Shown here: positions 1-58,300 of the stretch, piece by piece
Layout: each line of letters opens with the position of its first letter
How positions within the stretch are numbered: the stretch's first letter is position 1
Source: Nitrospirales bacterium
GTDB taxonomy: Bacteria; Nitrospirota; Nitrospiria; Nitrospirales; UBA8639
Assembly (NCBI GenBank): GCA_029261355.1
Contig: JAJDBM010000067.1
Location: 1 to 58,300, forward strand
Reading direction: 5' to 3'
Length of the DNA stretch: 58,300 bases
Notes under the pieces: generated by a model
Told to the model about the DNA's origin: nothing
The model's database searches: none
The model's input: the letters and a program-made list of their open reading frames with translations, nothing else
Translations under genes and position numbers: made by a program

Positions 1-74
1 TAACCTTGCTGCTGAACTAATGCCACGGCGTCCGCTTTAAATTCCGTTGTAAAACTTCGTCGGCCTCGCTTCAT
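1..74 (-). CDS. IS3-family transposase OrfA, N-terminal part (cut by window edge)
   Basis: The minus-strand reading from position 74 gives an ATG followed by a basic start (MKRGRRSFTTEFKADAVAL), the classic opening of the helix-turn-helix OrfA of IS3-family elements, which binds the element ends. Only 24 codons are visible and the gene runs off the left edge. The element therefore lies mainly outside the window, with its end just to the right of this start. Family is fairly clear from the motif; the subgroup is not. Confidence 0.75.
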   Translation of the reverse strand, partial: MKRGRRSFTTEFKADAVALVQQQG

Positions 75-112
75 CTCTCACCTCATTTGGGTTGTTGTAC
101 CACAACCTAAAC

Positions 113-135
113 AGGTGTCCACTTTTATTAGACCA
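113..135 (-). repeat. Probable terminal inverted repeat of the left IS3 element
   Basis: Read on the minus strand, the stretch begins TGGTCTAATAAAAGTGGAC and lies about 40 bases before the orfA start. IS3-family ends commonly begin with TG and carry a GTGGACA-like core. The outer end would be near 135. The partner end is outside the window, so this is inferred from position and motif. Confidence 0.5.
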
Positions 136-540
136 CTTCAAGTCCTCCATTTCATCGCTGTAACCTCTCATTCTTAATTCACTCTTCAGCCTATTGAACC
201 CTCTTCTCAAGAAATGGCAGGGGCAGTCAATTCCTGTTCACTTCAATCTTCGACTGCCCTGTTTCTACGGCAAAATACCGTGATTATTTCCTCAGAAGTT
301 GCAGCTCTTCAGATTTCCGCGTAAGCCTGCTCCTCCCAATTTTCACAGAGTAGGAACCTTGTGAAACTTTAGTTGCTCTATTCAGTGCGGTAACCAAGGC
401 GACCTCGCATGAATCATCAACGTTAAGTTGCCGCTAGAGTAATCAGGATGAATGCAGTTGTGGTCGTAGAAAGTTGAAGTCCCTCGCGCACGCGTCTTGT
501 GTTCATTTGGCTCTGATTCTGTGTTGACGAGTTTGGCTCG
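136..540. other. Intergenic stretch without a recognised gene
   Basis: About 400 bases lie between the left IS end and the MauE/DoxX gene. I see no open frame with a convincing start, no tRNA and no clear terminator with a T-run. A weak 5-bp hairpin (ACGAG/CTCGT) sits next to the stop of the following gene. It may be a scar zone around the insertion, but nothing specific is recognisable. Confidence 0.4.
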
Positions 541-948
541 TTATCGTTTAGCGCAATAGGCTAACAGGGCACACAGAGCCACCATGACCAGGTCTTCAAT
601 TGGCGAGACCCAAGTCAGTGGTCTGGGAAAAAACACGCCGAAGCAGCCACAGTTTGCCAGCTGCAATCCCCTGAATAATGTGACGGTCATCCAGACGGCA
701 TAGCCAAAATTCATGATGGCTGCCGTGATGGCGCTGGTCTGTAATCGCCAACCTGAGAGCATCCACCCACCTAGGAAAAATTCGAATATCGTGACCGCGA
801 ATGCGATGAGGTAGAGAGATGACTGAGGAAATGCCTGATAGGTCTCTAGCACATCGGCGAATCCTGCCAGGTCCAGAGCTTTCCCTAACGCGGAACCGAC
901 AAGAATTCCCCCGATAAGTATTTGAAGTACCAGTCGTAGTATCTTCAT
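541..948 (-). CDS. MauE/DoxX-family redox-associated membrane protein
   Basis: This 135-residue protein has four hydrophobic segments (about 5-25, 45-65, 72-95 and 115-132) and a conserved NCGCFG motif at 99-104. That combination is typical of the MauE branch of the DoxX-like family, whose members support disulfide or thiol chemistry at the inner membrane. The cysteines near the membrane face suggest a role in electron or disulfide transfer; the actual partner is unknown. It is alone on the minus strand downstream of tmRNA, separated by the tmRNA terminator. A second DoxX-like gene lies at the far end of the window. Confidence 0.75.
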   Translation of the reverse strand: MKILRLVLQILIGGILVGSALGKALDLAGFADVLETYQAFPQSSLYLIAFAVTIFEFFLGGWMLSGWRLQTSAITAAIMNFGYAVWMTVTLFRGLQLANCGCFGVFFPRPLTWVSPIEDLVMVALCALLAYCAKR

Positions 949-979
949 GAATTTCTAGGTGTATTGGTATGAAGGGTTC

Positions 980-1018
980 AAAAAAAAGCCTCTGAGTGGT
1001 AAGCCACGCAGAGGCTTT
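980..1018 (-). terminator. Rho-independent terminator of tmRNA
   Basis: On the minus strand the stem AAAGCCTCTG (1009-1018) pairs with CAGAGGCTTT (986-995), extended by an inner GTGG/CCAC, and is followed by a run of T. It lies 11 bases past the tmRNA 3' CCA, so it most likely ends the ssrA transcript. Confidence 0.85.
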
Positions 1019-1028
1019 GATTATGGAA

Positions 1029-1380
1029 TGGTGGAGGTGGCGGGAATCGAACCCGCGTCCGAAGACATTTAGCGCAACGGCCCTACGTGTGTAGCTGATG
1101 ATTTTAGTATTCGCATTCGCCCACGCCCATCAACAGGCTTAGAACGTTTGCTAGCCCAGAAAGTTCTCATCCGCCGCCGCTGAGCACCAGCATTGGACCA
1201 GCCTGCAAAGTGACGTCCCTTCCCGACCCGCAGACAAAATCGGGAGAGACGTCGCGGTCAATTAAGCCGCGAGAGCCAATGGTTCGTTGGCAATTAATGT
1301 TTTCCCGAAGGTTTAACGAGACTCCGAGAGCTCGACACGCTCCGTTGACCTCCTGTTCCCCGTCGAAGCCAGTCACCCCC
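1029..1380 (-). ncRNA. ssrA: Transfer-messenger RNA (tmRNA)
   Basis: The RNA rescues stalled ribosomes by acting first as an alanine tRNA and then as a short mRNA. The 5' end GGGGGTGACTGGCTTCGACG and the 3' end with a T-arm (GGTTCGATTCC) and CACCTCCACCA form the tRNA-like acceptor stem. The coding part at 1291-1262 reads GCC AAC GAA CCA TTG GCT CTC GCG GCT TAA, giving the tag ANEPLALAA, added after the charged alanine; the ALAA end is the usual protease signal. Length is about 352 nt, one-piece. Open frames annotated across it on either strand are spurious. Confidence 0.95.
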
Positions 1381-1414
1381 TTGTGTGAAGTTGGCAAATT
1401 GAAGACTTCCCTTT

Positions 1415-1444
1415 ACTATAGCTCACGATCAAAGTTTTTGCCAG
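1415..1444 (-). promoter_or_regulatory. Likely promoter of tmRNA
   Basis: On the minus strand CTGGCA (1439-1444) is followed after 18 bases by TATAGT (1415-1420), a fair sigma-70 type pair about 35 bases upstream of the mature tmRNA 5' end. The leader would be removed by RNase P processing. Inferred from motif and spacing only. Confidence 0.45.
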
Positions 1445-1517
1445 GAAGTATTGGTCGCTCAGTTCTTGCTATACAGATAATCAATAAAGATAACTTTTCA
1501 ACCCTAGGAGCGTATTT

Positions 1518-1838
1518 ATGGCATGGGTCTATTTGCTCATTGCGGGCGCTTTTGAAATCGTGTGGGCGGTGAGTTTGAAGTTTACCGAGGGGTTTACCCG
1601 ATTGTGGCCGAGTGTTGGGACCGTTGTGGCGATGGGGATTAGCATGGTGTGCATTTCATTTGCGTTGCGGTCCATACCGATGGGAACGGCCTATGCGATT
1701 TGGACCGGAATAGGCGCTGCAGGTACCGTGATTGTGGGGATGGTGTGGTTTAATGAACCGCGTGAGGCCATGAGGCTGGTGAGTATCGCCGTGATTATTG
1801 CGGGCATCGTAGGGTTGAAGCTGTCATCTACTTCCTAA
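1518..1838 (+). CDS. sugE: SMR-family quaternary ammonium/guanidinium exporter SugE (Gdx)
   Basis: This 106-residue protein has four membrane helices and the conserved membrane-embedded Glu13 of small multidrug resistance transporters, in the context AGAFEIVWA typical of the SugE/Gdx branch. These proteins act as dual-topology dimers exchanging protons for guanidinium or small quaternary ammonium ions. The ATG is preceded by TAGGAGCG, a good ribosome site. It stands alone, divergent from tmRNA. I looked for a guanidine riboswitch in the 137-base leader and could not recognise one. Confidence 0.88.
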   Translation: MAWVYLLIAGAFEIVWAVSLKFTEGFTRLWPSVGTVVAMGISMVCISFALRSIPMGTAYAIWTGIGAAGTVIVGMVWFNEPREAMRLVSIAVIIAGIVGLKLSSTS

Positions 1839-1949
1839 AGAAAGGTTAGACAGAAGTTTCGTCTGGTGAAAAGGGAAGGCTGTCGTCAGGAAGAGGTCTG
1901 GGCAACGGGAGGCGAAATACGAACGATGAGCAATGAGATGAGGACGGAT

Positions 1950-2519
1950 TCAGAAAGCCCAGGCGACAAACGTATATCGTTCGCCTTTGGTTACTTCTTT
2001 GACTTCATGTGGATACATAAAGTTTGAGGGAAAGACGAGAATATCTCCTGCTTTAAGGGGGACGACATGTTTCCCTGAGAATACAAAATCTCCCCCTTCA
2101 TACCCATCATTTAACAGACCTAAGATAGACAAGATCGGGATGCCCTTATGGTTTCCATCAAAGATGGAATGAATGTGATCATAATGATTCCGCATCATCG
2201 TGCCAGCGGTATACCGATTAAAGCGAATGGGCGTAAAGGTTTTAATGAAACTTTTAATTCGATCATCGTTTTGAGGTGCAAATTTGATCATATAATCTTC
2301 GATAGCTGAGCACACAAACGGAGCGAGGGTTTCCTGTAATTCAGATGAGGTTTGTTGGACATCAAGCTCTTTCTCGCTTTCGGAGCTATAGTTACTGGCG
2401 GCATAGTTGTACCAGGAATGTTTGTCCCATTCTTTTGATTGAATGTCTTTTGTCACATCGACGCACACATTTTGGGGAATGGCGTTGGTGACGAAGATAT
2501 AATCACTCACCTTTTCCAC
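1950..2519 (-). CDS. 2-oxoglutarate/Fe(II)-dependent oxygenase (prolyl-4-hydroxylase-like)
   Basis: The 189-residue protein carries the facial triad of the P4H-type double-stranded beta-helix: His112-Tyr-Asp114, distal His171, and Arg181 for 2-oxoglutarate binding. Such enzymes hydroxylate a side chain or small molecule while decarboxylating 2-oxoglutarate. It is the last gene of the minus-strand sulfur assimilation cluster, 20 bases after cysN, so it is probably co-transcribed. The substrate cannot be deduced; a sulfur-linked one is only a guess from position. Confidence 0.75.
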   Translation of the reverse strand: MEKVSDYIFVTNAIPQNVCVDVTKDIQSKEWDKHSWYNYAASNYSSESEKELDVQQTSSELQETLAPFVCSAIEDYMIKFAPQNDDRIKSFIKTFTPIRFNRYTAGTMMRNHYDHIHSIFDGNHKGIPILSILGLLNDGYEGGDFVFSGKHVVPLKAGDILVFPSNFMYPHEVKEVTKGERYTFVAWAF

Positions 2520-2539
2520 GTCTCAGTTCCTTCTGATCG

Positions 2540-4390
2540 TTAAATAGAAAACTGAAAGGCTGGTTGGGCGCCAACGGTTTCCGCCAGAATACCCTTTTGC
2601 TTCAAGGTCTCGATGATTTGTCGAGCACGAGCATCAAAGTCATCAGGACCCAAAAATGTGAGTGTCGCATCCGGAAGGAGGCTTTCCTGTTCTTTCGACA
2701 TATAAATGGTCACGACTGGTGTGGGGTTCACGAGCGTTTGGATGGCCTGTGCAACGGTACCGCCAGGAAGCGAAAAGGGATTGGTGGTAGAAAGGACCAA
2801 CAGCCCAGTATCAGTGAGGAGTCTTGCGACTTCGCCATAGCGGCGCACCGCTTCGTTGGCATTGGCTTCACCAATATCTGCATCAAGGCCACGGCGGAGG
2901 TTTTCAGCATCAAGTAGATACGCATGGCGTCCTTCAGCAACGAGTACTGATTCGAGTTTACGAGCTAAAAAGGCTTTGCCTGTTGAATCAGGGCCGGTAA
3001 ATAAGACGACTGCAGCTCGATGTCCGTAATGTTGTGCCCGTTCTTCTGGTCCTATATCGCCTTTTACCCAGGCTGAATCGCGTTCTCGTGCTTCAGTTCG
3101 AAGGCCTTCTTGTTCGTCACGAACCATTTCGGTGATAATTCCGCCACCGGAAACATCATACTCATCAACTAAGACGAAACGCCCCGTTTCTTCGGACGTA
3201 ATATAGGAGTCAAAGGCAAGGGAGGCTTTCGTCCGTATGGTCAGATCGGCCACTTCATTTCGCTGGACGGCTGTAGCGGTTTGTCGGTCGTCCAGGTCAT
3301 TCGCATTCACAATCCGATGAATAGCAGAGACTTCACAGGCAATTTCTCGTGTGGCAAGCCGGAGGACATAGTATTTGTTCATTTCGAGGGAACGTTTTCC
3401 AAGCCAGAAGACATTGGCTCGAAAGCTGGTGGAGACGAGGGGCCCATCATCCTCATGTGCGGCAATTTGTCCGCGTTCCACGAATATTTGTTCATCCAAC
3501 GTAATCCCAACCGACTGTCCTGCTGAGGCACGCATGGGCGGTTGGTCGACGTTGAACGCTTCTATCGATTGAATAGCCGCTGATTTATTCGATGGCGCAA
3601 AGACAAGGCGGTCCCCAACTTTCAGCTGGCCAGCGGTAATTTTCCCGACAAGAATGCGGCGTGCATCAAATTTGTAGACGTCCTGGATGGGAAAGCGTAG
3701 CGGTTGATCAACATCTGCTGCGACGAGTGAAAAGTGGGACAGGGAATCTAAGACGGTTGGGCCTGTATACCAAGGTGTTTCTGGGGCATTCGTGGTGATA
3801 TTGATGCCTTGCTTGGCACTAGCTGGGATGACGTATTGTGGAATGACGTTTAATTGTGTCAGGAATTCGCGGTATTCTTTTTCAATACCACGAAACACAT
3901 CCTCGCGATATCCAACTAAGTCCATTTTATTGACGACGACTGTGACCTGTTTTACTCCAAGCATGGAAAGTAAGAGGCCGTGCCGTTTGGATTGATCTTT
4001 GACGCCTTCTAAGGCATCGATGATAAGAAGTGCGGCCTCTGCTCTGGCGGCACCGGACACCATGTTTTTGAGGAATTCTTTATGCCCGGGAGCGTCAATA
4101 ATAATGTATTGACGATTTCCCCAAGAGAAGAATGTGCGAGCGGTGTCAATCGTAATGCCTTGTTGTTGTTCCTCTAAAAATGCATCAAAGAGGAATGCAT
4201 ACTCAAATTCTTTTCCCTGTTGTTTGCAAATGGCTTGAATCTTCTCGATCTTTCCAACGGGTAAGGTCCCCGTGTCGGCATACAGGCGTCCAAGTAAGGT
4301 TGATTTACCATGATCAACATGACCCACGATCACGATATTCATGGTTTCTTTTGTTTGGGTGTTGTTGGGGGTCACGGTGTCGGCGGCCAT
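2540..4390 (-). CDS. cysN: Sulfate adenylyltransferase GTPase subunit CysN with degenerate APS-kinase (CysC) tail
   Basis: Residues 1 to about 445 form the EF-Tu-like GTPase that drives ATP sulfurylase: GHVDHGKS P-loop at 23-30, the DAPGHKEF switch and NKMD for guanine recognition. The last 150 residues match APS kinase, but its P-loop at 466-473 reads GPDSTGKA, with Ala in place of the usual Ser/Thr, and the usual DGDNxRxGL region reads DAENLRRGL. The kinase is therefore probably weak or inactive. The gene follows cysD with 2 bases between them, so the two ATP sulfurylase subunits are translationally coupled. Total length (616) is that of CysNC fusions. Confidence 0.93.
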
Positions 4391-4392
4391 GA

Positions 4393-5193
4393 TTACATGT
4401 ATCCTTCTTTTCGCAATTGTTCCATGCCGCGGCCTTCGTCTTGGGCGCGGCCGGCACGTTCAGCGACCTTACTGTTTCTCAATTCAATAATAACTTCGTC
4501 AACATTTTTTGAAGTAGACTTCATGGGGCTGGTACAGGGCTCGCACCCCAAGCTGCGGTATCGTTGTCCCGTTCCTTGATCCAAATATAAATTGTCCAAA
4601 AATGGAATGTTTTCCATTTTGATGTATTCCCAAATGTTAATTTCCGTCCAATCCAATAATGGGTGAATACGAATATGCGTGCCAGGTGGGAAGGAGATCT
4701 TATATTGGTCCCACAACTCAGGAGGTTGATCGCGAAAATCCCATTCGTTGTTTTTGTCACGTGGAGAAAAATACCGTTCTTTGGCACGTGTACTATCTTC
4801 ATCTGAACGCACGCCTAAAATAATCCCGGTATACCCTTTTTCTTCGAGTAAGAGTTTCAGTCCTTCAGTTTTGAGGGCCGTGCAGCATTCCATTCGCCCC
4901 TTTGTATGATTCATACCTTCTGCGAGGGCTTTTTTGTTTTGTCCGACGATTAAGTTTAATCGCCATTCACGAGCCAAGCGGTCGCGGTATTCGATCATTT
5001 CTGGAATTTTATAACTCGTGTCGACATGCAGAAGTGGAAAGGGGACATGCCCGAAAAAGGCTTTTCGAGCTAGCCAAAGTAATACGGTGGAATCTTTTCC
5101 CATCGACCACAGCATGCCCAGGTTCTCGAAGTTTTTATAGGCTTCGCGAAGAATAAACACGCTTTGATCTTCAAGCTGACGAAGGTGTTTCAT
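4393..5193 (-). CDS. cysD: Sulfate adenylyltransferase catalytic subunit CysD
   Basis: This 266-residue protein is the PAPS-reductase-fold ATP sulfurylase subunit, which with CysN makes APS from sulfate and ATP. The pyrophosphatase loop SMGKDST is at 30-36, and the C-terminal part has the [11 protein letters not shown]-type segment typical of CysD. Its ATG overlaps the stop of the TrpD2-like gene by 4 bases, showing tight coupling within the sulfur operon. Length is slightly below the E. coli protein (302). Confidence 0.95.
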
Positions 5194-6263
5194 ACAGGTA
5201 CCGTTTCAGTAGATAAATCAAGGTTGTCTGGTAAGGACGTTGTTGGTGTTGAGAGTGCTTTCAGTTTTTCTAAGGCCATGCCTGATTGAAGGGCCCGCTC
5301 TGCCAAGGGCGCAGCTTGGCTAAGTGAAGAGGCTTGGCCTGCAGCGTACAGAAATAAGGCTGCATTAAAAATGACCCAGGCACGGTAGTCGCCTTGGATT
5401 GTATTGTGTAAGCATGCAGAGACAAGGGCCGCTTCTCGTTGGGGAATTGATGAGCCATTGGGTAAAGTTAAATGCCCCATGGCCTGAAATGACCCAAACC
5501 TCAATCCAATATCCTGCGGTCGAATCAACAGTCGCGCAATATGGCCATTCCTAAGTTCCCGTACGGGAGTGACCGAGGAAATTGACAATTCGGGGATACC
5601 TTCAACGCCTTGCAGAACCATCGCTCGAGATGTGCCAAGCATATTCAAGGCTTCAATAATTTTATCCAAATAAGGAGGATGAGAAATTCCGATGACCTGT
5701 GAGGCGGCCCGAGCAGGATTCAACATTCTGGCTACTTGGTGGGCAAGGTTCTGTACTCCGAAATCTTGTCGAAGATCAAGAAGGTGGGCCAAGGGGGGAT
5801 GATAGTTTTCAAGGTCGAGATATCCGAACTTGTACTCAGTGAGCTGATCGATAGGTTGAGAGGTGGCAATGCCTAAATGTTTCAGAATGTCTGGAACTGT
5901 CGAGGCTGCTGCAGCGTTACTCGTTCCATGGATCAAGATTGTGGCCCCTGCGGAAGAGGCGATGAGAGCCGAAGCGATGATAGCATGACAGGTGTCGTGC
6001 TTTTCACCGTACAGCGGCACGTCCACAACTTCCGATGGTGATGGAATGGCAAGTGGAGGAACATACTGTCTGATGGCCGAGGTGAAGGCGGCTAATTCTG
6101 AAATGGATTCTGTCTTCATGCGCATCGCCATAAGGAATGCACCGACTTGCCCTGGGGTAGCCTGGGATTCAACGATGTTCCGCATGGCTTCCTTGGCTTC
6201 GTCCCAGGTTAAGTCTTTGCTTCGTTTTTGGCCCTTGCCTATTTTGGTAATAAATTGGTGCAT
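5190..6263 (-). CDS. TrpD2/YbiB-like protein (anthranilate phosphoribosyltransferase fold, not tryptophan synthesis)
   Basis: The 357-residue protein has the helical N-terminal domain and nucleoside-phosphorylase-like core of glycosyl transferase family 3. The PRPP-binding GTGGD loop of true TrpD is missing and replaced by [10 protein letters not shown], as in the YbiB/TrpD2 branch; E. coli YbiB is a nucleic-acid-binding protein without TrpD activity. It sits inside the sulfate assimilation operon between cysH and cysD, overlapping cysD by 4 bases, which suggests a conserved but unexplained sulfur link. I am confident of the fold and unsure of the role. Confidence 0.75.
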
Positions 6264-6348
6264 GTCAAAAATTTACGTCTCTCATATGTCGTTGCACATC
6301 TTTCGTCTGTCTTAATGTTTTAATTGGTCTCGTCGTTACGACGTTCAG

Positions 6349-7089
6349 TTATTCTTTTTCGTGTTCTGTCTTATTCGGATGAAGTCCACATTCAGTCTTC
6401 TCGACGTGTTTCCACCGTCCAGATCGAGGGTCTTCTCCTGGCAGCACGGGTGCTGTGCAATGTGTACACCCAATACTTGGGTAGTTTTGGTCATGTAACG
6501 CGTTATAGGGAACCTCATTGGCATGAATGTAGGCCCACACCTGTTCCCCTGTCCACGTGGCGAGTGGATTGATTTTTACCAATTGAAACTTGTTATCCCA
6601 TTCAACGATTTTTGCATTGGCACGAGTTGGTGATTGATCTCGTCGAATCCCCGTGATCCATGCCGTATAGTTTGTGAGTACCCGTTCGAGTGGTTCAAGC
6701 TTTCGATGCTGACAACATTCATCTGGTTTGTGTGCCCATAAGGCTTCGCCATGGGTCGTGGCTTGCTTTTCCGGGGTCAACAACGATTTCATTTGAATGA
6801 TTTGATCAGCCTTGAGTCCATATTTGGTGCTGATTTGTTCTCGAACCTGATGAGTTTCAGGAAACAAAAAGTCTGTATCCAAATAAAAGAGCGAGGCGTT
6901 GGGCTGCTGCCGAAACAACATGTCAGCAAGCACTACGTCTTCTGCCCCAAAACTACAGGCCAAAATAATATGCGGACCATAGTCGCCAAAGGCAGAGGCG
7001 AGAATTTCCTGCGGAGTCTGGCCCTCCAATGTCTCATTCATGATTTGCAGGGCTTCAGCAGTGGGCTGAATGCTTGTTGAATGACTCAT
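6349..7089 (-). CDS. cysH: Adenylylsulfate (APS) reductase, assimilatory, [4Fe-4S] type
   Basis: The 246-residue protein reduces APS to sulfite with thiol donors such as thioredoxin. The paired Cys125-Cys126 and Cys208-xx-Cys211 form the iron-sulfur signature that distinguishes APS-specific enzymes from PAPS-specific CysH, which lacks these cysteines. The C-terminal ECGLH at 233-237 carries the catalytic cysteine. It follows the sulfite reductase gene with a 5-base gap, matching consecutive steps of the pathway. The APS specificity fits the degenerate APS kinase fused to CysN downstream. Confidence 0.93.
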   Translation of the reverse strand: MSHSTSIQPTAEALQIMNETLEGQTPQEILASAFGDYGPHIILACSFGAEDVVLADMLFRQQPNASLFYLDTDFLFPETHQVREQISTKYGLKADQIIQMKSLLTPEKQATTHGEALWAHKPDECCQHRKLEPLERVLTNYTAWITGIRRDQSPTRANAKIVEWDNKFQLVKINPLATWTGEQVWAYIHANEVPYNALHDQNYPSIGCTHCTAPVLPGEDPRSGRWKHVEKTECGLHPNKTEHEKE

Positions 7090-7094
7090 CTCTC

Positions 7095-9584
7095 CTAGTC
7101 CTCGACTTTTTCTACTAAGATTTTAAAGTGCTGTTGTTCCGGGTCCAATGCTTCTTCCGTTAAAATTTTGTGTCCATCATTACGAAGACTCATCGGGACA
7201 TTCTTGATTGGATCACCTGCATCCAACCAGACCTCAAGTTGCTCACCGTCATCCATCATTTCCATCTTTAATTTGGTTTTAACGTAATTCATGGGACAGG
7301 TTACACCGCGCAGATCGTAGACTGGTGTGTCCTGAGATGCGAGGTTGGGTGTGGTAGTTTCAGGTTGAACCTCAGACGTCTGCGCTTCGCCTAATTCGAC
7401 TGGAGCAAGTTTCAAGTCCTGTCCAATCTCTTCCGTTGCTGCTCGGCAGGCACCAACAAAATCTCGGGCAAAGTCTAGTTTGCTTTGGAGAAATGCTGTT
7501 GAAGCCTCTGTAGAACCAAGGTCATCAAGGTGCGCCGTGAGATTACGATAGGTGTCTGGCATCAGACCTTTCGCGGTTACGAGTCGATCATATTCAGCGA
7601 GCGTGTCGGCATCCGTGTTGGGGTCCATACCCTCTGTTACCAATATGGCTTTGGCTCCAGCGATGACAGCACGATAGGCCTTATTCATCGCAATGCCAAA
7701 TTGATGTTTTTCTGCCAGAATCCGAGCATGGTAAAGTTCTTGTTCGGCCTCTAATATACGATTATCAATCATTTCCAAGGCTCCACCGGCACATTCACCA
7801 GGCCCGAGATCTTCAACTGAGAACTCTTGATCAGCTTCCCAGTCGAAATAATATTCAGAGTTTTCTGCAAAGGGCGGCAGAATGGTATGAGGGATCAACG
7901 TTTCTTTCAGTTTTGTTTTGCCTGTCCGTGCAATAAATGCTTGAAGGCTTTCACCGTTTTCACGTTTTTCTCGATAAAAGTCGAGCAGATGCTGAATGGC
8001 GGCTGGAACATTTTTGGCCGGCACCTTCACGATCAACTGTGCAATCTTCGCGTTCCCGTTGACTTGTCCGCCAAGGTGAAGTTCATACACGGGTGCGATA
8101 TGGTCGCCAATACGTTTTCCTACACCATGCAGTCCTATCGTGGCAATGTGATGTTGGGCACATGAATTGTGACATCCACTAATTTTGACATCAACGCCTT
8201 GTAGGTCCTTCGGAGTCTCACCAGCTGGGAACAATTCTGACAACGCACGAGCTAGGCCTTTTGATGAAGTAATCCCCAAGCCGCATGTGTCTGTCCCAGG
8301 GCAGGACACAATATCTTCGACGCCTTCTGCGCCAGGCGCGCTCAGGTTTTGAGAGACTAAGGCGTCATAGAGTTCATGGATGCGGGCTTCAGGAATCCAT
8401 CGAATGATCATATTCTGACTGATTGTTGTTCGAAGGTTGCCATTGGCATAGGTTTCGGCAAAATCGGCCAGGGCATACATTTGTTCCGTCGTCATATCAC
8501 CAGAGGGCAGTTTGATCACTGCTGCCAGAAATCCAGGTTGCCGTTGGGCAATCACATTCGTTTTTTTCCACACCTCAAAACTTGATGGAGCGCCGGGTGT
8601 TCCGTGAGATCCATTGCCCGTTCCATTTCCATTCGAAGAAGTGCCATTGCCTGATTTTGTCGGCATAATCAGCGGTGCTTCATCTTGGTACGACAAGATA
8701 GGCAACGTCGGCCTTGTGGCATCAGATTTCAGCAATGTGTCATAGGCTTCTTGCCACTGTCTGGTAAATTCTTCAAACCCCAGTTTATCAATCACAAATT
8801 TCATGCGAGCTTTACTTCGATTTTTTCGGTTTCCCAAATTGTCAAAGACTTTGATGCAGGCCTCGATGGAAGGCATTAACTCGTCTATCGGGACAAATTC
8901 ACGAAGGAGTTTCGCGACGCGAGGTGTTGAGCCAAGACCGCCACCCACGACCATTTTAAACCCAATGGTGCCTTGGTCGTTTCGAGCGGCTAAGAGTCCA
9001 ACATCGTGAATTGGGGTCAAGGCGCAATCTGACTGGCATCCTGAAAACGCAATCTTAAATTTACGTGGTAAGCTTTGAGTCAAAGGGTTCCGCAATAAGT
9101 GCTGTGCCACGGTATTAGCGTAGGGGGTGACATCAAACACTTCTCCGGGGCAGACTCCAGCTAATGCACAGGCCGTGACGTTACGAACTGTATTGGCACA
9201 GGCCTCGCGGGTGGTGACGTCCACTTCTGCGAGTTTTCGCATGATCGTGCCCACCTGAGGTAATGGAGCAAAATGTAACTGAATATCTTGCCGAGTCGTC
9301 ACATGGCCGACGCCCGTTGCGTATGTATCGGCGAGTTCGGCAATGCGGCGGAATTGATTTGCCGTGAGACCGCCAAACGGAATTTTGATTCGCACCATTT
9401 GCACGTCAGGTTGTCGTTGGCCATAGATCCCAAATTGGAGTCGGAATGGTTTAAATATTTCTATTGGAGTTTCGCCAGTTTGGAGCCGTGCGACTTCATC
9501 TTCAAACGTTTCGATTTCTTCTAGAATTTCCTGCGGAATAGGAATCGTCTTAATTTCGGGTCGAGTAGTGGGCACGGTACTCAT
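7095..9584 (-). CDS. Ferredoxin-type sulfite reductase fused to a helical domain and a TusA-like sulfurtransferase
   Basis: The 829-residue protein has two ferredoxin-like/siroheme reductase halves (about 45-290 and 340-565) joined by a Gly/Asn/Ser linker near 309-332. Both halves show the cluster cysteine pattern: C139-x5-C145 with C183-x3-C187, and C428-x5-C434 with C471-x3-C475; in ordinary assimilatory enzymes only the second half is expected to bind the siroheme-[4Fe-4S] centre. A helical region (about 595-720, possibly HEPN-like) precedes a TusA domain (754-829) with Cys763 in CPMN. The enzyme should reduce sulfite to sulfide, and the tail may hand on sulfur. First enzyme of the operon. 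Confidence 0.85.
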   Translation of the reverse strand: MSTVPTTRPEIKTIPIPQEILEEIETFEDEVARLQTGETPIEIFKPFRLQFGIYGQRQPDVQMVRIKIPFGGLTANQFRRIAELADTYATGVGHVTTRQDIQLHFAPLPQVGTIMRKLAEVDVTTREACANTVRNVTACALAGVCPGEVFDVTPYANTVAQHLLRNPLTQSLPRKFKIAFSGCQSDCALTPIHDVGLLAARNDQGTIGFKMVVGGGLGSTPRVAKLLREFVPIDELMPSIEACIKVFDNLGNRKNRSKARMKFVIDKLGFEEFTRQWQEAYDTLLKSDATRPTLPILSYQDEAPLIMPTKSGNGTSSNGNGTGNGSHGTPGAPSSFEVWKKTNVIAQRQPGFLAAVIKLPSGDMTTEQMYALADFAETYANGNLRTTISQNMIIRWIPEARIHELYDALVSQNLSAPGAEGVEDIVSCPGTDTCGLGITSSKGLARALSELFPAGETPKDLQGVDVKISGCHNSCAQHHIATIGLHGVGKRIGDHIAPVYELHLGGQVNGNAKIAQLIVKVPAKNVPAAIQHLLDFYREKRENGESLQAFIARTGKTKLKETLIPHTILPPFAENSEYYFDWEADQEFSVEDLGPGECAGGALEMIDNRILEAEQELYHARILAEKHQFGIAMNKAYRAVIAGAKAILVTEGMDPNTDADTLAEYDRLVTAKGLMPDTYRNLTAHLDDLGSTEASTAFLQSKLDFARDFVGACRAATEEIGQDLKLAPVELGEAQTSEVQPETTTPNLASQDTPVYDLRGVTCPMNYVKTKLKMEMMDDGEQLEVWLDAGDPIKNVPMSLRNDGHKILTEEALDPEQQHFKILVEKVED

Positions 9585-9701
9585 AGGGAACCTCCAATAG
9601 CGGCACGTGGATATGGAACAAGGAGAGATTTGGGTTGCAAGACTTCGAACAACGATATCATTTGAGAGTTCTTTATGTGACTTGGTAGCCCTGAAAAATG
9701 G

Positions 9702-10154
9702 TCAAATATGGTACATCAGCGTACGTTTTTTCTCGAGTTCCTGATAGTGATCCACTAGAGTTTGTAGCGAGATCGAACGCAGAATTGCAAGTTCGGCATT
9801 CTGTAGTTGTTGCCAAATTCCAGAAAGCAATGCATCGTCAGTACGTGGAGTTTTGTTCTGACCATTTGTGGAACCGTTGAGAGTATGAATCCCTTGTCCG
9901 TTCATCGCTTGAACGATTTCCGCGAGAGAGGTCTCTGCTGGTTCTTTGGCTAACGTGTACCCGCCTTGAGCACCGCGGAGACTGGTAATAAGCCCAGCCT
10001 GTTTTAACGCACTGAGGATGTGCTCAATAAATCGAGCCGGAATAGACTGATTGTGGGCAATGGATTTTGCTTGAATTGGTGGAGATCCATGTCTGATGCC
10101 AAGTTCAACCGTGGTCATAATGGCATAGGTGACTTTTTGTGAAAATTTATCCAT
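9702..10154 (-). CDS. Rrf2-family transcriptional regulator (CymR-like, no cluster cysteines)
   Basis: From the ATG at 10154 (MDKFSQKVTYAI) the protein has 150 residues; a longer frame to 10217 adds 21 unlikely residues. The winged helix with QSIPARFIEHILSALKQAGL and the RGAQGGYTLA turn is typical of Rrf2 proteins. It contains no cysteine, so it cannot carry the Fe-S cluster of IscR and is closer in type to CymR, a cysteine-metabolism repressor. It lies directly upstream of, and on the same strand as, the sulfate assimilation operon, so it is the likely sulfur-responsive regulator of it; that is inference. Confidence 0.82.
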   Translation of the reverse strand: MDKFSQKVTYAIMTTVELGIRHGSPPIQAKSIAHNQSIPARFIEHILSALKQAGLITSLRGAQGGYTLAKEPAETSLAEIVQAMNGQGIHTLNGSTNGQNKTPRTDDALLSGIWQQLQNAELAILRSISLQTLVDHYQELEKKRTLMYHI

Positions 10155-10368
10155 ATAAATCCATACAATTCCGATCGGAATTAAATCATAATAAGATGTG
10201 AGAGCCCCATGTGTCAATATACCTCTATTTTTCTCAATAAAAACAGCCTCAATTGTTATTGACTCAGAACCGATAATGAGGAGAGGAGCTTACCCAAACA
10301 TAGAGACGAATGACCCATGAGAAGGAAATGGGTAGCAACAAACAGTGAAATAGAAGGAGAATGATGAT

Positions 10369-10545
10369 ATGGGTGAGGACCAAATCATACAAGTCACTGT
10401 GGACGGGACGGAGATCATCTTTAAGCAAGCCAACGAAGAAATTTTCTATCGTCCAGCTGATGAATATGGGGAATGGCGACCTGGGATTCCTGATGGAGCT
10501 GTCTGGTCAGATATCCAGTCGATGCTTGATGCTGCCGCGTATTAA
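10369..10545 (+). CDS. Small conserved-looking hypothetical protein (58 residues)
   Basis: An ATG at 10369 follows AGAAGGAGAATGAT, a strong ribosome site, and opens a 58-codon frame ending TAA. The product starts MGEDQIIQVTVDGTEIIF and is acidic, with a beta-rich start and an amphipathic C-terminal end. I do not recognise a family. The Shine-Dalgarno site and codon use support a real gene, divergent from the Rrf2 regulator. Confidence 0.6.
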   Translation: MGEDQIIQVTVDGTEIIFKQANEEIFYRPADEYGEWRPGIPDGAVWSDIQSMLDAAAY

Positions 10546-10879
10546 GCATTGCGATGGAAATGTTCAGTGCAGAGACTCCATATTCTTCAAGTTTGCATGG
10601 GCATGTTTATCATCCTACTCAGCTGCAGAAGTAATCTATTTCCATCGCTCCTTATTTATTCCTCACAGTCCTCTTCTCTCAGTGGTCATTCTCTAGGTAA
10701 TTCCCTTTCTATCAGCCAAAATAATATAGTACCCCAAGATTGATGAGTATCGATCTGCTTTTCCATTGCCGAACAAATAGAATGTGCAAAATATCCAAAT
10801 TCGCTATGTGAAACCCCCATCACTTTGGAGAAGGGCGTCAAGAAAACATGGCGAGAACTGATTGAAGGGAGCCAGATGT
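10546..10879. other. Intergenic stretch without a recognised gene
   Basis: About 330 bases between two small plus-strand genes. Frames here on either strand have no good start or family signal. No terminator with a clear T-run was seen. Confidence 0.4.
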
Positions 10880-11173
10880 ATGGATGATCGAGAAAAGCAT
10901 GTCTTAGTGTTGGCTCATGCACTTGCGCACCAAGAGAACGAAATTCAATATCTTAAGGCTTTACTGTTACAAAAAACCGATATGAAGTTTGAAGAATTTC
11001 AACAAGAGCAAGAGGCGTTTTGGGAAAAGACCAAAAATTTCCGCATTCATGAAACCTTAAAAAATCTCCAGGTTCTTCAAGCCGACATGGATAAAGTGCC
11101 GGAAGACATGGATCTCGATGCATACATGGATCACTTACGCTGGCCGAGTGACCCGCCCGAAGAGGAAAAATAA
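10880..11173 (+). CDS. Hypothetical small charged protein, helical
   Basis: The ATG at 10880 is placed 9 bases after GAAGGGA, so it is preferred over an upstream TTG at 10862. The 97-residue product is rich in Glu, Gln, Lys and Leu, probably a helical or coiled-coil protein (segment about 20-75), and ends in an acidic tail. No signal peptide, cysteine motif or known domain is visible. The neighbour upstream is another small gene of unknown role. Confidence 0.6.
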   Translation: MDDREKHVLVLAHALAHQENEIQYLKALLLQKTDMKFEEFQQEQEAFWEKTKNFRIHETLKNLQVLQADMDKVPEDMDLDAYMDHLRWPSDPPEEEK

Positions 11174-11286
11174 AGGGCTGATGTTGATAGTGGAAAATCG
11201 AAATAGTAAAAACTAAACGGTGAACTCAAGGGTCTGAAGGTGAGTGGTTGGGGAGCGTTCCCAAATACTATAAGAGGTCGAAGTGG

Positions 11287-11703
11287 TTATTTGAGGGGGT
11301 TGATTGCCAGGTAGTCGCAGATGAAGGCAAAGACGAGTTCATCGAGCTGTTGGCAAATATTCGTGATCCCGCCCATGGTCAAAACCCCCTGTTCCCAGGT
11401 AATTGCATGCCCACCTTTTGCATCATGAACCAACGCGACATGCTGATGGACCTCTAGATCAATGCGGCAGGTAAAGCGTTTGCGTTCCAATGGGAGTGCG
11501 GCTACGTTCACATAGAGATAAGGTTCTCCTGGTAGCTTCGCAGCTTCTTTTTCCTTAAATATACGAATGCCGGCTGTGCGAAGTTGAGCTTCGACCCGTG
11601 ACTGGACATCTCGCCGAGTGATCGTGCCTTTGAGTTCTGAGCCTACATCTTCCACCACGACATAAATTCCCGTCATGCCTTTTAATGATTTTCTTTTTAA
11701 CAT
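11287..11703 (-). CDS. Conserved hypothetical protein, alpha/beta, possibly DUF-type
   Basis: The 138-residue product has a pattern of alternating beta strands (GIYVVVEDVG, YLYVNVAAL, FTCRIDLEVHQHVAL) and a C-terminal helix. A DVQSRVEAQLRTAGIRIF segment resembles periplasmic or ring-binding domains of unknown function in which one helix is followed by a strand. No signal peptide is seen with the present start. It ends convergently with the preceding small plus-strand gene. No function can be assigned. Confidence 0.6.
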   Translation of the reverse strand: MLKRKSLKGMTGIYVVVEDVGSELKGTITRRDVQSRVEAQLRTAGIRIFKEKEAAKLPGEPYLYVNVAALPLERKRFTCRIDLEVHQHVALVHDAKGGHAITWEQGVLTMGGITNICQQLDELVFAFICDYLAINPLK

Positions 11704-11807
11704 GATGAATTTACTCTCTTTCTATGCGATGGCATCTATCAGATGGTCTGATGAATGGGACCTTTCGCATAAGCTTACCAAATGCGAAGCATCAAATTCT
11801 CGTCCTT

Positions 11808-12698
11808 TTATTTCACGTCGCTGCATTGCTTGAAGTCGTGTCTCCAGTCCCCAGTTCTTTCTCCATTCTCGGTAAACCCAATGAGCCACACCTGTTGAGG
11901 GAATTGGTAGCTTTCTTCATGACGGTACGAATCAAGCAGGGCTTGTATGGGCCGACTACTCTGAGATCGTTCCCAGGCATCGGTATCAAATACACATTGA
12001 TTGATGTAGTTTTTCAAAACCTCCTGATTCGAGCATGGAATCGTATGTGGGAAATGGAGTTCTTGCACTTCGTACGAAATATGTAACCGGTCAAGAGTGG
12101 TTAGGACGTTTTCGGCCGTAATATAAGGCTGACGAAGGTTAGGGTAAAATTCCTGATTGTAGATATTGTAGAGGCGGTGATACCAGGCATTGGATGAAGC
12201 TAAATAAATGAGGGCCACTCCATGCTTGGCTGTCAACAGAGCTTGTAGTTTTTTCATGACGGCTTCCAATGCATGACGTTGGAGGCAGTACAACGATTGC
12301 ACGCACCAAATGACTTGATACCCCTGTGCTGACCCTGCTGATTGCTCAAGTGCTTCGACGGTCGTTTTTAATGCGGTTCGTGGTGTGAACGGGGTTGTGA
12401 GAGATTTCCGCAATTCCTCTAAGCTGTGCTCTGATGGGTCGAGGTAATCATATTCCACCTGAATCGTTTGCGGGAGTTGGGATGCAAGCATTGACGGGAA
12501 CTTACCTGTGCCGCATCCTATATCGAGCAACTTAACCGGACTATCAAAACGAGAAAAGAATCTTCGAAAATCGAATCCGTTGATCAGTTCAGTGTAGTCG
12601 CGCATTGCAACTTGAAACCACAGCTCCTTCTCCAAGCTGCCTTCTTGATAATACTGGTTAGAGAGTTCCAGGTTGTGGTGGTGTTTCATGTCAGTCAT
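11808..12698 (-). CDS. Class I SAM-dependent methyltransferase
   Basis: The 296-residue protein has the SAM-binding motif I LLDIGCGTGKFPSML near residue 56, an acidic DYLDPSE motif II, and a later hydrophobic strand (VIWCVQSLYCL) as in motif IV. The substrate is unknown. Its start overlaps the end of pdxB by 8 bases, so the two are translationally coupled on the minus strand. The association with pyridoxal phosphate synthesis may be only operon convenience. Confidence 0.75.
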   Translation of the reverse strand: MTDMKHHHNLELSNQYYQEGSLEKELWFQVAMRDYTELINGFDFRRFFSRFDSPVKLLDIGCGTGKFPSMLASQLPQTIQVEYDYLDPSEHSLEELRKSLTTPFTPRTALKTTVEALEQSAGSAQGYQVIWCVQSLYCLQRHALEAVMKKLQALLTAKHGVALIYLASSNAWYHRLYNIYNQEFYPNLRQPYITAENVLTTLDRLHISYEVQELHFPHTIPCSNQEVLKNYINQCVFDTDAWERSQSSRPIQALLDSYRHEESYQFPQQVWLIGFTENGERTGDWRHDFKQCSDVK

Positions 12699-13845
12699 GT
12701 AGGAATCCTAGTGCTGTGAGTATCTGTTGCAATTCCTTCATGTCCTGGGATGCCAAGACCTTGGTCCCATGGAATTCTCGCCGAATGGGGTAGTTTTTTC
12801 GGAGAGCATCGAAGAGATTGGCTCGTTCTTCAAGAGGTTCTGCCTGCAGTTGCTTCATGCGATCATAGTCAGCTTCGAGGTTGTAGACTTTGGTTGCAAT
12901 CGATCGGAGATGTTCTTCATTAGAATGGTCTGAAGCGTCAACCGTTATGGATGGGACCGTTGGGGCCGGTAAGGATAGAGCTGGATTCCAAATTGGATCT
13001 ATGCCGACATGTTGACAGAGTGCGGCGTAGATCATAAATGTCCCTGCAGCCTTGCCATCCAGCGAGTGCCCCGCGATATGCGGGGTCCCAATCGTGACTG
13101 CGTCAAAAAGATCCCAACTGATGTGAGGTTCCTGCTCCCATACATCAATAACCGTCGGCCCGACGCGTTGCTGGGTAATCGCATTGAGTAGGGCTTGCGT
13201 CTCAATAACTTCCCCACGTGAGGCATTAATCACAATTGTGGAAGGGCGAAAGTATGTGGTCATGTGTTCGTTAATGAGATGATAGGTTGGGTATGGTCCA
13301 TCCTTGGTGAGGGGGACATGAAACGTGACAATGTCACAGCGGAGCGCGTCCTCTAACGGCTGGTGTTTGAATTCTTCCGTATTGGCTAAGAATGGGTCAT
13401 TGAGTATGGGCGTCATACCTAAGACTTCAGCTTTCTGCTTGATGAGTTTGCCAATGTGGCCGACGCCGACAATGCCAATTGTTTTACCCGCGAGTGTCTG
13501 GTTGTGACGTTGGGCAACGATCAATAAGGCGGTGATGACATATTCTGCGACGGCATTGGCATTGCTTCCTGGGGATGATGCGAATCCGATATTCCGACTG
13601 TTGAGGTAGGTCGTGTCAATGTGATCGATTCCGGCTGAGGCCGACCCAACAAATTCAACAGAACTGTCCTGCAATAATGATTCTTGAATTTTGGTGATGG
13701 ACCGAACGAGGAGTACATCAGTGTGTTGTATTTCAGCTGCTGTGATAGAACGTCCTGGGAGCATGGTGAGTGTCCCCAATGTGGAGAAGGCGTCTTGGAC
13801 AAAAGGAATACTTTCACCAGCGACTATACGAAGAGGGATGTTCAT
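12691..13845 (-). CDS. pdxB: Erythronate-4-phosphate dehydrogenase
   Basis: The 384-residue protein belongs to the D-isomer 2-hydroxyacid dehydrogenases and matches PdxB in length and in the C-terminal extension. It oxidises 4-phosphoerythronate in the DXP-dependent pyridoxal phosphate pathway. The start has LLVRSITKI and VGSASAGIDHID, typical of PdxB; the NAD-binding GIVGVGHIG lies at 124-132, and IAGHSLDGKAAGT carries the catalytic His. The gene is divergent from bcp, sharing a 138-base promoter region. Confidence 0.9.
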   Translation of the reverse strand: MNIPLRIVAGESIPFVQDAFSTLGTLTMLPGRSITAAEIQHTDVLLVRSITKIQESLLQDSSVEFVGSASAGIDHIDTTYLNSRNIGFASSPGSNANAVAEYVITALLIVAQRHNQTLAGKTIGIVGVGHIGKLIKQKAEVLGMTPILNDPFLANTEEFKHQPLEDALRCDIVTFHVPLTKDGPYPTYHLINEHMTTYFRPSTIVINASRGEVIETQALLNAITQQRVGPTVIDVWEQEPHISWDLFDAVTIGTPHIAGHSLDGKAAGTFMIYAALCQHVGIDPIWNPALSLPAPTVPSITVDASDHSNEEHLRSIATKVYNLEADYDRMKQLQAEPLEERANLFDALRKNYPIRREFHGTKVLASQDMKELQQILTALGFLHD

Positions 13846-13892
13846 ATGTGTTTCTTTCCGTAAAGGGCGTGAATTGTTCAGAGGATAGACTA

Positions 13893-13904
13893 TATACTAT
13901 AGCC
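13893..13904 (+). promoter_or_regulatory. TATACTATAGCC element between pdxB and bcp
   Basis: A -10-like TATACT followed by ATAGCC lies 80 bases upstream of the bcp start. The same 12-mer recurs at 21166-21177, upstream of the FG-GAP lipoprotein gene, there with a TTTACA box at 17-base spacing. Here the -35 match is weak, so only the -10 element is proposed. Confidence 0.35.
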
Positions 13905-13983
13905 GACTTCACATTAGTTTAATCGTAGTTGGCGATGAATCCAAGTAGTCATACTTTTTACATTCTGATTGAAGGAGTATTCA

Positions 13984-14610
13984 ATGAATAAAAAATCAAC
14001 GACTGCCTCTCGTGTTTCCACAACCCCCAAAGCTGCGAAATCGACGCCATCAACCAAATCAAAGAGTGGTGCTGTCAAGAAAGTCTCAAGGGTATCCGCA
14101 ACAACAAAAACAACGAACGTGAAATCGACGCCATCTGCTGAGAATGCGTTGAAGGTTGGTCAGAACGCACCGGCGTTTGCTTTATCAGATGACAAAGGGA
14201 AAATCGTTAAATTGTCAAGTCTGAAGGGGAAGACCGTGGTGTTGTTTTTCTATCCCAAAGATGACACTCCTGGCTGTACGACCGAGGCCTGTTCGTTTCG
14301 AGATGGTCTTGCGGCGATTAAGCGTCGTGGAGCGGTGGTGTTGGGTGTGAGTCCTGATTCTGTGGAATCCCATAAGAAATTCGTTAATAAGTTTGACTTG
14401 AACTTTCCGCTCTTGAGCGATGTGGAGAAGGAGATGTTGCTGGCCTATGGCGTATGGAAAGAGAAGTCGATGTATGGGCGTAAGTATATGGGGATTGAAC
14501 GAACCACGTTTGTGATTGATGGTAAGGGGAAGATTGCGGTTATTTTTCCAAAAGTGAAGGTCGGACAACATTATGATGAGGTGTTGACAGCCTTGGCTGA
14601 TATGGCTTGA
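13984..14610 (+). CDS. bcp: Thioredoxin-dependent thiol peroxidase (Bcp/PrxQ) with Lys/Thr-rich N-terminal extension
   Basis: Residues from about 56 to the end form a PrxQ-type peroxiredoxin that reduces hydroperoxides using thioredoxin: peroxidatic Cys98 in DDTPGCTTEAC and resolving Cys103 five residues later. The ATG at 13984 follows AAGGAGT at the right distance. About 55 residues ahead of the enzyme are rich in Lys, Thr, Ser and Ala, resembling a disordered histone-H1-like tail; this is longer than the usual family length (about 155) and could bind nucleic acid. No signal peptide. Confidence 0.9.
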   Translation: MNKKSTTASRVSTTPKAAKSTPSTKSKSGAVKKVSRVSATTKTTNVKSTPSAENALKVGQNAPAFALSDDKGKIVKLSSLKGKTVVLFFYPKDDTPGCTTEACSFRDGLAAIKRRGAVVLGVSPDSVESHKKFVNKFDLNFPLLSDVEKEMLLAYGVWKEKSMYGRKYMGIERTTFVIDGKGKIAVIFPKVKVGQHYDEVLTALADMA

Positions 14611-15136
14611 GGGAGCGTGACCTTAGGTGAAGGATCTGATTAATGACGTGGGGGTGTTTGAATATGACTCGTATCCTAAACGAAAGAGGACTGTAGGTGA
14701 AAGCTAGGCGTGTGGTGTTTCAAAAATCTAGTACGACTGTGAGCATGAATGCCCCTATCGAATGTCCAGCGACACGGCTCAGAGGTTTTGATGAATAGAG
14801 GGCTTGATCTGCCGTTTCCATCATCTCATGGGCTGTATGAAATATTTTTCTTTCTTTAAAGGATGCACCCTTGGGAGGACCTGGCAACGTGGTGTAGGAG
14901 TAAAGCGTGGCTTCTCATTCTTGGTTCATCGTCTCGACATATTCGTTCATGTTGTTCCCATGTATTGTACCGTAAGCGCAACGGCACGAGAACAGGTCCT
15001 CCTGAGAGAACTCAATCGTTATTTGGGCTGATAGAGAGGGAAAAATAAGGAATTGGTGAGACGCACTATTCTGTGTCTTGCCTCTCAATGAGCAAGGGGC
15101 GCAGGCAGGGGAAGTTTTTAGAAAACATCAACGTTG
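14611..15136. other. Intergenic stretch without a supported gene
   Basis: Around 525 bases between bcp and the convergent minus-strand hypothetical. A 75-codon plus-strand frame from a TTG near 14804 lacks a ribosome site and has an unlikely composition. No terminator or RNA gene is recognised. Confidence 0.4.
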
Positions 15137-15703
15137 TTAGTTCAGCAATATATCCTTAGATTGGTGATAGGAAGGGCTTTGCATTCGATCAAGGTCAAGC
15201 CGAACAAAGCCTAATCCAGCGACGCACAGCTCAAAGTTTGTTGAAAGGGACTGAAAGAGTGAGGGGGGTTCTTTGTCATCAGGGTCTTGATACTGTGCCA
15301 CGATACCGTAAGAGCGTTTTCCGGCTTTGACATAGTCAACAAGGAAGTCTTTGTGATGTATGAGTCCCGAGCATTTCATATAGCTGAGGTATTCCGGGAA
15401 TAATCCTGCCATAAAGAGGGTGAGGTCTCCAATATGGCGATGGACGTCTCGCTCTTTGTCTCCGTCAGTTTCCTGATGAAACATTTCGGCTTCATAGAGT
15501 AATTCAACGACTGCTTCCAAGGTTTGTCCTTCTTGGTTTTTGATCTGTGAGAGTTGATCGACATGGGAAAATTCAACGAGCAGGTTGGAGACATATCCAG
15601 TCACTTGGAAGTCTGGCCAACCCAACGATTCCGCGAAGGTTCGTTCAGTGATGGCTCCGAAGAGCTGTCGGAGAGGATGCTGTTCTGGGACGACTGTTGC
15701 CAT
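15137..15703 (-). CDS. Conserved hypothetical protein, helical, His/Asp/Glu-rich
   Basis: The 188-residue product is largely helical and has clusters such as HQETDGDKERDVHRHIGD (about 79-96) and GLIHHKDFLVDYVKAGKRSY (about 118-137) that could bind metal, though no known motif is matched. No signal peptide or membrane segment is seen, and there is no start ambiguity. It stands alone on the minus strand downstream of dtd, with about 100 bases between them. Family not recognised. Confidence 0.6.
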   Translation of the reverse strand: MATVVPEQHPLRQLFGAITERTFAESLGWPDFQVTGYVSNLLVEFSHVDQLSQIKNQEGQTLEAVVELLYEAEMFHQETDGDKERDVHRHIGDLTLFMAGLFPEYLSYMKCSGLIHHKDFLVDYVKAGKRSYGIVAQYQDPDDKEPPSLFQSLSTNFELCVAGLGFVRLDLDRMQSPSYHQSKDILLN

Positions 15704-15800
15704 GATGGACCTCCCTGCGCATGCATTACGGCCATGATTTCAATACAATCGGTTCCTTACTCTTAAGATCTATCGGTTTGGTGCTGAGCAGTCTTAATAC

Positions 15801-16262
15801 TTACCGTGTTTGTTGAGAGGATTCTGTCGAATCAAGGAGAAGTGTGACAGGACCGTCATTTTCTAGCGATACCACCATTGTGGCACCGAAAACCCCGGTT
15901 TCCACATGGAGCCCGAGCTTTCGAAGATGATCAATAAACGATTGATAGAGCATCTTTGCTTCTTCTGGTGGGGCAGCTTGGGAAAAGCTTGGGCGTCGCC
16001 CGTGACTTGTGTCGGCGAGCAAGGTGAATTGAGAGACAACTAATACGGAACCCTTTATCTCCTGTAGAGATCGATTCATTTTTCCAGATTCATCAGTAAA
16101 GATCCGAAACGATTGAATTTTTTCGGCTAGCATGTGTGCATGAGTCAGCGTATCGCCTCGGGCCACTCCAAGGAAGGCCACTACACCTTGTTCAATATGC
16201 CCAGCTACTTGATCCTTAACGGAAACGGTCGCTTGCCGGACACGTTGGAGAACGATTTTCAT
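15801..16262 (-). CDS. dtd: D-aminoacyl-tRNA deacylase
   Basis: From the ATG at 16262 (MKIVLQRVRQA) the protein has 153 residues, the family length; a longer frame overlaps murJ and is rejected. DTD hydrolyses D-aminoacyl-tRNA and mischarged glycyl-tRNA(Ala). The conserved SQFTL motif is at about 77-81, and the cross-subunit Gly-cis-Pro loop appears as NDGPVT near the end. It follows murJ with a 22-base gap on the minus strand and is probably co-transcribed. Confidence 0.93.
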   Translation of the reverse strand: MKIVLQRVRQATVSVKDQVAGHIEQGVVAFLGVARGDTLTHAHMLAEKIQSFRIFTDESGKMNRSLQEIKGSVLVVSQFTLLADTSHGRRPSFSQAAPPEEAKMLYQSFIDHLRKLGLHVETGVFGATMVVSLENDGPVTLLLDSTESSQQTR

Positions 16263-16284
16263 GATGCTTTTGCAGACAGAACCT

Positions 16285-17886
16285 TCAGCGTCTAAGTTTT
16301 TGTCTAAGAATTTGCCAGATACTGTGTAATTCCTCTGAGCGAAGGAGCCAATGTGCGCCAAAGTATCCCAGTGCACTCAGTCCGATGCCGATGGTCAGTA
16401 TGCTGACTTTCATAGGAAATAACCCCGACTGATCCCATATTTCAAAACGGCTCACCCAGAGACACACGAGGCCTAATGGGATGAGTGCAAGTAGGGTTCG
16501 ACCAATTGATTGGACCAGCCGAGCCCAATGGAGTCCGCCTAGGCGATGATTGAGGATGATCATCAGAATACTGACATTCAGCATGGAGGCGCAGGCTGTG
16601 GCCAATGCCAGTCCAACATACTCAAGTGATTGCATCAGTATCAGCGCCAATGTGACGTTTGCACACATCCCGACTACCGCCGCGATGGCCGGAGTTTTTG
16701 TGTCCTGGAGGGAGTAAAACGCAGTGGCCAATATTCGATAGCCTGCAAACGCCCACAGGCCGGTAGAGAACGCGAATAAGGCTGCTGTTGTTCCTGCTGT
16801 GTCATCAGCCGTGAAAGAGCCATGTTCAAAACATAAATGGATGATGAATTCTCCTAAGAGCATGAGTCCAAGCATCGCTGGTAGGATGATGAAGAGAATC
16901 ATGCGAATTCCATAATTGACCGTATCTCGCAAATCATCCATGGCTCCGTTGGCTGCATGTCTTGAGAGGGTTGGCAGGATAGCCGTTGCCAAGGCGACGC
17001 CAAAAATGCCTAAAGGAAACTGGATAAGGCGCATGCCATAAAATAAATATGTTGGGCCTCCTTCAAAATAGGAGGCCAGTATGGTGTTGACTGTCAAATT
17101 AATCTGTGTGACTGATAATCCAAGGAGGGTTGGAATGATGAGTCGCCCCATTTGTTTGACGCCAGGATGATATGGTTGGAATCGCCAGGAAAATAGAAGG
17201 CTACGTTTTTGTAGGGCCGGAAGTTGCATGAGAAATTGCGCCAGCCCACCCACCACGATCCCAATCCCCACAGCAACAATCGGTTGGTCAAAAAATGGCG
17301 TTCCAAATACTGCAAAGGAAATCACCAGCATGTTAAAAAATACGGGTGCGAGGGCCGGTATGGCGAAAGCACGGAGTGAGTTGAGAATGCCCATGGCCAG
17401 TGCCGCCAGACTGACGAACAGCAGGTAGGGAAACATTATTTGCGTTAATAACGTTGTCGTGGCAAGTTTCGCGGCCTCATCATGGAAGCCTGGGGCCAAG
17501 AGCCAGACAAGACTCGGAGCGGCAATGACCCCGAGTATGGTGACAAGCGTGACGAGAGTCAGCAGAGTCGTAAAGGCGGCGCTTGCCAGTTCCCATGTGT
17601 CTTGTTTGGAACGTGTTGTATGATATTCAGTAAAAACTGGAATAAAGGCTGCTGACATAGAACCTTCAGCGAAGAGTTCTCTGAGCAAGTTAGGGATGCG
17701 GTAGGCCACGTAGAAGGCATCGGCTGTCGCACTGGCTCCAAAGAGCTGAGCCAAGACCATGTCACGGATAAACCCTAGGATTCTGCTGGAAAAAGTGGCA
17801 GCACCGATCAGACCTGCAGCACTGGTAATAGAGCGCGTGTCGTCCTGGTGAGGAGGTGGAGTTGACGTTGTCTGTGAATCAGACAT
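16285..17886 (-). CDS. murJ: Lipid II flippase MurJ
   Basis: The 533-residue polytopic membrane protein has about 14 predicted helices and the conserved MviN features: GAATFSSRILGFIRDMVLA at the start, FRIPNLLRELFAEGSMSAAF-like segment (here YRIPNLLRELFAEG), and PFGIFGVALATAILP-like loop (QFPLGIFGVALATAILP). It translocates lipid II to the periplasmic face for peptidoglycan synthesis. A SAxP-type start region with Arg and Asp residues in the cavity is retained. Followed by dtd. Assignment is firm by sequence. Confidence 0.95.
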   Translation of the reverse strand: MSDSQTTSTPPPHQDDTRSITSAAGLIGAATFSSRILGFIRDMVLAQLFGASATADAFYVAYRIPNLLRELFAEGSMSAAFIPVFTEYHTTRSKQDTWELASAAFTTLLTLVTLVTILGVIAAPSLVWLLAPGFHDEAAKLATTTLLTQIMFPYLLFVSLAALAMGILNSLRAFAIPALAPVFFNMLVISFAVFGTPFFDQPIVAVGIGIVVGGLAQFLMQLPALQKRSLLFSWRFQPYHPGVKQMGRLIIPTLLGLSVTQINLTVNTILASYFEGGPTYLFYGMRLIQFPLGIFGVALATAILPTLSRHAANGAMDDLRDTVNYGIRMILFIILPAMLGLMLLGEFIIHLCFEHGSFTADDTAGTTAALFAFSTGLWAFAGYRILATAFYSLQDTKTPAIAAVVGMCANVTLALILMQSLEYVGLALATACASMLNVSILMIILNHRLGGLHWARLVQSIGRTLLALIPLGLVCLWVSRFEIWDQSGLFPMKVSILTIGIGLSALGYFGAHWLLRSEELHSIWQILRQKLRR

Positions 17887-18164
17887 TCCAAGAGATTCTA
17901 GCGGAACCTTATCAGGGAATCTATGGATGGGAATTTTGAAATTGAAACACTGGAAGTTCTTTGGTCAAAATGAGTTTTTTGATCCGTATTTTATGGATCC
18001 TGAGTTCTGTTGGAGCAAAACATAAATATTTCAGAATGATTATATGATTTGGCACTGTCCTTAGTAGCAGGCCTGCTTCATTAAATTGACACCTTCCAGT
18101 GGTTGCTTTAGCATCCATGCCTTTTGCCTAATTGTTGTGTATCGCAGAATATTGAGAACATATT

Positions 18165-19703
18165 ATGAAATTATCTCCTCAACAGGCATTGCCGTCTCGC
18201 TGGTGGTATTTTGGAACAGCCTTTACCACCGGAGCGGTGGTGATGGCACTTGAAATTCTTGGTAGCCGCCTTATTGCGCCAATTTTTGGCAGCTCATTGT
18301 ATGTCTGGGGTGCATTAATCGGGGTGGTCTTAGCCGCCATGAGTAGTGGCTATGCGGCTGGAGGTTGGTTTGCAGATCGCAGGTCTCCTCTGACCATCCT
18401 TGCGCTCTTGCTTTTGGTGTCAGGTATTTGGACTCTTTTGCTGGCATGGGTTGGTCAACCAGTTGTTTTTACGGTGTCTCGATGGGTTCAAGACCCTCGA
18501 TGGGGGCCCTGTCTTGCAGCAGGTGTGCTCCTAGCCTTACCAGCCTTTTGCTTAAGTGGTGTGTTGCCGGCACTGTTGCGTCTAGCCACTGCTGATATGG
18601 GGCATTTAGGGCGTCATACGGGCAGTATGATAGCGGTCTCCACAATCGGGAGTTTAGTTGGGACGTGGGGTACGTCATTTTATCTCCTGACCTGGTTGGG
18701 AAGCATGACGCTCGCGGCATTATTGGGAATCGCCCAAGTGGCGCTGGGCTTTCTGTGGACCTGGTGGGCTTGGGGCAGTAACTGGGGGCGTACGATTCCT
18801 CTTGTTGCACTTGTGGTGTTTCTCGGATGGAATAGTTTTCATCCCGTGGTGGTTCAGCCTCCGGCCTTGCATCAAGAAGATAGTCCTTACCAACAGGTTC
18901 GTGTCAGAGACATTGACCGATTTCGCTTTCTGATTCTCAATAACACGTTTCATGCGGTGATGGAGCGAGAGGCGCCAGTCAATCTTGCCTTGCCCTATAG
19001 TCATGTCATGATGGGGCACCTCCCGTTAGTTGAGAGCCCCAAGCGCGGATTGATTCTTGGGCATGGGGGTGGATCGCTTGCCAAATGGTTGGCCCAGTAT
19101 TGGCCAGAGCTTGAGCTGGATGTTGTTGAGATGGATCCGTCCGTTGTCTATGCAGCTGAAGAGTATTTTGCCTATACTCCGCCCGCGAATCATCATGTTT
19201 TTGTGCAAGATGCTCGCACCTTTTTAGGGGCCACGCCCAATCAGTATGATATTGTTTGGGTTGATGTGTTTGCTCGACATTTAATCCCGTTTCATGTCAC
19301 GACAGAGGAGTTTTTTGCTGAACTTCGATCGCATTTGACATCCCAAGGCGTTGTCGCTGTCAATTTGGCGTCGTCCGATGCGGCAACAGATATTCGTCGT
19401 GCTCGTGCGGTGTTTGCGAGTATGCAAACCTCTTTTCCCGATATTGAAATATTTAGTGTTGGTGGGCCTAAGTGGCTATCCACCAGTTCGGGGTCCGTGA
19501 ACTTGATCTTCTTCTCTGGTTCCAGAGTTTCTGAGATGCACGACCCTACATTTACCGCAAGTTTGATCGAGTATGTGAATCAAAATCGTCTTCCCGTTGA
19601 CACCCTCAAGTACTTTCATTCCACGCCTCCGATTCATTTAGACCCAGGAATTATTCTCACCGATGACTACTCACCGCTTGATATTCTGCAGGGGCAGGGT
19701 TAA
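18165..19703 (+). CDS. Membrane-anchored spermidine-synthase-like protein
   Basis: The 512-residue protein has about seven membrane helices in the first 220 residues, starting with ALEILGSRLIAPIFGSSLYVWG, the motif of fused transporter/SpeE-like proteins. The C-terminal half is a Rossmann methyltransferase-like domain with GHGGGSLAKWLAQYWP, VEMDPSVV and DARTFL, as in aminopropyltransferases. It may transfer aminopropyl groups or simply bind SAM; substrate unknown. The ATG at 18165 lacks an obvious strong ribosome site. Common in Nitrospirota and Proteobacteria as an orphan gene, as it is here. Confidence 0.78.
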   Translation: MKLSPQQALPSRWWYFGTAFTTGAVVMALEILGSRLIAPIFGSSLYVWGALIGVVLAAMSSGYAAGGWFADRRSPLTILALLLLVSGIWTLLLAWVGQPVVFTVSRWVQDPRWGPCLAAGVLLALPAFCLSGVLPALLRLATADMGHLGRHTGSMIAVSTIGSLVGTWGTSFYLLTWLGSMTLAALLGIAQVALGFLWTWWAWGSNWGRTIPLVALVVFLGWNSFHPVVVQPPALHQEDSPYQQVRVRDIDRFRFLILNNTFHAVMEREAPVNLALPYSHVMMGHLPLVESPKRGLILGHGGGSLAKWLAQYWPELELDVVEMDPSVVYAAEEYFAYTPPANHHVFVQDARTFLGATPNQYDIVWVDVFARHLIPFHVTTEEFFAELRSHLTSQGVVAVNLASSDAATDIRRARAVFASMQTSFPDIEIFSVGGPKWLSTSSGSVNLIFFSGSRVSEMHDPTFTASLIEYVNQNRLPVDTLKYFHSTPPIHLDPGIILTDDYSPLDILQGQG

Positions 19704-19925
19704 CAGATCGTAGAAGAGGCCATGCATCAAGTCTGTTTGGTTTCAAGCCGAGGGTAAGAGAGATTCGAGCAGAGGTATGGGTTTCAGACTTAGTACTTGA
19801 ATCAATCCCTCCCCTCCAATGAATGTTGATGTATGTGACGTGTCGAGTCCATTGCATATGATGGTTTGAACGAATTGGCTGGTAACGATATAGTTTGGTG
19901 ATATTTATTCAAGGAGTGCGTAAAC

Positions 19926-20591
19926 ATGTGGCCTAGAATTCTGCCATTTGCCGTCTACATGGGGTTTATTGCCTTGAGTTCCTTGTTGACGTTTCTTTTC
20001 CCTGTTGATACTCAATCGCAAGCCTTAGAAATGTGGTTGTATCCTCTCAAGATTTTTATGGTAGGAGGACTGCTTATTTTCTTTTGGTCACAATATGACG
20101 AACTCAAAAATTCTCTTGTCGTGAGTTGGAGAGAAGGTCTATCAGTTATTGGGATTGGGTTACTCGTGTATGTGTTATGGGTGCGAATGGATTGGTCGTG
20201 GGCTATGCAGGGGGAGACGAGTGAATACAATCCATTTCAGCATGCCGGCGGTATGGGGCTGTTGTTAGCCGGGATTCGTCTCTTTGGGGCATCAGTCGTT
20301 GTTCCAGTGATGGAAGAACTCTTCTGGCGTTCCTTTCTGATACGGTGGGTCATTGATAATCGATTCAATGTCGTGCCGATCGGCACGTTTACGATTGGCT
20401 CGTTTGCAGCAACCGTCGTCCTATTTGGGCTTGAACATAATTTATGGTTAGCCGGAATGATGGCAGGAGCATTCTATAATGTATTGCTCTATCGGACCCG
20501 TCGTCTGTGGCCATGTATTCTTGCACATGGCCTAACCAATTTTGTGCTTGGCATTCACGTATTGATGACCGAAGAATGGCAGTGGTGGTAG
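19926..20591 (+). CDS. CPBP-family intramembrane protease, PEP-CTERM/exosortase-associated CAAX protease type
   Basis: The 221-residue membrane protein has about six helices and the CPBP catalytic signature: Glu130-Glu131-xxx-Arg135, His171 and His201. The surrounding residues (VPVMEELFWRSFLIRW) resemble the PEP-CTERM-associated CAAX-protease family, found in genomes with exosortase sorting. That fits the two PEP-CTERM proteins encoded about 10 kb away. It ends in a 15-bp inverted repeat at 20605-20642. Start at the ATG 19926 after AAGGAGTGCGTAAAC. Confidence 0.8.
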   Translation: MWPRILPFAVYMGFIALSSLLTFLFPVDTQSQALEMWLYPLKIFMVGGLLIFFWSQYDELKNSLVVSWREGLSVIGIGLLVYVLWVRMDWSWAMQGETSEYNPFQHAGGMGLLLAGIRLFGASVVVPVMEELFWRSFLIRWVIDNRFNVVPIGTFTIGSFAATVVLFGLEHNLWLAGMMAGAFYNVLLYRTRRLWPCILAHGLTNFVLGIHVLMTEEWQWW

Positions 20592-20604
20592 GGATGGAGT
20601 ACTA

Positions 20605-20642
20605 GGAGAAAAACTTTTCAAGTGAAAGAAAAGTTTTTCTCC
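20605..20642. terminator. Bidirectional hairpin terminator
   Basis: A perfect 15-bp inverted repeat (20605-20619 and 20628-20642) with an 8-base loop lies between two convergent genes. The A/T-rich arms give T runs on either strand, consistent with ending the CPBP gene and the minus-strand hypothetical. Confidence 0.7.
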
Positions 20643-20659
20643 CGTCTAATTCGTTCAGA

Positions 20660-20998
20660 CTAGACAGCAGATGCCGCGATTTCTTCTTGTGTTGGCCAAA
20701 ATCGATATCGAATTTGTGGTAACTGGGCACCATCGAAATTTGGGATATCGTAGAGGCATCGATCAACAAGAACGACCTCGTCTTGCGTAAATTCAAAGTT
20801 CTTGCGCGTTTTATAAAAATTGTCGAGGACATAGTAGTCGCCGACTTTTGGTCTTTCGTCCAAGGCTTCACGCATTTTTTTGAATACGTTACTATCGACT
20901 CCTGGAACTCGGCCATTATTTCGCTCGACGCACCACTTCATAATTTCAGCAACACCATACATGCTTAGCTCGATTGTTTTGGACTTGGTATCAGACAT
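20660..20998 (-). CDS. Hypothetical protein, 112 residues
   Basis: The product begins MSDTKSKTIELSMYGVAEIMK and has a beta/helix pattern with no membrane segment or signal peptide. A ribosome site (AGAAGGAGGATCTG) sits just upstream of the ATG at 20998, strongly supporting this start and a real gene. No motif with known function is visible. It is convergent with the CPBP protease across the shared hairpin terminator. A second frame overlapping it on the same strand is spurious. Confidence 0.65.
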   Translation of the reverse strand: MSDTKSKTIELSMYGVAEIMKWCVERNNGRVPGVDSNVFKKMREALDERPKVGDYYVLDNFYKTRKNFEFTQDEVVLVDRCLYDIPNFDGAQLPQIRYRFWPTQEEIAASAV

Positions 20999-20999
20999 C

Positions 21000-21376
21000 A
21001 GATCCTCCTTCTGAATAATAGAACCATTTCTATACCATATTCTTTAGCTCGTCTCCAAGTCAGTAGGTCCAACGGCCTGATCAGTCCTCTTCTTTCTATC
21101 TATATCTTTTGAATTGGCTAGGTCTATGTGGGTACTGAAGGTTTTACAAGGCCTAGGAAACTCCGTATACTATAGCCCAATCAAAGGGTTTCCAGCTGCT
21201 AAGTATGGTCTGACGCAGCCCAATTCCCAGCATTATAGGTTGGAACGATCACTGGGATGGCTATAGCCGGTCGTGAAAGGGACATCTCGGAGAAATCTGT
21301 GTTTGTTGCCACGTACCAATTATTAGGAATGTTCCAATTGTAGGATGTTCACACAGCTCTGACCATTCGTCTATCC
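21000..21376. other. Intergenic region with a promoter for the FG-GAP lipoprotein
   Basis: About 375 bases between divergent genes. It holds the promoter at 21143-21171 and a roughly 200-base leader ahead of the lipoprotein gene. No small gene or structured RNA was recognised in it. Confidence 0.4.
21143..21171 (+). promoter_or_regulatory. Sigma-70-type promoter upstream of the FG-GAP lipoprotein
   Basis: TTTACA (21143-21148), a 17-base spacer, and TATACT (21166-21171) form a near-consensus pair. It points to the gene starting at 21377, about 200 bases downstream. Confidence 0.6.
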
Positions 21377-22534
21377 ATGCTTCGCCTCTCACTTCTCCTG
21401 CTTCTGCTTGTACTTCTGGGTTGTCCCAAACAAGAAACCTATCAGCCTCCTGACATGGTCTATATGTATAAGACCTACCCTGTTGGGAAAAATCCTACGT
21501 CAATCAAATCAGCAGACTTCAATAGTGACGGATTTGCCGATCTCATTACCAGCAATATACAAGACAATTCATTGTCGATCTTGATGGGAAACGGTGATGG
21601 AAGTTTTCAGGATCAAAGAAAAATGAAGGCGTGCCAAGAGCCGAGAAATGTCTCGGTGGCTGACTTCAATCTTGATAAGCGTATGGATTTAGCGGTGGCT
21701 TGTTCGGGTAGTGGCCAGGTGTTGATATTTATTGGGGAAGGAAATGGTTACTTTACGAGGGGGTCGCAGTACCCGGTCCATCGGTCGCCCGTTGATTTCG
21801 CCAATGGGGATTTGAATGAGGATATGTTGCCTGATCTAGTCGTGGCATTACGCAACGATAAGTTGCAAGTACTATTGGGGCAGGGGAATGGTAAGTTTCG
21901 ATTCGGTGCGTTGTATGAATATGGGGATACCCCAACTTCAGTCAGTACCGCGGACTTTAATGGTGATGATCATCTTGATTTGGCTGTGAGCAATGGGGGG
22001 CCCATGAGTCATGCCGTATCAATTTGGCCAGGAAATGGGGATGGGACCTTTGAGTCGCCGACAGATTATCGAACTGGCAAGCGTCCGCTTGGTGTTTCAT
22101 TTTCAGATTTTAATAGTGACCGAATTCTTGATCTCTTAGTGATCAATGGGGAGATGAATACCATTACCGTGTTTCTGGGAAATGGAGATGGGACGTTTCA
22201 GGAAGGCAAGGATTCAGGTGGTGATGCTGGACCCAATCACGGGTTAGCCTATGACTTTGATGGCGATAAAATTTCGGATGTGGCGGTGGTGAACATTCAA
22301 TCAAGCAGTATGTCGTTGTTATTTGGAAAAGGGGATGGCACCTTTCACTACCCCCCAAAGCACTATACGACGCCGTATGGGCCATTTGCCTTGACGTCCA
22401 TGATGATCGCAACGGGACGAAATGAGCAGCCAGGATTGGCCATTGTGAATAATGCTGCCAATAGTGTGTCCGTATTTCTTCACCATGGTCTGAATAAGGG
22501 GCGAGGAAACCTGGAGCCCTCCCCACAATCTTAA
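21377..22534 (+). CDS. Lipoprotein with FG-GAP/VCBS repeats
   Basis: The 385-residue protein has a hydrophobic signal ending in a lipobox LLGC with Cys16, so it is probably anchored in the outer membrane. The rest is a series of about seven repeats with the pattern DFNxDxxxDLxVxN...LxGNGDGTF, the FG-GAP/VCBS calcium-binding beta-propeller unit found in adhesins and integrin-like proteins. A role in surface binding or carbohydrate contact is possible but unproven. It is the first gene of a plus-strand run. Confidence 0.85.
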   Translation: MLRLSLLLLLLVLLGCPKQETYQPPDMVYMYKTYPVGKNPTSIKSADFNSDGFADLITSNIQDNSLSILMGNGDGSFQDQRKMKACQEPRNVSVADFNLDKRMDLAVACSGSGQVLIFIGEGNGYFTRGSQYPVHRSPVDFANGDLNEDMLPDLVVALRNDKLQVLLGQGNGKFRFGALYEYGDTPTSVSTADFNGDDHLDLAVSNGGPMSHAVSIWPGNGDGTFESPTDYRTGKRPLGVSFSDFNSDRILDLLVINGEMNTITVFLGNGDGTFQEGKDSGGDAGPNHGLAYDFDGDKISDVAVVNIQSSSMSLLFGKGDGTFHYPPKHYTTPYGPFALTSMMIATGRNEQPGLAIVNNAANSVSVFLHHGLNKGRGNLEPSPQS

Positions 22535-22557
22535 CGATTGAAGCCAACTCCACTTTC

Positions 22558-22854
22558 TTGACAGGTCCCAGACCCTCGGATAGAGTCAAATTTAGTCTTC
22601 TCGACATCCGCATAGCCCTCAATTATTTACGAGTTTCATCAAAAAAGGTACCTGTGCGAACATTTGTCTGGTGGTTTGGAATGGGCTCACTCACAACCCT
22701 CTCTGTGTTGTTAGTTCAAGGGGGCGTGCGAGACCTCGTCTATGGGGCACCGGCCTCAACAACGTTTGAAGAGATTCTGTCAATGAGTTTAACGATTTTT
22801 GGAGGTGGGCTCTTGGCTGGCTGTGTGGCCGTGATTCTCAATAGACTTCGATAG
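22558..22854 (+). CDS. Small membrane protein, hypothetical
   Basis: Up to 98 residues from a TTG at 22558; an in-frame GTG at 22654, after AAAAAAGG, would give 66 residues and may be the true start. Two membrane helices (about 37-57 and 73-93) are predicted in the longer version, separated by a short loop. No family is recognised. It follows the lipoprotein gene closely and may share its transcript. Confidence 0.5.
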   Translation: MTGPRPSDRVKFSLLDIRIALNYLRVSSKKVPVRTFVWWFGMGSLTTLSVLLVQGGVRDLVYGAPASTTFEEILSMSLTIFGGGLLAGCVAVILNRLR

Positions 22855-22980
22855 TTACGAGCATACGGTTTTCGAGAAGAGGATCAGCAAATATTCGTTA
22901 CCTCAGGTTGACGAATACCACGGTTCTTCATGTACGCTAAAGACTCATAATCGTCATCCTAAATCGACGAATTCAAACGT

Positions 22981-23163
22981 ATGACCTGTCTCAAATGCCA
23001 AGGTACAATGTTGGTTGAACGGCACTATGCCACGTTGACGCAACGCCTGCATGCGCGCTGTATCAATTGCGGGTTTTGGTTTGACCTCGCTGATGTGCTT
23101 CGCTTCTTTAAAAAAGTGCTTGAAAGTGGGTATCGAGGATTAAAAATCCGAGAGACGTTGTAG
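22981..23163 (+). CDS. Small zinc-ribbon protein
   Basis: The 60-residue product has Cys3-xx-Cys6 and Cys27-xx-Cys30, the four ligands of a zinc ribbon, followed by a basic helix. Such mini proteins often bind nucleic acid or protein; the role here is unknown. The start ATG is directly at the first cysteine pair, with no strong ribosome site visible. Supported by motif rather than by neighbours. Confidence 0.6.
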   Translation: MTCLKCQGTMLVERHYATLTQRLHARCINCGFWFDLADVLRFFKKVLESGYRGLKIRETL

Positions 23164-23803
23164 CAATTTCCTCCTTCATATTTCAGTGTCCTGCCTTTCC
23201 TTCGATCTTCAATAATTCAGAGTATTTGTTTTCAAGCTCATTCCTACACTATTGCGATCAGCTATTAACGTAATAAAGTAAGACCTGACCTCAAATTGAG
23301 ATCGATAAATATCCCCATATTTCTATGGACAAGTTTTTCTCCATATCCCTCTATTCCCATTTTTAGCGTTTCAATATCCTCGTCGGTTGTTTGAAGTCGG
23401 CTATGAGCCATCAGGCATCCTGATCAGAAAACCTTTAGGTTTTTCTGGACGCGATCACTTTTTCTCTATAGGTAGTTTTTACTGGATGGGCAGGGAAGAA
23501 TGAGGCTCGCTCTACTTTTTCATTGTAACATTGAGTAGGAATCCAAAGAATGGCTGATTATTCCCTTGTGGCCTGTGTCAAAATTGGAGGTTTCAGCGAT
23601 GCATTATTTGGAAATGAAGGAGAGAGCAGGACTTTTATGTAAAGCAATGATGAAGGTCAGGCTCATGATGGCGCGACATTCTGATTAGCCACTGGCCATT
23701 TTTTATTGAGCCGGGCCGGGTTCATTGAGATTTATGGTGCAATCCTCTACCATCATTCCTGTCAGCGTCATACTAATCTTGGTGAATGAAAAAGAGGGGT
23801 CTT
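23164..23803. other. Long intergenic leader without a recognised gene
   Basis: About 640 bases precede the CheB-CheR gene. I see no supported coding frame. A small hairpin (CAGAAAACC with GGTTTTTCTG, around 23425-23447) is present and lacks a clean T-run. Could hold regulatory sequence for the signalling operon. Confidence 0.4.
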
Positions 23804-26800
23804 ATGCCACCGAAGCGAAAACCTCCGCATTCCCCAAAGCCTTCAGCCCAGAAAAAAAAGGCGAAGGTCCCTAAGCCGACCAAGGCTCAGAACTCCCCTC
23901 CCAATCCAAACAAATCTGCAAAGACCTCTCAGAGGTCCACACGAACACCACGTTCAAAATCTCTTGATGAGCCAGTCGAACGTCCCTTGTTTCATATCGT
24001 CGGCATTGGGGCTTCTGCTGGAGGGCTTGAGGCGTTTGAGGAATTTTTCACGCACATGTCCCCCACAAGTGGCTTGGCGTTTGTGGTGGTCCCCCATCAG
24101 CATCCTGGACATGCCAGTCTTCTTCCGAGCCTGCTCCAAAAATGTACGACTATGCCCGTCAGGGAAGTCGTCGATGGCTTGCTCCTTGAACCGAATACCG
24201 TGTCCGTGGCGCTTGCCGGAAAGAATTTAGGACTTCTTAATGGCACCCTGCAGGTCATGGAACCAGATCCTCAAAGTCGTGTGCCCTTACCGATTGATTA
24301 TTTTTTTCGGTCCTTAGCCGTCGATCAGCAACAGTGGGCCATTGGCATCATCTTATCGGGGACCGGATCTGATGGCACGTTGGGGCTGAAGACCATTAAA
24401 GCCGAATCTGGTTTCACGATGGCCCAGAAACCGTCATCGGCGAAGTATGATGGAATGCCTCAAAGTGCCATTGGCAGAGGCAGCGTCGATCTTGTCTGCG
24501 AGCCGACCGACATGCCGGAACAATTGATGGCCTATGTGAAGAAGACGGCCCTTTCGTCAGGTTTCGCTCTTCCAGATTCGTTCCACAACACGGCCGATGA
24601 AATACAGAAGATCATCATGCTCTTGCGTGATCGTACTCGCCATGATTTTTCTGTGTATAAATCGAAGACCATTGAACGGCGCATTGAGCGCCGGATGAAC
24701 CTCCATCAGATTCAAACCATCCCGGAATATGGTCGATATATGGCGGCGAATCCTCATGAGTCAGAGGTGTTGTTTCAGGAACTGTTAATTGGTGTGACCA
24801 GTTTTTTTCGAGATCCTCCCGTTTTCTACGCGCTGGTGAACCAAGGGTTTCCGTTATGGTTCAAATCTAAGTCCCGTGACACCCCAATCCGAGTCTGGGT
24901 ACCCGGCTGTTCGACCGGTGAAGAAGTCTACACGCTGGCCATGCTGCTATCCGAATACCAGGCAAAATCACAGATCAAGTGCCCGATACAAATATTTGGC
25001 ACGGATTTAAACTCACAGGCGATTGCGACCGCTCGGACAGGGCTGTATCCTGAGGGAATTGCCAATGATGTGATGTCGGAACGATTGGAGCAGTTTTTCA
25101 CACAAGAAGACCACCACTATCGTGTTAAGAAAGCCATTCGCGACATGGTCATCTTTGCTCCGCATAATGTGCTCACCGACCCTCCGTTTATGAAATTGGA
25201 TTTCATCTCCTGTCGAAACCTTTTCATTTACCTCCTCTCTCACGCACAGCGACGTCTGATTCCTCTGTTTCATTATGCGTTGAATCCCCATGGGGGACTG
25301 TTGCTTGGCTCATCAGAAACCATGAGTGAGAATGGCAGCAATCTGTTTCACTCCCTCAATCATAAATGGAAACTCTATACACGCCAACCTGGAGAAGCGG
25401 CTCGACCACTGTTGTCAGGGTTTGCGGGGAGTCCCGTGCCTGTGGTGGTGCAACCTCTTGGTGAGTCGTCAGTTCCGGCTCCATCTGTGCCAGCGCTCAT
25501 TGAAACCATGTTGCTGTCCAAATATGCTCCGTGCAGTGTTATTGTCAATGTACGCGGCGAAATCACGTATATCCATGGACGGACAGGGGCTTATTTAGAA
25601 CCAGCATCTGGCCAACCCAACTTGCTCCTCTACAAGATGGCTCGTGAGGGCTTGCAGGATGATTTAGCCGAGGCTCTTCATCAATCGATTAGGAAAGAGG
25701 GCCTAGTTCGACGTGAGGGCATTCAGGTCAAGACGAACGGAGGTTTTTCCTTGGTGGATGTCACGGTGACGCCGATTCACGACCACGATGCGCTTCGAGG
25801 GTTGTACCTGGTGACGTTTGCTGCCACGTCTGAGCCGCCCAGCCAGCCAAAGACTAAGAAAAAACGAGCAGAAGACGCTCGACCTCTGAAGCCGGCTGCG
25901 GCGGTCGTCCAAGAATTGCAATTCACGAAACAACGCTTGCAACACGTTATCGAGGTCTCGCAAGCCACCAATGAAGAATTGAAGTCCGCGAATGAAGAAC
26001 TCCAGTCGACCAACGAGGAGTTACAGAGCACGAATGAAGAATTGGAGACATCGAAAGAAGAACTGCAGTCGCTCAATGAAGAGCTGACGACGGTCAATAC
26101 AGAATACCAAGCCCAGATTGGCGATCTGGATGCGGCGAATGATGACCTTCATAATTTGCTGAATAGTATCGAGATTCCTACGGTGTTTTTGGATAACGCC
26201 CTCAATATCAAACGATTTACTCCGGAAATCAAAAATTTGATCAATCTGATTGCGTCGGATGTCGGTCGTCCCTTGGCCGATCTCGGCACAAAGTTCTCCG
26301 ATGAGGGATTTATCCAAGAGGCGCAATCTGTGGTAGAGACTCTTGTCTTTCGTGAGCGTGAGGTGCAAACCAGTGACGGGCACTGGTTCCTTCGGAGAAT
26401 TCTTCCTTACCGCACCACAAAGAATGTCATTGATGGGCTGGTGATCACATTCTTAGACATGACCATGATAAAAGAGGCGGGGCTTCGCATTCATGAAGCC
26501 AAAATCTATGCGGAGAATATTATTGAGACGATCCGCGAACCGTTGTTGGTTTTAGACCATAGATTGCAAGTGACGTCCGCGAACGAGGCATTTTATCAGA
26601 CCTTCAATCTCACGCCAAAAAGCGTCGTCCAGCATGGGGTGTACGAAATCCAAGAGGGTGCTTGGAATATCCCGACGTTACGCCACCTCCTTGATGACAT
26701 ATTGCCAAATAACCACGTGTTCCAAGACTATCGTGTCGAACTGGACATCCCCAAACGGGGGCCACGAAGCTTTCTTTTAAATGCTCGTCGTATGGTGGAA

Positions 26801-26863
26801 TTACATGAATTACAACCACTCATTTTACTTGCGTTCCAAGAAGTCTCATCTCTGGACCAGTGA
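23804..26863 (+). CDS. CheB-CheR-PAS fusion (chemotaxis methylesterase/methyltransferase sensor)
   Basis: The 1,019-residue protein (from the ATG at 23804 after AGAGGGG) starts with a Lys/Pro-rich tail of about 60 residues. CheB methylesterase follows, with active-site GASAGG (about 67-74) and GTGSDGT. Next is CheR with the SAM motif VWVPGCSTGEE. A glutamate-rich coiled coil of repeated NEELxSTNEEL units (about 715-765) leads to PAS domains. Such hybrids act outside classic chemotaxis as sensors. Its stop overlaps the next gene's GTG by 3 bases, coupling it to a histidine kinase. Confidence 0.92.
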   Translation: MPPKRKPPHSPKPSAQKKKAKVPKPTKAQNSPPNPNKSAKTSQRSTRTPRSKSLDEPVERPLFHIVGIGASAGGLEAFEEFFTHMSPTSGLAFVVVPHQHPGHASLLPSLLQKCTTMPVREVVDGLLLEPNTVSVALAGKNLGLLNGTLQVMEPDPQSRVPLPIDYFFRSLAVDQQQWAIGIILSGTGSDGTLGLKTIKAESGFTMAQKPSSAKYDGMPQSAIGRGSVDLVCEPTDMPEQLMAYVKKTALSSGFALPDSFHNTADEIQKIIMLLRDRTRHDFSVYKSKTIERRIERRMNLHQIQTIPEYGRYMAANPHESEVLFQELLIGVTSFFRDPPVFYALVNQGFPLWFKSKSRDTPIRVWVPGCSTGEEVYTLAMLLSEYQAKSQIKCPIQIFGTDLNSQAIATARTGLYPEGIANDVMSERLEQFFTQEDHHYRVKKAIRDMVIFAPHNVLTDPPFMKLDFISCRNLFIYLLSHAQRRLIPLFHYALNPHGGLLLGSSETMSENGSNLFHSLNHKWKLYTRQPGEAARPLLSGFAGSPVPVVVQPLGESSVPAPSVPALIETMLLSKYAPCSVIVNVRGEITYIHGRTGAYLEPASGQPNLLLYKMAREGLQDDLAEALHQSIRKEGLVRREGIQVKTNGGFSLVDVTVTPIHDHDALRGLYLVTFAATSEPPSQPKTKKKRAEDARPLKPAAAVVQELQFTKQRLQHVIEVSQATNEELKSANEELQSTNEELQSTNEELETSKEELQSLNEELTTVNTEYQAQIGDLDAANDDLHNLLNSIEIPTVFLDNALNIKRFTPEIKNLINLIASDVGRPLADLGTKFSDEGFIQEAQSVVETLVFREREVQTSDGHWFLRRILPYRTTKNVIDGLVITFLDMTMIKEAGLRIHEAKIYAENIIETIREPLLVLDHRLQVTSANEAFYQTFNLTPKSVVQHGVYEIQEGAWNIPTLRHLLDDILPNNHVFQDYRVELDIPKRGPRSFLLNARRMVELHELQPLILLAFQEVSSLDQ

Positions 26864-28623
26864 GGTCGACAGTGGCCAAAAAACCTTCCATTTCCCTTCG
26901 TCATCGCGCTGAAGAGGCCTTGAAACTCACCGCACAGCAAGTTCGCCAGATGCCCAAGGGTGTACTGCACGAGGTCTTATGCGAGCTCCAATTGCATCAG
27001 ATAGAATTGGAGATGCAAAACGAGGATTTGCGCCAAACAAAATTCCTGCTCGAATCCTCTCGCCAGCGTTTTGCTGAGCTCTACGATTTTTCCCCCGTAG
27101 GGTATCTCACGTTGGATGCCGCTTCATACATTGTGGAAGCTAATCAGTCGGCCGCCCAGTTGCTGGCTCATCCGTCGTCGGCGCTACTTGGGTGTCGTTT
27201 GGAACAATTCATTGCTCCGGCGGATCAACCTGCTCTGCGGAGCCACATCCAGAAGGCTCAACAATCTGATCAAAAAGAAACTATTGAATTGGCTCTTCAC
27301 CGACCTCATGGCCCCTCCTGCGTGGTTAGTCTGATCACGCAGATGCGAGGCGACCCACCTGGCACCACCCAGATGTTGTATCTGGCCTTGAGCGAGGTGA
27401 CCAAACGGAAACAATTGGAAGAGACCGTTCGCCAACATAATGCGACTCTCCGAACCTTGGTGAAAAAACGTACCCAGAAAATTCGACAATTACTTCAACA
27501 ACGATTGCAAGGCCAGAAATTAACTGCCCTCGGACAATTAGCTGCGGGAGTCGCCCATGAGATTAATAATCCCTTGGCCGCCCTCATGAATGCCTTTGCG
27601 TTAGTGAAAACGGCTGTCCCATCCACGCATCCTAAGGCCCACTTTCTCTCAAAAATGGATAAGGAATTTGAACGGCTGGTGACGATTATTCGACACATGT
27701 ACCAGTTGTATGGCTCGCAACCGTTGTCTGACTCCCAAGGAAAGGCGGCCGAGTTGATGCAGGATGCGGTGAGACTTGTTCAGAGAAAATTAGATGAACA
27801 TGTCGTCACGGTTCAATGCACCCCTATTGATCCAGCCTGGCTGATACCCGCCCCGACTGGTCCTTTGGTCCAGGTGCTGGCCAATGTGCTGTCCAATGCG
27901 ATTGAGGTGTCTCCAAAAGGAAGCGTGGTGCGAGTGGAAATGGAGCAGGGTCACGATGATTGGTTGATCCATGTCTCCGATAGGGGACCGGGGATTGCTC
28001 GTAAGGATCTCCCTCGCGTGTTTGAACCATTTTATTCTACCAAAACACTATCCTCGCAACCTGGGATGGGTCTTGGCTTATCCATTTCTCGGTCACTTGC
28101 CATTCAGATGGGCGGGGATCTTAGCGTTGTCTCGCAACCTGGGGTGGGCTCAACCTTTACGGTGAAAGTTCCTCGGCGAGAACTTAAGAAGGAGCCAGAT
28201 GATGCTCTCACTATCCCCAATCGCAAGCGGAAAAATCCGGCGGTCTCTAGAGTCTTACTTGTAGATGATGAGCCGACCTTCCTTGAAGCGACTCAAATTT
28301 TATTGTGTGAAGCTGGCTATGCCTGTGAGACGGCTCAGACCATTGAAGAAGCTCTCGGAAAGTTGGCCTCTCCTATAGATCTTTTGATTTCTGACGTTGG
28401 GCTTCCTGGGAATACAGAGTTGTGGTTTTTTCGTGCGGTCTATCACCGGTGGCCGAAGCTTCCCGTGTTGTTACTGAGTGGGGCTCTTCAAGAAATAGAG
28501 AGGGTAAAAGTCGTCGTGCCGGAGCTTATCATCGAAAGGGTTTTCCTCAAACCTCTCAATATGGAACAGTTATATGCTGTGATGGAAGAAGTTTTGAGCA
28601 TGCAAGAAACAAAGGGCACTTGA
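26860..28623 (+). CDS. PAS-containing hybrid sensor histidine kinase/response regulator
   Basis: The 587-residue protein begins with GTG overlapping the stop of the CheB-CheR gene. Domains in order: a helical start, PAS (about 66-180), HisKA with phospho-His233 in GVAHEINNP, HATPase with the N box VLANVLSNAIEVSP and G box DRGPGI, and a C-terminal receiver with phospho-Asp512 and conserved Lys562-like residue in VFLKPL. It probably phosphorylates its own receiver and works with the partner protein. No membrane segment is visible, so it is cytosolic. Output is unknown. Confidence 0.9.
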   Translation: MRSTVAKKPSISLRHRAEEALKLTAQQVRQMPKGVLHEVLCELQLHQIELEMQNEDLRQTKFLLESSRQRFAELYDFSPVGYLTLDAASYIVEANQSAAQLLAHPSSALLGCRLEQFIAPADQPALRSHIQKAQQSDQKETIELALHRPHGPSCVVSLITQMRGDPPGTTQMLYLALSEVTKRKQLEETVRQHNATLRTLVKKRTQKIRQLLQQRLQGQKLTALGQLAAGVAHEINNPLAALMNAFALVKTAVPSTHPKAHFLSKMDKEFERLVTIIRHMYQLYGSQPLSDSQGKAAELMQDAVRLVQRKLDEHVVTVQCTPIDPAWLIPAPTGPLVQVLANVLSNAIEVSPKGSVVRVEMEQGHDDWLIHVSDRGPGIARKDLPRVFEPFYSTKTLSSQPGMGLGLSISRSLAIQMGGDLSVVSQPGVGSTFTVKVPRRELKKEPDDALTIPNRKRKNPAVSRVLLVDDEPTFLEATQILLCEAGYACETAQTIEEALGKLASPIDLLISDVGLPGNTELWFFRAVYHRWPKLPVLLLSGALQEIERVKVVVPELIIERVFLKPLNMEQLYAVMEEVLSMQETKGT

Positions 28624-28794
28624 ACATGAATTGGGGGTGTGTAAATTTATCACGATAAATAGCCCATAGTCTTGTCTGATTTTTTCTGTAATTTTCGGCT
28701 CTCTCATTTATGGGTATGCCCTAATTGAGAGGGCTGTCCTGTATTTGTCAATCATTTCTGTTCTCCCGAAAAGCACTTGATACGGAAGCAGAGA

Positions 28795-28944
28795 TTAGCT
28801 TTTGGCCAGTTCTTTGAGGGATTCACGGATGACGAGTTCCAGATTCTGGGTATCGTCTAGTTTTTCGCGACTATGTTTGATGGCTTTTTGGACATCGGCA
28901 GGTCGATAGCCAAGGTTGGTCAATGCCGACTCGGCATCTGTCTT
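28795..28944 (-). pseudogene. ruvA 3'-end fragment 1 (partial duplicate)
   Basis: This stretch encodes the C-terminal 48 or so residues of RuvA, keeping frame and stop (ending RESLKELAKS), and resembles the end of intact ruvA at 32077-32682 with roughly a dozen base changes. Homology stops abruptly near 28944, after the TDAESALTN part. It has no start codon and cannot make a RuvA. It is the most distal of three copies of the ruvA end. Confidence 0.85.
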
Positions 28945-28982
28945 ATGACAAGTGAGACGTGGTCTTGGTCGGTTTCTGGGAA

Positions 28983-29284
28983 CTATCTCAGTTGAAGTTC
29001 TAATTTCAGGCCGATAGCTTCCGCAGCTTTCTTCATGGTGTGTAATGTCACCGATTATTTTCCGGGTCTAACAAGCGATCCAATTGAGACCGGCTGGTTT
29101 CTATATGAGACGCCATGGCCGCCTTCGATAGGTTTTTTTGTTCCATGGCTTCACTCAGTTTGTAAGACAGCACTTTCTTAATTACATCAGTTTGACATTC
29201 TTCATGCTGTCCTTCCGCTCTCAGTAATTCTTCAAGTGTGGATCCTGACCTTGGGTTAGTTTTTTTCCGTTTCATATCGCTCAT
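28983..29284 (-). pseudogene. XRE-family antitoxin-like gene, frameshifted
   Basis: From the ATG at 29284 the frame runs to RSQLDRLLDPENNR and hits TGA at 29048-29050. In the next frame it continues VTLHTMKKAAEAIGLKLELQLR to a stop at 28983, the exact sequence expected after LLDPEN in HigA-like XRE antitoxins. A single-base indel around 29049-29052 explains it. The helix-turn-helix is intact, so a shortened product is possible. The start overlaps the upstream frame's TGA by 4 bases. Sequencing error cannot be excluded. Confidence 0.75.
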
Positions 29285-29469
29285 GCTCTTTCTTTTGTTT
29301 GTTTGCGAGTTTCAATTTTGGTCACGGGAACACGAACTTGATAAAAGGCTGCACCAAGATGCGTCTGTCGTCTCGATTCAATATGTGCGTTAAGGATTCC
29401 AGATATCGGAAAAGACTGATTTACATCACAATTGTCATATTCGTAATACCCTCCCAGATTCCATCTCAC
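29281..29469 (-). CDS. Unrecognised coding frame upstream of the XRE gene, possibly 5'-truncated
   Basis: The frame from a GTG at 29469 gives 62 residues; it is open upstream to about 29600 without an ATG, so the gene may have lost its start. Its stop overlaps the XRE ATG by 4 bases, as in toxin-antitoxin pairs, but the product (beginning MRWNLGGYYEYDNCDVNQ) has no match to RelE or HigB that I can see. Call it unknown. Confidence 0.35.
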   Translation of the reverse strand: MRWNLGGYYEYDNCDVNQSFPISGILNAHIESRRQTHLGAAFYQVRVPVTKIETRKQTKERA

Positions 29470-29680
29470 CGTAGTCTGGGGTTGTGATTGTACGCGGAGC
29501 TTTTGCTGACCGTTTGTAACAGTAGGGCCTGCTTCCCCAGGCAGGGCAGTTGGGTAAGTGCTGGATGCAGCCTTGAAACAATGAAAATTTTAGGTGGATA
29601 TACAAAATTGAGAAGAGAGGGGGCAGGTGCTTGACCAAAAATCATGAAAGAAGAATGAGGTATTTGGTCACAAATGACAC

Positions 29681-29716
29681 AAAAAAAGAGCCTCTTTCCG
29701 TTAGGAGGAAAGAGGC
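29681..29716 (-). terminator. Rho-independent terminator of PEP-CTERM gene 1
   Basis: On the minus strand GCCTCTTTCC (29707-29716) pairs with GGAAAGAGGC (29690-29699), followed by TCTTTTTTT. It lies about 20 bases after the stop of the PEP-CTERM gene. Confidence 0.85.
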
Positions 29717-29733
29717 CCTTCAAAAAGAGTTTA

Positions 29734-30390
29734 TTAAATCTGTTTTTTTCTGTACTTCCACCCGATAACTCCCGCTAATCCACTGCCTAAGAGGAGAAAG
29801 GTCGAGGGTTCTGGCACTGGTGCAGGCGTAGGCGCATCGTCGAACGTGTATTCAATACGTGCTCCGCCACCGGCCGTAGTTACTTGTTTAGTCCTCAAGT
29901 TCCCACCACCACCTGTTGTGGAGAGTCCTGAAAGAGATTTGAAATCTACGCTGAATTGACCGGGGCCAATTAACTCAGAGAGAATTCCTCCAAGGTCAAG
30001 GCTGGCCATATCTGTTGAGGCAAACGGTCCAAATTCTATCGTCTCGCCTACAGCATAGTTTACAAATCCGGTGGATGCCTCGAAATTTAGCACAGTGCCT
30101 GGCAGAGGGTTGCTAGGGAGTGAGGAGTTCCAGAACAAATTCACTGTAGAAGAAATCTTAGCAAACTGATCTTGAGCGGAAGTGTTGGTTATTGAGAACT
30201 TTTGGGTCGCGGACATGAACACAGTTAATGTTGCTCCAGTGAGTGTACCAAGACTGGGATTAAACTTGTTTAAATTCCCACTTTCTTTGATTTCTGTTAA
30301 GCTTTCGATTATCGGGAGACCAAACTCTGAGGTGATGGACGCGGCATGGACCGTACCCGGGATTAAGGCTGCGCCTACCGATAATGTCAA
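29734..30390 (-). CDS. PEP-CTERM sorting-domain protein 1
   Basis: The 218-residue exported protein ends with VPEPSTFLLLGSGLAGVIG followed by WKYRKK, a full PEP-CTERM signal: the VPEP motif, a membrane helix and a basic tail recognised by exosortase. The start has a signal peptide with AHAA-like cleavage (VHAA). Start is uncertain: the TTG at 30390 leaves a short signal, and no in-frame ATG lies upstream before a stop at about 30436. The body is Ser/Thr/Gly-rich with no known domain. It lies between two ruvA fragments. Confidence 0.8.
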   Translation of the reverse strand: MTLSVGAALIPGTVHAASITSEFGLPIIESLTEIKESGNLNKFNPSLGTLTGATLTVFMSATQKFSITNTSAQDQFAKISSTVNLFWNSSLPSNPLPGTVLNFEASTGFVNYAVGETIEFGPFASTDMASLDLGGILSELIGPGQFSVDFKSLSGLSTTGGGGNLRTKQVTTAGGGARIEYTFDDAPTPAPVPEPSTFLLLGSGLAGVIGWKYRKKQI

Positions 30391-30897
30391 TGTGGTAGTT
30401 ATTATGAGGGGGAGAATGAATGTGACTAACGAACCTTAACAAGGTTACGCAGATATTTTGAGAAAGCGCAATATCTGATTTCCCCTAGTATGGCGGACAT
30501 ATTCGAGACGGCCCTGGACCTGCTTTGTTTCCATGGGTACTCACCCGATCGCATGGCCATCGGCCGCTCATTGGCTATTGGGGCATTTTGAGACAGTACG
30601 CGGTTTTGTGTGAAGTTTCTGGGTAGGTGAAGAAATGACGCATGTATTTTCAGACGTTTGTCTCCTCATTAAATCTTTGTTCTATCAAATATGATGATGA
30701 ATTCTAGATCTGGACAGGGAATCTCTGTTGGTGTGATCCTTACAGCCTGAGAGTTTAGGTGAGGCCCATTGGGTTAGGAGACAGATCGATTAGTGGGTCG
30801 CTAAAAATAATGTTTTTTGAGGGATTTGTGGTTGATCAGTTTCAGGTTCTGTGTATTGCTGTGATGGTATTGGACGCAACGCAATCGATGTCGCGAT
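30391..30897. other. Intergenic region upstream of PEP-CTERM gene 1
   Basis: About 500 bases between PEP-CTERM gene 1 and ruvA fragment 2. A patch around 30490-30591 is richer in GC than its surroundings and holds a 33-codon frame (MADIFETALDLLCFHG), but it is too short to call a gene. The origin of the patch is unclear. Confidence 0.35.
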
Positions 30898-31172
30898 TAG
30901 TTGTTGGCGAGCTGTTTGAGGGATTCGCGAATAATGAGTTCGAGATTTTGTATGTCGTCTAGTTTTTCGCGACTGTGCTTGATAGCTTTTTGGACATCGG
31001 CGGGGCGATAGCCAAGGTTGGTCAATGCCGACTCGGCATCAGTTTGCAGGGTATCTTCGGCGGGGAGTGGTTCGCCCGGTAAGGCATCAGCTGAAATAAA
31101 TTTGGCGACTTTGTCTTTGAGTTCTAAGACAATGCGACTGGCAGATTTTTTGCCGATACCTGGCGTGGATGA
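30898..31172 (-). pseudogene. ruvA 3'-end fragment 2 (partial duplicate)
   Basis: The fragment encodes about the last 90 residues of RuvA, from SSTPGIGKKSASR to the stop. It shares a 140-base stretch (30985-31124) that is identical to the intact gene at 32165-32304, while its last 70 bases differ at many positions. Homology ends near 31172, and beyond it comes the hairpin of PEP-CTERM gene 2. An open frame starts with an unrelated ATG, so a RuvA tail peptide might be made, but no helicase-loading N-terminal domain is present. Confidence 0.85.
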
Positions 31173-31182
31173 CAATTGAGGC

Positions 31183-31227
31183 ACCCATAAAAGTCTCCTA
31201 ATCTAGGGAGACGAGGCTTTTATGGGT
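31183..31227 (-). terminator. Hairpin downstream of PEP-CTERM gene 2
   Basis: ACCCATAAAAG (31183-31193) and CTTTTATGGGT (31217-31227) form an 11-bp inverted repeat, with an inner GGAGA/TCTCC extension. It lies directly after the PEP-CTERM stop and adjoins the ruvA fragment 2 boundary. No long T-run is present, so it could be a junction palindrome. Confidence 0.55.
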
Positions 31228-31239
31228 TGCCAAACTTGA

Positions 31240-31872
31240 CTACTGTTGTTGTCGTATTCTTCTCCAGCGCCATAACCCTAGGCCAGCAAGACCTGTGCTG
31301 AATAATACCATCATAGACGGTTCAGGGACAGGCGAGGGATTGAGCGTTATTTCTACTGGCTGGGTGCTAGACGAAGCCCCATTCGGACCATTAACTTCTC
31401 CACAGATACCAACTCCGCAGACATCAAGCCCAACTTGAGGTCCGGCAATATACCCAAGACCCAGCGGGGGCAGGCCCGTGCGGTATGAGAATCCTTCATT
31501 AGGATCATCCCCAAGTAGGCCATTGATTTGGCCATGGAAATTATAGATGAAATCTCCTCTGCCTCTGCCCAAAAAATCTGACGAATTGACTGAAAAGGCA
31601 GGAACAATACTATTGCCAGAGAATTCGAACATAATGGCACTTACTTCAACGTCAAAGGTTGATATTTTACCATCAATGAGAAGCAGGTCGCCTCCTGTGA
31701 ACATTCCAGAAATTGAAGCCCCTTCATCAAAGCCTTCTTGAATAAAGCTGAAATTCATCGGGGAGGCTGTGGCAATGCCGTTAAAGGAATTCCCCAATAA
31801 TGATATGCCTAGTACTAGCACTGCGACCAATAGGAACTGTTTAGCTCGTAGGGTTTCGTTAACGCCTTTCAT
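31240..31872 (-). CDS. PEP-CTERM sorting-domain protein 2
   Basis: From the ATG at 31872 (MKGVNETLRAKQ) the protein has 210 residues. It carries a signal peptide (about 9-34, ending ATAS) and a C-terminal PEP-CTERM: PVPEPSMMVLFSTGLAGLGL then WRWRRIRQQQ. The body is Gly/Ser/Asn-rich. Exosortase would cleave after the PEP motif. It sits between ruvA fragment 2 and intact ruvA, and is not obviously similar in its body to PEP-CTERM protein 1. A longer start at 31911 is less likely because the signal peptide begins at the later ATG. Confidence 0.82.
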   Translation of the reverse strand: MKGVNETLRAKQFLLVAVLVLGISLLGNSFNGIATASPMNFSFIQEGFDEGASISGMFTGGDLLLIDGKISTFDVEVSAIMFEFSGNSIVPAFSVNSSDFLGRGRGDFIYNFHGQINGLLGDDPNEGFSYRTGLPPLGLGYIAGPQVGLDVCGVGICGEVNGPNGASSSTQPVEITLNPSPVPEPSMMVLFSTGLAGLGLWRWRRIRQQQ

Positions 31873-32076
31873 TTTCTCAGCCTTTCTGTGGATCAAATCA
31901 TAAGCTGCCACTCCGCACGGTAGCCTACATAATTGATGAATTTAGTTTTGATTGAAAACTATTTATTAGCTCATAATTCACGAGCGAAGTCAAGTTCGAG
32001 CATGAGGTCCTTGAGGACAGAATAATAAATGCTACAATTCCGTGCTTCTGGAAGAGCAAATCAGGTGACCCTGAGA

Positions 32077-32682
32077 CTAGTTTTTTGCCAGCTCTTTGAG
32101 AGATTCGCGGATGACGAGTTCCAGATTTTGGGTGTCGTCTAGTTTTTCGCGACTGTGTTTGATGGCTTTTTGGACATCGGCGGGGCGATAGCCAAGGTTG
32201 GTCAATGCCGACTCGGCATCAGTTTGCAGGGTATCTTCGGCGGGGAGTGGTTCGCCCGGTAAGGCATCAGCTGAAATAAATTTGGCGACTTTGTCTTTGA
32301 GTTCCAACACAATGCGGCTGGCAGATTTTTTGCCGATACCTGGCGTGGATGAGAGTTTGTCTACGTCATTGCTTTGAATGGCCGCGAGTATATCTTTCAC
32401 ACTTAGGGTCGAGAGTGCGCTGAGTGCCAATTTGGGTCCAATTCCACCGATGCCGGTCAGTAAGGTAAAGGTTTCTTTTTCCGATGGAGTCAGAAATCCA
32501 AATAATTGAATGGTGTCATTTCGTATGTGGGTGGAGATCGCGAGTGTGACGGGTTCGTCCAGATTGGGAAGGGCAAAGTAGGTACTTAATGCAATGTCGA
32601 CTTGGTAGCCGACCCCATGCGCATCAAGGATGACAGTTGATGGTGACTTAGACAGAAGGCGACCGGTGAGTCGTGCAATCAT
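32077..32682 (-). CDS. ruvA: Holliday junction DNA helicase subunit RuvA
   Basis: The 201-residue protein has the full RuvA layout: N-terminal OB fold (MIARLTGRLLSKSPSTVILD), two helix-hairpin-helix motifs (TLLTGIGGIGPKLALSAL, SSTPGIGKKSASRIVLEL) and the C-terminal domain III that contacts RuvB. It tetramerises on Holliday junctions and loads RuvB. It is downstream of yebC on the minus strand with a 248-base gap; ruvB and ruvC are not present nearby. Its 3' end is repeated twice downstream, as described in the fragment entries. Confidence 0.95.
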   Translation of the reverse strand: MIARLTGRLLSKSPSTVILDAHGVGYQVDIALSTYFALPNLDEPVTLAISTHIRNDTIQLFGFLTPSEKETFTLLTGIGGIGPKLALSALSTLSVKDILAAIQSNDVDKLSSTPGIGKKSASRIVLELKDKVAKFISADALPGEPLPAEDTLQTDAESALTNLGYRPADVQKAIKHSREKLDDTQNLELVIRESLKELAKN

Positions 32683-32930
32683 GATTGATTCCGTGAAATG
32701 TTGAATACGTCCCCAGCTTTACTTTTTTAGCGCGTCGCACGTGAATCGTCTTGAGTGATTCGTGAAGGATGGAAAGGGGTGCCCACAGCATGTGAGTGAC
32801 GTTTGAGAAATAATTATTGCTTGTAGCAAATCTTATCGCGGAGGGCTTAGATAGTCTACAGCAGCTGTAGGCTGAATGTTCAAGTACGGGAAGGTGAATC
32901 TGAATGAAGAAGTGGGGAGGAGAATGCGAT

Positions 32931-33683
32931 CTAGCCAATCGACGCGAGTTTTTCCAAAATCTCATCAGAGATATCAAAGTTAGCATGAACTTTTTGAACG
33001 TCGTCATTGTCATCGAGAATATCCACTAGCTTTAGTGCCTGTTCGGCTGCTCTCTCGTCTAACTGCACTTGGTTTTGAGGCAAAAATGTGACTTCGGAAA
33101 AAGTCGACGGTATCTCTGCTGCTAAGAGCGCGGCTTTCACGGCTTCAAAGTCAGAGGGGGAGGTGATAACTTCGAACGAGGAGGGACTTTGTTTTACATC
33201 CTCGGCTCCGGCTTCTAACGCAATCGAGAGCAACTGGTCTTCACCAACTTTGTCATTTTCGACAATAAGCAATCCCTTTTTCTGAAATTGCCAGGCGACG
33301 GCTCCAGCCTCTGCCATAGTTCCATTATTCTTTGTTAACATGCTGCGGACTTCTGCCACGATTCTATTTCGGTTGTCAGTCATGATCTCTAACAATAGTG
33401 CGGTGCCGCCTGGTCCATAGCCTTCTAAGCTAAACTCTTCAATTTCCATCCCGGGTAATTCACCTGTGCCGCGTTGAATGGCACGCTTGACGGTATCGGC
33501 TGGCATGTTCACTTCTTTGGATTTAGCGATGGCTTGCCGGAGGGCCGGGTTACCATCAGGGTCACCTCCACTTCGAGCCGCAATCGAAATTTCACGAATG
33601 ACCCGGGTAAAGATCTTACCCCGTTTGGCGTCTACCGCACCTTTGTGCCGTTTAATTGTCGACCAATGACTATGACCACCCAT
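32931..33683 (-). CDS. yebC: YebC/PmpR-family protein
   Basis: The 250-residue protein starts MGGHSHWSTIKRHKGAVDAKRGKIF, the signature of the YebC/TACO1 family. Bacterial members act on transcription or on translation of polyproline stretches. Length and conserved segments are complete, and it is often near ruv genes, as here. Confidence 0.95.
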   Translation of the reverse strand: MGGHSHWSTIKRHKGAVDAKRGKIFTRVIREISIAARSGGDPDGNPALRQAIAKSKEVNMPADTVKRAIQRGTGELPGMEIEEFSLEGYGPGGTALLLEIMTDNRNRIVAEVRSMLTKNNGTMAEAGAVAWQFQKKGLLIVENDKVGEDQLLSIALEAGAEDVKQSPSSFEVITSPSDFEAVKAALLAAEIPSTFSEVTFLPQNQVQLDERAAEQALKLVDILDDNDDVQKVHANFDISDEILEKLASIG

Positions 33684-33948
33684 GGGGTAATTTCCTAATC
33701 CGAGTAGTAAGAATATATGTTGCTTCTAGTTTCTAGGGAGGCACCCTAGCATGAGGCAATTATCAAGGGAAAATTTGTATCATAGGCCTAATTGGGGAGT
33801 CAATGTAATGTCTAGGTGTTACTGTCTATCATGGGGTTAGGTTTCGGGCTGTGTGAATATGTGTGGTTTTGACCTGAAAGTGATGGTACTCCTGAGTTTT
33901 CGTAGGCTTTTCATTGATTCACAGAAAAAGAAGTGTTAGGAATCGCTC

Positions 33949-34899
33949 ATGCGTGTGGTTTTTATGGGAACTCCAGATTTTGCGGTGCCGACCTTATCGG
34001 CATTACTCGATTCCGAGTATTTGGTTGTGGGGGTGGTGACTCAACCGGACCGCCCGCGAGGTCGTGGAAAGTCCGTGACTCCATCACCAATTAAAGCATT
34101 GGCGATGTCTCACCATATTCCAATTTGCCAACCAGAAAAAATGAAGCATCCAGACTTCCTGTCGACGTTGCAGGGATGGCAAGCCGATCTTTTTGTGGTT
34201 GCAGCGTTTGGACGAATTTTGCCAAAAACCATTCTTGATCTTCCTCCTCGTGGCTGTGTGAATGTTCATTCATCATTGCTGCCGAAGTATCGAGGGGCAG
34301 GACCGATTCAATGGGCCTTGATCAATGGTGAAGCTGAGACGGGGATTACCACGATGCTCATGGATGAGGGGATGGATACGGGGTCTATCTTGTTACAAGA
34401 GGCCGTAGCCATCGAGCCTGACGATACGACTCTGGAGCTGACGAATCGGTTGGCGAAGATTGGAGGGGAGCTACTGGTGAAAACCTTACGGTTGTGGGAA
34501 GCCAATAAAATTCCCCCTTCAATCCAGGATCCTGCTGAGGCGACAATGGCGCCAATGCTACGAAAAGAGGATGGCGTGATCGCATGGGATCAACCTGCAC
34601 GCACTATTTACAACCGAATTCGAGGCCTCTCTCCATGGCCGGGAGCCTATACGTTTTGCCAGCAAGACCGGTTATCAATTTGGAAGGCTTTTCCCCGAGA
34701 AGACGAGGACGCGACGGCTGGAGAGAATCCTGGCACTATTGTGCAATTGGGGAAGCATGAAATTGTCGTCAAGACCGGAGAGGGCTTCCTTGTGATTACG
34801 GAACTTCAAATGGCTAATCGAAAACGCATGACTGTGACGCAGTTTTTAGCCGGATATCCGCTGACTCTTGGTATGAAATTGACTGACCAGCCTGCATGA
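33949..34899 (+). CDS. fmt: Methionyl-tRNA formyltransferase
   Basis: The 316-residue enzyme formylates initiator Met-tRNA using 10-formyl-THF. The formyl-transfer residues Asn105 and His107 lie in NVHSSLLPKYRGAGPIQWAL, and MDEGMDTG provides the conserved Asp. The C-terminal OB-like tRNA-binding domain (about 205-310) is present. Divergent from yebC, it starts a plus-strand housekeeping run. Confidence 0.95.
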   Translation: MRVVFMGTPDFAVPTLSALLDSEYLVVGVVTQPDRPRGRGKSVTPSPIKALAMSHHIPICQPEKMKHPDFLSTLQGWQADLFVVAAFGRILPKTILDLPPRGCVNVHSSLLPKYRGAGPIQWALINGEAETGITTMLMDEGMDTGSILLQEAVAIEPDDTTLELTNRLAKIGGELLVKTLRLWEANKIPPSIQDPAEATMAPMLRKEDGVIAWDQPARTIYNRIRGLSPWPGAYTFCQQDRLSIWKAFPREDEDATAGENPGTIVQLGKHEIVVKTGEGFLVITELQMANRKRMTVTQFLAGYPLTLGMKLTDQPA

Positions 34900-34995
34900 A
34901 AACATGGTACAGTGGTGCTCTGACGTTTTCTGTGCCTTTTCATCAGTATCGTACCCTCAGGGATTTTCTGAGAGTATGGCGAAGGAGTTTCATCT

Positions 34996-35331
34996 ATGAC
35001 TGAGCGCGAGCAGGCTGCGATTGATTTTATTCTTCTTAAACTCAAAGAGTTAGAGGAGATTCATGCAAAGGCTTTGGATGCGTTAAATGCTGTCCAAGGT
35101 CGAGATCAGGTCGTGAAGTGGAAAAAAGAAGCTTTGGAGGCCCTGGAAGGAAAAATTAGTGAGGCGCAATCCAAACAGCTGACCAAGGATTGGCTTGATA
35201 CGTCTTATATTACTGGAGATTTGTTTGACGAATTGTCGGATGATGTTGATATGTGTCGGCGTCACCTGAAGAAATTACTTAAAGATATTCAAGCCCATGG
35301 ATTGCCAGCGGAGACAGAAGTGGAACCGTAG
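34996..35331 (+). CDS. Hypothetical helical protein, 111 residues
   Basis: The product is charged and helical throughout (MTEREQAAIDFILLKLKEL...), with no membrane segment or cysteine pair; an internal WLDTSYITGDLFDEL stretch separates two helical halves. The ATG is placed after GAAGGAGTTTCATCT, a good ribosome site. It follows fmt by about 96 bases. Family not recognised. Confidence 0.65.
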   Translation: MTEREQAAIDFILLKLKELEEIHAKALDALNAVQGRDQVVKWKKEALEALEGKISEAQSKQLTKDWLDTSYITGDLFDELSDDVDMCRRHLKKLLKDIQAHGLPAETEVEP

Positions 35332-35360
35332 GGCGTTGATCACTCAGGAAAGACTTTTCG

Positions 35361-35587
35361 ATGAACCCACGTGAAGATTTCATTGCCTCTTTTGGCGCAA
35401 GGGTGGCACAGATCACGCTTCAGCCTCGTGAAGAATCCCATGGCATTATCACACTGAGCTGACGAAGCATGTGTCCTGTTTCCAGGGCACGATACAATGT
35501 GAGGGTAGACATTCAATTCGCCATGTGTGTTTGCGGACTGGCGATCGTTGTGACATTAATGCACCGGAAGATCTCATCGATGAGTGA
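35361..35587 (+). pseudogene. Possible small gene with a frameshift (unrecognised)
   Basis: From the ATG at 35361 a frame reads MNPREDFIASFGARVAQITL and hits TGA at 35460-35462. Just before that point another frame opens and continues TELTKHVSCFQGTIQCEGRH through RHVCLRTGDRCDINAPEDLIDE to a stop at 35585. The joined product (about 75 residues) reads like one protein, suggesting a one-base indel near 35450. An AGGAAAG ribosome-like site precedes it. Alternatively, both frames are chance. Confidence 0.4.
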
Positions 35588-35736
35588 ATGCGACCACCAT
35601 ACTCTCTCCCTACTTATTCGTACAGAGCGGAACGTATGATTCTATTCCCACCCAATCAGAGCCTTAAGCATTTGTACTGTACGTTTAGTTCTATGTTTGA
35701 ATGATGACTGTGACATACGCTACCTAATCCTATCTC

Positions 35737-36540
35737 ATGACCACGCCTGATTTTCCTTATCCCCGGAAGCGTTTTGGTCAGAACTTCCTTATTGATCAGA
35801 ACATTGTGAAGAAAATTCTCCATCGGGCCGCGCTCCGTCCTGAAGAGATGGTTTTGGAAATCGGTCCTGGCCGTGGAGCTTTGACGAGAGGTTTGTGCCA
35901 GGCGGCTGCCCGAGTTCTTGCGATTGAGATTGACCGAGAGCTGTATGCCTACCTTCAAGAAGAGTTAGGGACCTCTGTCAATCTTGAGCTGCAATTGGGT
36001 GATGCTTTAGCCTATCCCTTCTATGAGCTGCCACCTGGTACCGTTGTTGTTGCCAATCTTCCCTATAACATTTCCACGCCTCTCCTGTTTAAATTGTTTG
36101 AATCTCGAACGTCGATTGACCGAATGATTTTAATGGTGCAATTGGAGGTGGCGCAGCGACTGGTTGGGAAAACAGGTACTCGTGACTATGGTGTGCTTTC
36201 GGTCCTGGCGCAGTATTTTGCCGATATTGATTTAGCCTTTAAAGTGTCAAGAACGTGCTTTCGGCCTCGACCTGATGTGGCATCTGCCATCATCGAGATT
36301 CGACTGAAGTCGAATGATGTGATTGATCGTCCAGAGGACATTGAACATTTTGTCCATGTGGTGAAGGCCGCGTTTGGCCATCGTCGAAAAACATTGTTGA
36401 ATTCTATGCGTGATGCTGGATTTGACTCTCAGGTTCTCGAGTCGGCGTTTGAATGTACAGAAATTGCTGGAAGTCGTCGAGCTGAAACGTTGACGGTCCA
36501 AGATTTCTCTCGTCTCGCGCGGATGCTTTTCCCTCATTAA
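35737..36540 (+). CDS. rsmA: 16S rRNA adenine dimethyltransferase
   Basis: The 267-residue enzyme makes N6,N6-dimethyladenosine at two adjacent adenines near the 3' end of 16S rRNA. SAM motif EIGPGRGALT is at 41-50 and the catalytic NLPYNIS at 107-113, with the KRFGQNFL start that defines KsgA/RsmA. The C-terminal helical domain is complete. It is the third member of the plus-strand run after fmt. Confidence 0.96.
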   Translation: MTTPDFPYPRKRFGQNFLIDQNIVKKILHRAALRPEEMVLEIGPGRGALTRGLCQAAARVLAIEIDRELYAYLQEELGTSVNLELQLGDALAYPFYELPPGTVVVANLPYNISTPLLFKLFESRTSIDRMILMVQLEVAQRLVGKTGTRDYGVLSVLAQYFADIDLAFKVSRTCFRPRPDVASAIIEIRLKSNDVIDRPEDIEHFVHVVKAAFGHRRKTLLNSMRDAGFDSQVLESAFECTEIAGSRRAETLTVQDFSRLARMLFPH

Positions 36541-36671
36541 TTCCATCCTCTGCTCTGTCACATAATCAAGGCGTTTTTCACCGTAATACTCCAGGGTTTG
36601 AATAAGGCAGAAGCCCTGCGAGATCTATGGTTTGTTTGCTAAAGAGAAACACCTATGATAGGATTTATGAC

Positions 36672-39062
36672 ATGAGTATCTTCCCTAGTATGTCCCGTTC
36701 TGGAAAGAAGGGGCGAAAGGCAGAGGTTTCGCCGTTAACCTCGCAAGTTATTGGAATTATTCTCACCACGTTTGGTGTGCTCTTGTGTCTCAGTGTTGTC
36801 TCATTTCATCCTCAGGATCCGATCCTGTTTGTCCCACACGATATCTATAGTGATTCAGTTGATACAGGAGTCTTGTACAACTGGGTTGGGAAAGTCGGGT
36901 CAACATTAGCGTTTGGTCTCATTGGCTTGATGGGTGGGGCTGCCTATTTGGCGTCTTTTCTTTTGGTTATTTTTGGTATTCGGTCTTGGGCCAGTGAGGA
37001 TTCCTGGATCAAGGTGAGGCACGTGTGTGGTGCGTTCTTGGCGATCTTTTCGCTCAGTACCTTGCTCCAATTTCGATTTTCTTCAGTTCCGATGTTGAGT
37101 GATACGGTTGTCGGCATGGGCATGGCCGGAGGGTTGAGTGGTTATTGGTTTGCGTGGATCCTTGAGCAAAATTTTGCGTACCTTGGGAGCCATATTCTTC
37201 TGGTAGCTAGTTTTGTCGTGTCGCTTGTCTTGCTTGCCCCGACCATAATTCCTGGTACGGCTCGATGGCTTGCGGTATGTGGTGGATCGGCAAAAGAGGC
37301 CATGCAGGCCCAGATGGCCCGTCGGGCAGAAGAGCGTGAACACCCCAAAATCGTGAAACCGAATAAATCAATTAAAATCAATCGGTCGCTACCCTTGCGT
37401 GGGGGTATTGGAGGATTGTTATTGGGCCCCCGAGGGGATGAAAAGTCCAACCCAGTTATTATTGAAAAGGCAGAGGCAGCATCACAATCTGATGAAAGCG
37501 AGGAGCCGGAATTGTCTTCTCGGAAAGCCTTGCCAATCCCTGTTTACAGTGAGGTATCAAAATCCTATCGATCACCTTCACCATCTGAGCTGTTGACCTC
37601 TACTCCAGGCCGTTCTTCTCGCCAAACCGATCATGTGTTGGAAACTGAGTCCCAAGTGTTGACGGAGACGTTGGAGAATTTTGGTATAGAAGGAAAGGTG
37701 ACTGAAGTGCATCCCGGCCCGGTCATTACCATGTATGAGTTTGCTCCTGGGCCAGGGATAAAAGTGTCTCGAATTGTGGGGCTGGCGGATGATCTTGCCA
37801 TGGCATTAAAGGCGCTCAGGGTTCGTGTGGTTGCTCCGTTACCAGGGAAATCAACGGTTGGGATTGAAGTCCCCAACCCCATTCGGGAAACCGTATCCTT
37901 GAGGGATATGTTGACCAGTCCTGTTTTTTTGCGAACTCAGGCCAAACTCGCTCTTGCCTTGGGCAAAGATATCTACGGAAATCCTGTGGTGTCTGATCTC
38001 CGAACGATGCCGCATCTCTTGGTTGCTGGCGCGACGGGAGCTGGGAAAAGTGTCGGCCTTAATTGCATGCTACTGAATATTCTCTTTACTGCCCATCCAG
38101 ATGAGGTGAAGCTCTTATTGATTGACCCCAAAGTCTTGGAGCTTCAAGTGTATGATGGAATTCCTCATTTACTTCGTCCTGTTATTACTGACCCGAAGTC
38201 CGCAGCACGCGGTCTCACCTGGGTTGTCCAGGAAATGGAGCGACGGTACCGAATGCTTGCTGAGCATGGAGTTCGCAGTATTGATGCCTATAACCAAAAG
38301 GTGGCTGAGCAAACACCGGGTTCACGCCCCTTGAAGCCAGCCAAGAAGCTTTCAAAAAATTCACCTGGTTTTGAGGTCGATGATGATGTTGAAACGCCGC
38401 TTACGCATTTGCCTTATATCGTCGTGGTGATTGATGAGTTTGCTGACCTAATGATGGTGGCACCTAAAGAGGTTGAAGATCGAATTGCTCGATTAGCTCA
38501 GATGGCTCGAGCCTCTGGGATTCATTTGATTCTAGCCACTCAGCGCCCATCTGTGGATGTTGTGACTGGACTTATCAAGGCCAACTTTCCTGTTCGAATT
38601 GCGTATCAAGTGTCTTCGAAAATTGATTCTCGTACAATTCTCGATACCAATGGAGCTGAAACCTTGTTAGGGAAAGGGGATATGCTCTATATGTCCTCAG
38701 GCTCTGGTCGAATCACTCGCTTGCATGGCCCATTTGTTTCTGATGATGAAGTGCGGAACGTGGTAGAATGGGTCAAGCAACAGGCAACCCCGGTCTATGA
38801 AGATGAAGAGTTTTTCTCAAGTCAGGAGTCAGCTAAAGATGGTGATGAAGTGCAGGATGAAACCTATGAACGTGCTCGAGAATTAGTCATGGAAACGGGG
38901 CAAGGTTCGGCTTCATTTTTACAGCGGCGCCTTCGTGTAGGCTATCCGAGGGCCGCACGAATGATTGAACAAATGGAAAGTGAAGGGTTGGTGAGTGCTC
39001 CTGGACGAGATGGTCGCCGGGAGGTGTTGATTCGTCAAGCTGTGATGGAAGAGGCTGGATGA
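36672..39062 (+). CDS. ftsK: DNA translocase FtsK/SpoIIIE
   Basis: From the ATG at 36672 (MSIFPSMSRSG) the protein has 796 residues. Four or five N-terminal membrane helices span about 20-190, then a variable linker, then the motor with VAGATGAGKSVGLN (Walker A) and VVIDEFADLMM (Walker B). The gamma winged helix is at the end (ASFLQRRLRVGYPRAARMIEQME), which reads KOPS to orient chromosome dimer resolution. An upstream ATG at 36627 adds 15 unlikely residues. It overlaps lolA by 4 bases. Confidence 0.95.
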   Translation: MSIFPSMSRSGKKGRKAEVSPLTSQVIGIILTTFGVLLCLSVVSFHPQDPILFVPHDIYSDSVDTGVLYNWVGKVGSTLAFGLIGLMGGAAYLASFLLVIFGIRSWASEDSWIKVRHVCGAFLAIFSLSTLLQFRFSSVPMLSDTVVGMGMAGGLSGYWFAWILEQNFAYLGSHILLVASFVVSLVLLAPTIIPGTARWLAVCGGSAKEAMQAQMARRAEEREHPKIVKPNKSIKINRSLPLRGGIGGLLLGPRGDEKSNPVIIEKAEAASQSDESEEPELSSRKALPIPVYSEVSKSYRSPSPSELLTSTPGRSSRQTDHVLETESQVLTETLENFGIEGKVTEVHPGPVITMYEFAPGPGIKVSRIVGLADDLAMALKALRVRVVAPLPGKSTVGIEVPNPIRETVSLRDMLTSPVFLRTQAKLALALGKDIYGNPVVSDLRTMPHLLVAGATGAGKSVGLNCMLLNILFTAHPDEVKLLLIDPKVLELQVYDGIPHLLRPVITDPKSAARGLTWVVQEMERRYRMLAEHGVRSIDAYNQKVAEQTPGSRPLKPAKKLSKNSPGFEVDDDVETPLTHLPYIVVVIDEFADLMMVAPKEVEDRIARLAQMARASGIHLILATQRPSVDVVTGLIKANFPVRIAYQVSSKIDSRTILDTNGAETLLGKGDMLYMSSGSGRITRLHGPFVSDDEVRNVVEWVKQQATPVYEDEEFFSSQESAKDGDEVQDETYERARELVMETGQGSASFLQRRLRVGYPRAARMIEQMESEGLVSAPGRDGRREVLIRQAVMEEAG

Positions 39063-39736
39063 CGCGTATTATTTTTCTGAGTCTTATCGTGGTTTTTTGT
39101 AGTGCACAGGCGACAGTGTCTGCGTCGTTAGTCGAGGACGTTCAAGCACTCGTGAAAAAGGTCGATGCGCAGTACCTTGATATTCAAGATTTACAAGCAG
39201 AGTTTACCCAGGAAACGCAAATAGAAGGGTTTGATAGTCGCCTTGCTTCATCGGGGAAGGTGTTATTGAAAAAGCCGGGTCTGCTTCGTTGGGATTACCA
39301 GAAACCATCGATTGAGCAAATCCTTGTTGAAGGTGATCAAGTGATGTGGTACGTGCCGGAACATCAACAAGTGGTTCAGGGAAATCTTACCCAAATGGCG
39401 GCATCAAAGGCACCCTTAACCCTTCTCCAAGGTGCTGGAAAGCTTGGGGAGCAATTTGATATTGTGCCGTCTGCTGAAAAAGAGGTTGGCGAGGGTGGTT
39501 TGCCTATCGTGGTGTTGATGCCGAAACCCAAGGATCAAGCTACTTCAACTGTGACGCGTATTCACGTCATGATTCATCCGAAGTCCTACCTGATGACTCA
39601 AATTATGCTGTTTGAGAAAAGTGGAAATATTTCTACTTTACGGTTTTCGAATATTCGTGTAAACCAGGGTGTTGATGCCAGTATGTTGAAATTGAATATG
39701 CCAGATGATGTTGTTGTGATCGATTCTCCTATGTGA
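39059..39736 (+). CDS. lolA: Outer membrane lipoprotein carrier LolA
   Basis: The 225-residue protein has a signal peptide (MTRIIFLSLIVVFCSAQATVSA) and the LolA-type fold region with DLQAEFTQETQIE and GKVLLKKPGLLRWDY. LolA carries lipoproteins across the periplasm to LolB. Its start overlaps the ftsK stop by 4 bases, an ftsK-lolA pairing common in many Gram-negatives. Length matches the family. Confidence 0.92.
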   Translation: MTRIIFLSLIVVFCSAQATVSASLVEDVQALVKKVDAQYLDIQDLQAEFTQETQIEGFDSRLASSGKVLLKKPGLLRWDYQKPSIEQILVEGDQVMWYVPEHQQVVQGNLTQMAASKAPLTLLQGAGKLGEQFDIVPSAEKEVGEGGLPIVVLMPKPKDQATSTVTRIHVMIHPKSYLMTQIMLFEKSGNISTLRFSNIRVNQGVDASMLKLNMPDDVVVIDSPM

Positions 39737-39795
39737 CTATGCTGAAGAAAAGGTGTTGGGCTGTACCCTGTGTGTGGGGGTGGGGGTGATGGACC

Positions 39796-40269
39796 ATGGC
39801 TGAACGAGTCTTAGTCGTAGATGATGATCGAGGTGTGAGAGATGCTCTTTCGGAATATCTTGAAACGCTTGAGTATTCGGTTATTACGGCAGAAGATGGG
39901 GCGCATGCGTTAAAGCAGTATAAGCAAGGTGAGGTGGATATCATCTTGGCCGACTTGATCATGCCGAATATGGACGGTATGGAGTTTTTAAGGCGCATAC
40001 GGGAAATTAACGACGATGTGATTTTTCTCATGATCACTGGGCATCCATCGGTTGGAACGGCAGTTGGTTCCGTTGGTCTTGGTGCAGATGATTATCTGAC
40101 AAAGCCCTTTCATCTCGAAGAAGTCAAGACTCGTATTGCTAAAGCCGTTGAAAAACGGAAGTTGAAAAGTCGATTGAAGACCTCGCAGGGACTTGTCTGG
40201 GGTCTGATGCTTTCTATCCCATTATGGCTTCTCCTTGGTATTATCCTGGTCATACTTTTAAAAGGGTAA
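39796..40269 (+). CDS. Receiver-domain protein with a C-terminal membrane anchor
   Basis: The 157-residue protein is a single REC domain (Asp9-Asp11 acidic pocket, phospho-Asp53, Thr81, Lys103) followed by a single hydrophobic helix at about 132-155. There is no DNA-binding output domain, so it would act at the inner membrane, through protein contacts or phosphate sharing. No kinase gene is adjacent. It lies between lolA and an exported hypothetical, with its stop overlapped by the longest frame of the latter. Confidence 0.85.
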   Translation: MAERVLVVDDDRGVRDALSEYLETLEYSVITAEDGAHALKQYKQGEVDIILADLIMPNMDGMEFLRRIREINDDVIFLMITGHPSVGTAVGSVGLGADDYLTKPFHLEEVKTRIAKAVEKRKLKSRLKTSQGLVWGLMLSIPLWLLLGIILVILLKG

Positions 40270-40880
40270 TACCCCTTCGTTTTTTGTCCACCATCCTGAA
40301 CTGGCCTTTCCTCCGCCAGTCTTTTCCGAGAACCATTTCTCGCAGTTTTCAAGTAATCGTGGTCCTGTTGTTTGGATTCTGGTCCCCCGTTGAACTTTCG
40401 GCGTTTACAGGTGAGATTGATGGTGATCCCAGTCGACTTGTTGAGAAATACTTATCCTTAGACAAGCGTGGAGCGCGTTTGGTTGTGGATTCTCAAGAGG
40501 TCCTTGTTCCCTATGTTTCTTGGACGGAAGAGCCGGCTTGGGGCAGGATTGTGGTTATTTCAAAGTATCATGTGATTGAGGATGTTACCCAGTGGGAGAT
40601 TCTGACGGAAACTGAAATGCTCATTCCTGTCACATTTGATGTTGTTGGAATCATGTATTGGGAAACAGCGACGTTTTTACAAGAATCTCAAGTTTCTTTG
40701 GAATATTTTCATGTCAAAGCGATAGATGAGCGATGGCGAATTATTGCCCCTCAGCTTCCCCCTCATGTTGGCCGAAAGCGTTTGATAGACTTTATTCGTT
40801 TCACTCAATTACAAGAAAGTCGGGAGACCAAAAAAATGAGCCTTCAGCAACTCCGTGAACAGCTACAGCAAATACCATGA
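40224..40880 (+). CDS. Hypothetical exported protein
   Basis: Up to 218 residues from the ATG at 40224; a TTG at 40284 would begin a more typical signal peptide (LSTILNWPFLRQS... to VELSA). The mature part (from about GEIDGDPSRLVEKYL) has alternating strands and an SNTF2-like shape: a helix, then several beta strands, including WRIIAPQLPPHVG near the end. Function unknown. It overlaps the receiver gene and, at its end, the phosphoglycolate phosphatase ATG (4 bases), so it is co-translated. Confidence 0.65.
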   Translation: MASPWYYPGHTFKRVIPLRFLSTILNWPFLRQSFPRTISRSFQVIVVLLFGFWSPVELSAFTGEIDGDPSRLVEKYLSLDKRGARLVVDSQEVLVPYVSWTEEPAWGRIVVISKYHVIEDVTQWEILTETEMLIPVTFDVVGIMYWETATFLQESQVSLEYFHVKAIDERWRIIAPQLPPHVGRKRLIDFIRFTQLQESRETKKMSLQQLREQLQQIP

Positions 40881-41557
40881 GCGAATTACAGGGAATTGAA
40901 CGACATCAAGTGGAGCTAGTCCTTTTTGATTTAGATGGGACGCTAATTGATTCCAAGGTTGACATCGCGAATTCCGTGAATTTCACGTTGCGTGACTTAG
41001 ACTTACCGCAACGATCGTTAGCCGAAATCTTTAGTTTCGTCGGTGACGGAGTCAAGCGTCTCTTGCAACTCTCAGTGGGCGAAACCAATGTGACGCAGTA
41101 CGAAGAAGCACTTCGTATTTTTCGCGAGTATTATTTGGCTCATTGTTTAGACTTTACAGAGTTCTATCCAAGAATTCAGGAGATCCTTTCTCATCCAAGT
41201 GAGAGGACCTTTGCGATTGTGACGAATAAAACCAGGGAATATACTGTGAGAATTATTGAGGGACTGGGCGCGACTCAACATTTTTCAGAGATTGAATGTC
41301 CCCGGGATAGTTCTGAATTAAAGCCAGATCCTGGCATGCTTTTACGAGTATTAGAGCAACTCGCTGTGCCGGTGGATCGAACCTTGATGGTTGGCGATAG
41401 CACAAATGATGTGAGGGCGGCGCAAGCTATTGGCATGAAGTCTTGTGCTGTGGGATTTGGATACGGGAATCCTGCAAAAGTGAAGCCCTTGCAGCCTGAT
41501 TTTTATTGTGAAAGCCCTGATGACCTTTTTGCCCTGTTGGTCGGGCCGTCTGCTTAA
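40877..41557 (+). CDS. gph: Phosphoglycolate phosphatase (HAD superfamily)
   Basis: The 226-residue protein has the HAD motif I FDLDGTLIDS with nucleophile Asp18 and acid Asp20. Motif II (VTNKT) and motif III/IV (KPDPGML; MVGDSTNDVRAA) are also present, with the helical cap typical of Gph. It dephosphorylates 2-phosphoglycolate made by oxygen-damaged DNA repair or RuBP oxygenation. Some HAD phosphatases with this sequence act on other substrates, so specificity is likely rather than proven. Confidence 0.82.
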   Translation: MSELQGIERHQVELVLFDLDGTLIDSKVDIANSVNFTLRDLDLPQRSLAEIFSFVGDGVKRLLQLSVGETNVTQYEEALRIFREYYLAHCLDFTEFYPRIQEILSHPSERTFAIVTNKTREYTVRIIEGLGATQHFSEIECPRDSSELKPDPGMLLRVLEQLAVPVDRTLMVGDSTNDVRAAQAIGMKSCAVGFGYGNPAKVKPLQPDFYCESPDDLFALLVGPSA

Positions 41558-41702
41558 TCCCACAATATAAGGTCACTGACTTTAATTTTCAGTGGGGCAC
41601 TAGGCATCGTTGTGCCTGGCCGGTTGTATCATGGAAATTATTTCTTTATGATTGCCGAAAATTGTAGAAGATTTTCTGAAATTGAGTTGTAAAAGAGGAC
41701 TT

Positions 41703-42323
41703 ATGGCTAAACCAATTGTGACATGTCTTGATATGGAAGGAGTGATTGCGCCAGAAATGTGGCTTGCAGTTGCTGACCATTTTCAAGTTCAAGAATTAAA
41801 GATGACGACCCGTGATATTCCTGATTATGATGAATTGATGCAGAAGCGATTGGTGGTGCTTCGACAGAATGGTATCAAACTTCAGGATATACAGAATATC
41901 ATTGAGGGGCTGTCCCCGCTCGAAGGTGCCACTGCATTTCTTGCTTGGCTGAGGGAGAGGTGTCAGGTAGTTATCCTGTCCGATACCTATTATGAATTCG
42001 TTGCCCCATTAATGAAGCAGATGCAATATCCAACGATATTTTGTCATTCGTTAGAAGTTGATGCTGAGGGGTTCATCAGTCAGTATCATCTTCGCATACC
42101 CGATCAAAAACGACAGGCCGTGTTGGCATTCAAAAATATTGGTTTTCGAGTTTTAGCTGCCGGTGATTCCTATAATGATATTTCTATGTTGAAAGAGGCT
42201 GATGCTGGGATATTGTTTTGTCCCCCAGACTCTATTCAAGAAGAATTTCCACAATTCCCGGTGACTCGAACCTATGAAGCGTTTCAAGCGCATCTTGCTC
42301 GGGCGGGGGGATTTGTCGCTTAA
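41703..42323 (+). CDS. thrH: Phosphoserine phosphatase/homoserine phosphotransferase ThrH
   Basis: From the ATG at 41703 (MAKPIVTCLDMEGVIAPEMW) the protein has 206 residues, the ThrH length. ThrH carries the DxEG variant of the HAD nucleophile motif (Asp10-Met-Glu12) in place of DxDG. The segment AAGDSYNDISMLKEADAGILFCPP matches the family closely. It removes phosphate from phosphoserine and can phosphorylate homoserine. Upstream start at 41652 is rejected because AAGAGGA precedes the later ATG. Confidence 0.9.
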   Translation: MAKPIVTCLDMEGVIAPEMWLAVADHFQVQELKMTTRDIPDYDELMQKRLVVLRQNGIKLQDIQNIIEGLSPLEGATAFLAWLRERCQVVILSDTYYEFVAPLMKQMQYPTIFCHSLEVDAEGFISQYHLRIPDQKRQAVLAFKNIGFRVLAAGDSYNDISMLKEADAGILFCPPDSIQEEFPQFPVTRTYEAFQAHLARAGGFVA

Positions 42324-42623
42324 CGGGTCAGTCAGGTCTATTCGGTTTTTGAGTGCTGCGCAGCTCTGCCATCCTCTCTCTTGTTCGTCTGCTTTGGGAG
42401 AGCCTTTTCTCAATCATTCGATGTGAAATTTTTCATGGTGCACATTGTCTTTAGGGAAACTTCTTGGTACATCTCAAAGAGAAGGTTTTCTATCGTCGAC
42501 GTATCGGCGGCGTTCCCTTATTTTGCCTACTCGCAGTAGCTATGGCGTGAAATACGGTGAGGCTATTTTATTTTTCATGTAATTGATCTTATGGCGTCGT
42601 TGGTTTCAGAAAGGAGAATATGC
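42324..42623. other. Intergenic region ahead of a lipoprotein gene
   Basis: About 300 bases with no supported gene. Imperfect hairpins (for example GGGAGAGCC with TTTTCTC around 42398-42412) lack a T-run. No RNA gene recognised. Confidence 0.35.
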
Positions 42624-43379
42624 ATGAAGCGCTCTCTTAATCGGCTGTATTTTGGAATTATCACTGTTTTAATTCTTGGATCTCTTACTGGTTGTTTAGG
42701 GAATCGAAACTGGGAATACCCCCCTTCCTCCACGGGTGCCTATCTTGATGCGAAAGCGAAAGTCCCCCTTTCTGTGAAGGCTGTGGTGTTACCATTTGAA
42801 GATCTTCGTGGAAATTCGGTGAAAGAAGAATATTGGAAAGCCTCGATTCCCATTGTTCGCTATGGGGAAACAAGATATGACCGGCCTGAAGAAGCTACGA
42901 ACCCGGAGGCCGTTGATGTGGTGAATTTTCATCCTGCGACGGATTTTGCTAAAGCCACTGTGGCGGAATTACAAGAAGCGGGACTCTTTTCCTCGGTTGA
43001 GTTTGTTGAAGAAGGCCAGGTGTCTCCTTCGGACTTAGTTTTTCGGGGACGCTTGCGGTCTACCGAGTGGGAGCGACGACTTGATACGTACTTTTTAGGC
43101 CCTATTGGGGTGGTTTTTTGGTTTTTGGGTTTGCCGATGGGGCAGACTGAAACAGCCGTTGAGTTAGATTTGCGGTTGACGCCAGCGTCTGATCCTTCAA
43201 CAGTGCTGTGGAGCATGGCGATGGAGTATGAGGGTGAGAAAAGTGATAGTCCCTATTATAATCTTGAGGATGCGGTTCAGAGTTACCCTGGAGCCCTGCA
43301 AGAGGCTTTGCGTCCAGCGATACTTGATTTAGTTGAACTGGCCGATGAAGATCCAGGGCGACTACATCCTGGAAATTGA
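42624..43379 (+). CDS. Lipoprotein, hypothetical, possibly outer-membrane
   Basis: From the ATG at 42624, preceded by AAAGGAGAAT, the protein has 251 residues. A signal peptide ends in the lipobox LTGC with Cys24. The mature part includes KAVVLPFEDLRGN, a strand/loop pattern seen in periplasmic proteins that assemble with TolB-like or secretin systems, and a membrane-like hydrophobic patch near 155-172. A specific function cannot be given. Confidence 0.75.
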   Translation: MKRSLNRLYFGIITVLILGSLTGCLGNRNWEYPPSSTGAYLDAKAKVPLSVKAVVLPFEDLRGNSVKEEYWKASIPIVRYGETRYDRPEEATNPEAVDVVNFHPATDFAKATVAELQEAGLFSSVEFVEEGQVSPSDLVFRGRLRSTEWERRLDTYFLGPIGVVFWFLGLPMGQTETAVELDLRLTPASDPSTVLWSMAMEYEGEKSDSPYYNLEDAVQSYPGALQEALRPAILDLVELADEDPGRLHPGN

Positions 43380-43618
43380 TAAAGAGATTGCTTGTCTATG
43401 CTTGAAGGGCTGTTTTCAGCTTCCTTGTTTCATTGCACGCGTTTCTAGCATGGTTTATTTGAGAATGCCTGAGGGACAAGGCTTTAGAAGTTAAGGAAAG
43501 CAACCGATAAATAGTAGATAGGTATCCTGCATTTTAGTGAATTGAGGGGTGGGTTGCTTTCAGATTTCCGTAGATTTGAAAGTTACCTTGGTCATTAGTT
43601 TAGTAATAGTACTTATTT

Positions 43619-43963
43619 ATGGCCGAAGAACTTGTTGTATTTGTCACCACGGGGTCGGAGAAGGAAGCCAAGGAAATTTCGCATGCACTTGTTCAATCTA
43701 GGCTTGTCGCATGTGTCAATATTATTCCGACGGTACAATCAATTTTTCAGTGGGAAGGTGTTGTAACCGAAGAGCAGGAGAGTCTTCTTGTGATGAAGAC
43801 GACGAGTGAGGCTTTTCGTGAGCTGGAAGCCGCAATCAAGGCTCAACATAGCTATAGTGTTCCTGAAATTATTGCGTTTCCGGTTCAAATGGGGTCCACT
43901 GACTACCTCTCTTGGGTGCGGCAACAGGTTAAACCCACTTTAGTTCAAACGTCTCAAACTTAG
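43619..43963 (+). CDS. cutA: Divalent cation tolerance protein CutA
   Basis: The 114-residue protein has the trimeric CutA1 fold signature: VFVTTGSEKEAKEISHALV, the ACVNIIPTVQSIFQWEG core, and YSVPEIIAFPV near the end. CutA1 binds copper and other divalent ions, though its cell role is debated. A short intergenic gap precedes it and no strong operon partner is visible. Confidence 0.93.
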   Translation: MAEELVVFVTTGSEKEAKEISHALVQSRLVACVNIIPTVQSIFQWEGVVTEEQESLLVMKTTSEAFRELEAAIKAQHSYSVPEIIAFPVQMGSTDYLSWVRQQVKPTLVQTSQT

Positions 43964-44069
43964 GAGATATTGGTTAAGGCTGGACTAGCATTTTTTATGT
44001 TAAAATTGATAGGCTAGGCCCTACTTCATTCTACTGTGAAGATAATTGGTTTTTTGAAAAAGGCGAGAG

Positions 44070-45047
44070 ATGAAAGGTTCTGAAGAAAGCTATTCCATCA
44101 TTGTTTTTCGTGGAGCTCGTGCCAATCCATTACGGCTAAAGCTAAAAAAAACCACTGTTCGCTATTCCGTCATAGCAGCGCTGTGCTTGCTTGTTCTCCA
44201 AAGCGGGATTTTGACGCATTATATCTTTCAGCGAAGTCAATTGTCTGAGTTGGATGGACTGCGAAAGGAATTGGCTACGTCACGTGAGCGCACTAGTGTG
44301 TTTGGAGTTGAAGTGGATGGCATGAAGAAGCGAATGGTGTCTTTAGAGCATTTGAATAGAAAACTCCAAACCATGTTTGGTTTAGAGCCAGACGAGATCG
44401 AAGGTGTTCCAAGTTCTGTGCCGGGTCAAGGTGGCGAAGAGTTTCCTTATGAGGGCGTGTCAGTGGATGCTGAAGAAGTCGTGCCTACTTCCCAGAACGC
44501 CTTCTCTTCTTCGAATGGAAAGGGTGCAACGACACACGAAAAAATTCGTGATATTGAAGTGGGCCTTCAGTGGATTGATGCACAGTCAAAAGTTGAAAAG
44601 AAAATACTCGATACATTGCTCAATACCGCAAACCTTCGAGCTGAACGTTGGGCTTCTACTCCCTCCATTTGGCCAGTAAAAGGTCCAATGACATCTAAGT
44701 TTGGTCCACGTGTGTCTCCATTTACAGGCAAGAAGGCTCTCCATGCAGGCATAGATATTGGTTCGCCTAGAGGAACAAAAGTTCGAGCTCCTTCTGCTGG
44801 CAAAATTGTTATTGCCGCGTATGACGCGCGAATGGGTAAATTTATTCGTATTGACCATGGTTTTGGAATTGAGACAACCTACGGACATCTTTCCAAGATG
44901 AATGTGAAGTATGGACAAAAGGTTAAGCGCGGAGACCTTATCGGTCTTGTTGGGAGCACGGGAAAGTTTTCAACCGGTCCACACTTGCATTATCAAGTTG
45001 CTGTGAACGACCGTGTGGTTGATCCTGTTCAGTATATTCTTGACTAA
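44070..45047 (+). CDS. M23-family metallopeptidase (membrane-anchored LytM-like)
   Basis: The 325-residue protein has one membrane helix (about 31-50), a coiled-coil stretch (50-100), a linker, and a C-terminal M23 domain: HAGIDIGS and GPHLHYQVAV carry the zinc ligands, with the GYGxxxxPF-like fold. It probably cuts peptidoglycan crosslinks or activates amidases. The zinc pattern appears complete, so it is probably an active endopeptidase rather than a dead activator. A terminator pair follows at 45180-45219. Confidence 0.88.
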   Translation: MKGSEESYSIIVFRGARANPLRLKLKKTTVRYSVIAALCLLVLQSGILTHYIFQRSQLSELDGLRKELATSRERTSVFGVEVDGMKKRMVSLEHLNRKLQTMFGLEPDEIEGVPSSVPGQGGEEFPYEGVSVDAEEVVPTSQNAFSSSNGKGATTHEKIRDIEVGLQWIDAQSKVEKKILDTLLNTANLRAERWASTPSIWPVKGPMTSKFGPRVSPFTGKKALHAGIDIGSPRGTKVRAPSAGKIVIAAYDARMGKFIRIDHGFGIETTYGHLSKMNVKYGQKVKRGDLIGLVGSTGKFSTGPHLHYQVAVNDRVVDPVQYILD

Positions 45048-45179
45048 GTCTGAATTTCCCTATCTAGGCTCCATTCAAACTCCTTGCTACTTCCCTCTTC
45101 CGTTAGTGTTATTCGATTCCGCTGCAATTTGATTTACTTTCCACATTTTAGCTACGACATCCTCTATGTGGTGTCCCCA

Positions 45180-45219
45180 AAGGCCTAAAGGTTTTATGCT
45201 CAGCGTAGGCCTTCTTTTT
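45180..45219 (+). terminator. Rho-independent terminator downstream of the M23 peptidase
   Basis: AAGGCCTA (45180-45187) pairs with TAGGCCTT (45206-45213) and is followed by CTTTTT. It is roughly 135 bases after the M23 stop. A similar sequence follows at 45226-45239, giving a tandem arrangement. Confidence 0.7.
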
Positions 45220-45239
45220 CCTCTTGTAGGCCTTCTTTT
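45205..45239 (+). repeat. Tandem direct repeat GTAGGCCTTCTTTT
   Basis: The 14-mer at 45205-45218 recurs at 45226-45239, 21 bases apart. The first copy forms the right arm and T-run of the terminator, so the second may be a duplicated tail. Confidence 0.6.
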
Positions 45240-45342
45240 AGGTTGAACCGTATGTGCTATCACGTTTATTATTTACAATTAAGGAGTTAGTGGAGGGAAG
45301 GGGTTCTTGTTTAAGTCAGAGTCGATGTGTGAGTTGAGCCAC

Positions 45343-45369
45343 TGTCAACTATTTATACAATAATTGACA
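45343..45369 (+). promoter_or_regulatory. Inverted repeat TGTCAA-N15-TTGACA ahead of the oxidoreductase operon
   Basis: TGTCAA (45343-45348) and TTGACA (45364-45369) form a dyad about 150 bases before the beta-subunit ATG. TTGACA also matches a -35 box, but no good -10 is found at 17 bases. It might be an operator; the half-sites are short, so chance is possible. Confidence 0.3.
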
Positions 45370-45512
45370 ATATTTGAAATCCTTTGTTACCTTTCAGTTC
45401 TATATGCGTGAATCTACCTATGCTGAAGGAAGTTAAATGTAATGATAACGACTATCTGTTTTAGAAATTCCCAGGTCTTCAATAAAAAACAAGAAGAAGG
45501 AGGGTGTAAAAT

Positions 45513-46403
45513 ATGAGCCTCAATTATGTAGAGTTTACTCCTGGTTTTGATCGATGGATGCCTAAAGAATATAGAGATATGGTTCACCATGGTCCATTTG
45601 GAAAAAAGACTTCTGTGTCTCAAGTAGGAACTTTCAAGGAAATTCTTGAAGAACATCCAATGTGTGCCGGGTGTGCCATGACGTTGTTCATCCGTTTAGC
45701 CATGATTGCCTTCCCAAACCCAGAAGATACGATTACCGTCGGTACGGCTGGTTGTGGTCGTTTGGCCATATCTCAAGCGGCTATCCCGTTTGTGTATGGA
45801 AACTATGGTGATCAAAATGGTGTGGCGAGTGGATTGACCAGAGGCCTGAAGCTCCGGTTTGGAGATAAGCCAAAAGATGTTGTTGTAATGGCCGGCGATG
45901 GTGGTATGGCTGATATTGGTTTTGCTCAAACTCTTCATTCGTGGTTCCGTAAAGAAAAGTTCACGACGATCATGTTGGACAATGAAGTATATGGCAACAC
46001 AGGTGGTCAGGAAAGCGGAATGACTAACAAGGGGCAAGTGCTGAAGATGGCTCCAGTTGGGAAAAAGTTTGAAAAAATGGATATGTTAGGGATGGCAAAA
46101 GTTGCAGGATGTGCCTATGTCGCAACAGTGGTTCCGAATAATCCACGCCGGGTAGAAAGCGTTATTAAAAAGGCTGTATTAATTGCTAGGGAAGTTGGAC
46201 CAACTTATATCCAGGCATACACCTCTTGTAATATCGAATATGCCATTCCAACAGACAAAGTAATGGAAGATGCAAAAGATGTTGAAAACGACCGGTATAA
46301 ATTTTCAGAGTATCTTTCTGATGATGCCAGGCAGTGCCTAGGTGAACTATATGGGTATAAAGAGTATCTTCCCAAACCTGAAAAGACCTTAGCTAAAAGT
46401 TAA
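45513..46403 (+). CDS. 2-oxoacid:ferredoxin oxidoreductase, beta subunit (TPP-binding)
   Basis: The 296-residue protein binds thiamine diphosphate: GDGGMADIGFAQTLHSW and LDNEVYGNTGGQESGMTN, with the Cys-x2-Cys pair in MCAGCAMTL and later TAGCGR and TSCNIEY cysteines for one [4Fe-4S] cluster. The beta subunit holds the catalytic core that makes or breaks the C-C bond with CO2. Similar five-subunit enzymes in Hydrogenobacter and Nitrospirota work in the reductive TCA cycle on pyruvate or 2-oxoglutarate; the substrate here cannot be decided from sequence. Good ribosome site AAGGAGG. Confidence 0.92.
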   Translation: MSLNYVEFTPGFDRWMPKEYRDMVHHGPFGKKTSVSQVGTFKEILEEHPMCAGCAMTLFIRLAMIAFPNPEDTITVGTAGCGRLAISQAAIPFVYGNYGDQNGVASGLTRGLKLRFGDKPKDVVVMAGDGGMADIGFAQTLHSWFRKEKFTTIMLDNEVYGNTGGQESGMTNKGQVLKMAPVGKKFEKMDMLGMAKVAGCAYVATVVPNNPRRVESVIKKAVLIAREVGPTYIQAYTSCNIEYAIPTDKVMEDAKDVENDRYKFSEYLSDDARQCLGELYGYKEYLPKPEKTLAKS

Positions 46404-46489
46404 TATTTGATAAACGCGTGCTTGTCAATAGTTATAGGAATTCTGTGTTTCTTGGATTAGGTCTAATTAAGGATTAAGGAGGCGATAAG

Positions 46490-47194
46490 ATGCCTATTCG
46501 ATTTAATATTCGCATGGCTGGTGTTGGAGGTCAGGGTGTGGTGACTGCCTCTCATATTTTTAGTACGGCTGTAATCAATGCGGGAGCAGAGAGTACGATT
46601 GTTCCATTTTATGGTTCAGAGAAACGTATGGCACCAGTGGAAAGCTATGTGCGAGTCTCAGATGAACCAATCTATGAAATCGGAGAAATCACATTTCCGC
46701 ATATCATTATGATTTTTCATCCTCAGGTGATTACTCATGGGAAGAGCTATACAAATCCATTCTACTTTGGATTGAAAAAGAATGGTGTAGCCTTAATCAA
46801 TCACGACACCCCAATGAAACTAGAGCCAGATCAAAAAAGAGAGTTAGAAGAGCTTAACGCAAAGATTTATTATATTCCTGCAACCACGTTGTCGTTGGAT
46901 GTGGCGGGAATTGACCTTGCCACCAATATGGCAATGTGTGGTGCTATCGGTGCCATTACTGGATTGACAAATATGGAAGCACTTGAACAAGCGGTGAAAG
47001 ACCGATTCCTTGGAAAAGGATTTGTGGTATCTGGGGGAACCGCTGCTTTAGATAGTGTCGTGGAGCGAAAGTTTAAGAAAAAGTCAGAATTAATTGGTAA
47101 GAATCTCGCAGTTGTAAAAGCTGCATGGGATTATGCGGTTGAACATGGGTGGGACAAACTAGCCAAAGAGGCCAGAGCTACAGCTACAGCATAA
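46490..47194 (+). CDS. 2-oxoacid:ferredoxin oxidoreductase, gamma subunit
   Basis: The 234-residue protein starts with RMAGVGGQGVVTASHIF, the signature of the gamma/CoA-binding-loop subunit of the POR/OFOR family, and has SEKRMAPVESYVRVS. It forms the core with alpha and beta. Ribosome site AAGGAGGCG precedes the ATG. The operon order here is beta-gamma-delta-epsilon-alpha. Confidence 0.9.
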   Translation: MPIRFNIRMAGVGGQGVVTASHIFSTAVINAGAESTIVPFYGSEKRMAPVESYVRVSDEPIYEIGEITFPHIIMIFHPQVITHGKSYTNPFYFGLKKNGVALINHDTPMKLEPDQKRELEELNAKIYYIPATTLSLDVAGIDLATNMAMCGAIGAITGLTNMEALEQAVKDRFLGKGFVVSGGTAALDSVVERKFKKKSELIGKNLAVVKAAWDYAVEHGWDKLAKEARATATA

Positions 47195-47222
47195 ATATTT
47201 AGCTAAGAAATATGAGGACTCA

Positions 47223-47546
47223 ATGTATTTAATTGCCTATATTGATCAAGAAATTTGTGCGGCAACCAGTTGTAAGTTATGTACGCAGTTCTGTCCGGAA
47301 GCCAACACCATCCTTTATAACACTGAGGCTGGGAAAGATAAGGGTATGAAGTATGGGTCTGCATATGTCGCGGTTGACCGATGTAAGGGGTGCGCTCAAT
47401 GTGTGTGGGTATGCGACAATATGGCAAAGCATAACGCGATTAAGATGGAAATGATTGATCAAGTTGGTGACTCGGCCTTAACTGAAAATATTACCTATGC
47501 TGAAAAGAATACAACAGCTAAGTTAGCGAACCCCGTTCGCGGATAA
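47223..47546 (+). CDS. 2-oxoacid:ferredoxin oxidoreductase, ferredoxin-like delta subunit
   Basis: The 107-residue protein carries two [4Fe-4S]-binding groups, the first CAATSCKLCTQFCPEA (Cys12-x5-Cys18-x2-Cys21-x3-Cys25 region) and the second CKGCAQCVWVC, and passes electrons between the catalytic core and external ferredoxin. The spacing in the first group is atypical, with an extra cysteine. It is the third gene of the operon, 28 bases after gamma. Confidence 0.88.
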   Translation: MYLIAYIDQEICAATSCKLCTQFCPEANTILYNTEAGKDKGMKYGSAYVAVDRCKGCAQCVWVCDNMAKHNAIKMEMIDQVGDSALTENITYAEKNTTAKLANPVRG

Positions 47547-47611
47547 AGTATGTTGTTACCGAGATAATGTCCTTTTAATTCAGGAAAAGTTAAAGGTTAT
47601 GGGGTGATCAA

Positions 47612-48373
47612 TTGGAAGTAACTCAAGATACAGAAGAAAGAATTGTAGAGCCGGGCCCAGCAGGGTTTCATCCTCCTTCGGCAGCTGAGTTAGGCGTCCT
47701 TCCTCCTAAATCTGGTTTTGGACTAAGATTTGGGCATGAAGTTCAAGAAGAGTTAGCGATGGAAGAAATGGCAAGGTCAATGCTTACCAGAAAAAATGCT
47801 ACCATTTTTCCTGGACCACTCGTACTTTGGAACTGGAATGATCATGCTGCGGATAAGGCTAAAGCCGTGCTAGAGCTTGCCGCTCAATTACCAGAAGTGA
47901 TGATTATTCCGATGCCAGATTACCGACCGAAATATCCAAAAATTGAACCTGAGGAAATGATTAACCCAAATCATCCGAATCTCACGATTTGGGGAAATAA
48001 GATCGAAGCTTGTATTTTTATTGGTGTCCATTGTCATTATGCAAATCTGACTTTAAAAATGATTCGTGCTGGAACTAATTGCTGGACATCTGCGATTTGT
48101 GCAGAACAAGGCCATGAGGATGCAATGTTCACGGTTCGAGACTCTGATGCCGTAAAAATACGACGCATTGCTCAAGTGTTTAAAAGAGTTCGTGAAGAGA
48201 TGGGTATTCAAGTTCCTGAGAATGGAGAAAATGTACGATTTACAGGTCTACAGTCTCAGGTTCATGGTGGCAAGAGTCATACGAATCCATTAGACATTCC
48301 TTTGGGTGGCCCAGGTGGAGCGAATGCGGAAGCGTTTGGTCATCGGCCAGAAGATATGAAGCGAGAAGGCTAA
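47612..48373 (+). CDS. 2-oxoacid:ferredoxin oxidoreductase, epsilon-type accessory subunit
   Basis: The 253-residue protein starts with TTG (47612), with no ATG near. It resembles the fifth subunit of five-part POR/OFOR enzymes of Hydrogenobacter and Nitrospirota, whose exact role is not known. Residues IIPMPDYRPKYPKIEPEEM and GKSHTNPLDIPLGGPGG form conserved-looking loops; there are few cysteines (three) and no cluster motif. It is encoded between delta and alpha, which supports its place in the complex. Confidence 0.75.
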   Translation: MEVTQDTEERIVEPGPAGFHPPSAAELGVLPPKSGFGLRFGHEVQEELAMEEMARSMLTRKNATIFPGPLVLWNWNDHAADKAKAVLELAAQLPEVMIIPMPDYRPKYPKIEPEEMINPNHPNLTIWGNKIEACIFIGVHCHYANLTLKMIRAGTNCWTSAICAEQGHEDAMFTVRDSDAVKIRRIAQVFKRVREEMGIQVPENGENVRFTGLQSQVHGGKSHTNPLDIPLGGPGGANAEAFGHRPEDMKREG

Positions 48374-48445
48374 GGGAACGTATCCTTGTCTCAACTCAAA
48401 ATGATCATGATTAAGTGCTACAAACTGATATAGAGGGGTGTTGTC

Positions 48446-49792
48446 ATGAGCGATGCATTGGAGTCTGAAGTTAAAACGAATCCGCAAGGCGATCCCATTA
48501 CGGCAGCCCCTGCGCCTCCTTCCGCACAATCAGGGAAAAAAGACCCTCATGCTGAGGCAAAGAGGCAAAAAGTCGTCACGCCAGAATATATGTTTCACGA
48601 AGCTCCAAGAGAGAAAGAGTTTATCACGGGTAGTGAGGCAGCAAAGGAAGCTGTGCGGCGTTCCAATGTAGACCTTTCCATTGCCTATCCTATTACACCT
48701 CAAAGTGAAACCATGCAGCTTATTGGTGTGTTGTACGGTGAAGGGTATGTGAAGGAGTATTATCGAGGAGAAGAAGAATATGGAGTCATGTCTGCTATTG
48801 CTGGTGGTTCAAGGGCAGGTGTGAGGTGTTTTACCGCCACTGCTGGTCCTGGAACTCTTCGGGGACTTGAGCCAATTGCTTCATGGCCTGGACACCGTCT
48901 TCCTGCTGTTTGCATGTTCACATGTCGTGTTGTGAATGCCCCCTTAGCTATCCAGCCTGACAATATTGAAATGGCATATCTTCTCCATTGTGGGATGATT
49001 ATTTTTCACGCTGAAAACCAACAAGATCTATTTGACTATATAATGATGGCGTTTATCATTAGCGAAAAAAATGATGTCACGCTACCTGTTGGCGTCTGTT
49101 GTGATGGATTTTTTGTTACGCATGCTCGTGGATATTGTTCGATGCAAGACAAGGGATTAAAGCTCCCTGAGCGTGAGGCTTGGAGAGGGGCTGTTCCAGT
49201 TCTGGATGCAGAGAATCCTCCAGCTCGATTGTCGCGAGATGCCCCGGTTCAAAAGTCTAACTTCATGGCCTATAACATTCACGCAGTTTGGCAACAAGAA
49301 GTCTGGGCTGCTGTTGAACGTTCGAGGAAGTATATTGATCAATATATGGATGGCTTGATAGAGACTCAGAATGTTGATGAAGCAGACGTCCTACTTATTG
49401 CCTCGGGAAGTGCTGCCGCCCAATGTCGTGAAGCCGTTAGGGAATGTACTGCAAAGGGAATAAAGGCTGGATTGATAAAAATAAAGTCATTGCGGCCATT
49501 TCCAACGAAGGAGCTTCGACAACTGTGTTCCAAGGCGAAGCTAATTGTGGTCCCAGAGTTTAACTATGTCGGTTGGCTTGCCAAAGAAGTCGCCACAGCA
49601 ATTTACGGTTATTCAAACGCAAAGATTGTAGGCGGTCCGCACGTCTACGGTGGAATGTCAATGCCAGTTGAAATGATCGTTGATGAAGTCATCTGTGGAT
49701 TGTCTGGTAAACGTTCCAGTACAGTTCCTTCATCTGCCATTATGGGCCAAGTAGACCCTGATGCGGTCGCACATTTTATGCAAAATATTTAG
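48446..49792 (+). CDS. 2-oxoacid:ferredoxin oxidoreductase, alpha subunit
   Basis: The 448-residue protein has an N-terminal acidic/Pro-rich tail (about 1-50), then the alpha domain I with AYPITPQSETMQLIGVL and FTATAGPGTLRGLEPIAS, the pyrophosphate-helix partner segment, and the C-terminal domain II (VLLIASGSAAAQCREAV). It binds substrate with beta. Last gene of the operon, closed by the terminator at 49843-49875. The operon has no ATP-dependent or CoA-ligase gene attached, so it is an oxidoreductase module only. Confidence 0.92.
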   Translation: MSDALESEVKTNPQGDPITAAPAPPSAQSGKKDPHAEAKRQKVVTPEYMFHEAPREKEFITGSEAAKEAVRRSNVDLSIAYPITPQSETMQLIGVLYGEGYVKEYYRGEEEYGVMSAIAGGSRAGVRCFTATAGPGTLRGLEPIASWPGHRLPAVCMFTCRVVNAPLAIQPDNIEMAYLLHCGMIIFHAENQQDLFDYIMMAFIISEKNDVTLPVGVCCDGFFVTHARGYCSMQDKGLKLPEREAWRGAVPVLDAENPPARLSRDAPVQKSNFMAYNIHAVWQQEVWAAVERSRKYIDQYMDGLIETQNVDEADVLLIASGSAAAQCREAVRECTAKGIKAGLIKIKSLRPFPTKELRQLCSKAKLIVVPEFNYVGWLAKEVATAIYGYSNAKIVGGPHVYGGMSMPVEMIVDEVICGLSGKRSSTVPSSAIMGQVDPDAVAHFMQNI

Positions 49793-49842
49793 AACAACAA
49801 TTGTTCTACTGATATAACAACTACTACAGATAAATTCAGAAA

Positions 49843-49875
49843 AACCCGCCTCAATAACCTGAGGCGGGTTTTTTT
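49843..49875 (+). terminator. Rho-independent terminator of the oxidoreductase operon
   Basis: AACCCGCCTCA (49843-49853) pairs with TGAGGCGGGTT (49860-49870) over a 6-base loop and runs into TTTTT. It is 50 bases past the alpha stop and is the strongest terminator in the window. Confidence 0.95.
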
Positions 49876-50626
49876 GTGCATCCTCGAGAAGAGATTGCTA
49901 TATAATTTTCGTATATTGGTTAGGGACTAAGTGTTCTTGCAAAAGAGAACATATTGCTCATTCTAATTAACTAATAACAATGAATTTTCTATGCCGCGGT
50001 TCCAGGCCGTGTCCATTGTTATTTAATTATTGGGTGAACTCTGAGTAGTTACTCCTATTCGATCTCAATGTACTCATTGGCTAAACTCTTATATTCCACA
50101 AACTGGAACGTCTTTACTTTGTAGGAAGGAAGATAGTTTCAGATACATGAGATGTGTCAGGAGACTCTGTTGAATTTAATTGTGCTAATTAGTTCAACTA
50201 TGAAAAATGGTGGTGGTCAATTCACTCTCTTGGCAGATTGCGATATATGAATTCTGTTATAGAGTGAAGTTTCCCGTGGCCTCATAGCTGTTTCTGGTTT
50301 GTAGGAGAAAAATAATTATCAAATTCGTCAATACCCCTCAAACTTTCATACTTTTTCTGAAATAAGGGCCTTAGTTATTGATTTCAGTCATTCCAAAGCA
50401 CTACAAATTATACGTCAATGGGATTCTTCTTTTGCCAGCCGCGTCAAAGTGTCTGAGAAGATTGTGTTTTGGACGGTGAAAAAAAGAACTAAAAACACTG
50501 CCCATAAATGAATATCAACAGTATACTAAGAATATTCGAAACCAAAATACGCCTGCCTTTTTTTATTTAATTCCTGCAGAGAGTTCCGATTATTCAACTC
50601 GGTAGTGAGAGCCGAAAAAAACCTTC
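49876..50626. other. AT-rich intergenic region without a recognised gene
   Basis: About 750 bases separate the operon terminator from the YqaA-like gene. The composition is visibly AT-rich. I see no supported coding frame, tRNA or repeat array. A TATACT at 50522 without a -35 partner might be part of the promoter of the next gene. Confidence 0.4.
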
Positions 50627-51271
50627 ATGTCACCAACTTCTTTGGAGTCACCGTCGCCACGATCAAAATTTCATCCAGGGGTGATCTTTCGTGGCATCTA
50701 CGATTGGGTAATCCATTGGGCCAATACGCCGCATGCGAGAGCGGCTTTATTGCTAATCGCTTTTGCCGAATCTTCATTCTTTCCGCTTCCCCCTGATATC
50801 CTTCTTATTGCGATGGGAGTTGGGGCTCCTTCTCGAGCCTTAGGATTTTCGCTGATTTGTTTGATTGGATCTGTCACAGGTGGAATGTTTGGGTATGTCA
50901 TAGGAATGGGATTGTGGGTAGTAATTTCTGGATGGTTTTATACCTATATTCCGGGCTTTACTCCTGAAGTGTTTCAGAAGGTCTCTGTCTTGTATAGTGA
51001 CAATGCATTTTGGGCGGTCTTTGCTGCAGGGTTTTCGCCTATTCCATATAAAGTGTTCACGATTGCTGCTGGTGCCACACAAATAAATTTTCTTACTTTT
51101 GTTGTTGCTTCAATTCTAAGTCGTGGCCTACGATTTTTCCTAATTGGTGGGTCATTGAAAATGTTTGGCCCATCAGTAAAACAGATTCTCGAGAAATATT
51201 TTGATTTATTTTCCATCCTATTTTTAGTGTTATTAATTGGTGGATTTGTTCTTGTGAAACTCTTGTTATAA
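50627..51271 (+). CDS. YqaA/DedA-family membrane protein
   Basis: The 214-residue protein has about five membrane helices and the family motif ESSFFPLPPDILLIAMG with the SxTGGMFGYVIGMG stretch. DedA-like proteins move lipids or act in membrane homeostasis; YqaA is the small subgroup. Start at 50627 is chosen because the TTG-initiated frame further upstream adds a non-hydrophobic tail of no support. A ribosome site is weak. Confidence 0.82.
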   Translation: MSPTSLESPSPRSKFHPGVIFRGIYDWVIHWANTPHARAALLLIAFAESSFFPLPPDILLIAMGVGAPSRALGFSLICLIGSVTGGMFGYVIGMGLWVVISGWFYTYIPGFTPEVFQKVSVLYSDNAFWAVFAAGFSPIPYKVFTIAAGATQINFLTFVVASILSRGLRFFLIGGSLKMFGPSVKQILEKYFDLFSILFLVLLIGGFVLVKLLL

Positions 51272-51377
51272 TTTATCTCTTGTTCTGTCTCATTGAATGT
51301 CCGGTTCTATTGTTTCATCCACATTCGATTTGGGAGCAGGACAAAAATTAATCCACTAATAATACGTCATTCTTATT

Positions 51378-52826
51378 ATGAATATATTCAATACCTTAAC
51401 CAGAAAAAAAGAATCACTTGAGACACTAGAGAAGAACCATGTACGAATGTATGTGTGTGGAGTTACGGTCTATGATGACTGTCATTTAGGTCATGCACGA
51501 AGTGCCGTGGTCTATGATTTGTTGTATCGGTATTTGGAGTTCAAAGGATATATGGTCACCTATGTTCGGAACTTCACGGATGTCGATGACAAGATCATCA
51601 AAAGAGCTAAGGACAATAATGTCGATTGGACAGAGGTAGTCAAAAAATACATTGATGCGTATTATCGTGATATGAAAAGATTGCACGTCAAGAAGCCTGA
51701 TGTTGAACCTCGGGCTACTGATCATATGTCAGAAATCATCGACATGATAGTGGATTTGATCAAACAAGGCTTTGCGTATCAAGTCGATGGAGATATTTAC
51801 TTTCAAGTGAATGCCTATCAAGCTTACGGACGTCTCTCAGGCCGTAAACAGGAAGAAATGCTTGCGGGTGCGCGTGTCGAGGTGGATGAACGAAAAAAGA
51901 ATCCCATGGATTTTGCCTTGTGGAAGGGGGCCAAATCTGATGAACCAGCTTGGGAGAGTCCTTGGGGGCCAGGGCGACCAGGGTGGCACATAGAATGCTC
52001 TGCTATGTCTATCAAGCACCTTGGGAAGACCTTTGACATCCATGGAGGCGGAAAAGATTTGGTGTTTCCGCACCATGAAAACGAAATTGCGCAATCTTGT
52101 GCCTATACCGGCCAAGAGTTTGCTCGGTATTGGGTCCACAACGGATTTGTGACCATCGACCAAGAAAAAATGTCAAAGTCGTTGGGGAACTTCTTTACGA
52201 TTAATGAAATTTTTGAGAAATCCCCATGGCGGAAAGAAAATGACATTGAGGAAAGAAGAGATGAAACAACGGCAGAGGCTCTCAGGTATTTTCTCCTCTC
52301 CACCCATTACCGAAGTGACCTTAATTTCTCAGACAAAGCCCTTTCTGAGGCCAAATCAGCGTGGGATAATATTGATGGCCTTATCAAAAGACTGGAAGAG
52401 TCTGGCGGAAAAGATCAAAATGAAAATGATCGAGGTCTTGAAGATTTATTAGGGACATTTAAGGAACAATTTGCGCAAGCCATGGATGATGATCTGAATA
52501 CCCCTAAGGCATTAGCAGAGTTCCAACGTTTGCGGGGAGATATTAATAAATTACTCCCAGGCGGATTGTCTGAGCAGTCAAGAAAGATGGCAGTAGAGAG
52601 TTTTCGAAAGCTGGGTTCTGTTCTTGGGTTATTTCAACATATAATAATCTCTGATGACAATCTTCAGGTCGAAGTGAGGGGTTGGGAAGATGAACAAATT
52701 CAAAAGCGACTTGAAGCCAAAAAAAGGAAAGACTTTGCCACGGCCGACAAAATTCGCCAAGACTTGGCGTCCAAAGGCATCACCCTCGAAGACCGGCCAG
52801 ACGGCACCACCCGTTGGAAACGATGA
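51378..52826 (+). CDS. cysS: Cysteinyl-tRNA synthetase
   Basis: The 482-residue class I synthetase has [21 protein letters not shown] with the HIGH-like [12 protein letters not shown] (KMSKS), and zinc-binding cysteine/histidine ligands (Cys27, Cys209-type region with HECSAM...). It is complete. Its last 137 bases overlap the start of rlmB in another frame, so the two proteins share DNA at the end. It is the first of the cysS-rlmB pair. Confidence 0.96.
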
Positions 52827-53586
52827 TGGGCAGGAGTTTGTGTATGGTCTTCATATTCTGAGAGAAATTCTTCGAGCAGGTACGCGTTCTATTTTGCGCC
52901 TTCACGTCATTCGCCAAGATGCACAGTTTGCCGAAATTATTCGTCTAGCTCGGTCACAAGGTGTCCCAATCGTTGTTGAGCCTCGTGAACGAATTAATCG
53001 GTTGGTCCCTGATGGGAATCATCAAGGCATTGTTGGGCTGGTCGCAGCTAAGGCATATGTCGATGAAGATGAATTATTAGATCAGGCGACACAACAGAAG
53101 ACGCCTTCCTTATTTCTTGTCCTCGATAGTATCCAAGATCCACAAAACCTCGGAGCCATTTTACGAACCGCAGATGCTGCTGGCGTACATGGTGTTTTTA
53201 TTCCAAAACATCGATCAGTTGGATTGACTGGTGGGGTAGCTCGTGCTTCTGCTGGGGCTATTGAGTATGTTCAGGTGGCGAGAGCAGGCAATACTAACCG
53301 TCTTTTGGAAAAGCTGCATTCCATCAATGTCATGACCTGTGCTTTAGATCCAACCGCCGAGACTCCCTATACGGCATTAGATCTGGCAAGTCCTACCGCA
53401 TTGGTCTTTGGTGCTGAAGGTGAAGGGATTCGTCCTGGGGTGTTGAAAAAGTGTGATCAGCGTACCAATATCCCCATGGTTGGGCGGATTGAATCACTCA
53501 ATCTTTCAGCTAGTGTAGCCGTGGTGTTGTTTGAAGCGATGAGACAGAGACGTGAGGCAGAGAACGCAAGAGTGAATCTTACTTGA
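52690..53586 (+). CDS. rlmB: 23S rRNA 2'-O-ribose methyltransferase RlmB/TrmH-type (SpoU)
   Basis: The 298-residue protein has a typical TrmH core from about residue 48 (QEFVYGLHILREILRAG), with SPOUT motif 1 SIQDPQNLGAILRTADAAGVHG, motif 2 VFGAEGEGIRP and motif 3 IPMVGRIESLNLSASVAVVLFEAMR. It methylates G2251 of 23S rRNA. The first 47 residues are basic and Pro/Lys-rich. No ATG or GTG lies between 52690 and the core, so translation must begin inside cysS, overlapping it by 137 bases, or use the TTG at 52735. Confidence 0.88.
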   Translation: MNKFKSDLKPKKGKTLPRPTKFAKTWRPKASPSKTGQTAPPVGNDDGQEFVYGLHILREILRAGTRSILRLHVIRQDAQFAEIIRLARSQGVPIVVEPRERINRLVPDGNHQGIVGLVAAKAYVDEDELLDQATQQKTPSLFLVLDSIQDPQNLGAILRTADAAGVHGVFIPKHRSVGLTGGVARASAGAIEYVQVARAGNTNRLLEKLHSINVMTCALDPTAETPYTALDLASPTALVFGAEGEGIRPGVLKKCDQRTNIPMVGRIESLNLSASVAVVLFEAMRQRREAENARVNLT

Positions 53587-53839
53587 CCTGAATGAGACCT
53601 TCCTGAATAGCAGCGTTCAACAGCTGTGCAGCATTCGACACACGAACTTTTTTCATCATATTGGCTCGATGGGCTTCAACTGTCTTCACACTAATTTTTA
53701 GCTGTTCAGCGATTTCTTTATTCTTGAGCCCGGACCAGATGAGTTGCAGAATTTCCTGCTCTCGATCCGTTAAGGCTTCTGGTCGTTTTCGCTTGATGGG
53801 AGGAAGTTCACGTTTTTTCACTTTAGGACGTTCTACCAT
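53579..53839 (-). CDS. Solo LuxR/GerE-type HTH protein
   Basis: The 86-residue protein has a basic tail (MVERPKVKKREL) and a GerE HTH: LTDREQEILQLIWSGLKNKEIAEQL followed by KTVEAHRANMMKKVRVSN. It lacks the receiver domain of NarL-type regulators, so activity may depend on protein contact or level. It is convergent with rlmB, overlapping its end by 8 bases, and divergent from the prepilin peptidase gene, so a link to pilus genes is plausible. Confidence 0.82.
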   Translation of the reverse strand: MVERPKVKKRELPPIKRKRPEALTDREQEILQLIWSGLKNKEIAEQLKISVKTVEAHRANMMKKVRVSNAAQLLNAAIQEGLIQVK

Positions 53840-53947
53840 GAGTACCTCGGATAATTGCTACCGTTAAATTAAGTAGGGGATCGTAGCAGGCCATTTTCAG
53901 AAAGTAAACCAAGGATATTACGTATATCATGTGAAGTTCGTATTGAG

Positions 53948-54727
53948 ATGAGAGGAGCACTGTTGATGGAATATGGAGTGGTACTTTTCTTTGGTGTGAT
54001 AATTGGGAGTTTTTTAACCGTTTGTATCCATCGTATTCCCCGAGAAACCTCCATTGTGTCTCCACGTTCAGCCTGCGTAAGCTGCAATCAGACCATTTGC
54101 TGGTATGACAATATTCCTATTGTGAGTTTTCTCATTTTACGTGGACGTTGTCGGTATTGTCAGTTTGCGATACGACCTCGATATCCAATAATTGAGCTAT
54201 CCAATGGACTCGGGTATATGGCCATTCTCTGGCGATTTGGCTGGGGGTGGGAGTCAGTGGTCTATGCCATATTTTTTTCTGTTCTTCTCACAATTACTTG
54301 GATTGATTGGGACTATCAGATTATTCCTGATGTGATTTCCCTGCCAGGTATCGTAGTCGGAATGGTTGCGGCTGCTACGGTCCTTCCAACAGGGATGATG
54401 AATTCAATCATCGGTGTGGTGGTCGGGGGGGGAGTGTTGTGGTTCATGGCTTGGATCAGTCCATTCCTTTTTGGCAAAGAAGGGCTTGGAGGCGGGGATA
54501 TTAAATTGTTAGCGATGGTTGGGGCCTTTCTCGGATGGCAAGCGGCACTGACAACTCTTATGGTCGCGTCAATAGTCGGAGCAGTGATTGGTATTGTGCT
54601 TTTGGTATTCAAGATTTTAAAGAGTGGACAATATATACCGTTCGGTCCTTATTTAGCGTTGGGGGCAATACTGGCTTTATTTTATGGCGCGGAGATGATG
54701 GACTGGTATTTTGGAAGGTTTCAATGA
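53948..54727 (+). CDS. pilD: Prepilin peptidase (PilD/GspO)
   Basis: The 259-residue membrane enzyme cleaves leader peptides of type IV pilins and pseudopilins, then methylates the new N-terminus. It has the cysteine pair pattern CVSCNQTI and CRYCQF for zinc, the first catalytic Asp in DWDYQIIPD, and the second in the GGGDIKL motif. About seven membrane helices. The stop overlaps the next gene (fimT/gspH-like) by 4 bases; both belong to the minor pilin cluster. Confidence 0.93.
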   Translation: MRGALLMEYGVVLFFGVIIGSFLTVCIHRIPRETSIVSPRSACVSCNQTICWYDNIPIVSFLILRGRCRYCQFAIRPRYPIIELSNGLGYMAILWRFGWGWESVVYAIFFSVLLTITWIDWDYQIIPDVISLPGIVVGMVAAATVLPTGMMNSIIGVVVGGGVLWFMAWISPFLFGKEGLGGGDIKLLAMVGAFLGWQAALTTLMVASIVGAVIGIVLLVFKILKSGQYIPFGPYLALGAILALFYGAEMMDWYFGRFQ

Positions 54728-55194
54728 TTGAGGCCACGCCGATAGAGAATGCAAGCAGTGGGTATAGTCTCATTGAGTTGGTGACTGTCTTAGGGGTCCT
54801 GGCGATTACCTTTCTGTTGAGTCAATCCTGGCTCGTGACTCAGTTGCCAAAATGGCGATTAAATGGCGCAGCGAGGCAAGTTGTTTCAGATTTCATGGCG
54901 ACGAAAACCCAAGCCGTCACTCAAGGGAACAAGCATCGAATCACTTTTCTGGATAGGCATCGATATTCAATCTTAGATGACGATAACAACAATGGCCGCC
55001 CTGACCCGACTGAACATGTCGCCATTCGAGATATTCATGCTGACTATGAGGATGTCATGTTGACTACCACCAATCATCCTATTTTTCATCCGCGTGGGAC
55101 GGCCTCAAACCTTGCCACGGTGACGCTCTCTAATTCAGCAGGGACAAAAGTCATTACCGTGGGAATTACAGGTCGGGTGACGATTAAATCATAG
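54724..55194 (+). CDS. GspH/FimT-family minor pseudopilin
   Basis: From the ATG at 54724, overlapping the prepilin peptidase stop, the protein has 156 residues. The leader ends before SGYSLIELVTVLG, a prepilin cleavage site (Gly-Tyr) with Glu+5 and a hydrophobic helix. The rest is the variable FimT/GspH domain. A longer frame from 54535 is a shadow. Usually first of the minor pilins that prime pilus assembly. Confidence 0.85.
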   Translation: MIEATPIENASSGYSLIELVTVLGVLAITFLLSQSWLVTQLPKWRLNGAARQVVSDFMATKTQAVTQGNKHRITFLDRHRYSILDDDNNNGRPDPTEHVAIRDIHADYEDVMLTTTNHPIFHPRGTASNLATVTLSNSAGTKVITVGITGRVTIKS

Positions 55195-55208
55195 GCGAGA
55201 ATGAGCGC

Positions 55209-55613
55209 ATGTTCACCGTTATCAGATTCCCACGCAGTATTTCCTCAAACCACGGTGCCAGTTTATTAGAAGTCCTGATTGCCATGGTCTTGGTGTCTGT
55301 TTCAATCTTGGGAGTGGCTGGGTTTTCTACGGTATCTATCAAGGGAACGGCCTTTGGTAAAGAAATGACCATGGCAGTCACGTTGGCTCAAGATGCACTC
55401 GAAGAGGTGCGTCGTGTTGGGTATCAACCTTCCCTCTCAGGAGTGGTCACTGTCGTAGAGCCTTATGGCTCAATCGCAAGGGCCCCATTATTCGAAAGGG
55501 CAGTGGTGACAGAAGCGCAGACGCCAGCACCGGGACTGCAAACGGTGACGGTTACAGTCGCATGGGATGCTGATGAACATGTGACGTCTCTTTCGACCAT
55601 ACTAGCTAAATAG
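55209..55613 (+). CDS. pilV: Minor pilin PilV-like
   Basis: The 134-residue protein has the prepilin site HGASLLEVLIAMVLVS near residue 15-31, typical of PilV (SLLEVLIA). It would be processed by the adjacent prepilin peptidase and join the minor pilin tip complex. Cluster position (after fimT-like, before pilW) supports the name. Confidence 0.85.
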   Translation: MFTVIRFPRSISSNHGASLLEVLIAMVLVSVSILGVAGFSTVSIKGTAFGKEMTMAVTLAQDALEEVRRVGYQPSLSGVVTVVEPYGSIARAPLFERAVVTEAQTPAPGLQTVTVTVAWDADEHVTSLSTILAK

Positions 55614-55623
55614 GCCTTCGGAG

Positions 55624-56223
55624 ATGAGGGATTTCAATGACCAGGGATTCACGCTCATAGAAGTTGTGATAGCCCTTGCTCTCAGCATGGTGACGCTTGG
55701 CGCAATTTATAGCATTTATTTGAGTCAAGTGAAGGCTCAAGTCGTGAGAGAAGATAACTTGGATATGCAACAGCATGCACGGGTCGCGATGGACTTAATC
55801 ATTCATGAACTCACTATGGCTGGCTATGATCCACGGCATGTCAATAACGATACGAATGTGGGAAACAACTTTGATGGTATTGTGTATCATCCAACGCATT
55901 TGATCATCAACGCAGACCTCAACGGAAATGGCAGTCCGACTGATCCGAATGAAGCAATTCAATTTTCACATGATCCAGCCACATTTATCTTACGACGTGA
56001 TACAGGTGGAGGCCGACAACCATTGGCCGAACATATTGAGACCTTTTCCATTAGATACTTTAATCGTGATGGACAGCTGACAACTGAATCTCAACACATT
56101 CGACAAATAGAACTCAGGATAAAAGCGCGTACAGAGAAATCTGACCCTCGATATCCAAATAATGGGGGTTATCGTACAGTCGTCTTACAGTCACGTATTA
56201 CCCCAAGGAATTTGGGTCTCTAA
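55624..56223 (+). CDS. pilW: Minor pilin PilW-like
   Basis: The 199-residue protein has a classic leader QGFTLIEVVIALALSM and a variable C-terminal domain including DLNGNGSPTDPNEAIQF. It is placed between pilV and pilX. PilW-type proteins help initiate fibres. Good ribosome site near 55615. Confidence 0.87.
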   Translation: MRDFNDQGFTLIEVVIALALSMVTLGAIYSIYLSQVKAQVVREDNLDMQQHARVAMDLIIHELTMAGYDPRHVNNDTNVGNNFDGIVYHPTHLIINADLNGNGSPTDPNEAIQFSHDPATFILRRDTGGGRQPLAEHIETFSIRYFNRDGQLTTESQHIRQIELRIKARTEKSDPRYPNNGGYRTVVLQSRITPRNLGL

Positions 56224-56254
56224 TAATGTTCTATTGCACGCTTGACTCTCAGGT

Positions 56255-57550
56255 ATGAGCAGGGACAACAATCTATGCCATGCACAAGGGATGGCATTGG
56301 TGGCCGCACTGATCCTTATGGCCATTTTGAGTATCATTGGGGCAACGGTATTAACGGCAACGTCAACTGAGATTACAATCAGTGGAAATTATCGACGTGG
56401 AGTAGAGGCTTTCTATCTGGCTGAAGCAGGAATTGCCGAGGGGCGAGCACGATTGCGAGGAAAACGCAGCAGTAATCCAGAACTTGTTGAGGATCCAGTT
56501 CAAGGGTACGATGCACGGTGGTCCGCTTACATTCTGACTTCCTCCAACTGGAACCCAACAAATGATCAGACATTTTACAAGCGACAGACTAACTATTTTC
56601 CTATCTATGGGAATCAAATGAATTCCACTGTGAGGGTCAATAGCCTGCAAAGCGATCTTCCTTATTGGGTTAAGCTCCATCACAAAACAGAATATGATGC
56701 TGAGCGAGAAGGCCATCGGCCCACGAATCCGCATTATGTTGATGGTGATGGAAGCATCAAGAAACATACTCGAGCTAATCCTGGTAATATCGTTATGTTT
56801 GGGTATCTTACAGCAGATGCCCTGACGCCTGTCGCATTCACGAGTAGCTCTCCGATGCACGGAGCTCTTCCGGTCGAACGAATCCGATCGTCTGCTAGTT
56901 TAAAAGGTGGATCAGTGACGATTGAAGTGGATGTGGTCCATCCTGCAGCACCTCCTGTTCTTGGTGCCATCTACGCACAGAATGGAATCACGTTAACGGG
57001 GCCATTCAATGTGATCAATGGAGCTGATCAATGTGGGGCTCTTCCATCTCATCCGCCCATATATTCTCGGACCCCATCATTAACCTTAGGTCCTGCGTCA
57101 TTCCAAGGGTTGCCGTCCTCCCCTCAGCAAGGACCTCTAGAAATTCATCTGTCGCAGATGCTGGCTTCATTAAAACAGGGAGCGATGCTCGTCACGACCA
57201 ATCAGTCAGGAGTGAATTGGGGAAATGCTTCAGCGCCACTTACGGTGCATGTTGATTCTTCCGCTATTCCCGGTGGTCTTACATTGAGAAACGCGACGGG
57301 GTATGGAATGCTACTTGTTGAGGGTGACCTAAAAATAGAAGGGCCAATTCAATGGCAGGGACTGTTGATCAGTTCTGGAAAAGTTCTCATGAACGGAACG
57401 TCAGGGCCGATTCGTGTGGAGGGTGGAGTCTGGGTGGACCAACTTGTTGATGTAGCTGGATCACTGAATGTTGTCTATGATAGTTGTGCGATCAAGAACG
57501 CTATTCTCAGTAAACCCGTCGTCGTCAGAAGGTGGAAGCAGGTGATGTGA
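56255..57550 (+). CDS. pilX: PilX-like minor pilin/assembly protein
   Basis: The 431-residue protein starts with an N-terminal PilX region (QGMALVAALILMAILSIIGATVL) and GNYRRGVEAFYLAEAGI, the signature of the PilX family, with a long C-terminal domain of repeated beta strands. Its length exceeds the usual 170-200 residues, so the C-terminal part may be a fused adhesin-like domain. PilY1, often next in the cluster, is not seen before the window ends. It is convergent with a DoxX gene. Confidence 0.82.
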   Translation: MSRDNNLCHAQGMALVAALILMAILSIIGATVLTATSTEITISGNYRRGVEAFYLAEAGIAEGRARLRGKRSSNPELVEDPVQGYDARWSAYILTSSNWNPTNDQTFYKRQTNYFPIYGNQMNSTVRVNSLQSDLPYWVKLHHKTEYDAEREGHRPTNPHYVDGDGSIKKHTRANPGNIVMFGYLTADALTPVAFTSSSPMHGALPVERIRSSASLKGGSVTIEVDVVHPAAPPVLGAIYAQNGITLTGPFNVINGADQCGALPSHPPIYSRTPSLTLGPASFQGLPSSPQQGPLEIHLSQMLASLKQGAMLVTTNQSGVNWGNASAPLTVHVDSSAIPGGLTLRNATGYGMLLVEGDLKIEGPIQWQGLLISSGKVLMNGTSGPIRVEGGVWVDQLVDVAGSLNVVYDSCAIKNAILSKPVVVRRWKQVM

Positions 57551-57558
57551 GGGAAGAC

Positions 57559-57927
57559 TTATGAAGAGCGAGATTCCGTATCAGAATTCTTAGGGTGTTT
57601 CATGGTCCAGGCTAAAGTCAGTAAGCCTAAGAGAAGCACTATGGGCACTGGAAAGGCTCCCATTTCTCCTGCGCGTAAGTGGGTGATCGATGCGCCGATC
57701 ATGGTCACACTTAAGAAAAGCACCCCGTATAATCGACCTGCCGGAATGAACAATCCCACTGCACCCAGTACCTCAATGATTCCTGTGACATAGACAAACC
57801 ACAGAGGATACCCCCAATGGGCGAATTCCTCAGCATGTCCAACAGGGTCCCAGAGTTTCTCTCCCCCGGCAAAAAGAAAGAGAAGTCCTAAAAGAACCCA
57901 TAGACTTGTTTTAATAATCTGTTTCAT
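57559..57927 (-). CDS. DoxX-family membrane protein
   Basis: The 122-residue protein has four hydrophobic helices and a DoxX-like start (LLGLLFLFAGGEKLWDPVGHAEEF). DoxX proteins are small membrane proteins sometimes linked to thiosulfate:quinone oxidoreductase or redox homeostasis. It has no cysteines, unlike the MauE-type protein at the left end. Role unknown. Confidence 0.8.
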   Translation of the reverse strand: MKQIIKTSLWVLLGLLFLFAGGEKLWDPVGHAEEFAHWGYPLWFVYVTGIIEVLGAVGLFIPAGRLYGVLFLSVTMIGASITHLRAGEMGAFPVPIVLLLGLLTLAWTMKHPKNSDTESRSS

Positions 57928-58060
57928 TGTTGTTCTGACAATGTTGTTTTTGTATCAGAATTATTAAACTACTAACTCTACTCTAGTTTGTTCAGAAAAA
58001 TAAGTCTACTCACGTGAAGATTGATTTCTTTGAAAAAAGCTAATCCTATTTCAAGTGAGG

Positions 58061-58088
58061 CTTATGGTGTATTGCCGTACACCATAAG
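58061..58088. repeat. Perfect 11-bp inverted repeat next to the right IS
   Basis: CTTATGGTGTA (58061-58071) and TACACCATAAG (58078-58088) form a stem over a 6-base loop. It lies just outside the predicted IS edge at 58102. No T-run on either strand, so a terminator is not supported; it might be a target site or part of a hairpin-rich spacer. Confidence 0.55.
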
Positions 58089-58101
58089 AGGTGTGTCATA
58101 C

Positions 58102-58119
58102 TGTAGTGCTCCCCCGAAA
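58102..58119 (+). repeat. Probable terminal inverted repeat of the right IS3 element
   Basis: TGTAGTGCTCCCCCGAAA begins with TG and resembles known IS3-family ends of the TGTAGTG-CCCC type. It lies directly outside the orfB stop at 58120. It differs from the left element's end, so two distinct IS3 elements bracket the window. Confidence 0.55.
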
Positions 58120-58300
58120 TCAAGCCACCTGTAAGCCTTGTTGTTGGCGATATTGCCGGGGACTCTGATACCGCAACGATTGATGGGGTCGTCCTTCGTT
58201 GTACCAACGCATCCAGGTCTCGATTCTTTTTCGGGCCTCCTCGAAGCTGCCAAATTGATGTTGCCAAACACATTCTTCTTTGAGGCTGCGAAAGAACCGT
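58120..58300 (-). CDS. IS3-family transposase OrfB, C-terminal part (cut by window edge)
   Basis: The minus-strand frame ends with FGSFEEARKRIETWMRWYN, EGRPHQSLRYQSPRQY and a TGA at 58120-58122. This is the C-terminal end of the DDE integrase core, including the last glutamate region (RSLKEEC). The rest runs off the right edge. Any overlapping frames on this strand are shadows. Confidence 0.88.
   Translation of the reverse strand, partial: RFFRSLKEECVWQHQFGSFEEARKRIETWMRWYNEGRPHQSLRYQSPRQYRQQQGLQVA

Follow-up and report, generated by a model that had tools for sequence, protein, structure and literature searches.

A conserved Nitrospirota sulfite reductase variant with a putative second iron–sulfur cluster site and a TusA tail

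Assimilatory sulfite reductases (aSirs) are probably the descendants of a duplicated and fused protein in which one copy gave up its cluster motif, and a single cluster motif, with the N-half one lost, is among the marks by which they are recognized (PMC10229431). In haloarchaea, an aSir combined with an F420H2 dehydrogenase is known as aFsr (PMC3448663). What such enzymes deliver is a question reopened by in vitro work on four assimilatory sulfite reductases (SiRs), for which zero-valent sulfur exceeded sulfide and was the main product (PMC13188885). The window analyzed here, a 58,300-nucleotide stretch of DNA from a Nitrospirales bacterium, encodes a protein of this kind that carries cluster motifs in both halves and ends in a TusA domain. 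Among the open-access papers searched, we found no earlier description of a SiR–TusA–HEPN fusion or of a Nitrospira SiR with TusA.

The gene lies on the minus strand (7095..9584), as do all features of the window described below, and encodes 829 amino acids arranged as SiR core, GECA linker, HEPN-like domain, and TusA domain. The open reading frame starts with ATG, and a GGAGG resembling a ribosome-binding site stands immediately 5′ of it on the coding strand. Pfam models identified two NIR_SIR domains (E=1.6e-60) and two NIR_SIR_ferr domains (E=6.7e-38). The N-half NIR_SIR domain (8745..9197) contains the motif C139-x5-C145 ... C183-x3-C187 (9024..9170), and the C-half domain (7896..8324) contains C428-x5-C434 ... 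C471-x3-C475 (8160..8303), the siroheme-linked site in known enzymes; all eight cysteines are exactly where the original prediction had placed them. The fused helical and TusA-like CPMN domains that it had described were likewise recovered. TusA (PF01206; residues 756-826, 7107..7319) scored 57.7 bits against a cut-off of 28.6, with Cys763 in the CPMN motif and Asn following CPM, while the HEPN-like helical domain (PF05168; residues 610-689, 7518..7757) scored 21.8 bits, marginally below its cut-off of 22. HEPN matches at E<=0.01 were found in 12 of 23 SiR relatives, one of them (L175) scoring 27.8 bits.

Further marks of an aSir are two NIR_SIR_ferr and two NIR_SIR domains per chain, a CX5CXnCX3C cluster motif in the C half, and a catalytic Arg/Arg/Lys/Lys set, and the fusion has all of these, the catalytic set as judged by alignment. 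Its N-half motif is complete, not lost, and we therefore regard it as a variant of assimilatory SiR. It scored under the curated cut-offs of the NCBIfam equivalogs for NirA (NF007126, 293/523 bits), CysI (TIGR02041, 126.5/756 bits), and sir (TIGR02042, 123/731 bits). On the sequence evidence, we are confident that the protein is a real and conserved assimilatory sulfite reductase variant that ends in TusA and has retained the motif of a second cluster site.

The basic active-site residues around the siroheme of Escherichia coli SiRHP (R83, R153, K215, and K217) align with R98, R134, K175, and K177 of the fusion, all in the N half, R98 lying slightly upstream of the NIR_SIR domain. In a panel of 63 aligned reductases, these four residues were invariant across the SiR rows, and the NirA rows had Asn at 177; the equivalent C-half positions (389, 423, 463, and 465) showed no conservation. 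As the catalytic set is present in the N half only, the active site is expected to be the usual one, formed by the C-half cluster together with N-half residues. We also considered whether the N-half cluster could form a catalytic centre of its own; this is unlikely, the C half having no conserved R/R/K/K set. An AlphaFold2 model of the full-length protein based on 51 close relatives was poor (pLDDT 60) and was set aside. A cofactor-free model of the core, based on 65 rows including more distant ones, reached a pLDDT of 82 and a pTM of 0.84 and has the sulfite/nitrite reductase fold, matching Mtb NirA (1zj8; Z 35.7), plant NiR (Z about 33), and SiRHP (Z about 28); its N half alone matched Fsr (Z 20) and Dsr subunits (Z 17).

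On balance, we favor the reading that the fusion is an assimilatory siroheme SiR with one active centre and a retained second [4Fe-4S] site and that its product sulfur is partly handed to its own TusA domain. Reduction of sulfite would take place at a single siroheme–[4Fe-4S] centre, to which the C half contributes the cysteines and the N half R98/R134/K175/K177. The N half would keep a second [4Fe-4S] site in the pseudo-symmetric position, as in DsrA, a site lost or eroded in most assimilatory enzymes and most likely serving structure or electron entry, not catalysis. The product sulfur would, at least partly, pass within the same chain to Cys763 of TusA, possibly via Cys598 in the mobile linker, and from there onward to sulfur-using pathways. 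Counting against this reading are a relative with two of the N-half ligands lost, relatives without TusA, the cofactor-free nature of the model, and the dependence of the evolutionary argument on parsimony on an unrooted tree.

The original prediction offered, as one possibility, that sulfide is channelled onto the TusA cysteine as persulfide, and the part of this that gains support is a sulfur hand-off to TusA, for which the evidence comes from gene context. At three related loci (L128, L129, and L130), the SiR has no tail, and tusA is instead a separate gene immediately downstream. In L175 (G133:C10:2500-9500, 100-5939), the SiR carries two tandem TusA domains; DsrE/DsrH-like and DsrE genes lie downstream of it, and aprB and aprA upstream. 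Proteins of the DsrE family are the usual partners of TusA, and a DsrE_2-like gene adjoins SiR genes in eight surveyed loci. The GECA motif (7788..7799) is situated between core and tail, and its cysteine, Cys598, does not vary among Nitrospirota, Bacteroidota, and Thermus; the Thermus SiR terminates at this motif (...GRGECAV). The segment is of low confidence in the core model and is probably mobile; an invariant cysteine on a flexible arm beside a siroheme enzyme recalls the arm of DsrC, although only by analogy. Zero-valent sulfur as the product (PMC13188885) would supply something for the carrier to accept.

The tail could instead be a carrier in its own right, serving Moco or tRNA thiolation, for instance. 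It would then owe its fusion solely to co-expression or proximity and receive its sulfur from other sulfurtransferases, and the reductase would release free sulfide. Sulfide release must work without TusA in Thermus and Bacteroidota, whose SiR-core relatives have no such domain; TusA also lies outside the fold core, and the genome contains two further TusA genes. In L128 (4063-4843), moaE and a moaD-like gene of the ThiS family adjoin the SiR–tusA pair, which hints at a link to Moco sulfur. The persistence of the SiR–TusA association across families, as a fusion, as an adjacent split gene, and as a tandem duplication, nevertheless favors a functional link, and we regard free release with an independently loaded tail as unlikely, if deserving of serious consideration.

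The case for a second cluster is based on homology. In all 80 aligned Nitrospirales proteins, 12 of the 13 cysteines were invariant, namely the eight cluster cysteines and C129, C598, C713, and C763, and C243 alone varied; so regular a pattern is not due to chance. Aligning the N-half profile (56-285) with the C half (343-560) using hhalign gave E=9.4e-22 and placed C139/C145/C183/C187 opposite C428/C434/C471/C475, with all four pairs in register. DsrA proteins of Nitrospirota genomes share these four cysteines, as well as the K-x-K pattern preceding the third of them. The N-half motif thus occupies the position equivalent to the cluster-holding site of the C half, and it is well supported that the N half would be able to bind a second cluster, as originally proposed; that it does so we infer from the sequence.

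The resemblance to DsrA bears on two more far-reaching readings. The fusion might be a single-chain, DsrAB-like two-centre SiR that releases no sulfide, with Cys598 acting like the DsrC arm: it would accept sulfur from the siroheme in zero-valent or persulfide form and pass it to the TusA domain of the same chain. We consider this doubtful; if true, assimilatory sulfite reduction in Nitrospirota would yield carrier-bound sulfur, and the fusion would represent a still-living intermediate stage from which assimilatory SiRs originated. Alternatively, the N half might bind a complete second siroheme–[4Fe-4S], DsrA-like and non- or weakly catalytic, making the protein the single-chain equivalent of DsrAB. 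Such a reading can draw on the DsrA-like cysteine motif and Lys pattern and on the halves being full homologous repeats, but the C-half residues facing the N-half site include no conserved basic set and the NCBIfam dsrA and dsrB scores are far under their cut-offs, and we find it doubtful as well.

The ligand states of the panel provide a further view of the N-half site. All four cysteines (CCCC) were present in all 35 panel Nitrospirota SiRs of the fusion type (families f1-f6, f8-f10, and f17), down to about 40% identity, and in the Nitrospirota families f35 and f36, which were added later; L169 and L170 also read CCCC by alignment, with a one-residue insertion in the N motif. The eight cluster cysteines were kept in nearly all sampled Nitrospirota lineages beyond Nitrospirales. 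The one exception, L168 of family f7 (G139:C25:140500-147500, 3318-5768), is 50% identical and shares its N-half ligand set, C-S-C-H, with L113 of Thermus oshimai (CSCH), and it retains the TusA tail and aprAB neighbors despite the loss of two ligands. Outside the fusion type, Nitrospirota NirA proteins have C[NSAGD]CC and haloarchaeal enzymes C[DT]CC, three of the four cysteines in each case, and in the panel the set was lost in Bacteroidota, Proteobacteria, Deinococcus, Streptomyces, and CysI-type proteins. The C-x-C-C pattern of the Nitrospirota NirA loci (L084-L088, L097, L099, L101, and L147) may itself be a three-cysteine cluster site.

These data qualify what had been expected of the N-half cysteines. 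They do set the fusion apart from the aligned solved plant NiR, which is without them, but less so from the Nitrospirota NirA and haloarchaeal enzymes, which keep three of four. Close relatives lacking the cysteines had been named as grounds for abandoning the proposal, and L168 is in part such a relative. Since L168 keeps everything else, the second site is dispensable for the remaining architecture, and the possession of two clusters and that of TusA are separable traits. Dispensability in L168 and the mixed ligand sets of relatives (CSCH, CDCC, CTCC) would also suit N-half cysteines that hold zinc or disulfides, or that are a conserved folding relic, with no cluster; this is improbable, because the C-x5-C/C-x3-C spacing is exactly in register with both the known cluster site and DsrA and the cysteines are invariant in 80 of 80 proteins.

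In a tree built without the ligand columns, the three- and four-cysteine rows were placed on either side of a deep, well-supported split, with L168 within the four-cysteine group, and a common origin of CSCH in Thermus and L168 was not favored, although the AU test did not reject it (p=0.19). On the unrooted tree, parsimony would favor loss over gain: the sequences are most simply explained if their ancestor had both motifs and ligands were lost repeatedly, in agreement with the duplication and fusion scenario (PMC10229431). The three cysteines of the Nitrospirota NirA and haloarchaeal enzymes suggest that a DsrAB-like second site was present ancestrally and disappeared step by step, and the fusion looks like the intermediate predicted for the evolution of assimilatory SiRs. 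With both motifs kept here and four-, three-, two-, and zero-ligand states among its relatives, the loss scenario of PMC10229431 becomes testable on living enzymes. The spread outside Nitrospirota is known solely from plasmid, phage, and viral records, and scans of viral contigs contributed no more than a single SiR of the Bacteroidota kind and a handful of NirA-type sequences.

The gene context indicates the pathway in which the enzyme works. Directly upstream of the SiR is an Rrf2-family regulator (9702..10217) whose nearest named relatives, CymR and IscR, were both below cut-off. Downstream follow cysH for APS/PAPS reductase (6349..7089), a TrpD2/YbiB-like gene of the glycosyltransferase-3 family (5190..6263), cysD for the small subunit of sulfate adenylyltransferase (4393..5193), and cysNC for its large subunit with a partial APS-kinase domain (2540..4390). 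The genes of this operon, rrf2-SiR-cysH-trpD2-cysD-cysNC, recur in order at related loci, and the TrpD2/YbiB-like gene is present at 69 of 95. CysH has the CC and CxxC cysteines of APS reductases, and the APS-kinase domain of CysNC covers positions 2-88 of the 152-position model only and appears partial. In other Nitrospirota families, the SiR lies beside aprA, aprB, and/or sat (L131-L134, L142, L144, L146, L168, and L175), some of these neighbor labels resting on sequence signatures. An aprA model matched at E<1e-60 in 17 of 20 genomes, the exceptions being the window's own genome (G000), G113, and G095. Neither DsrA nor DsrC was found above the curated cut-off in the 20 genomes, and the window's genome gave no DsrC match at all.

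Given an assimilatory operon and the lack of DsrA and DsrC above cut-off in the 20 genomes, sulfate assimilation is the most likely function. The operon contains no flavoprotein partner gene, which makes ferredoxin the likely electron donor. The SiR fusion is the sole NIR_SIR gene of the window's genome, and a second one, of the NirA type, is present in many relatives, some of them from the same genus. Oxidative action with TusA feeding sulfur in, or nitrite assimilation in place of a missing nitrite reductase, would suit the pairing of relatives with aprAB, sat, and DsrE-family genes or the single NIR_SIR gene, but is very improbable for an enzyme that sits with cysH, cysD, and cysNC in a group of genomes without DsrA or DsrC above cut-off and with a separate NirA in same-genus relatives. 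Elsewhere in the window, 29734-30390 and 31240-31911 encode two predicted exported proteins with PEP-CTERM-like C termini (VPEPS...GLAG).

In its core, the fusion is closest to the ferredoxin-type NirA/SirA enzymes (Mtb NirA, 1zj8; tobacco NiR, 3b0h), with which it shares the tandem ferredoxin-like and NIR_SIR halves, the C-half CX5CXnCX3C motif, catalytic Arg and Lys residues from the N half, and the fold (Z 34-36). The aligned plant NiR sequences are without the N-half cluster motif, and NirA/SirA enzymes have no GECA linker, HEPN domain, or TusA tail. The SiR-HEPN-like proteins of Bacteroidota (L114, L115, and L157) and the Thermus SiR (L113) are 34-43% identical and have GECA with its invariant cysteine, the former also a helical tail. 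They differ in their N-half ligands, lost in Bacteroidota (SHHS/SDSS/SNTT) and half lost in Thermus, and in having no TusA. Two haloarchaeal siroheme reductases (L120, 2122-4521; L121, 2029-4569), annotated as rhodanese-like domain proteins and adjoined by an FrhB-type gene in an aFsr-like arrangement, are likewise assimilatory-type reductases fused to a sulfurtransferase-type domain, with three N-half cysteines retained. They differ in carrying a rhodanese-like domain, N-terminal in some aFsr enzymes, in place of TusA, in the FrhB-type partner gene, and in being without the GECA-HEPN tail.

With DsrAB, the fusion shares a cluster motif in each homologous half and, as proposed here for TusA, the passing of sulfur to a carrier protein, which for DsrAB is DsrC. 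Membership in DsrAB was rejected on the scores of the dsrA (36.4/393 bits) and dsrB (71.9/341 bits) models and the lack of DsrC in the genome. DsrAB consists of two subunits with inserted ferredoxin domains, a DsrB motif of the form CXnCCX3C, and DsrC as partner, whereas the fusion is a single chain with no insert and no DsrC gene. Its covalently attached TusA domain permits a direct test of whether assimilatory sulfur is delivered to a carrier or as free sulfide, the question reopened by PMC13188885.
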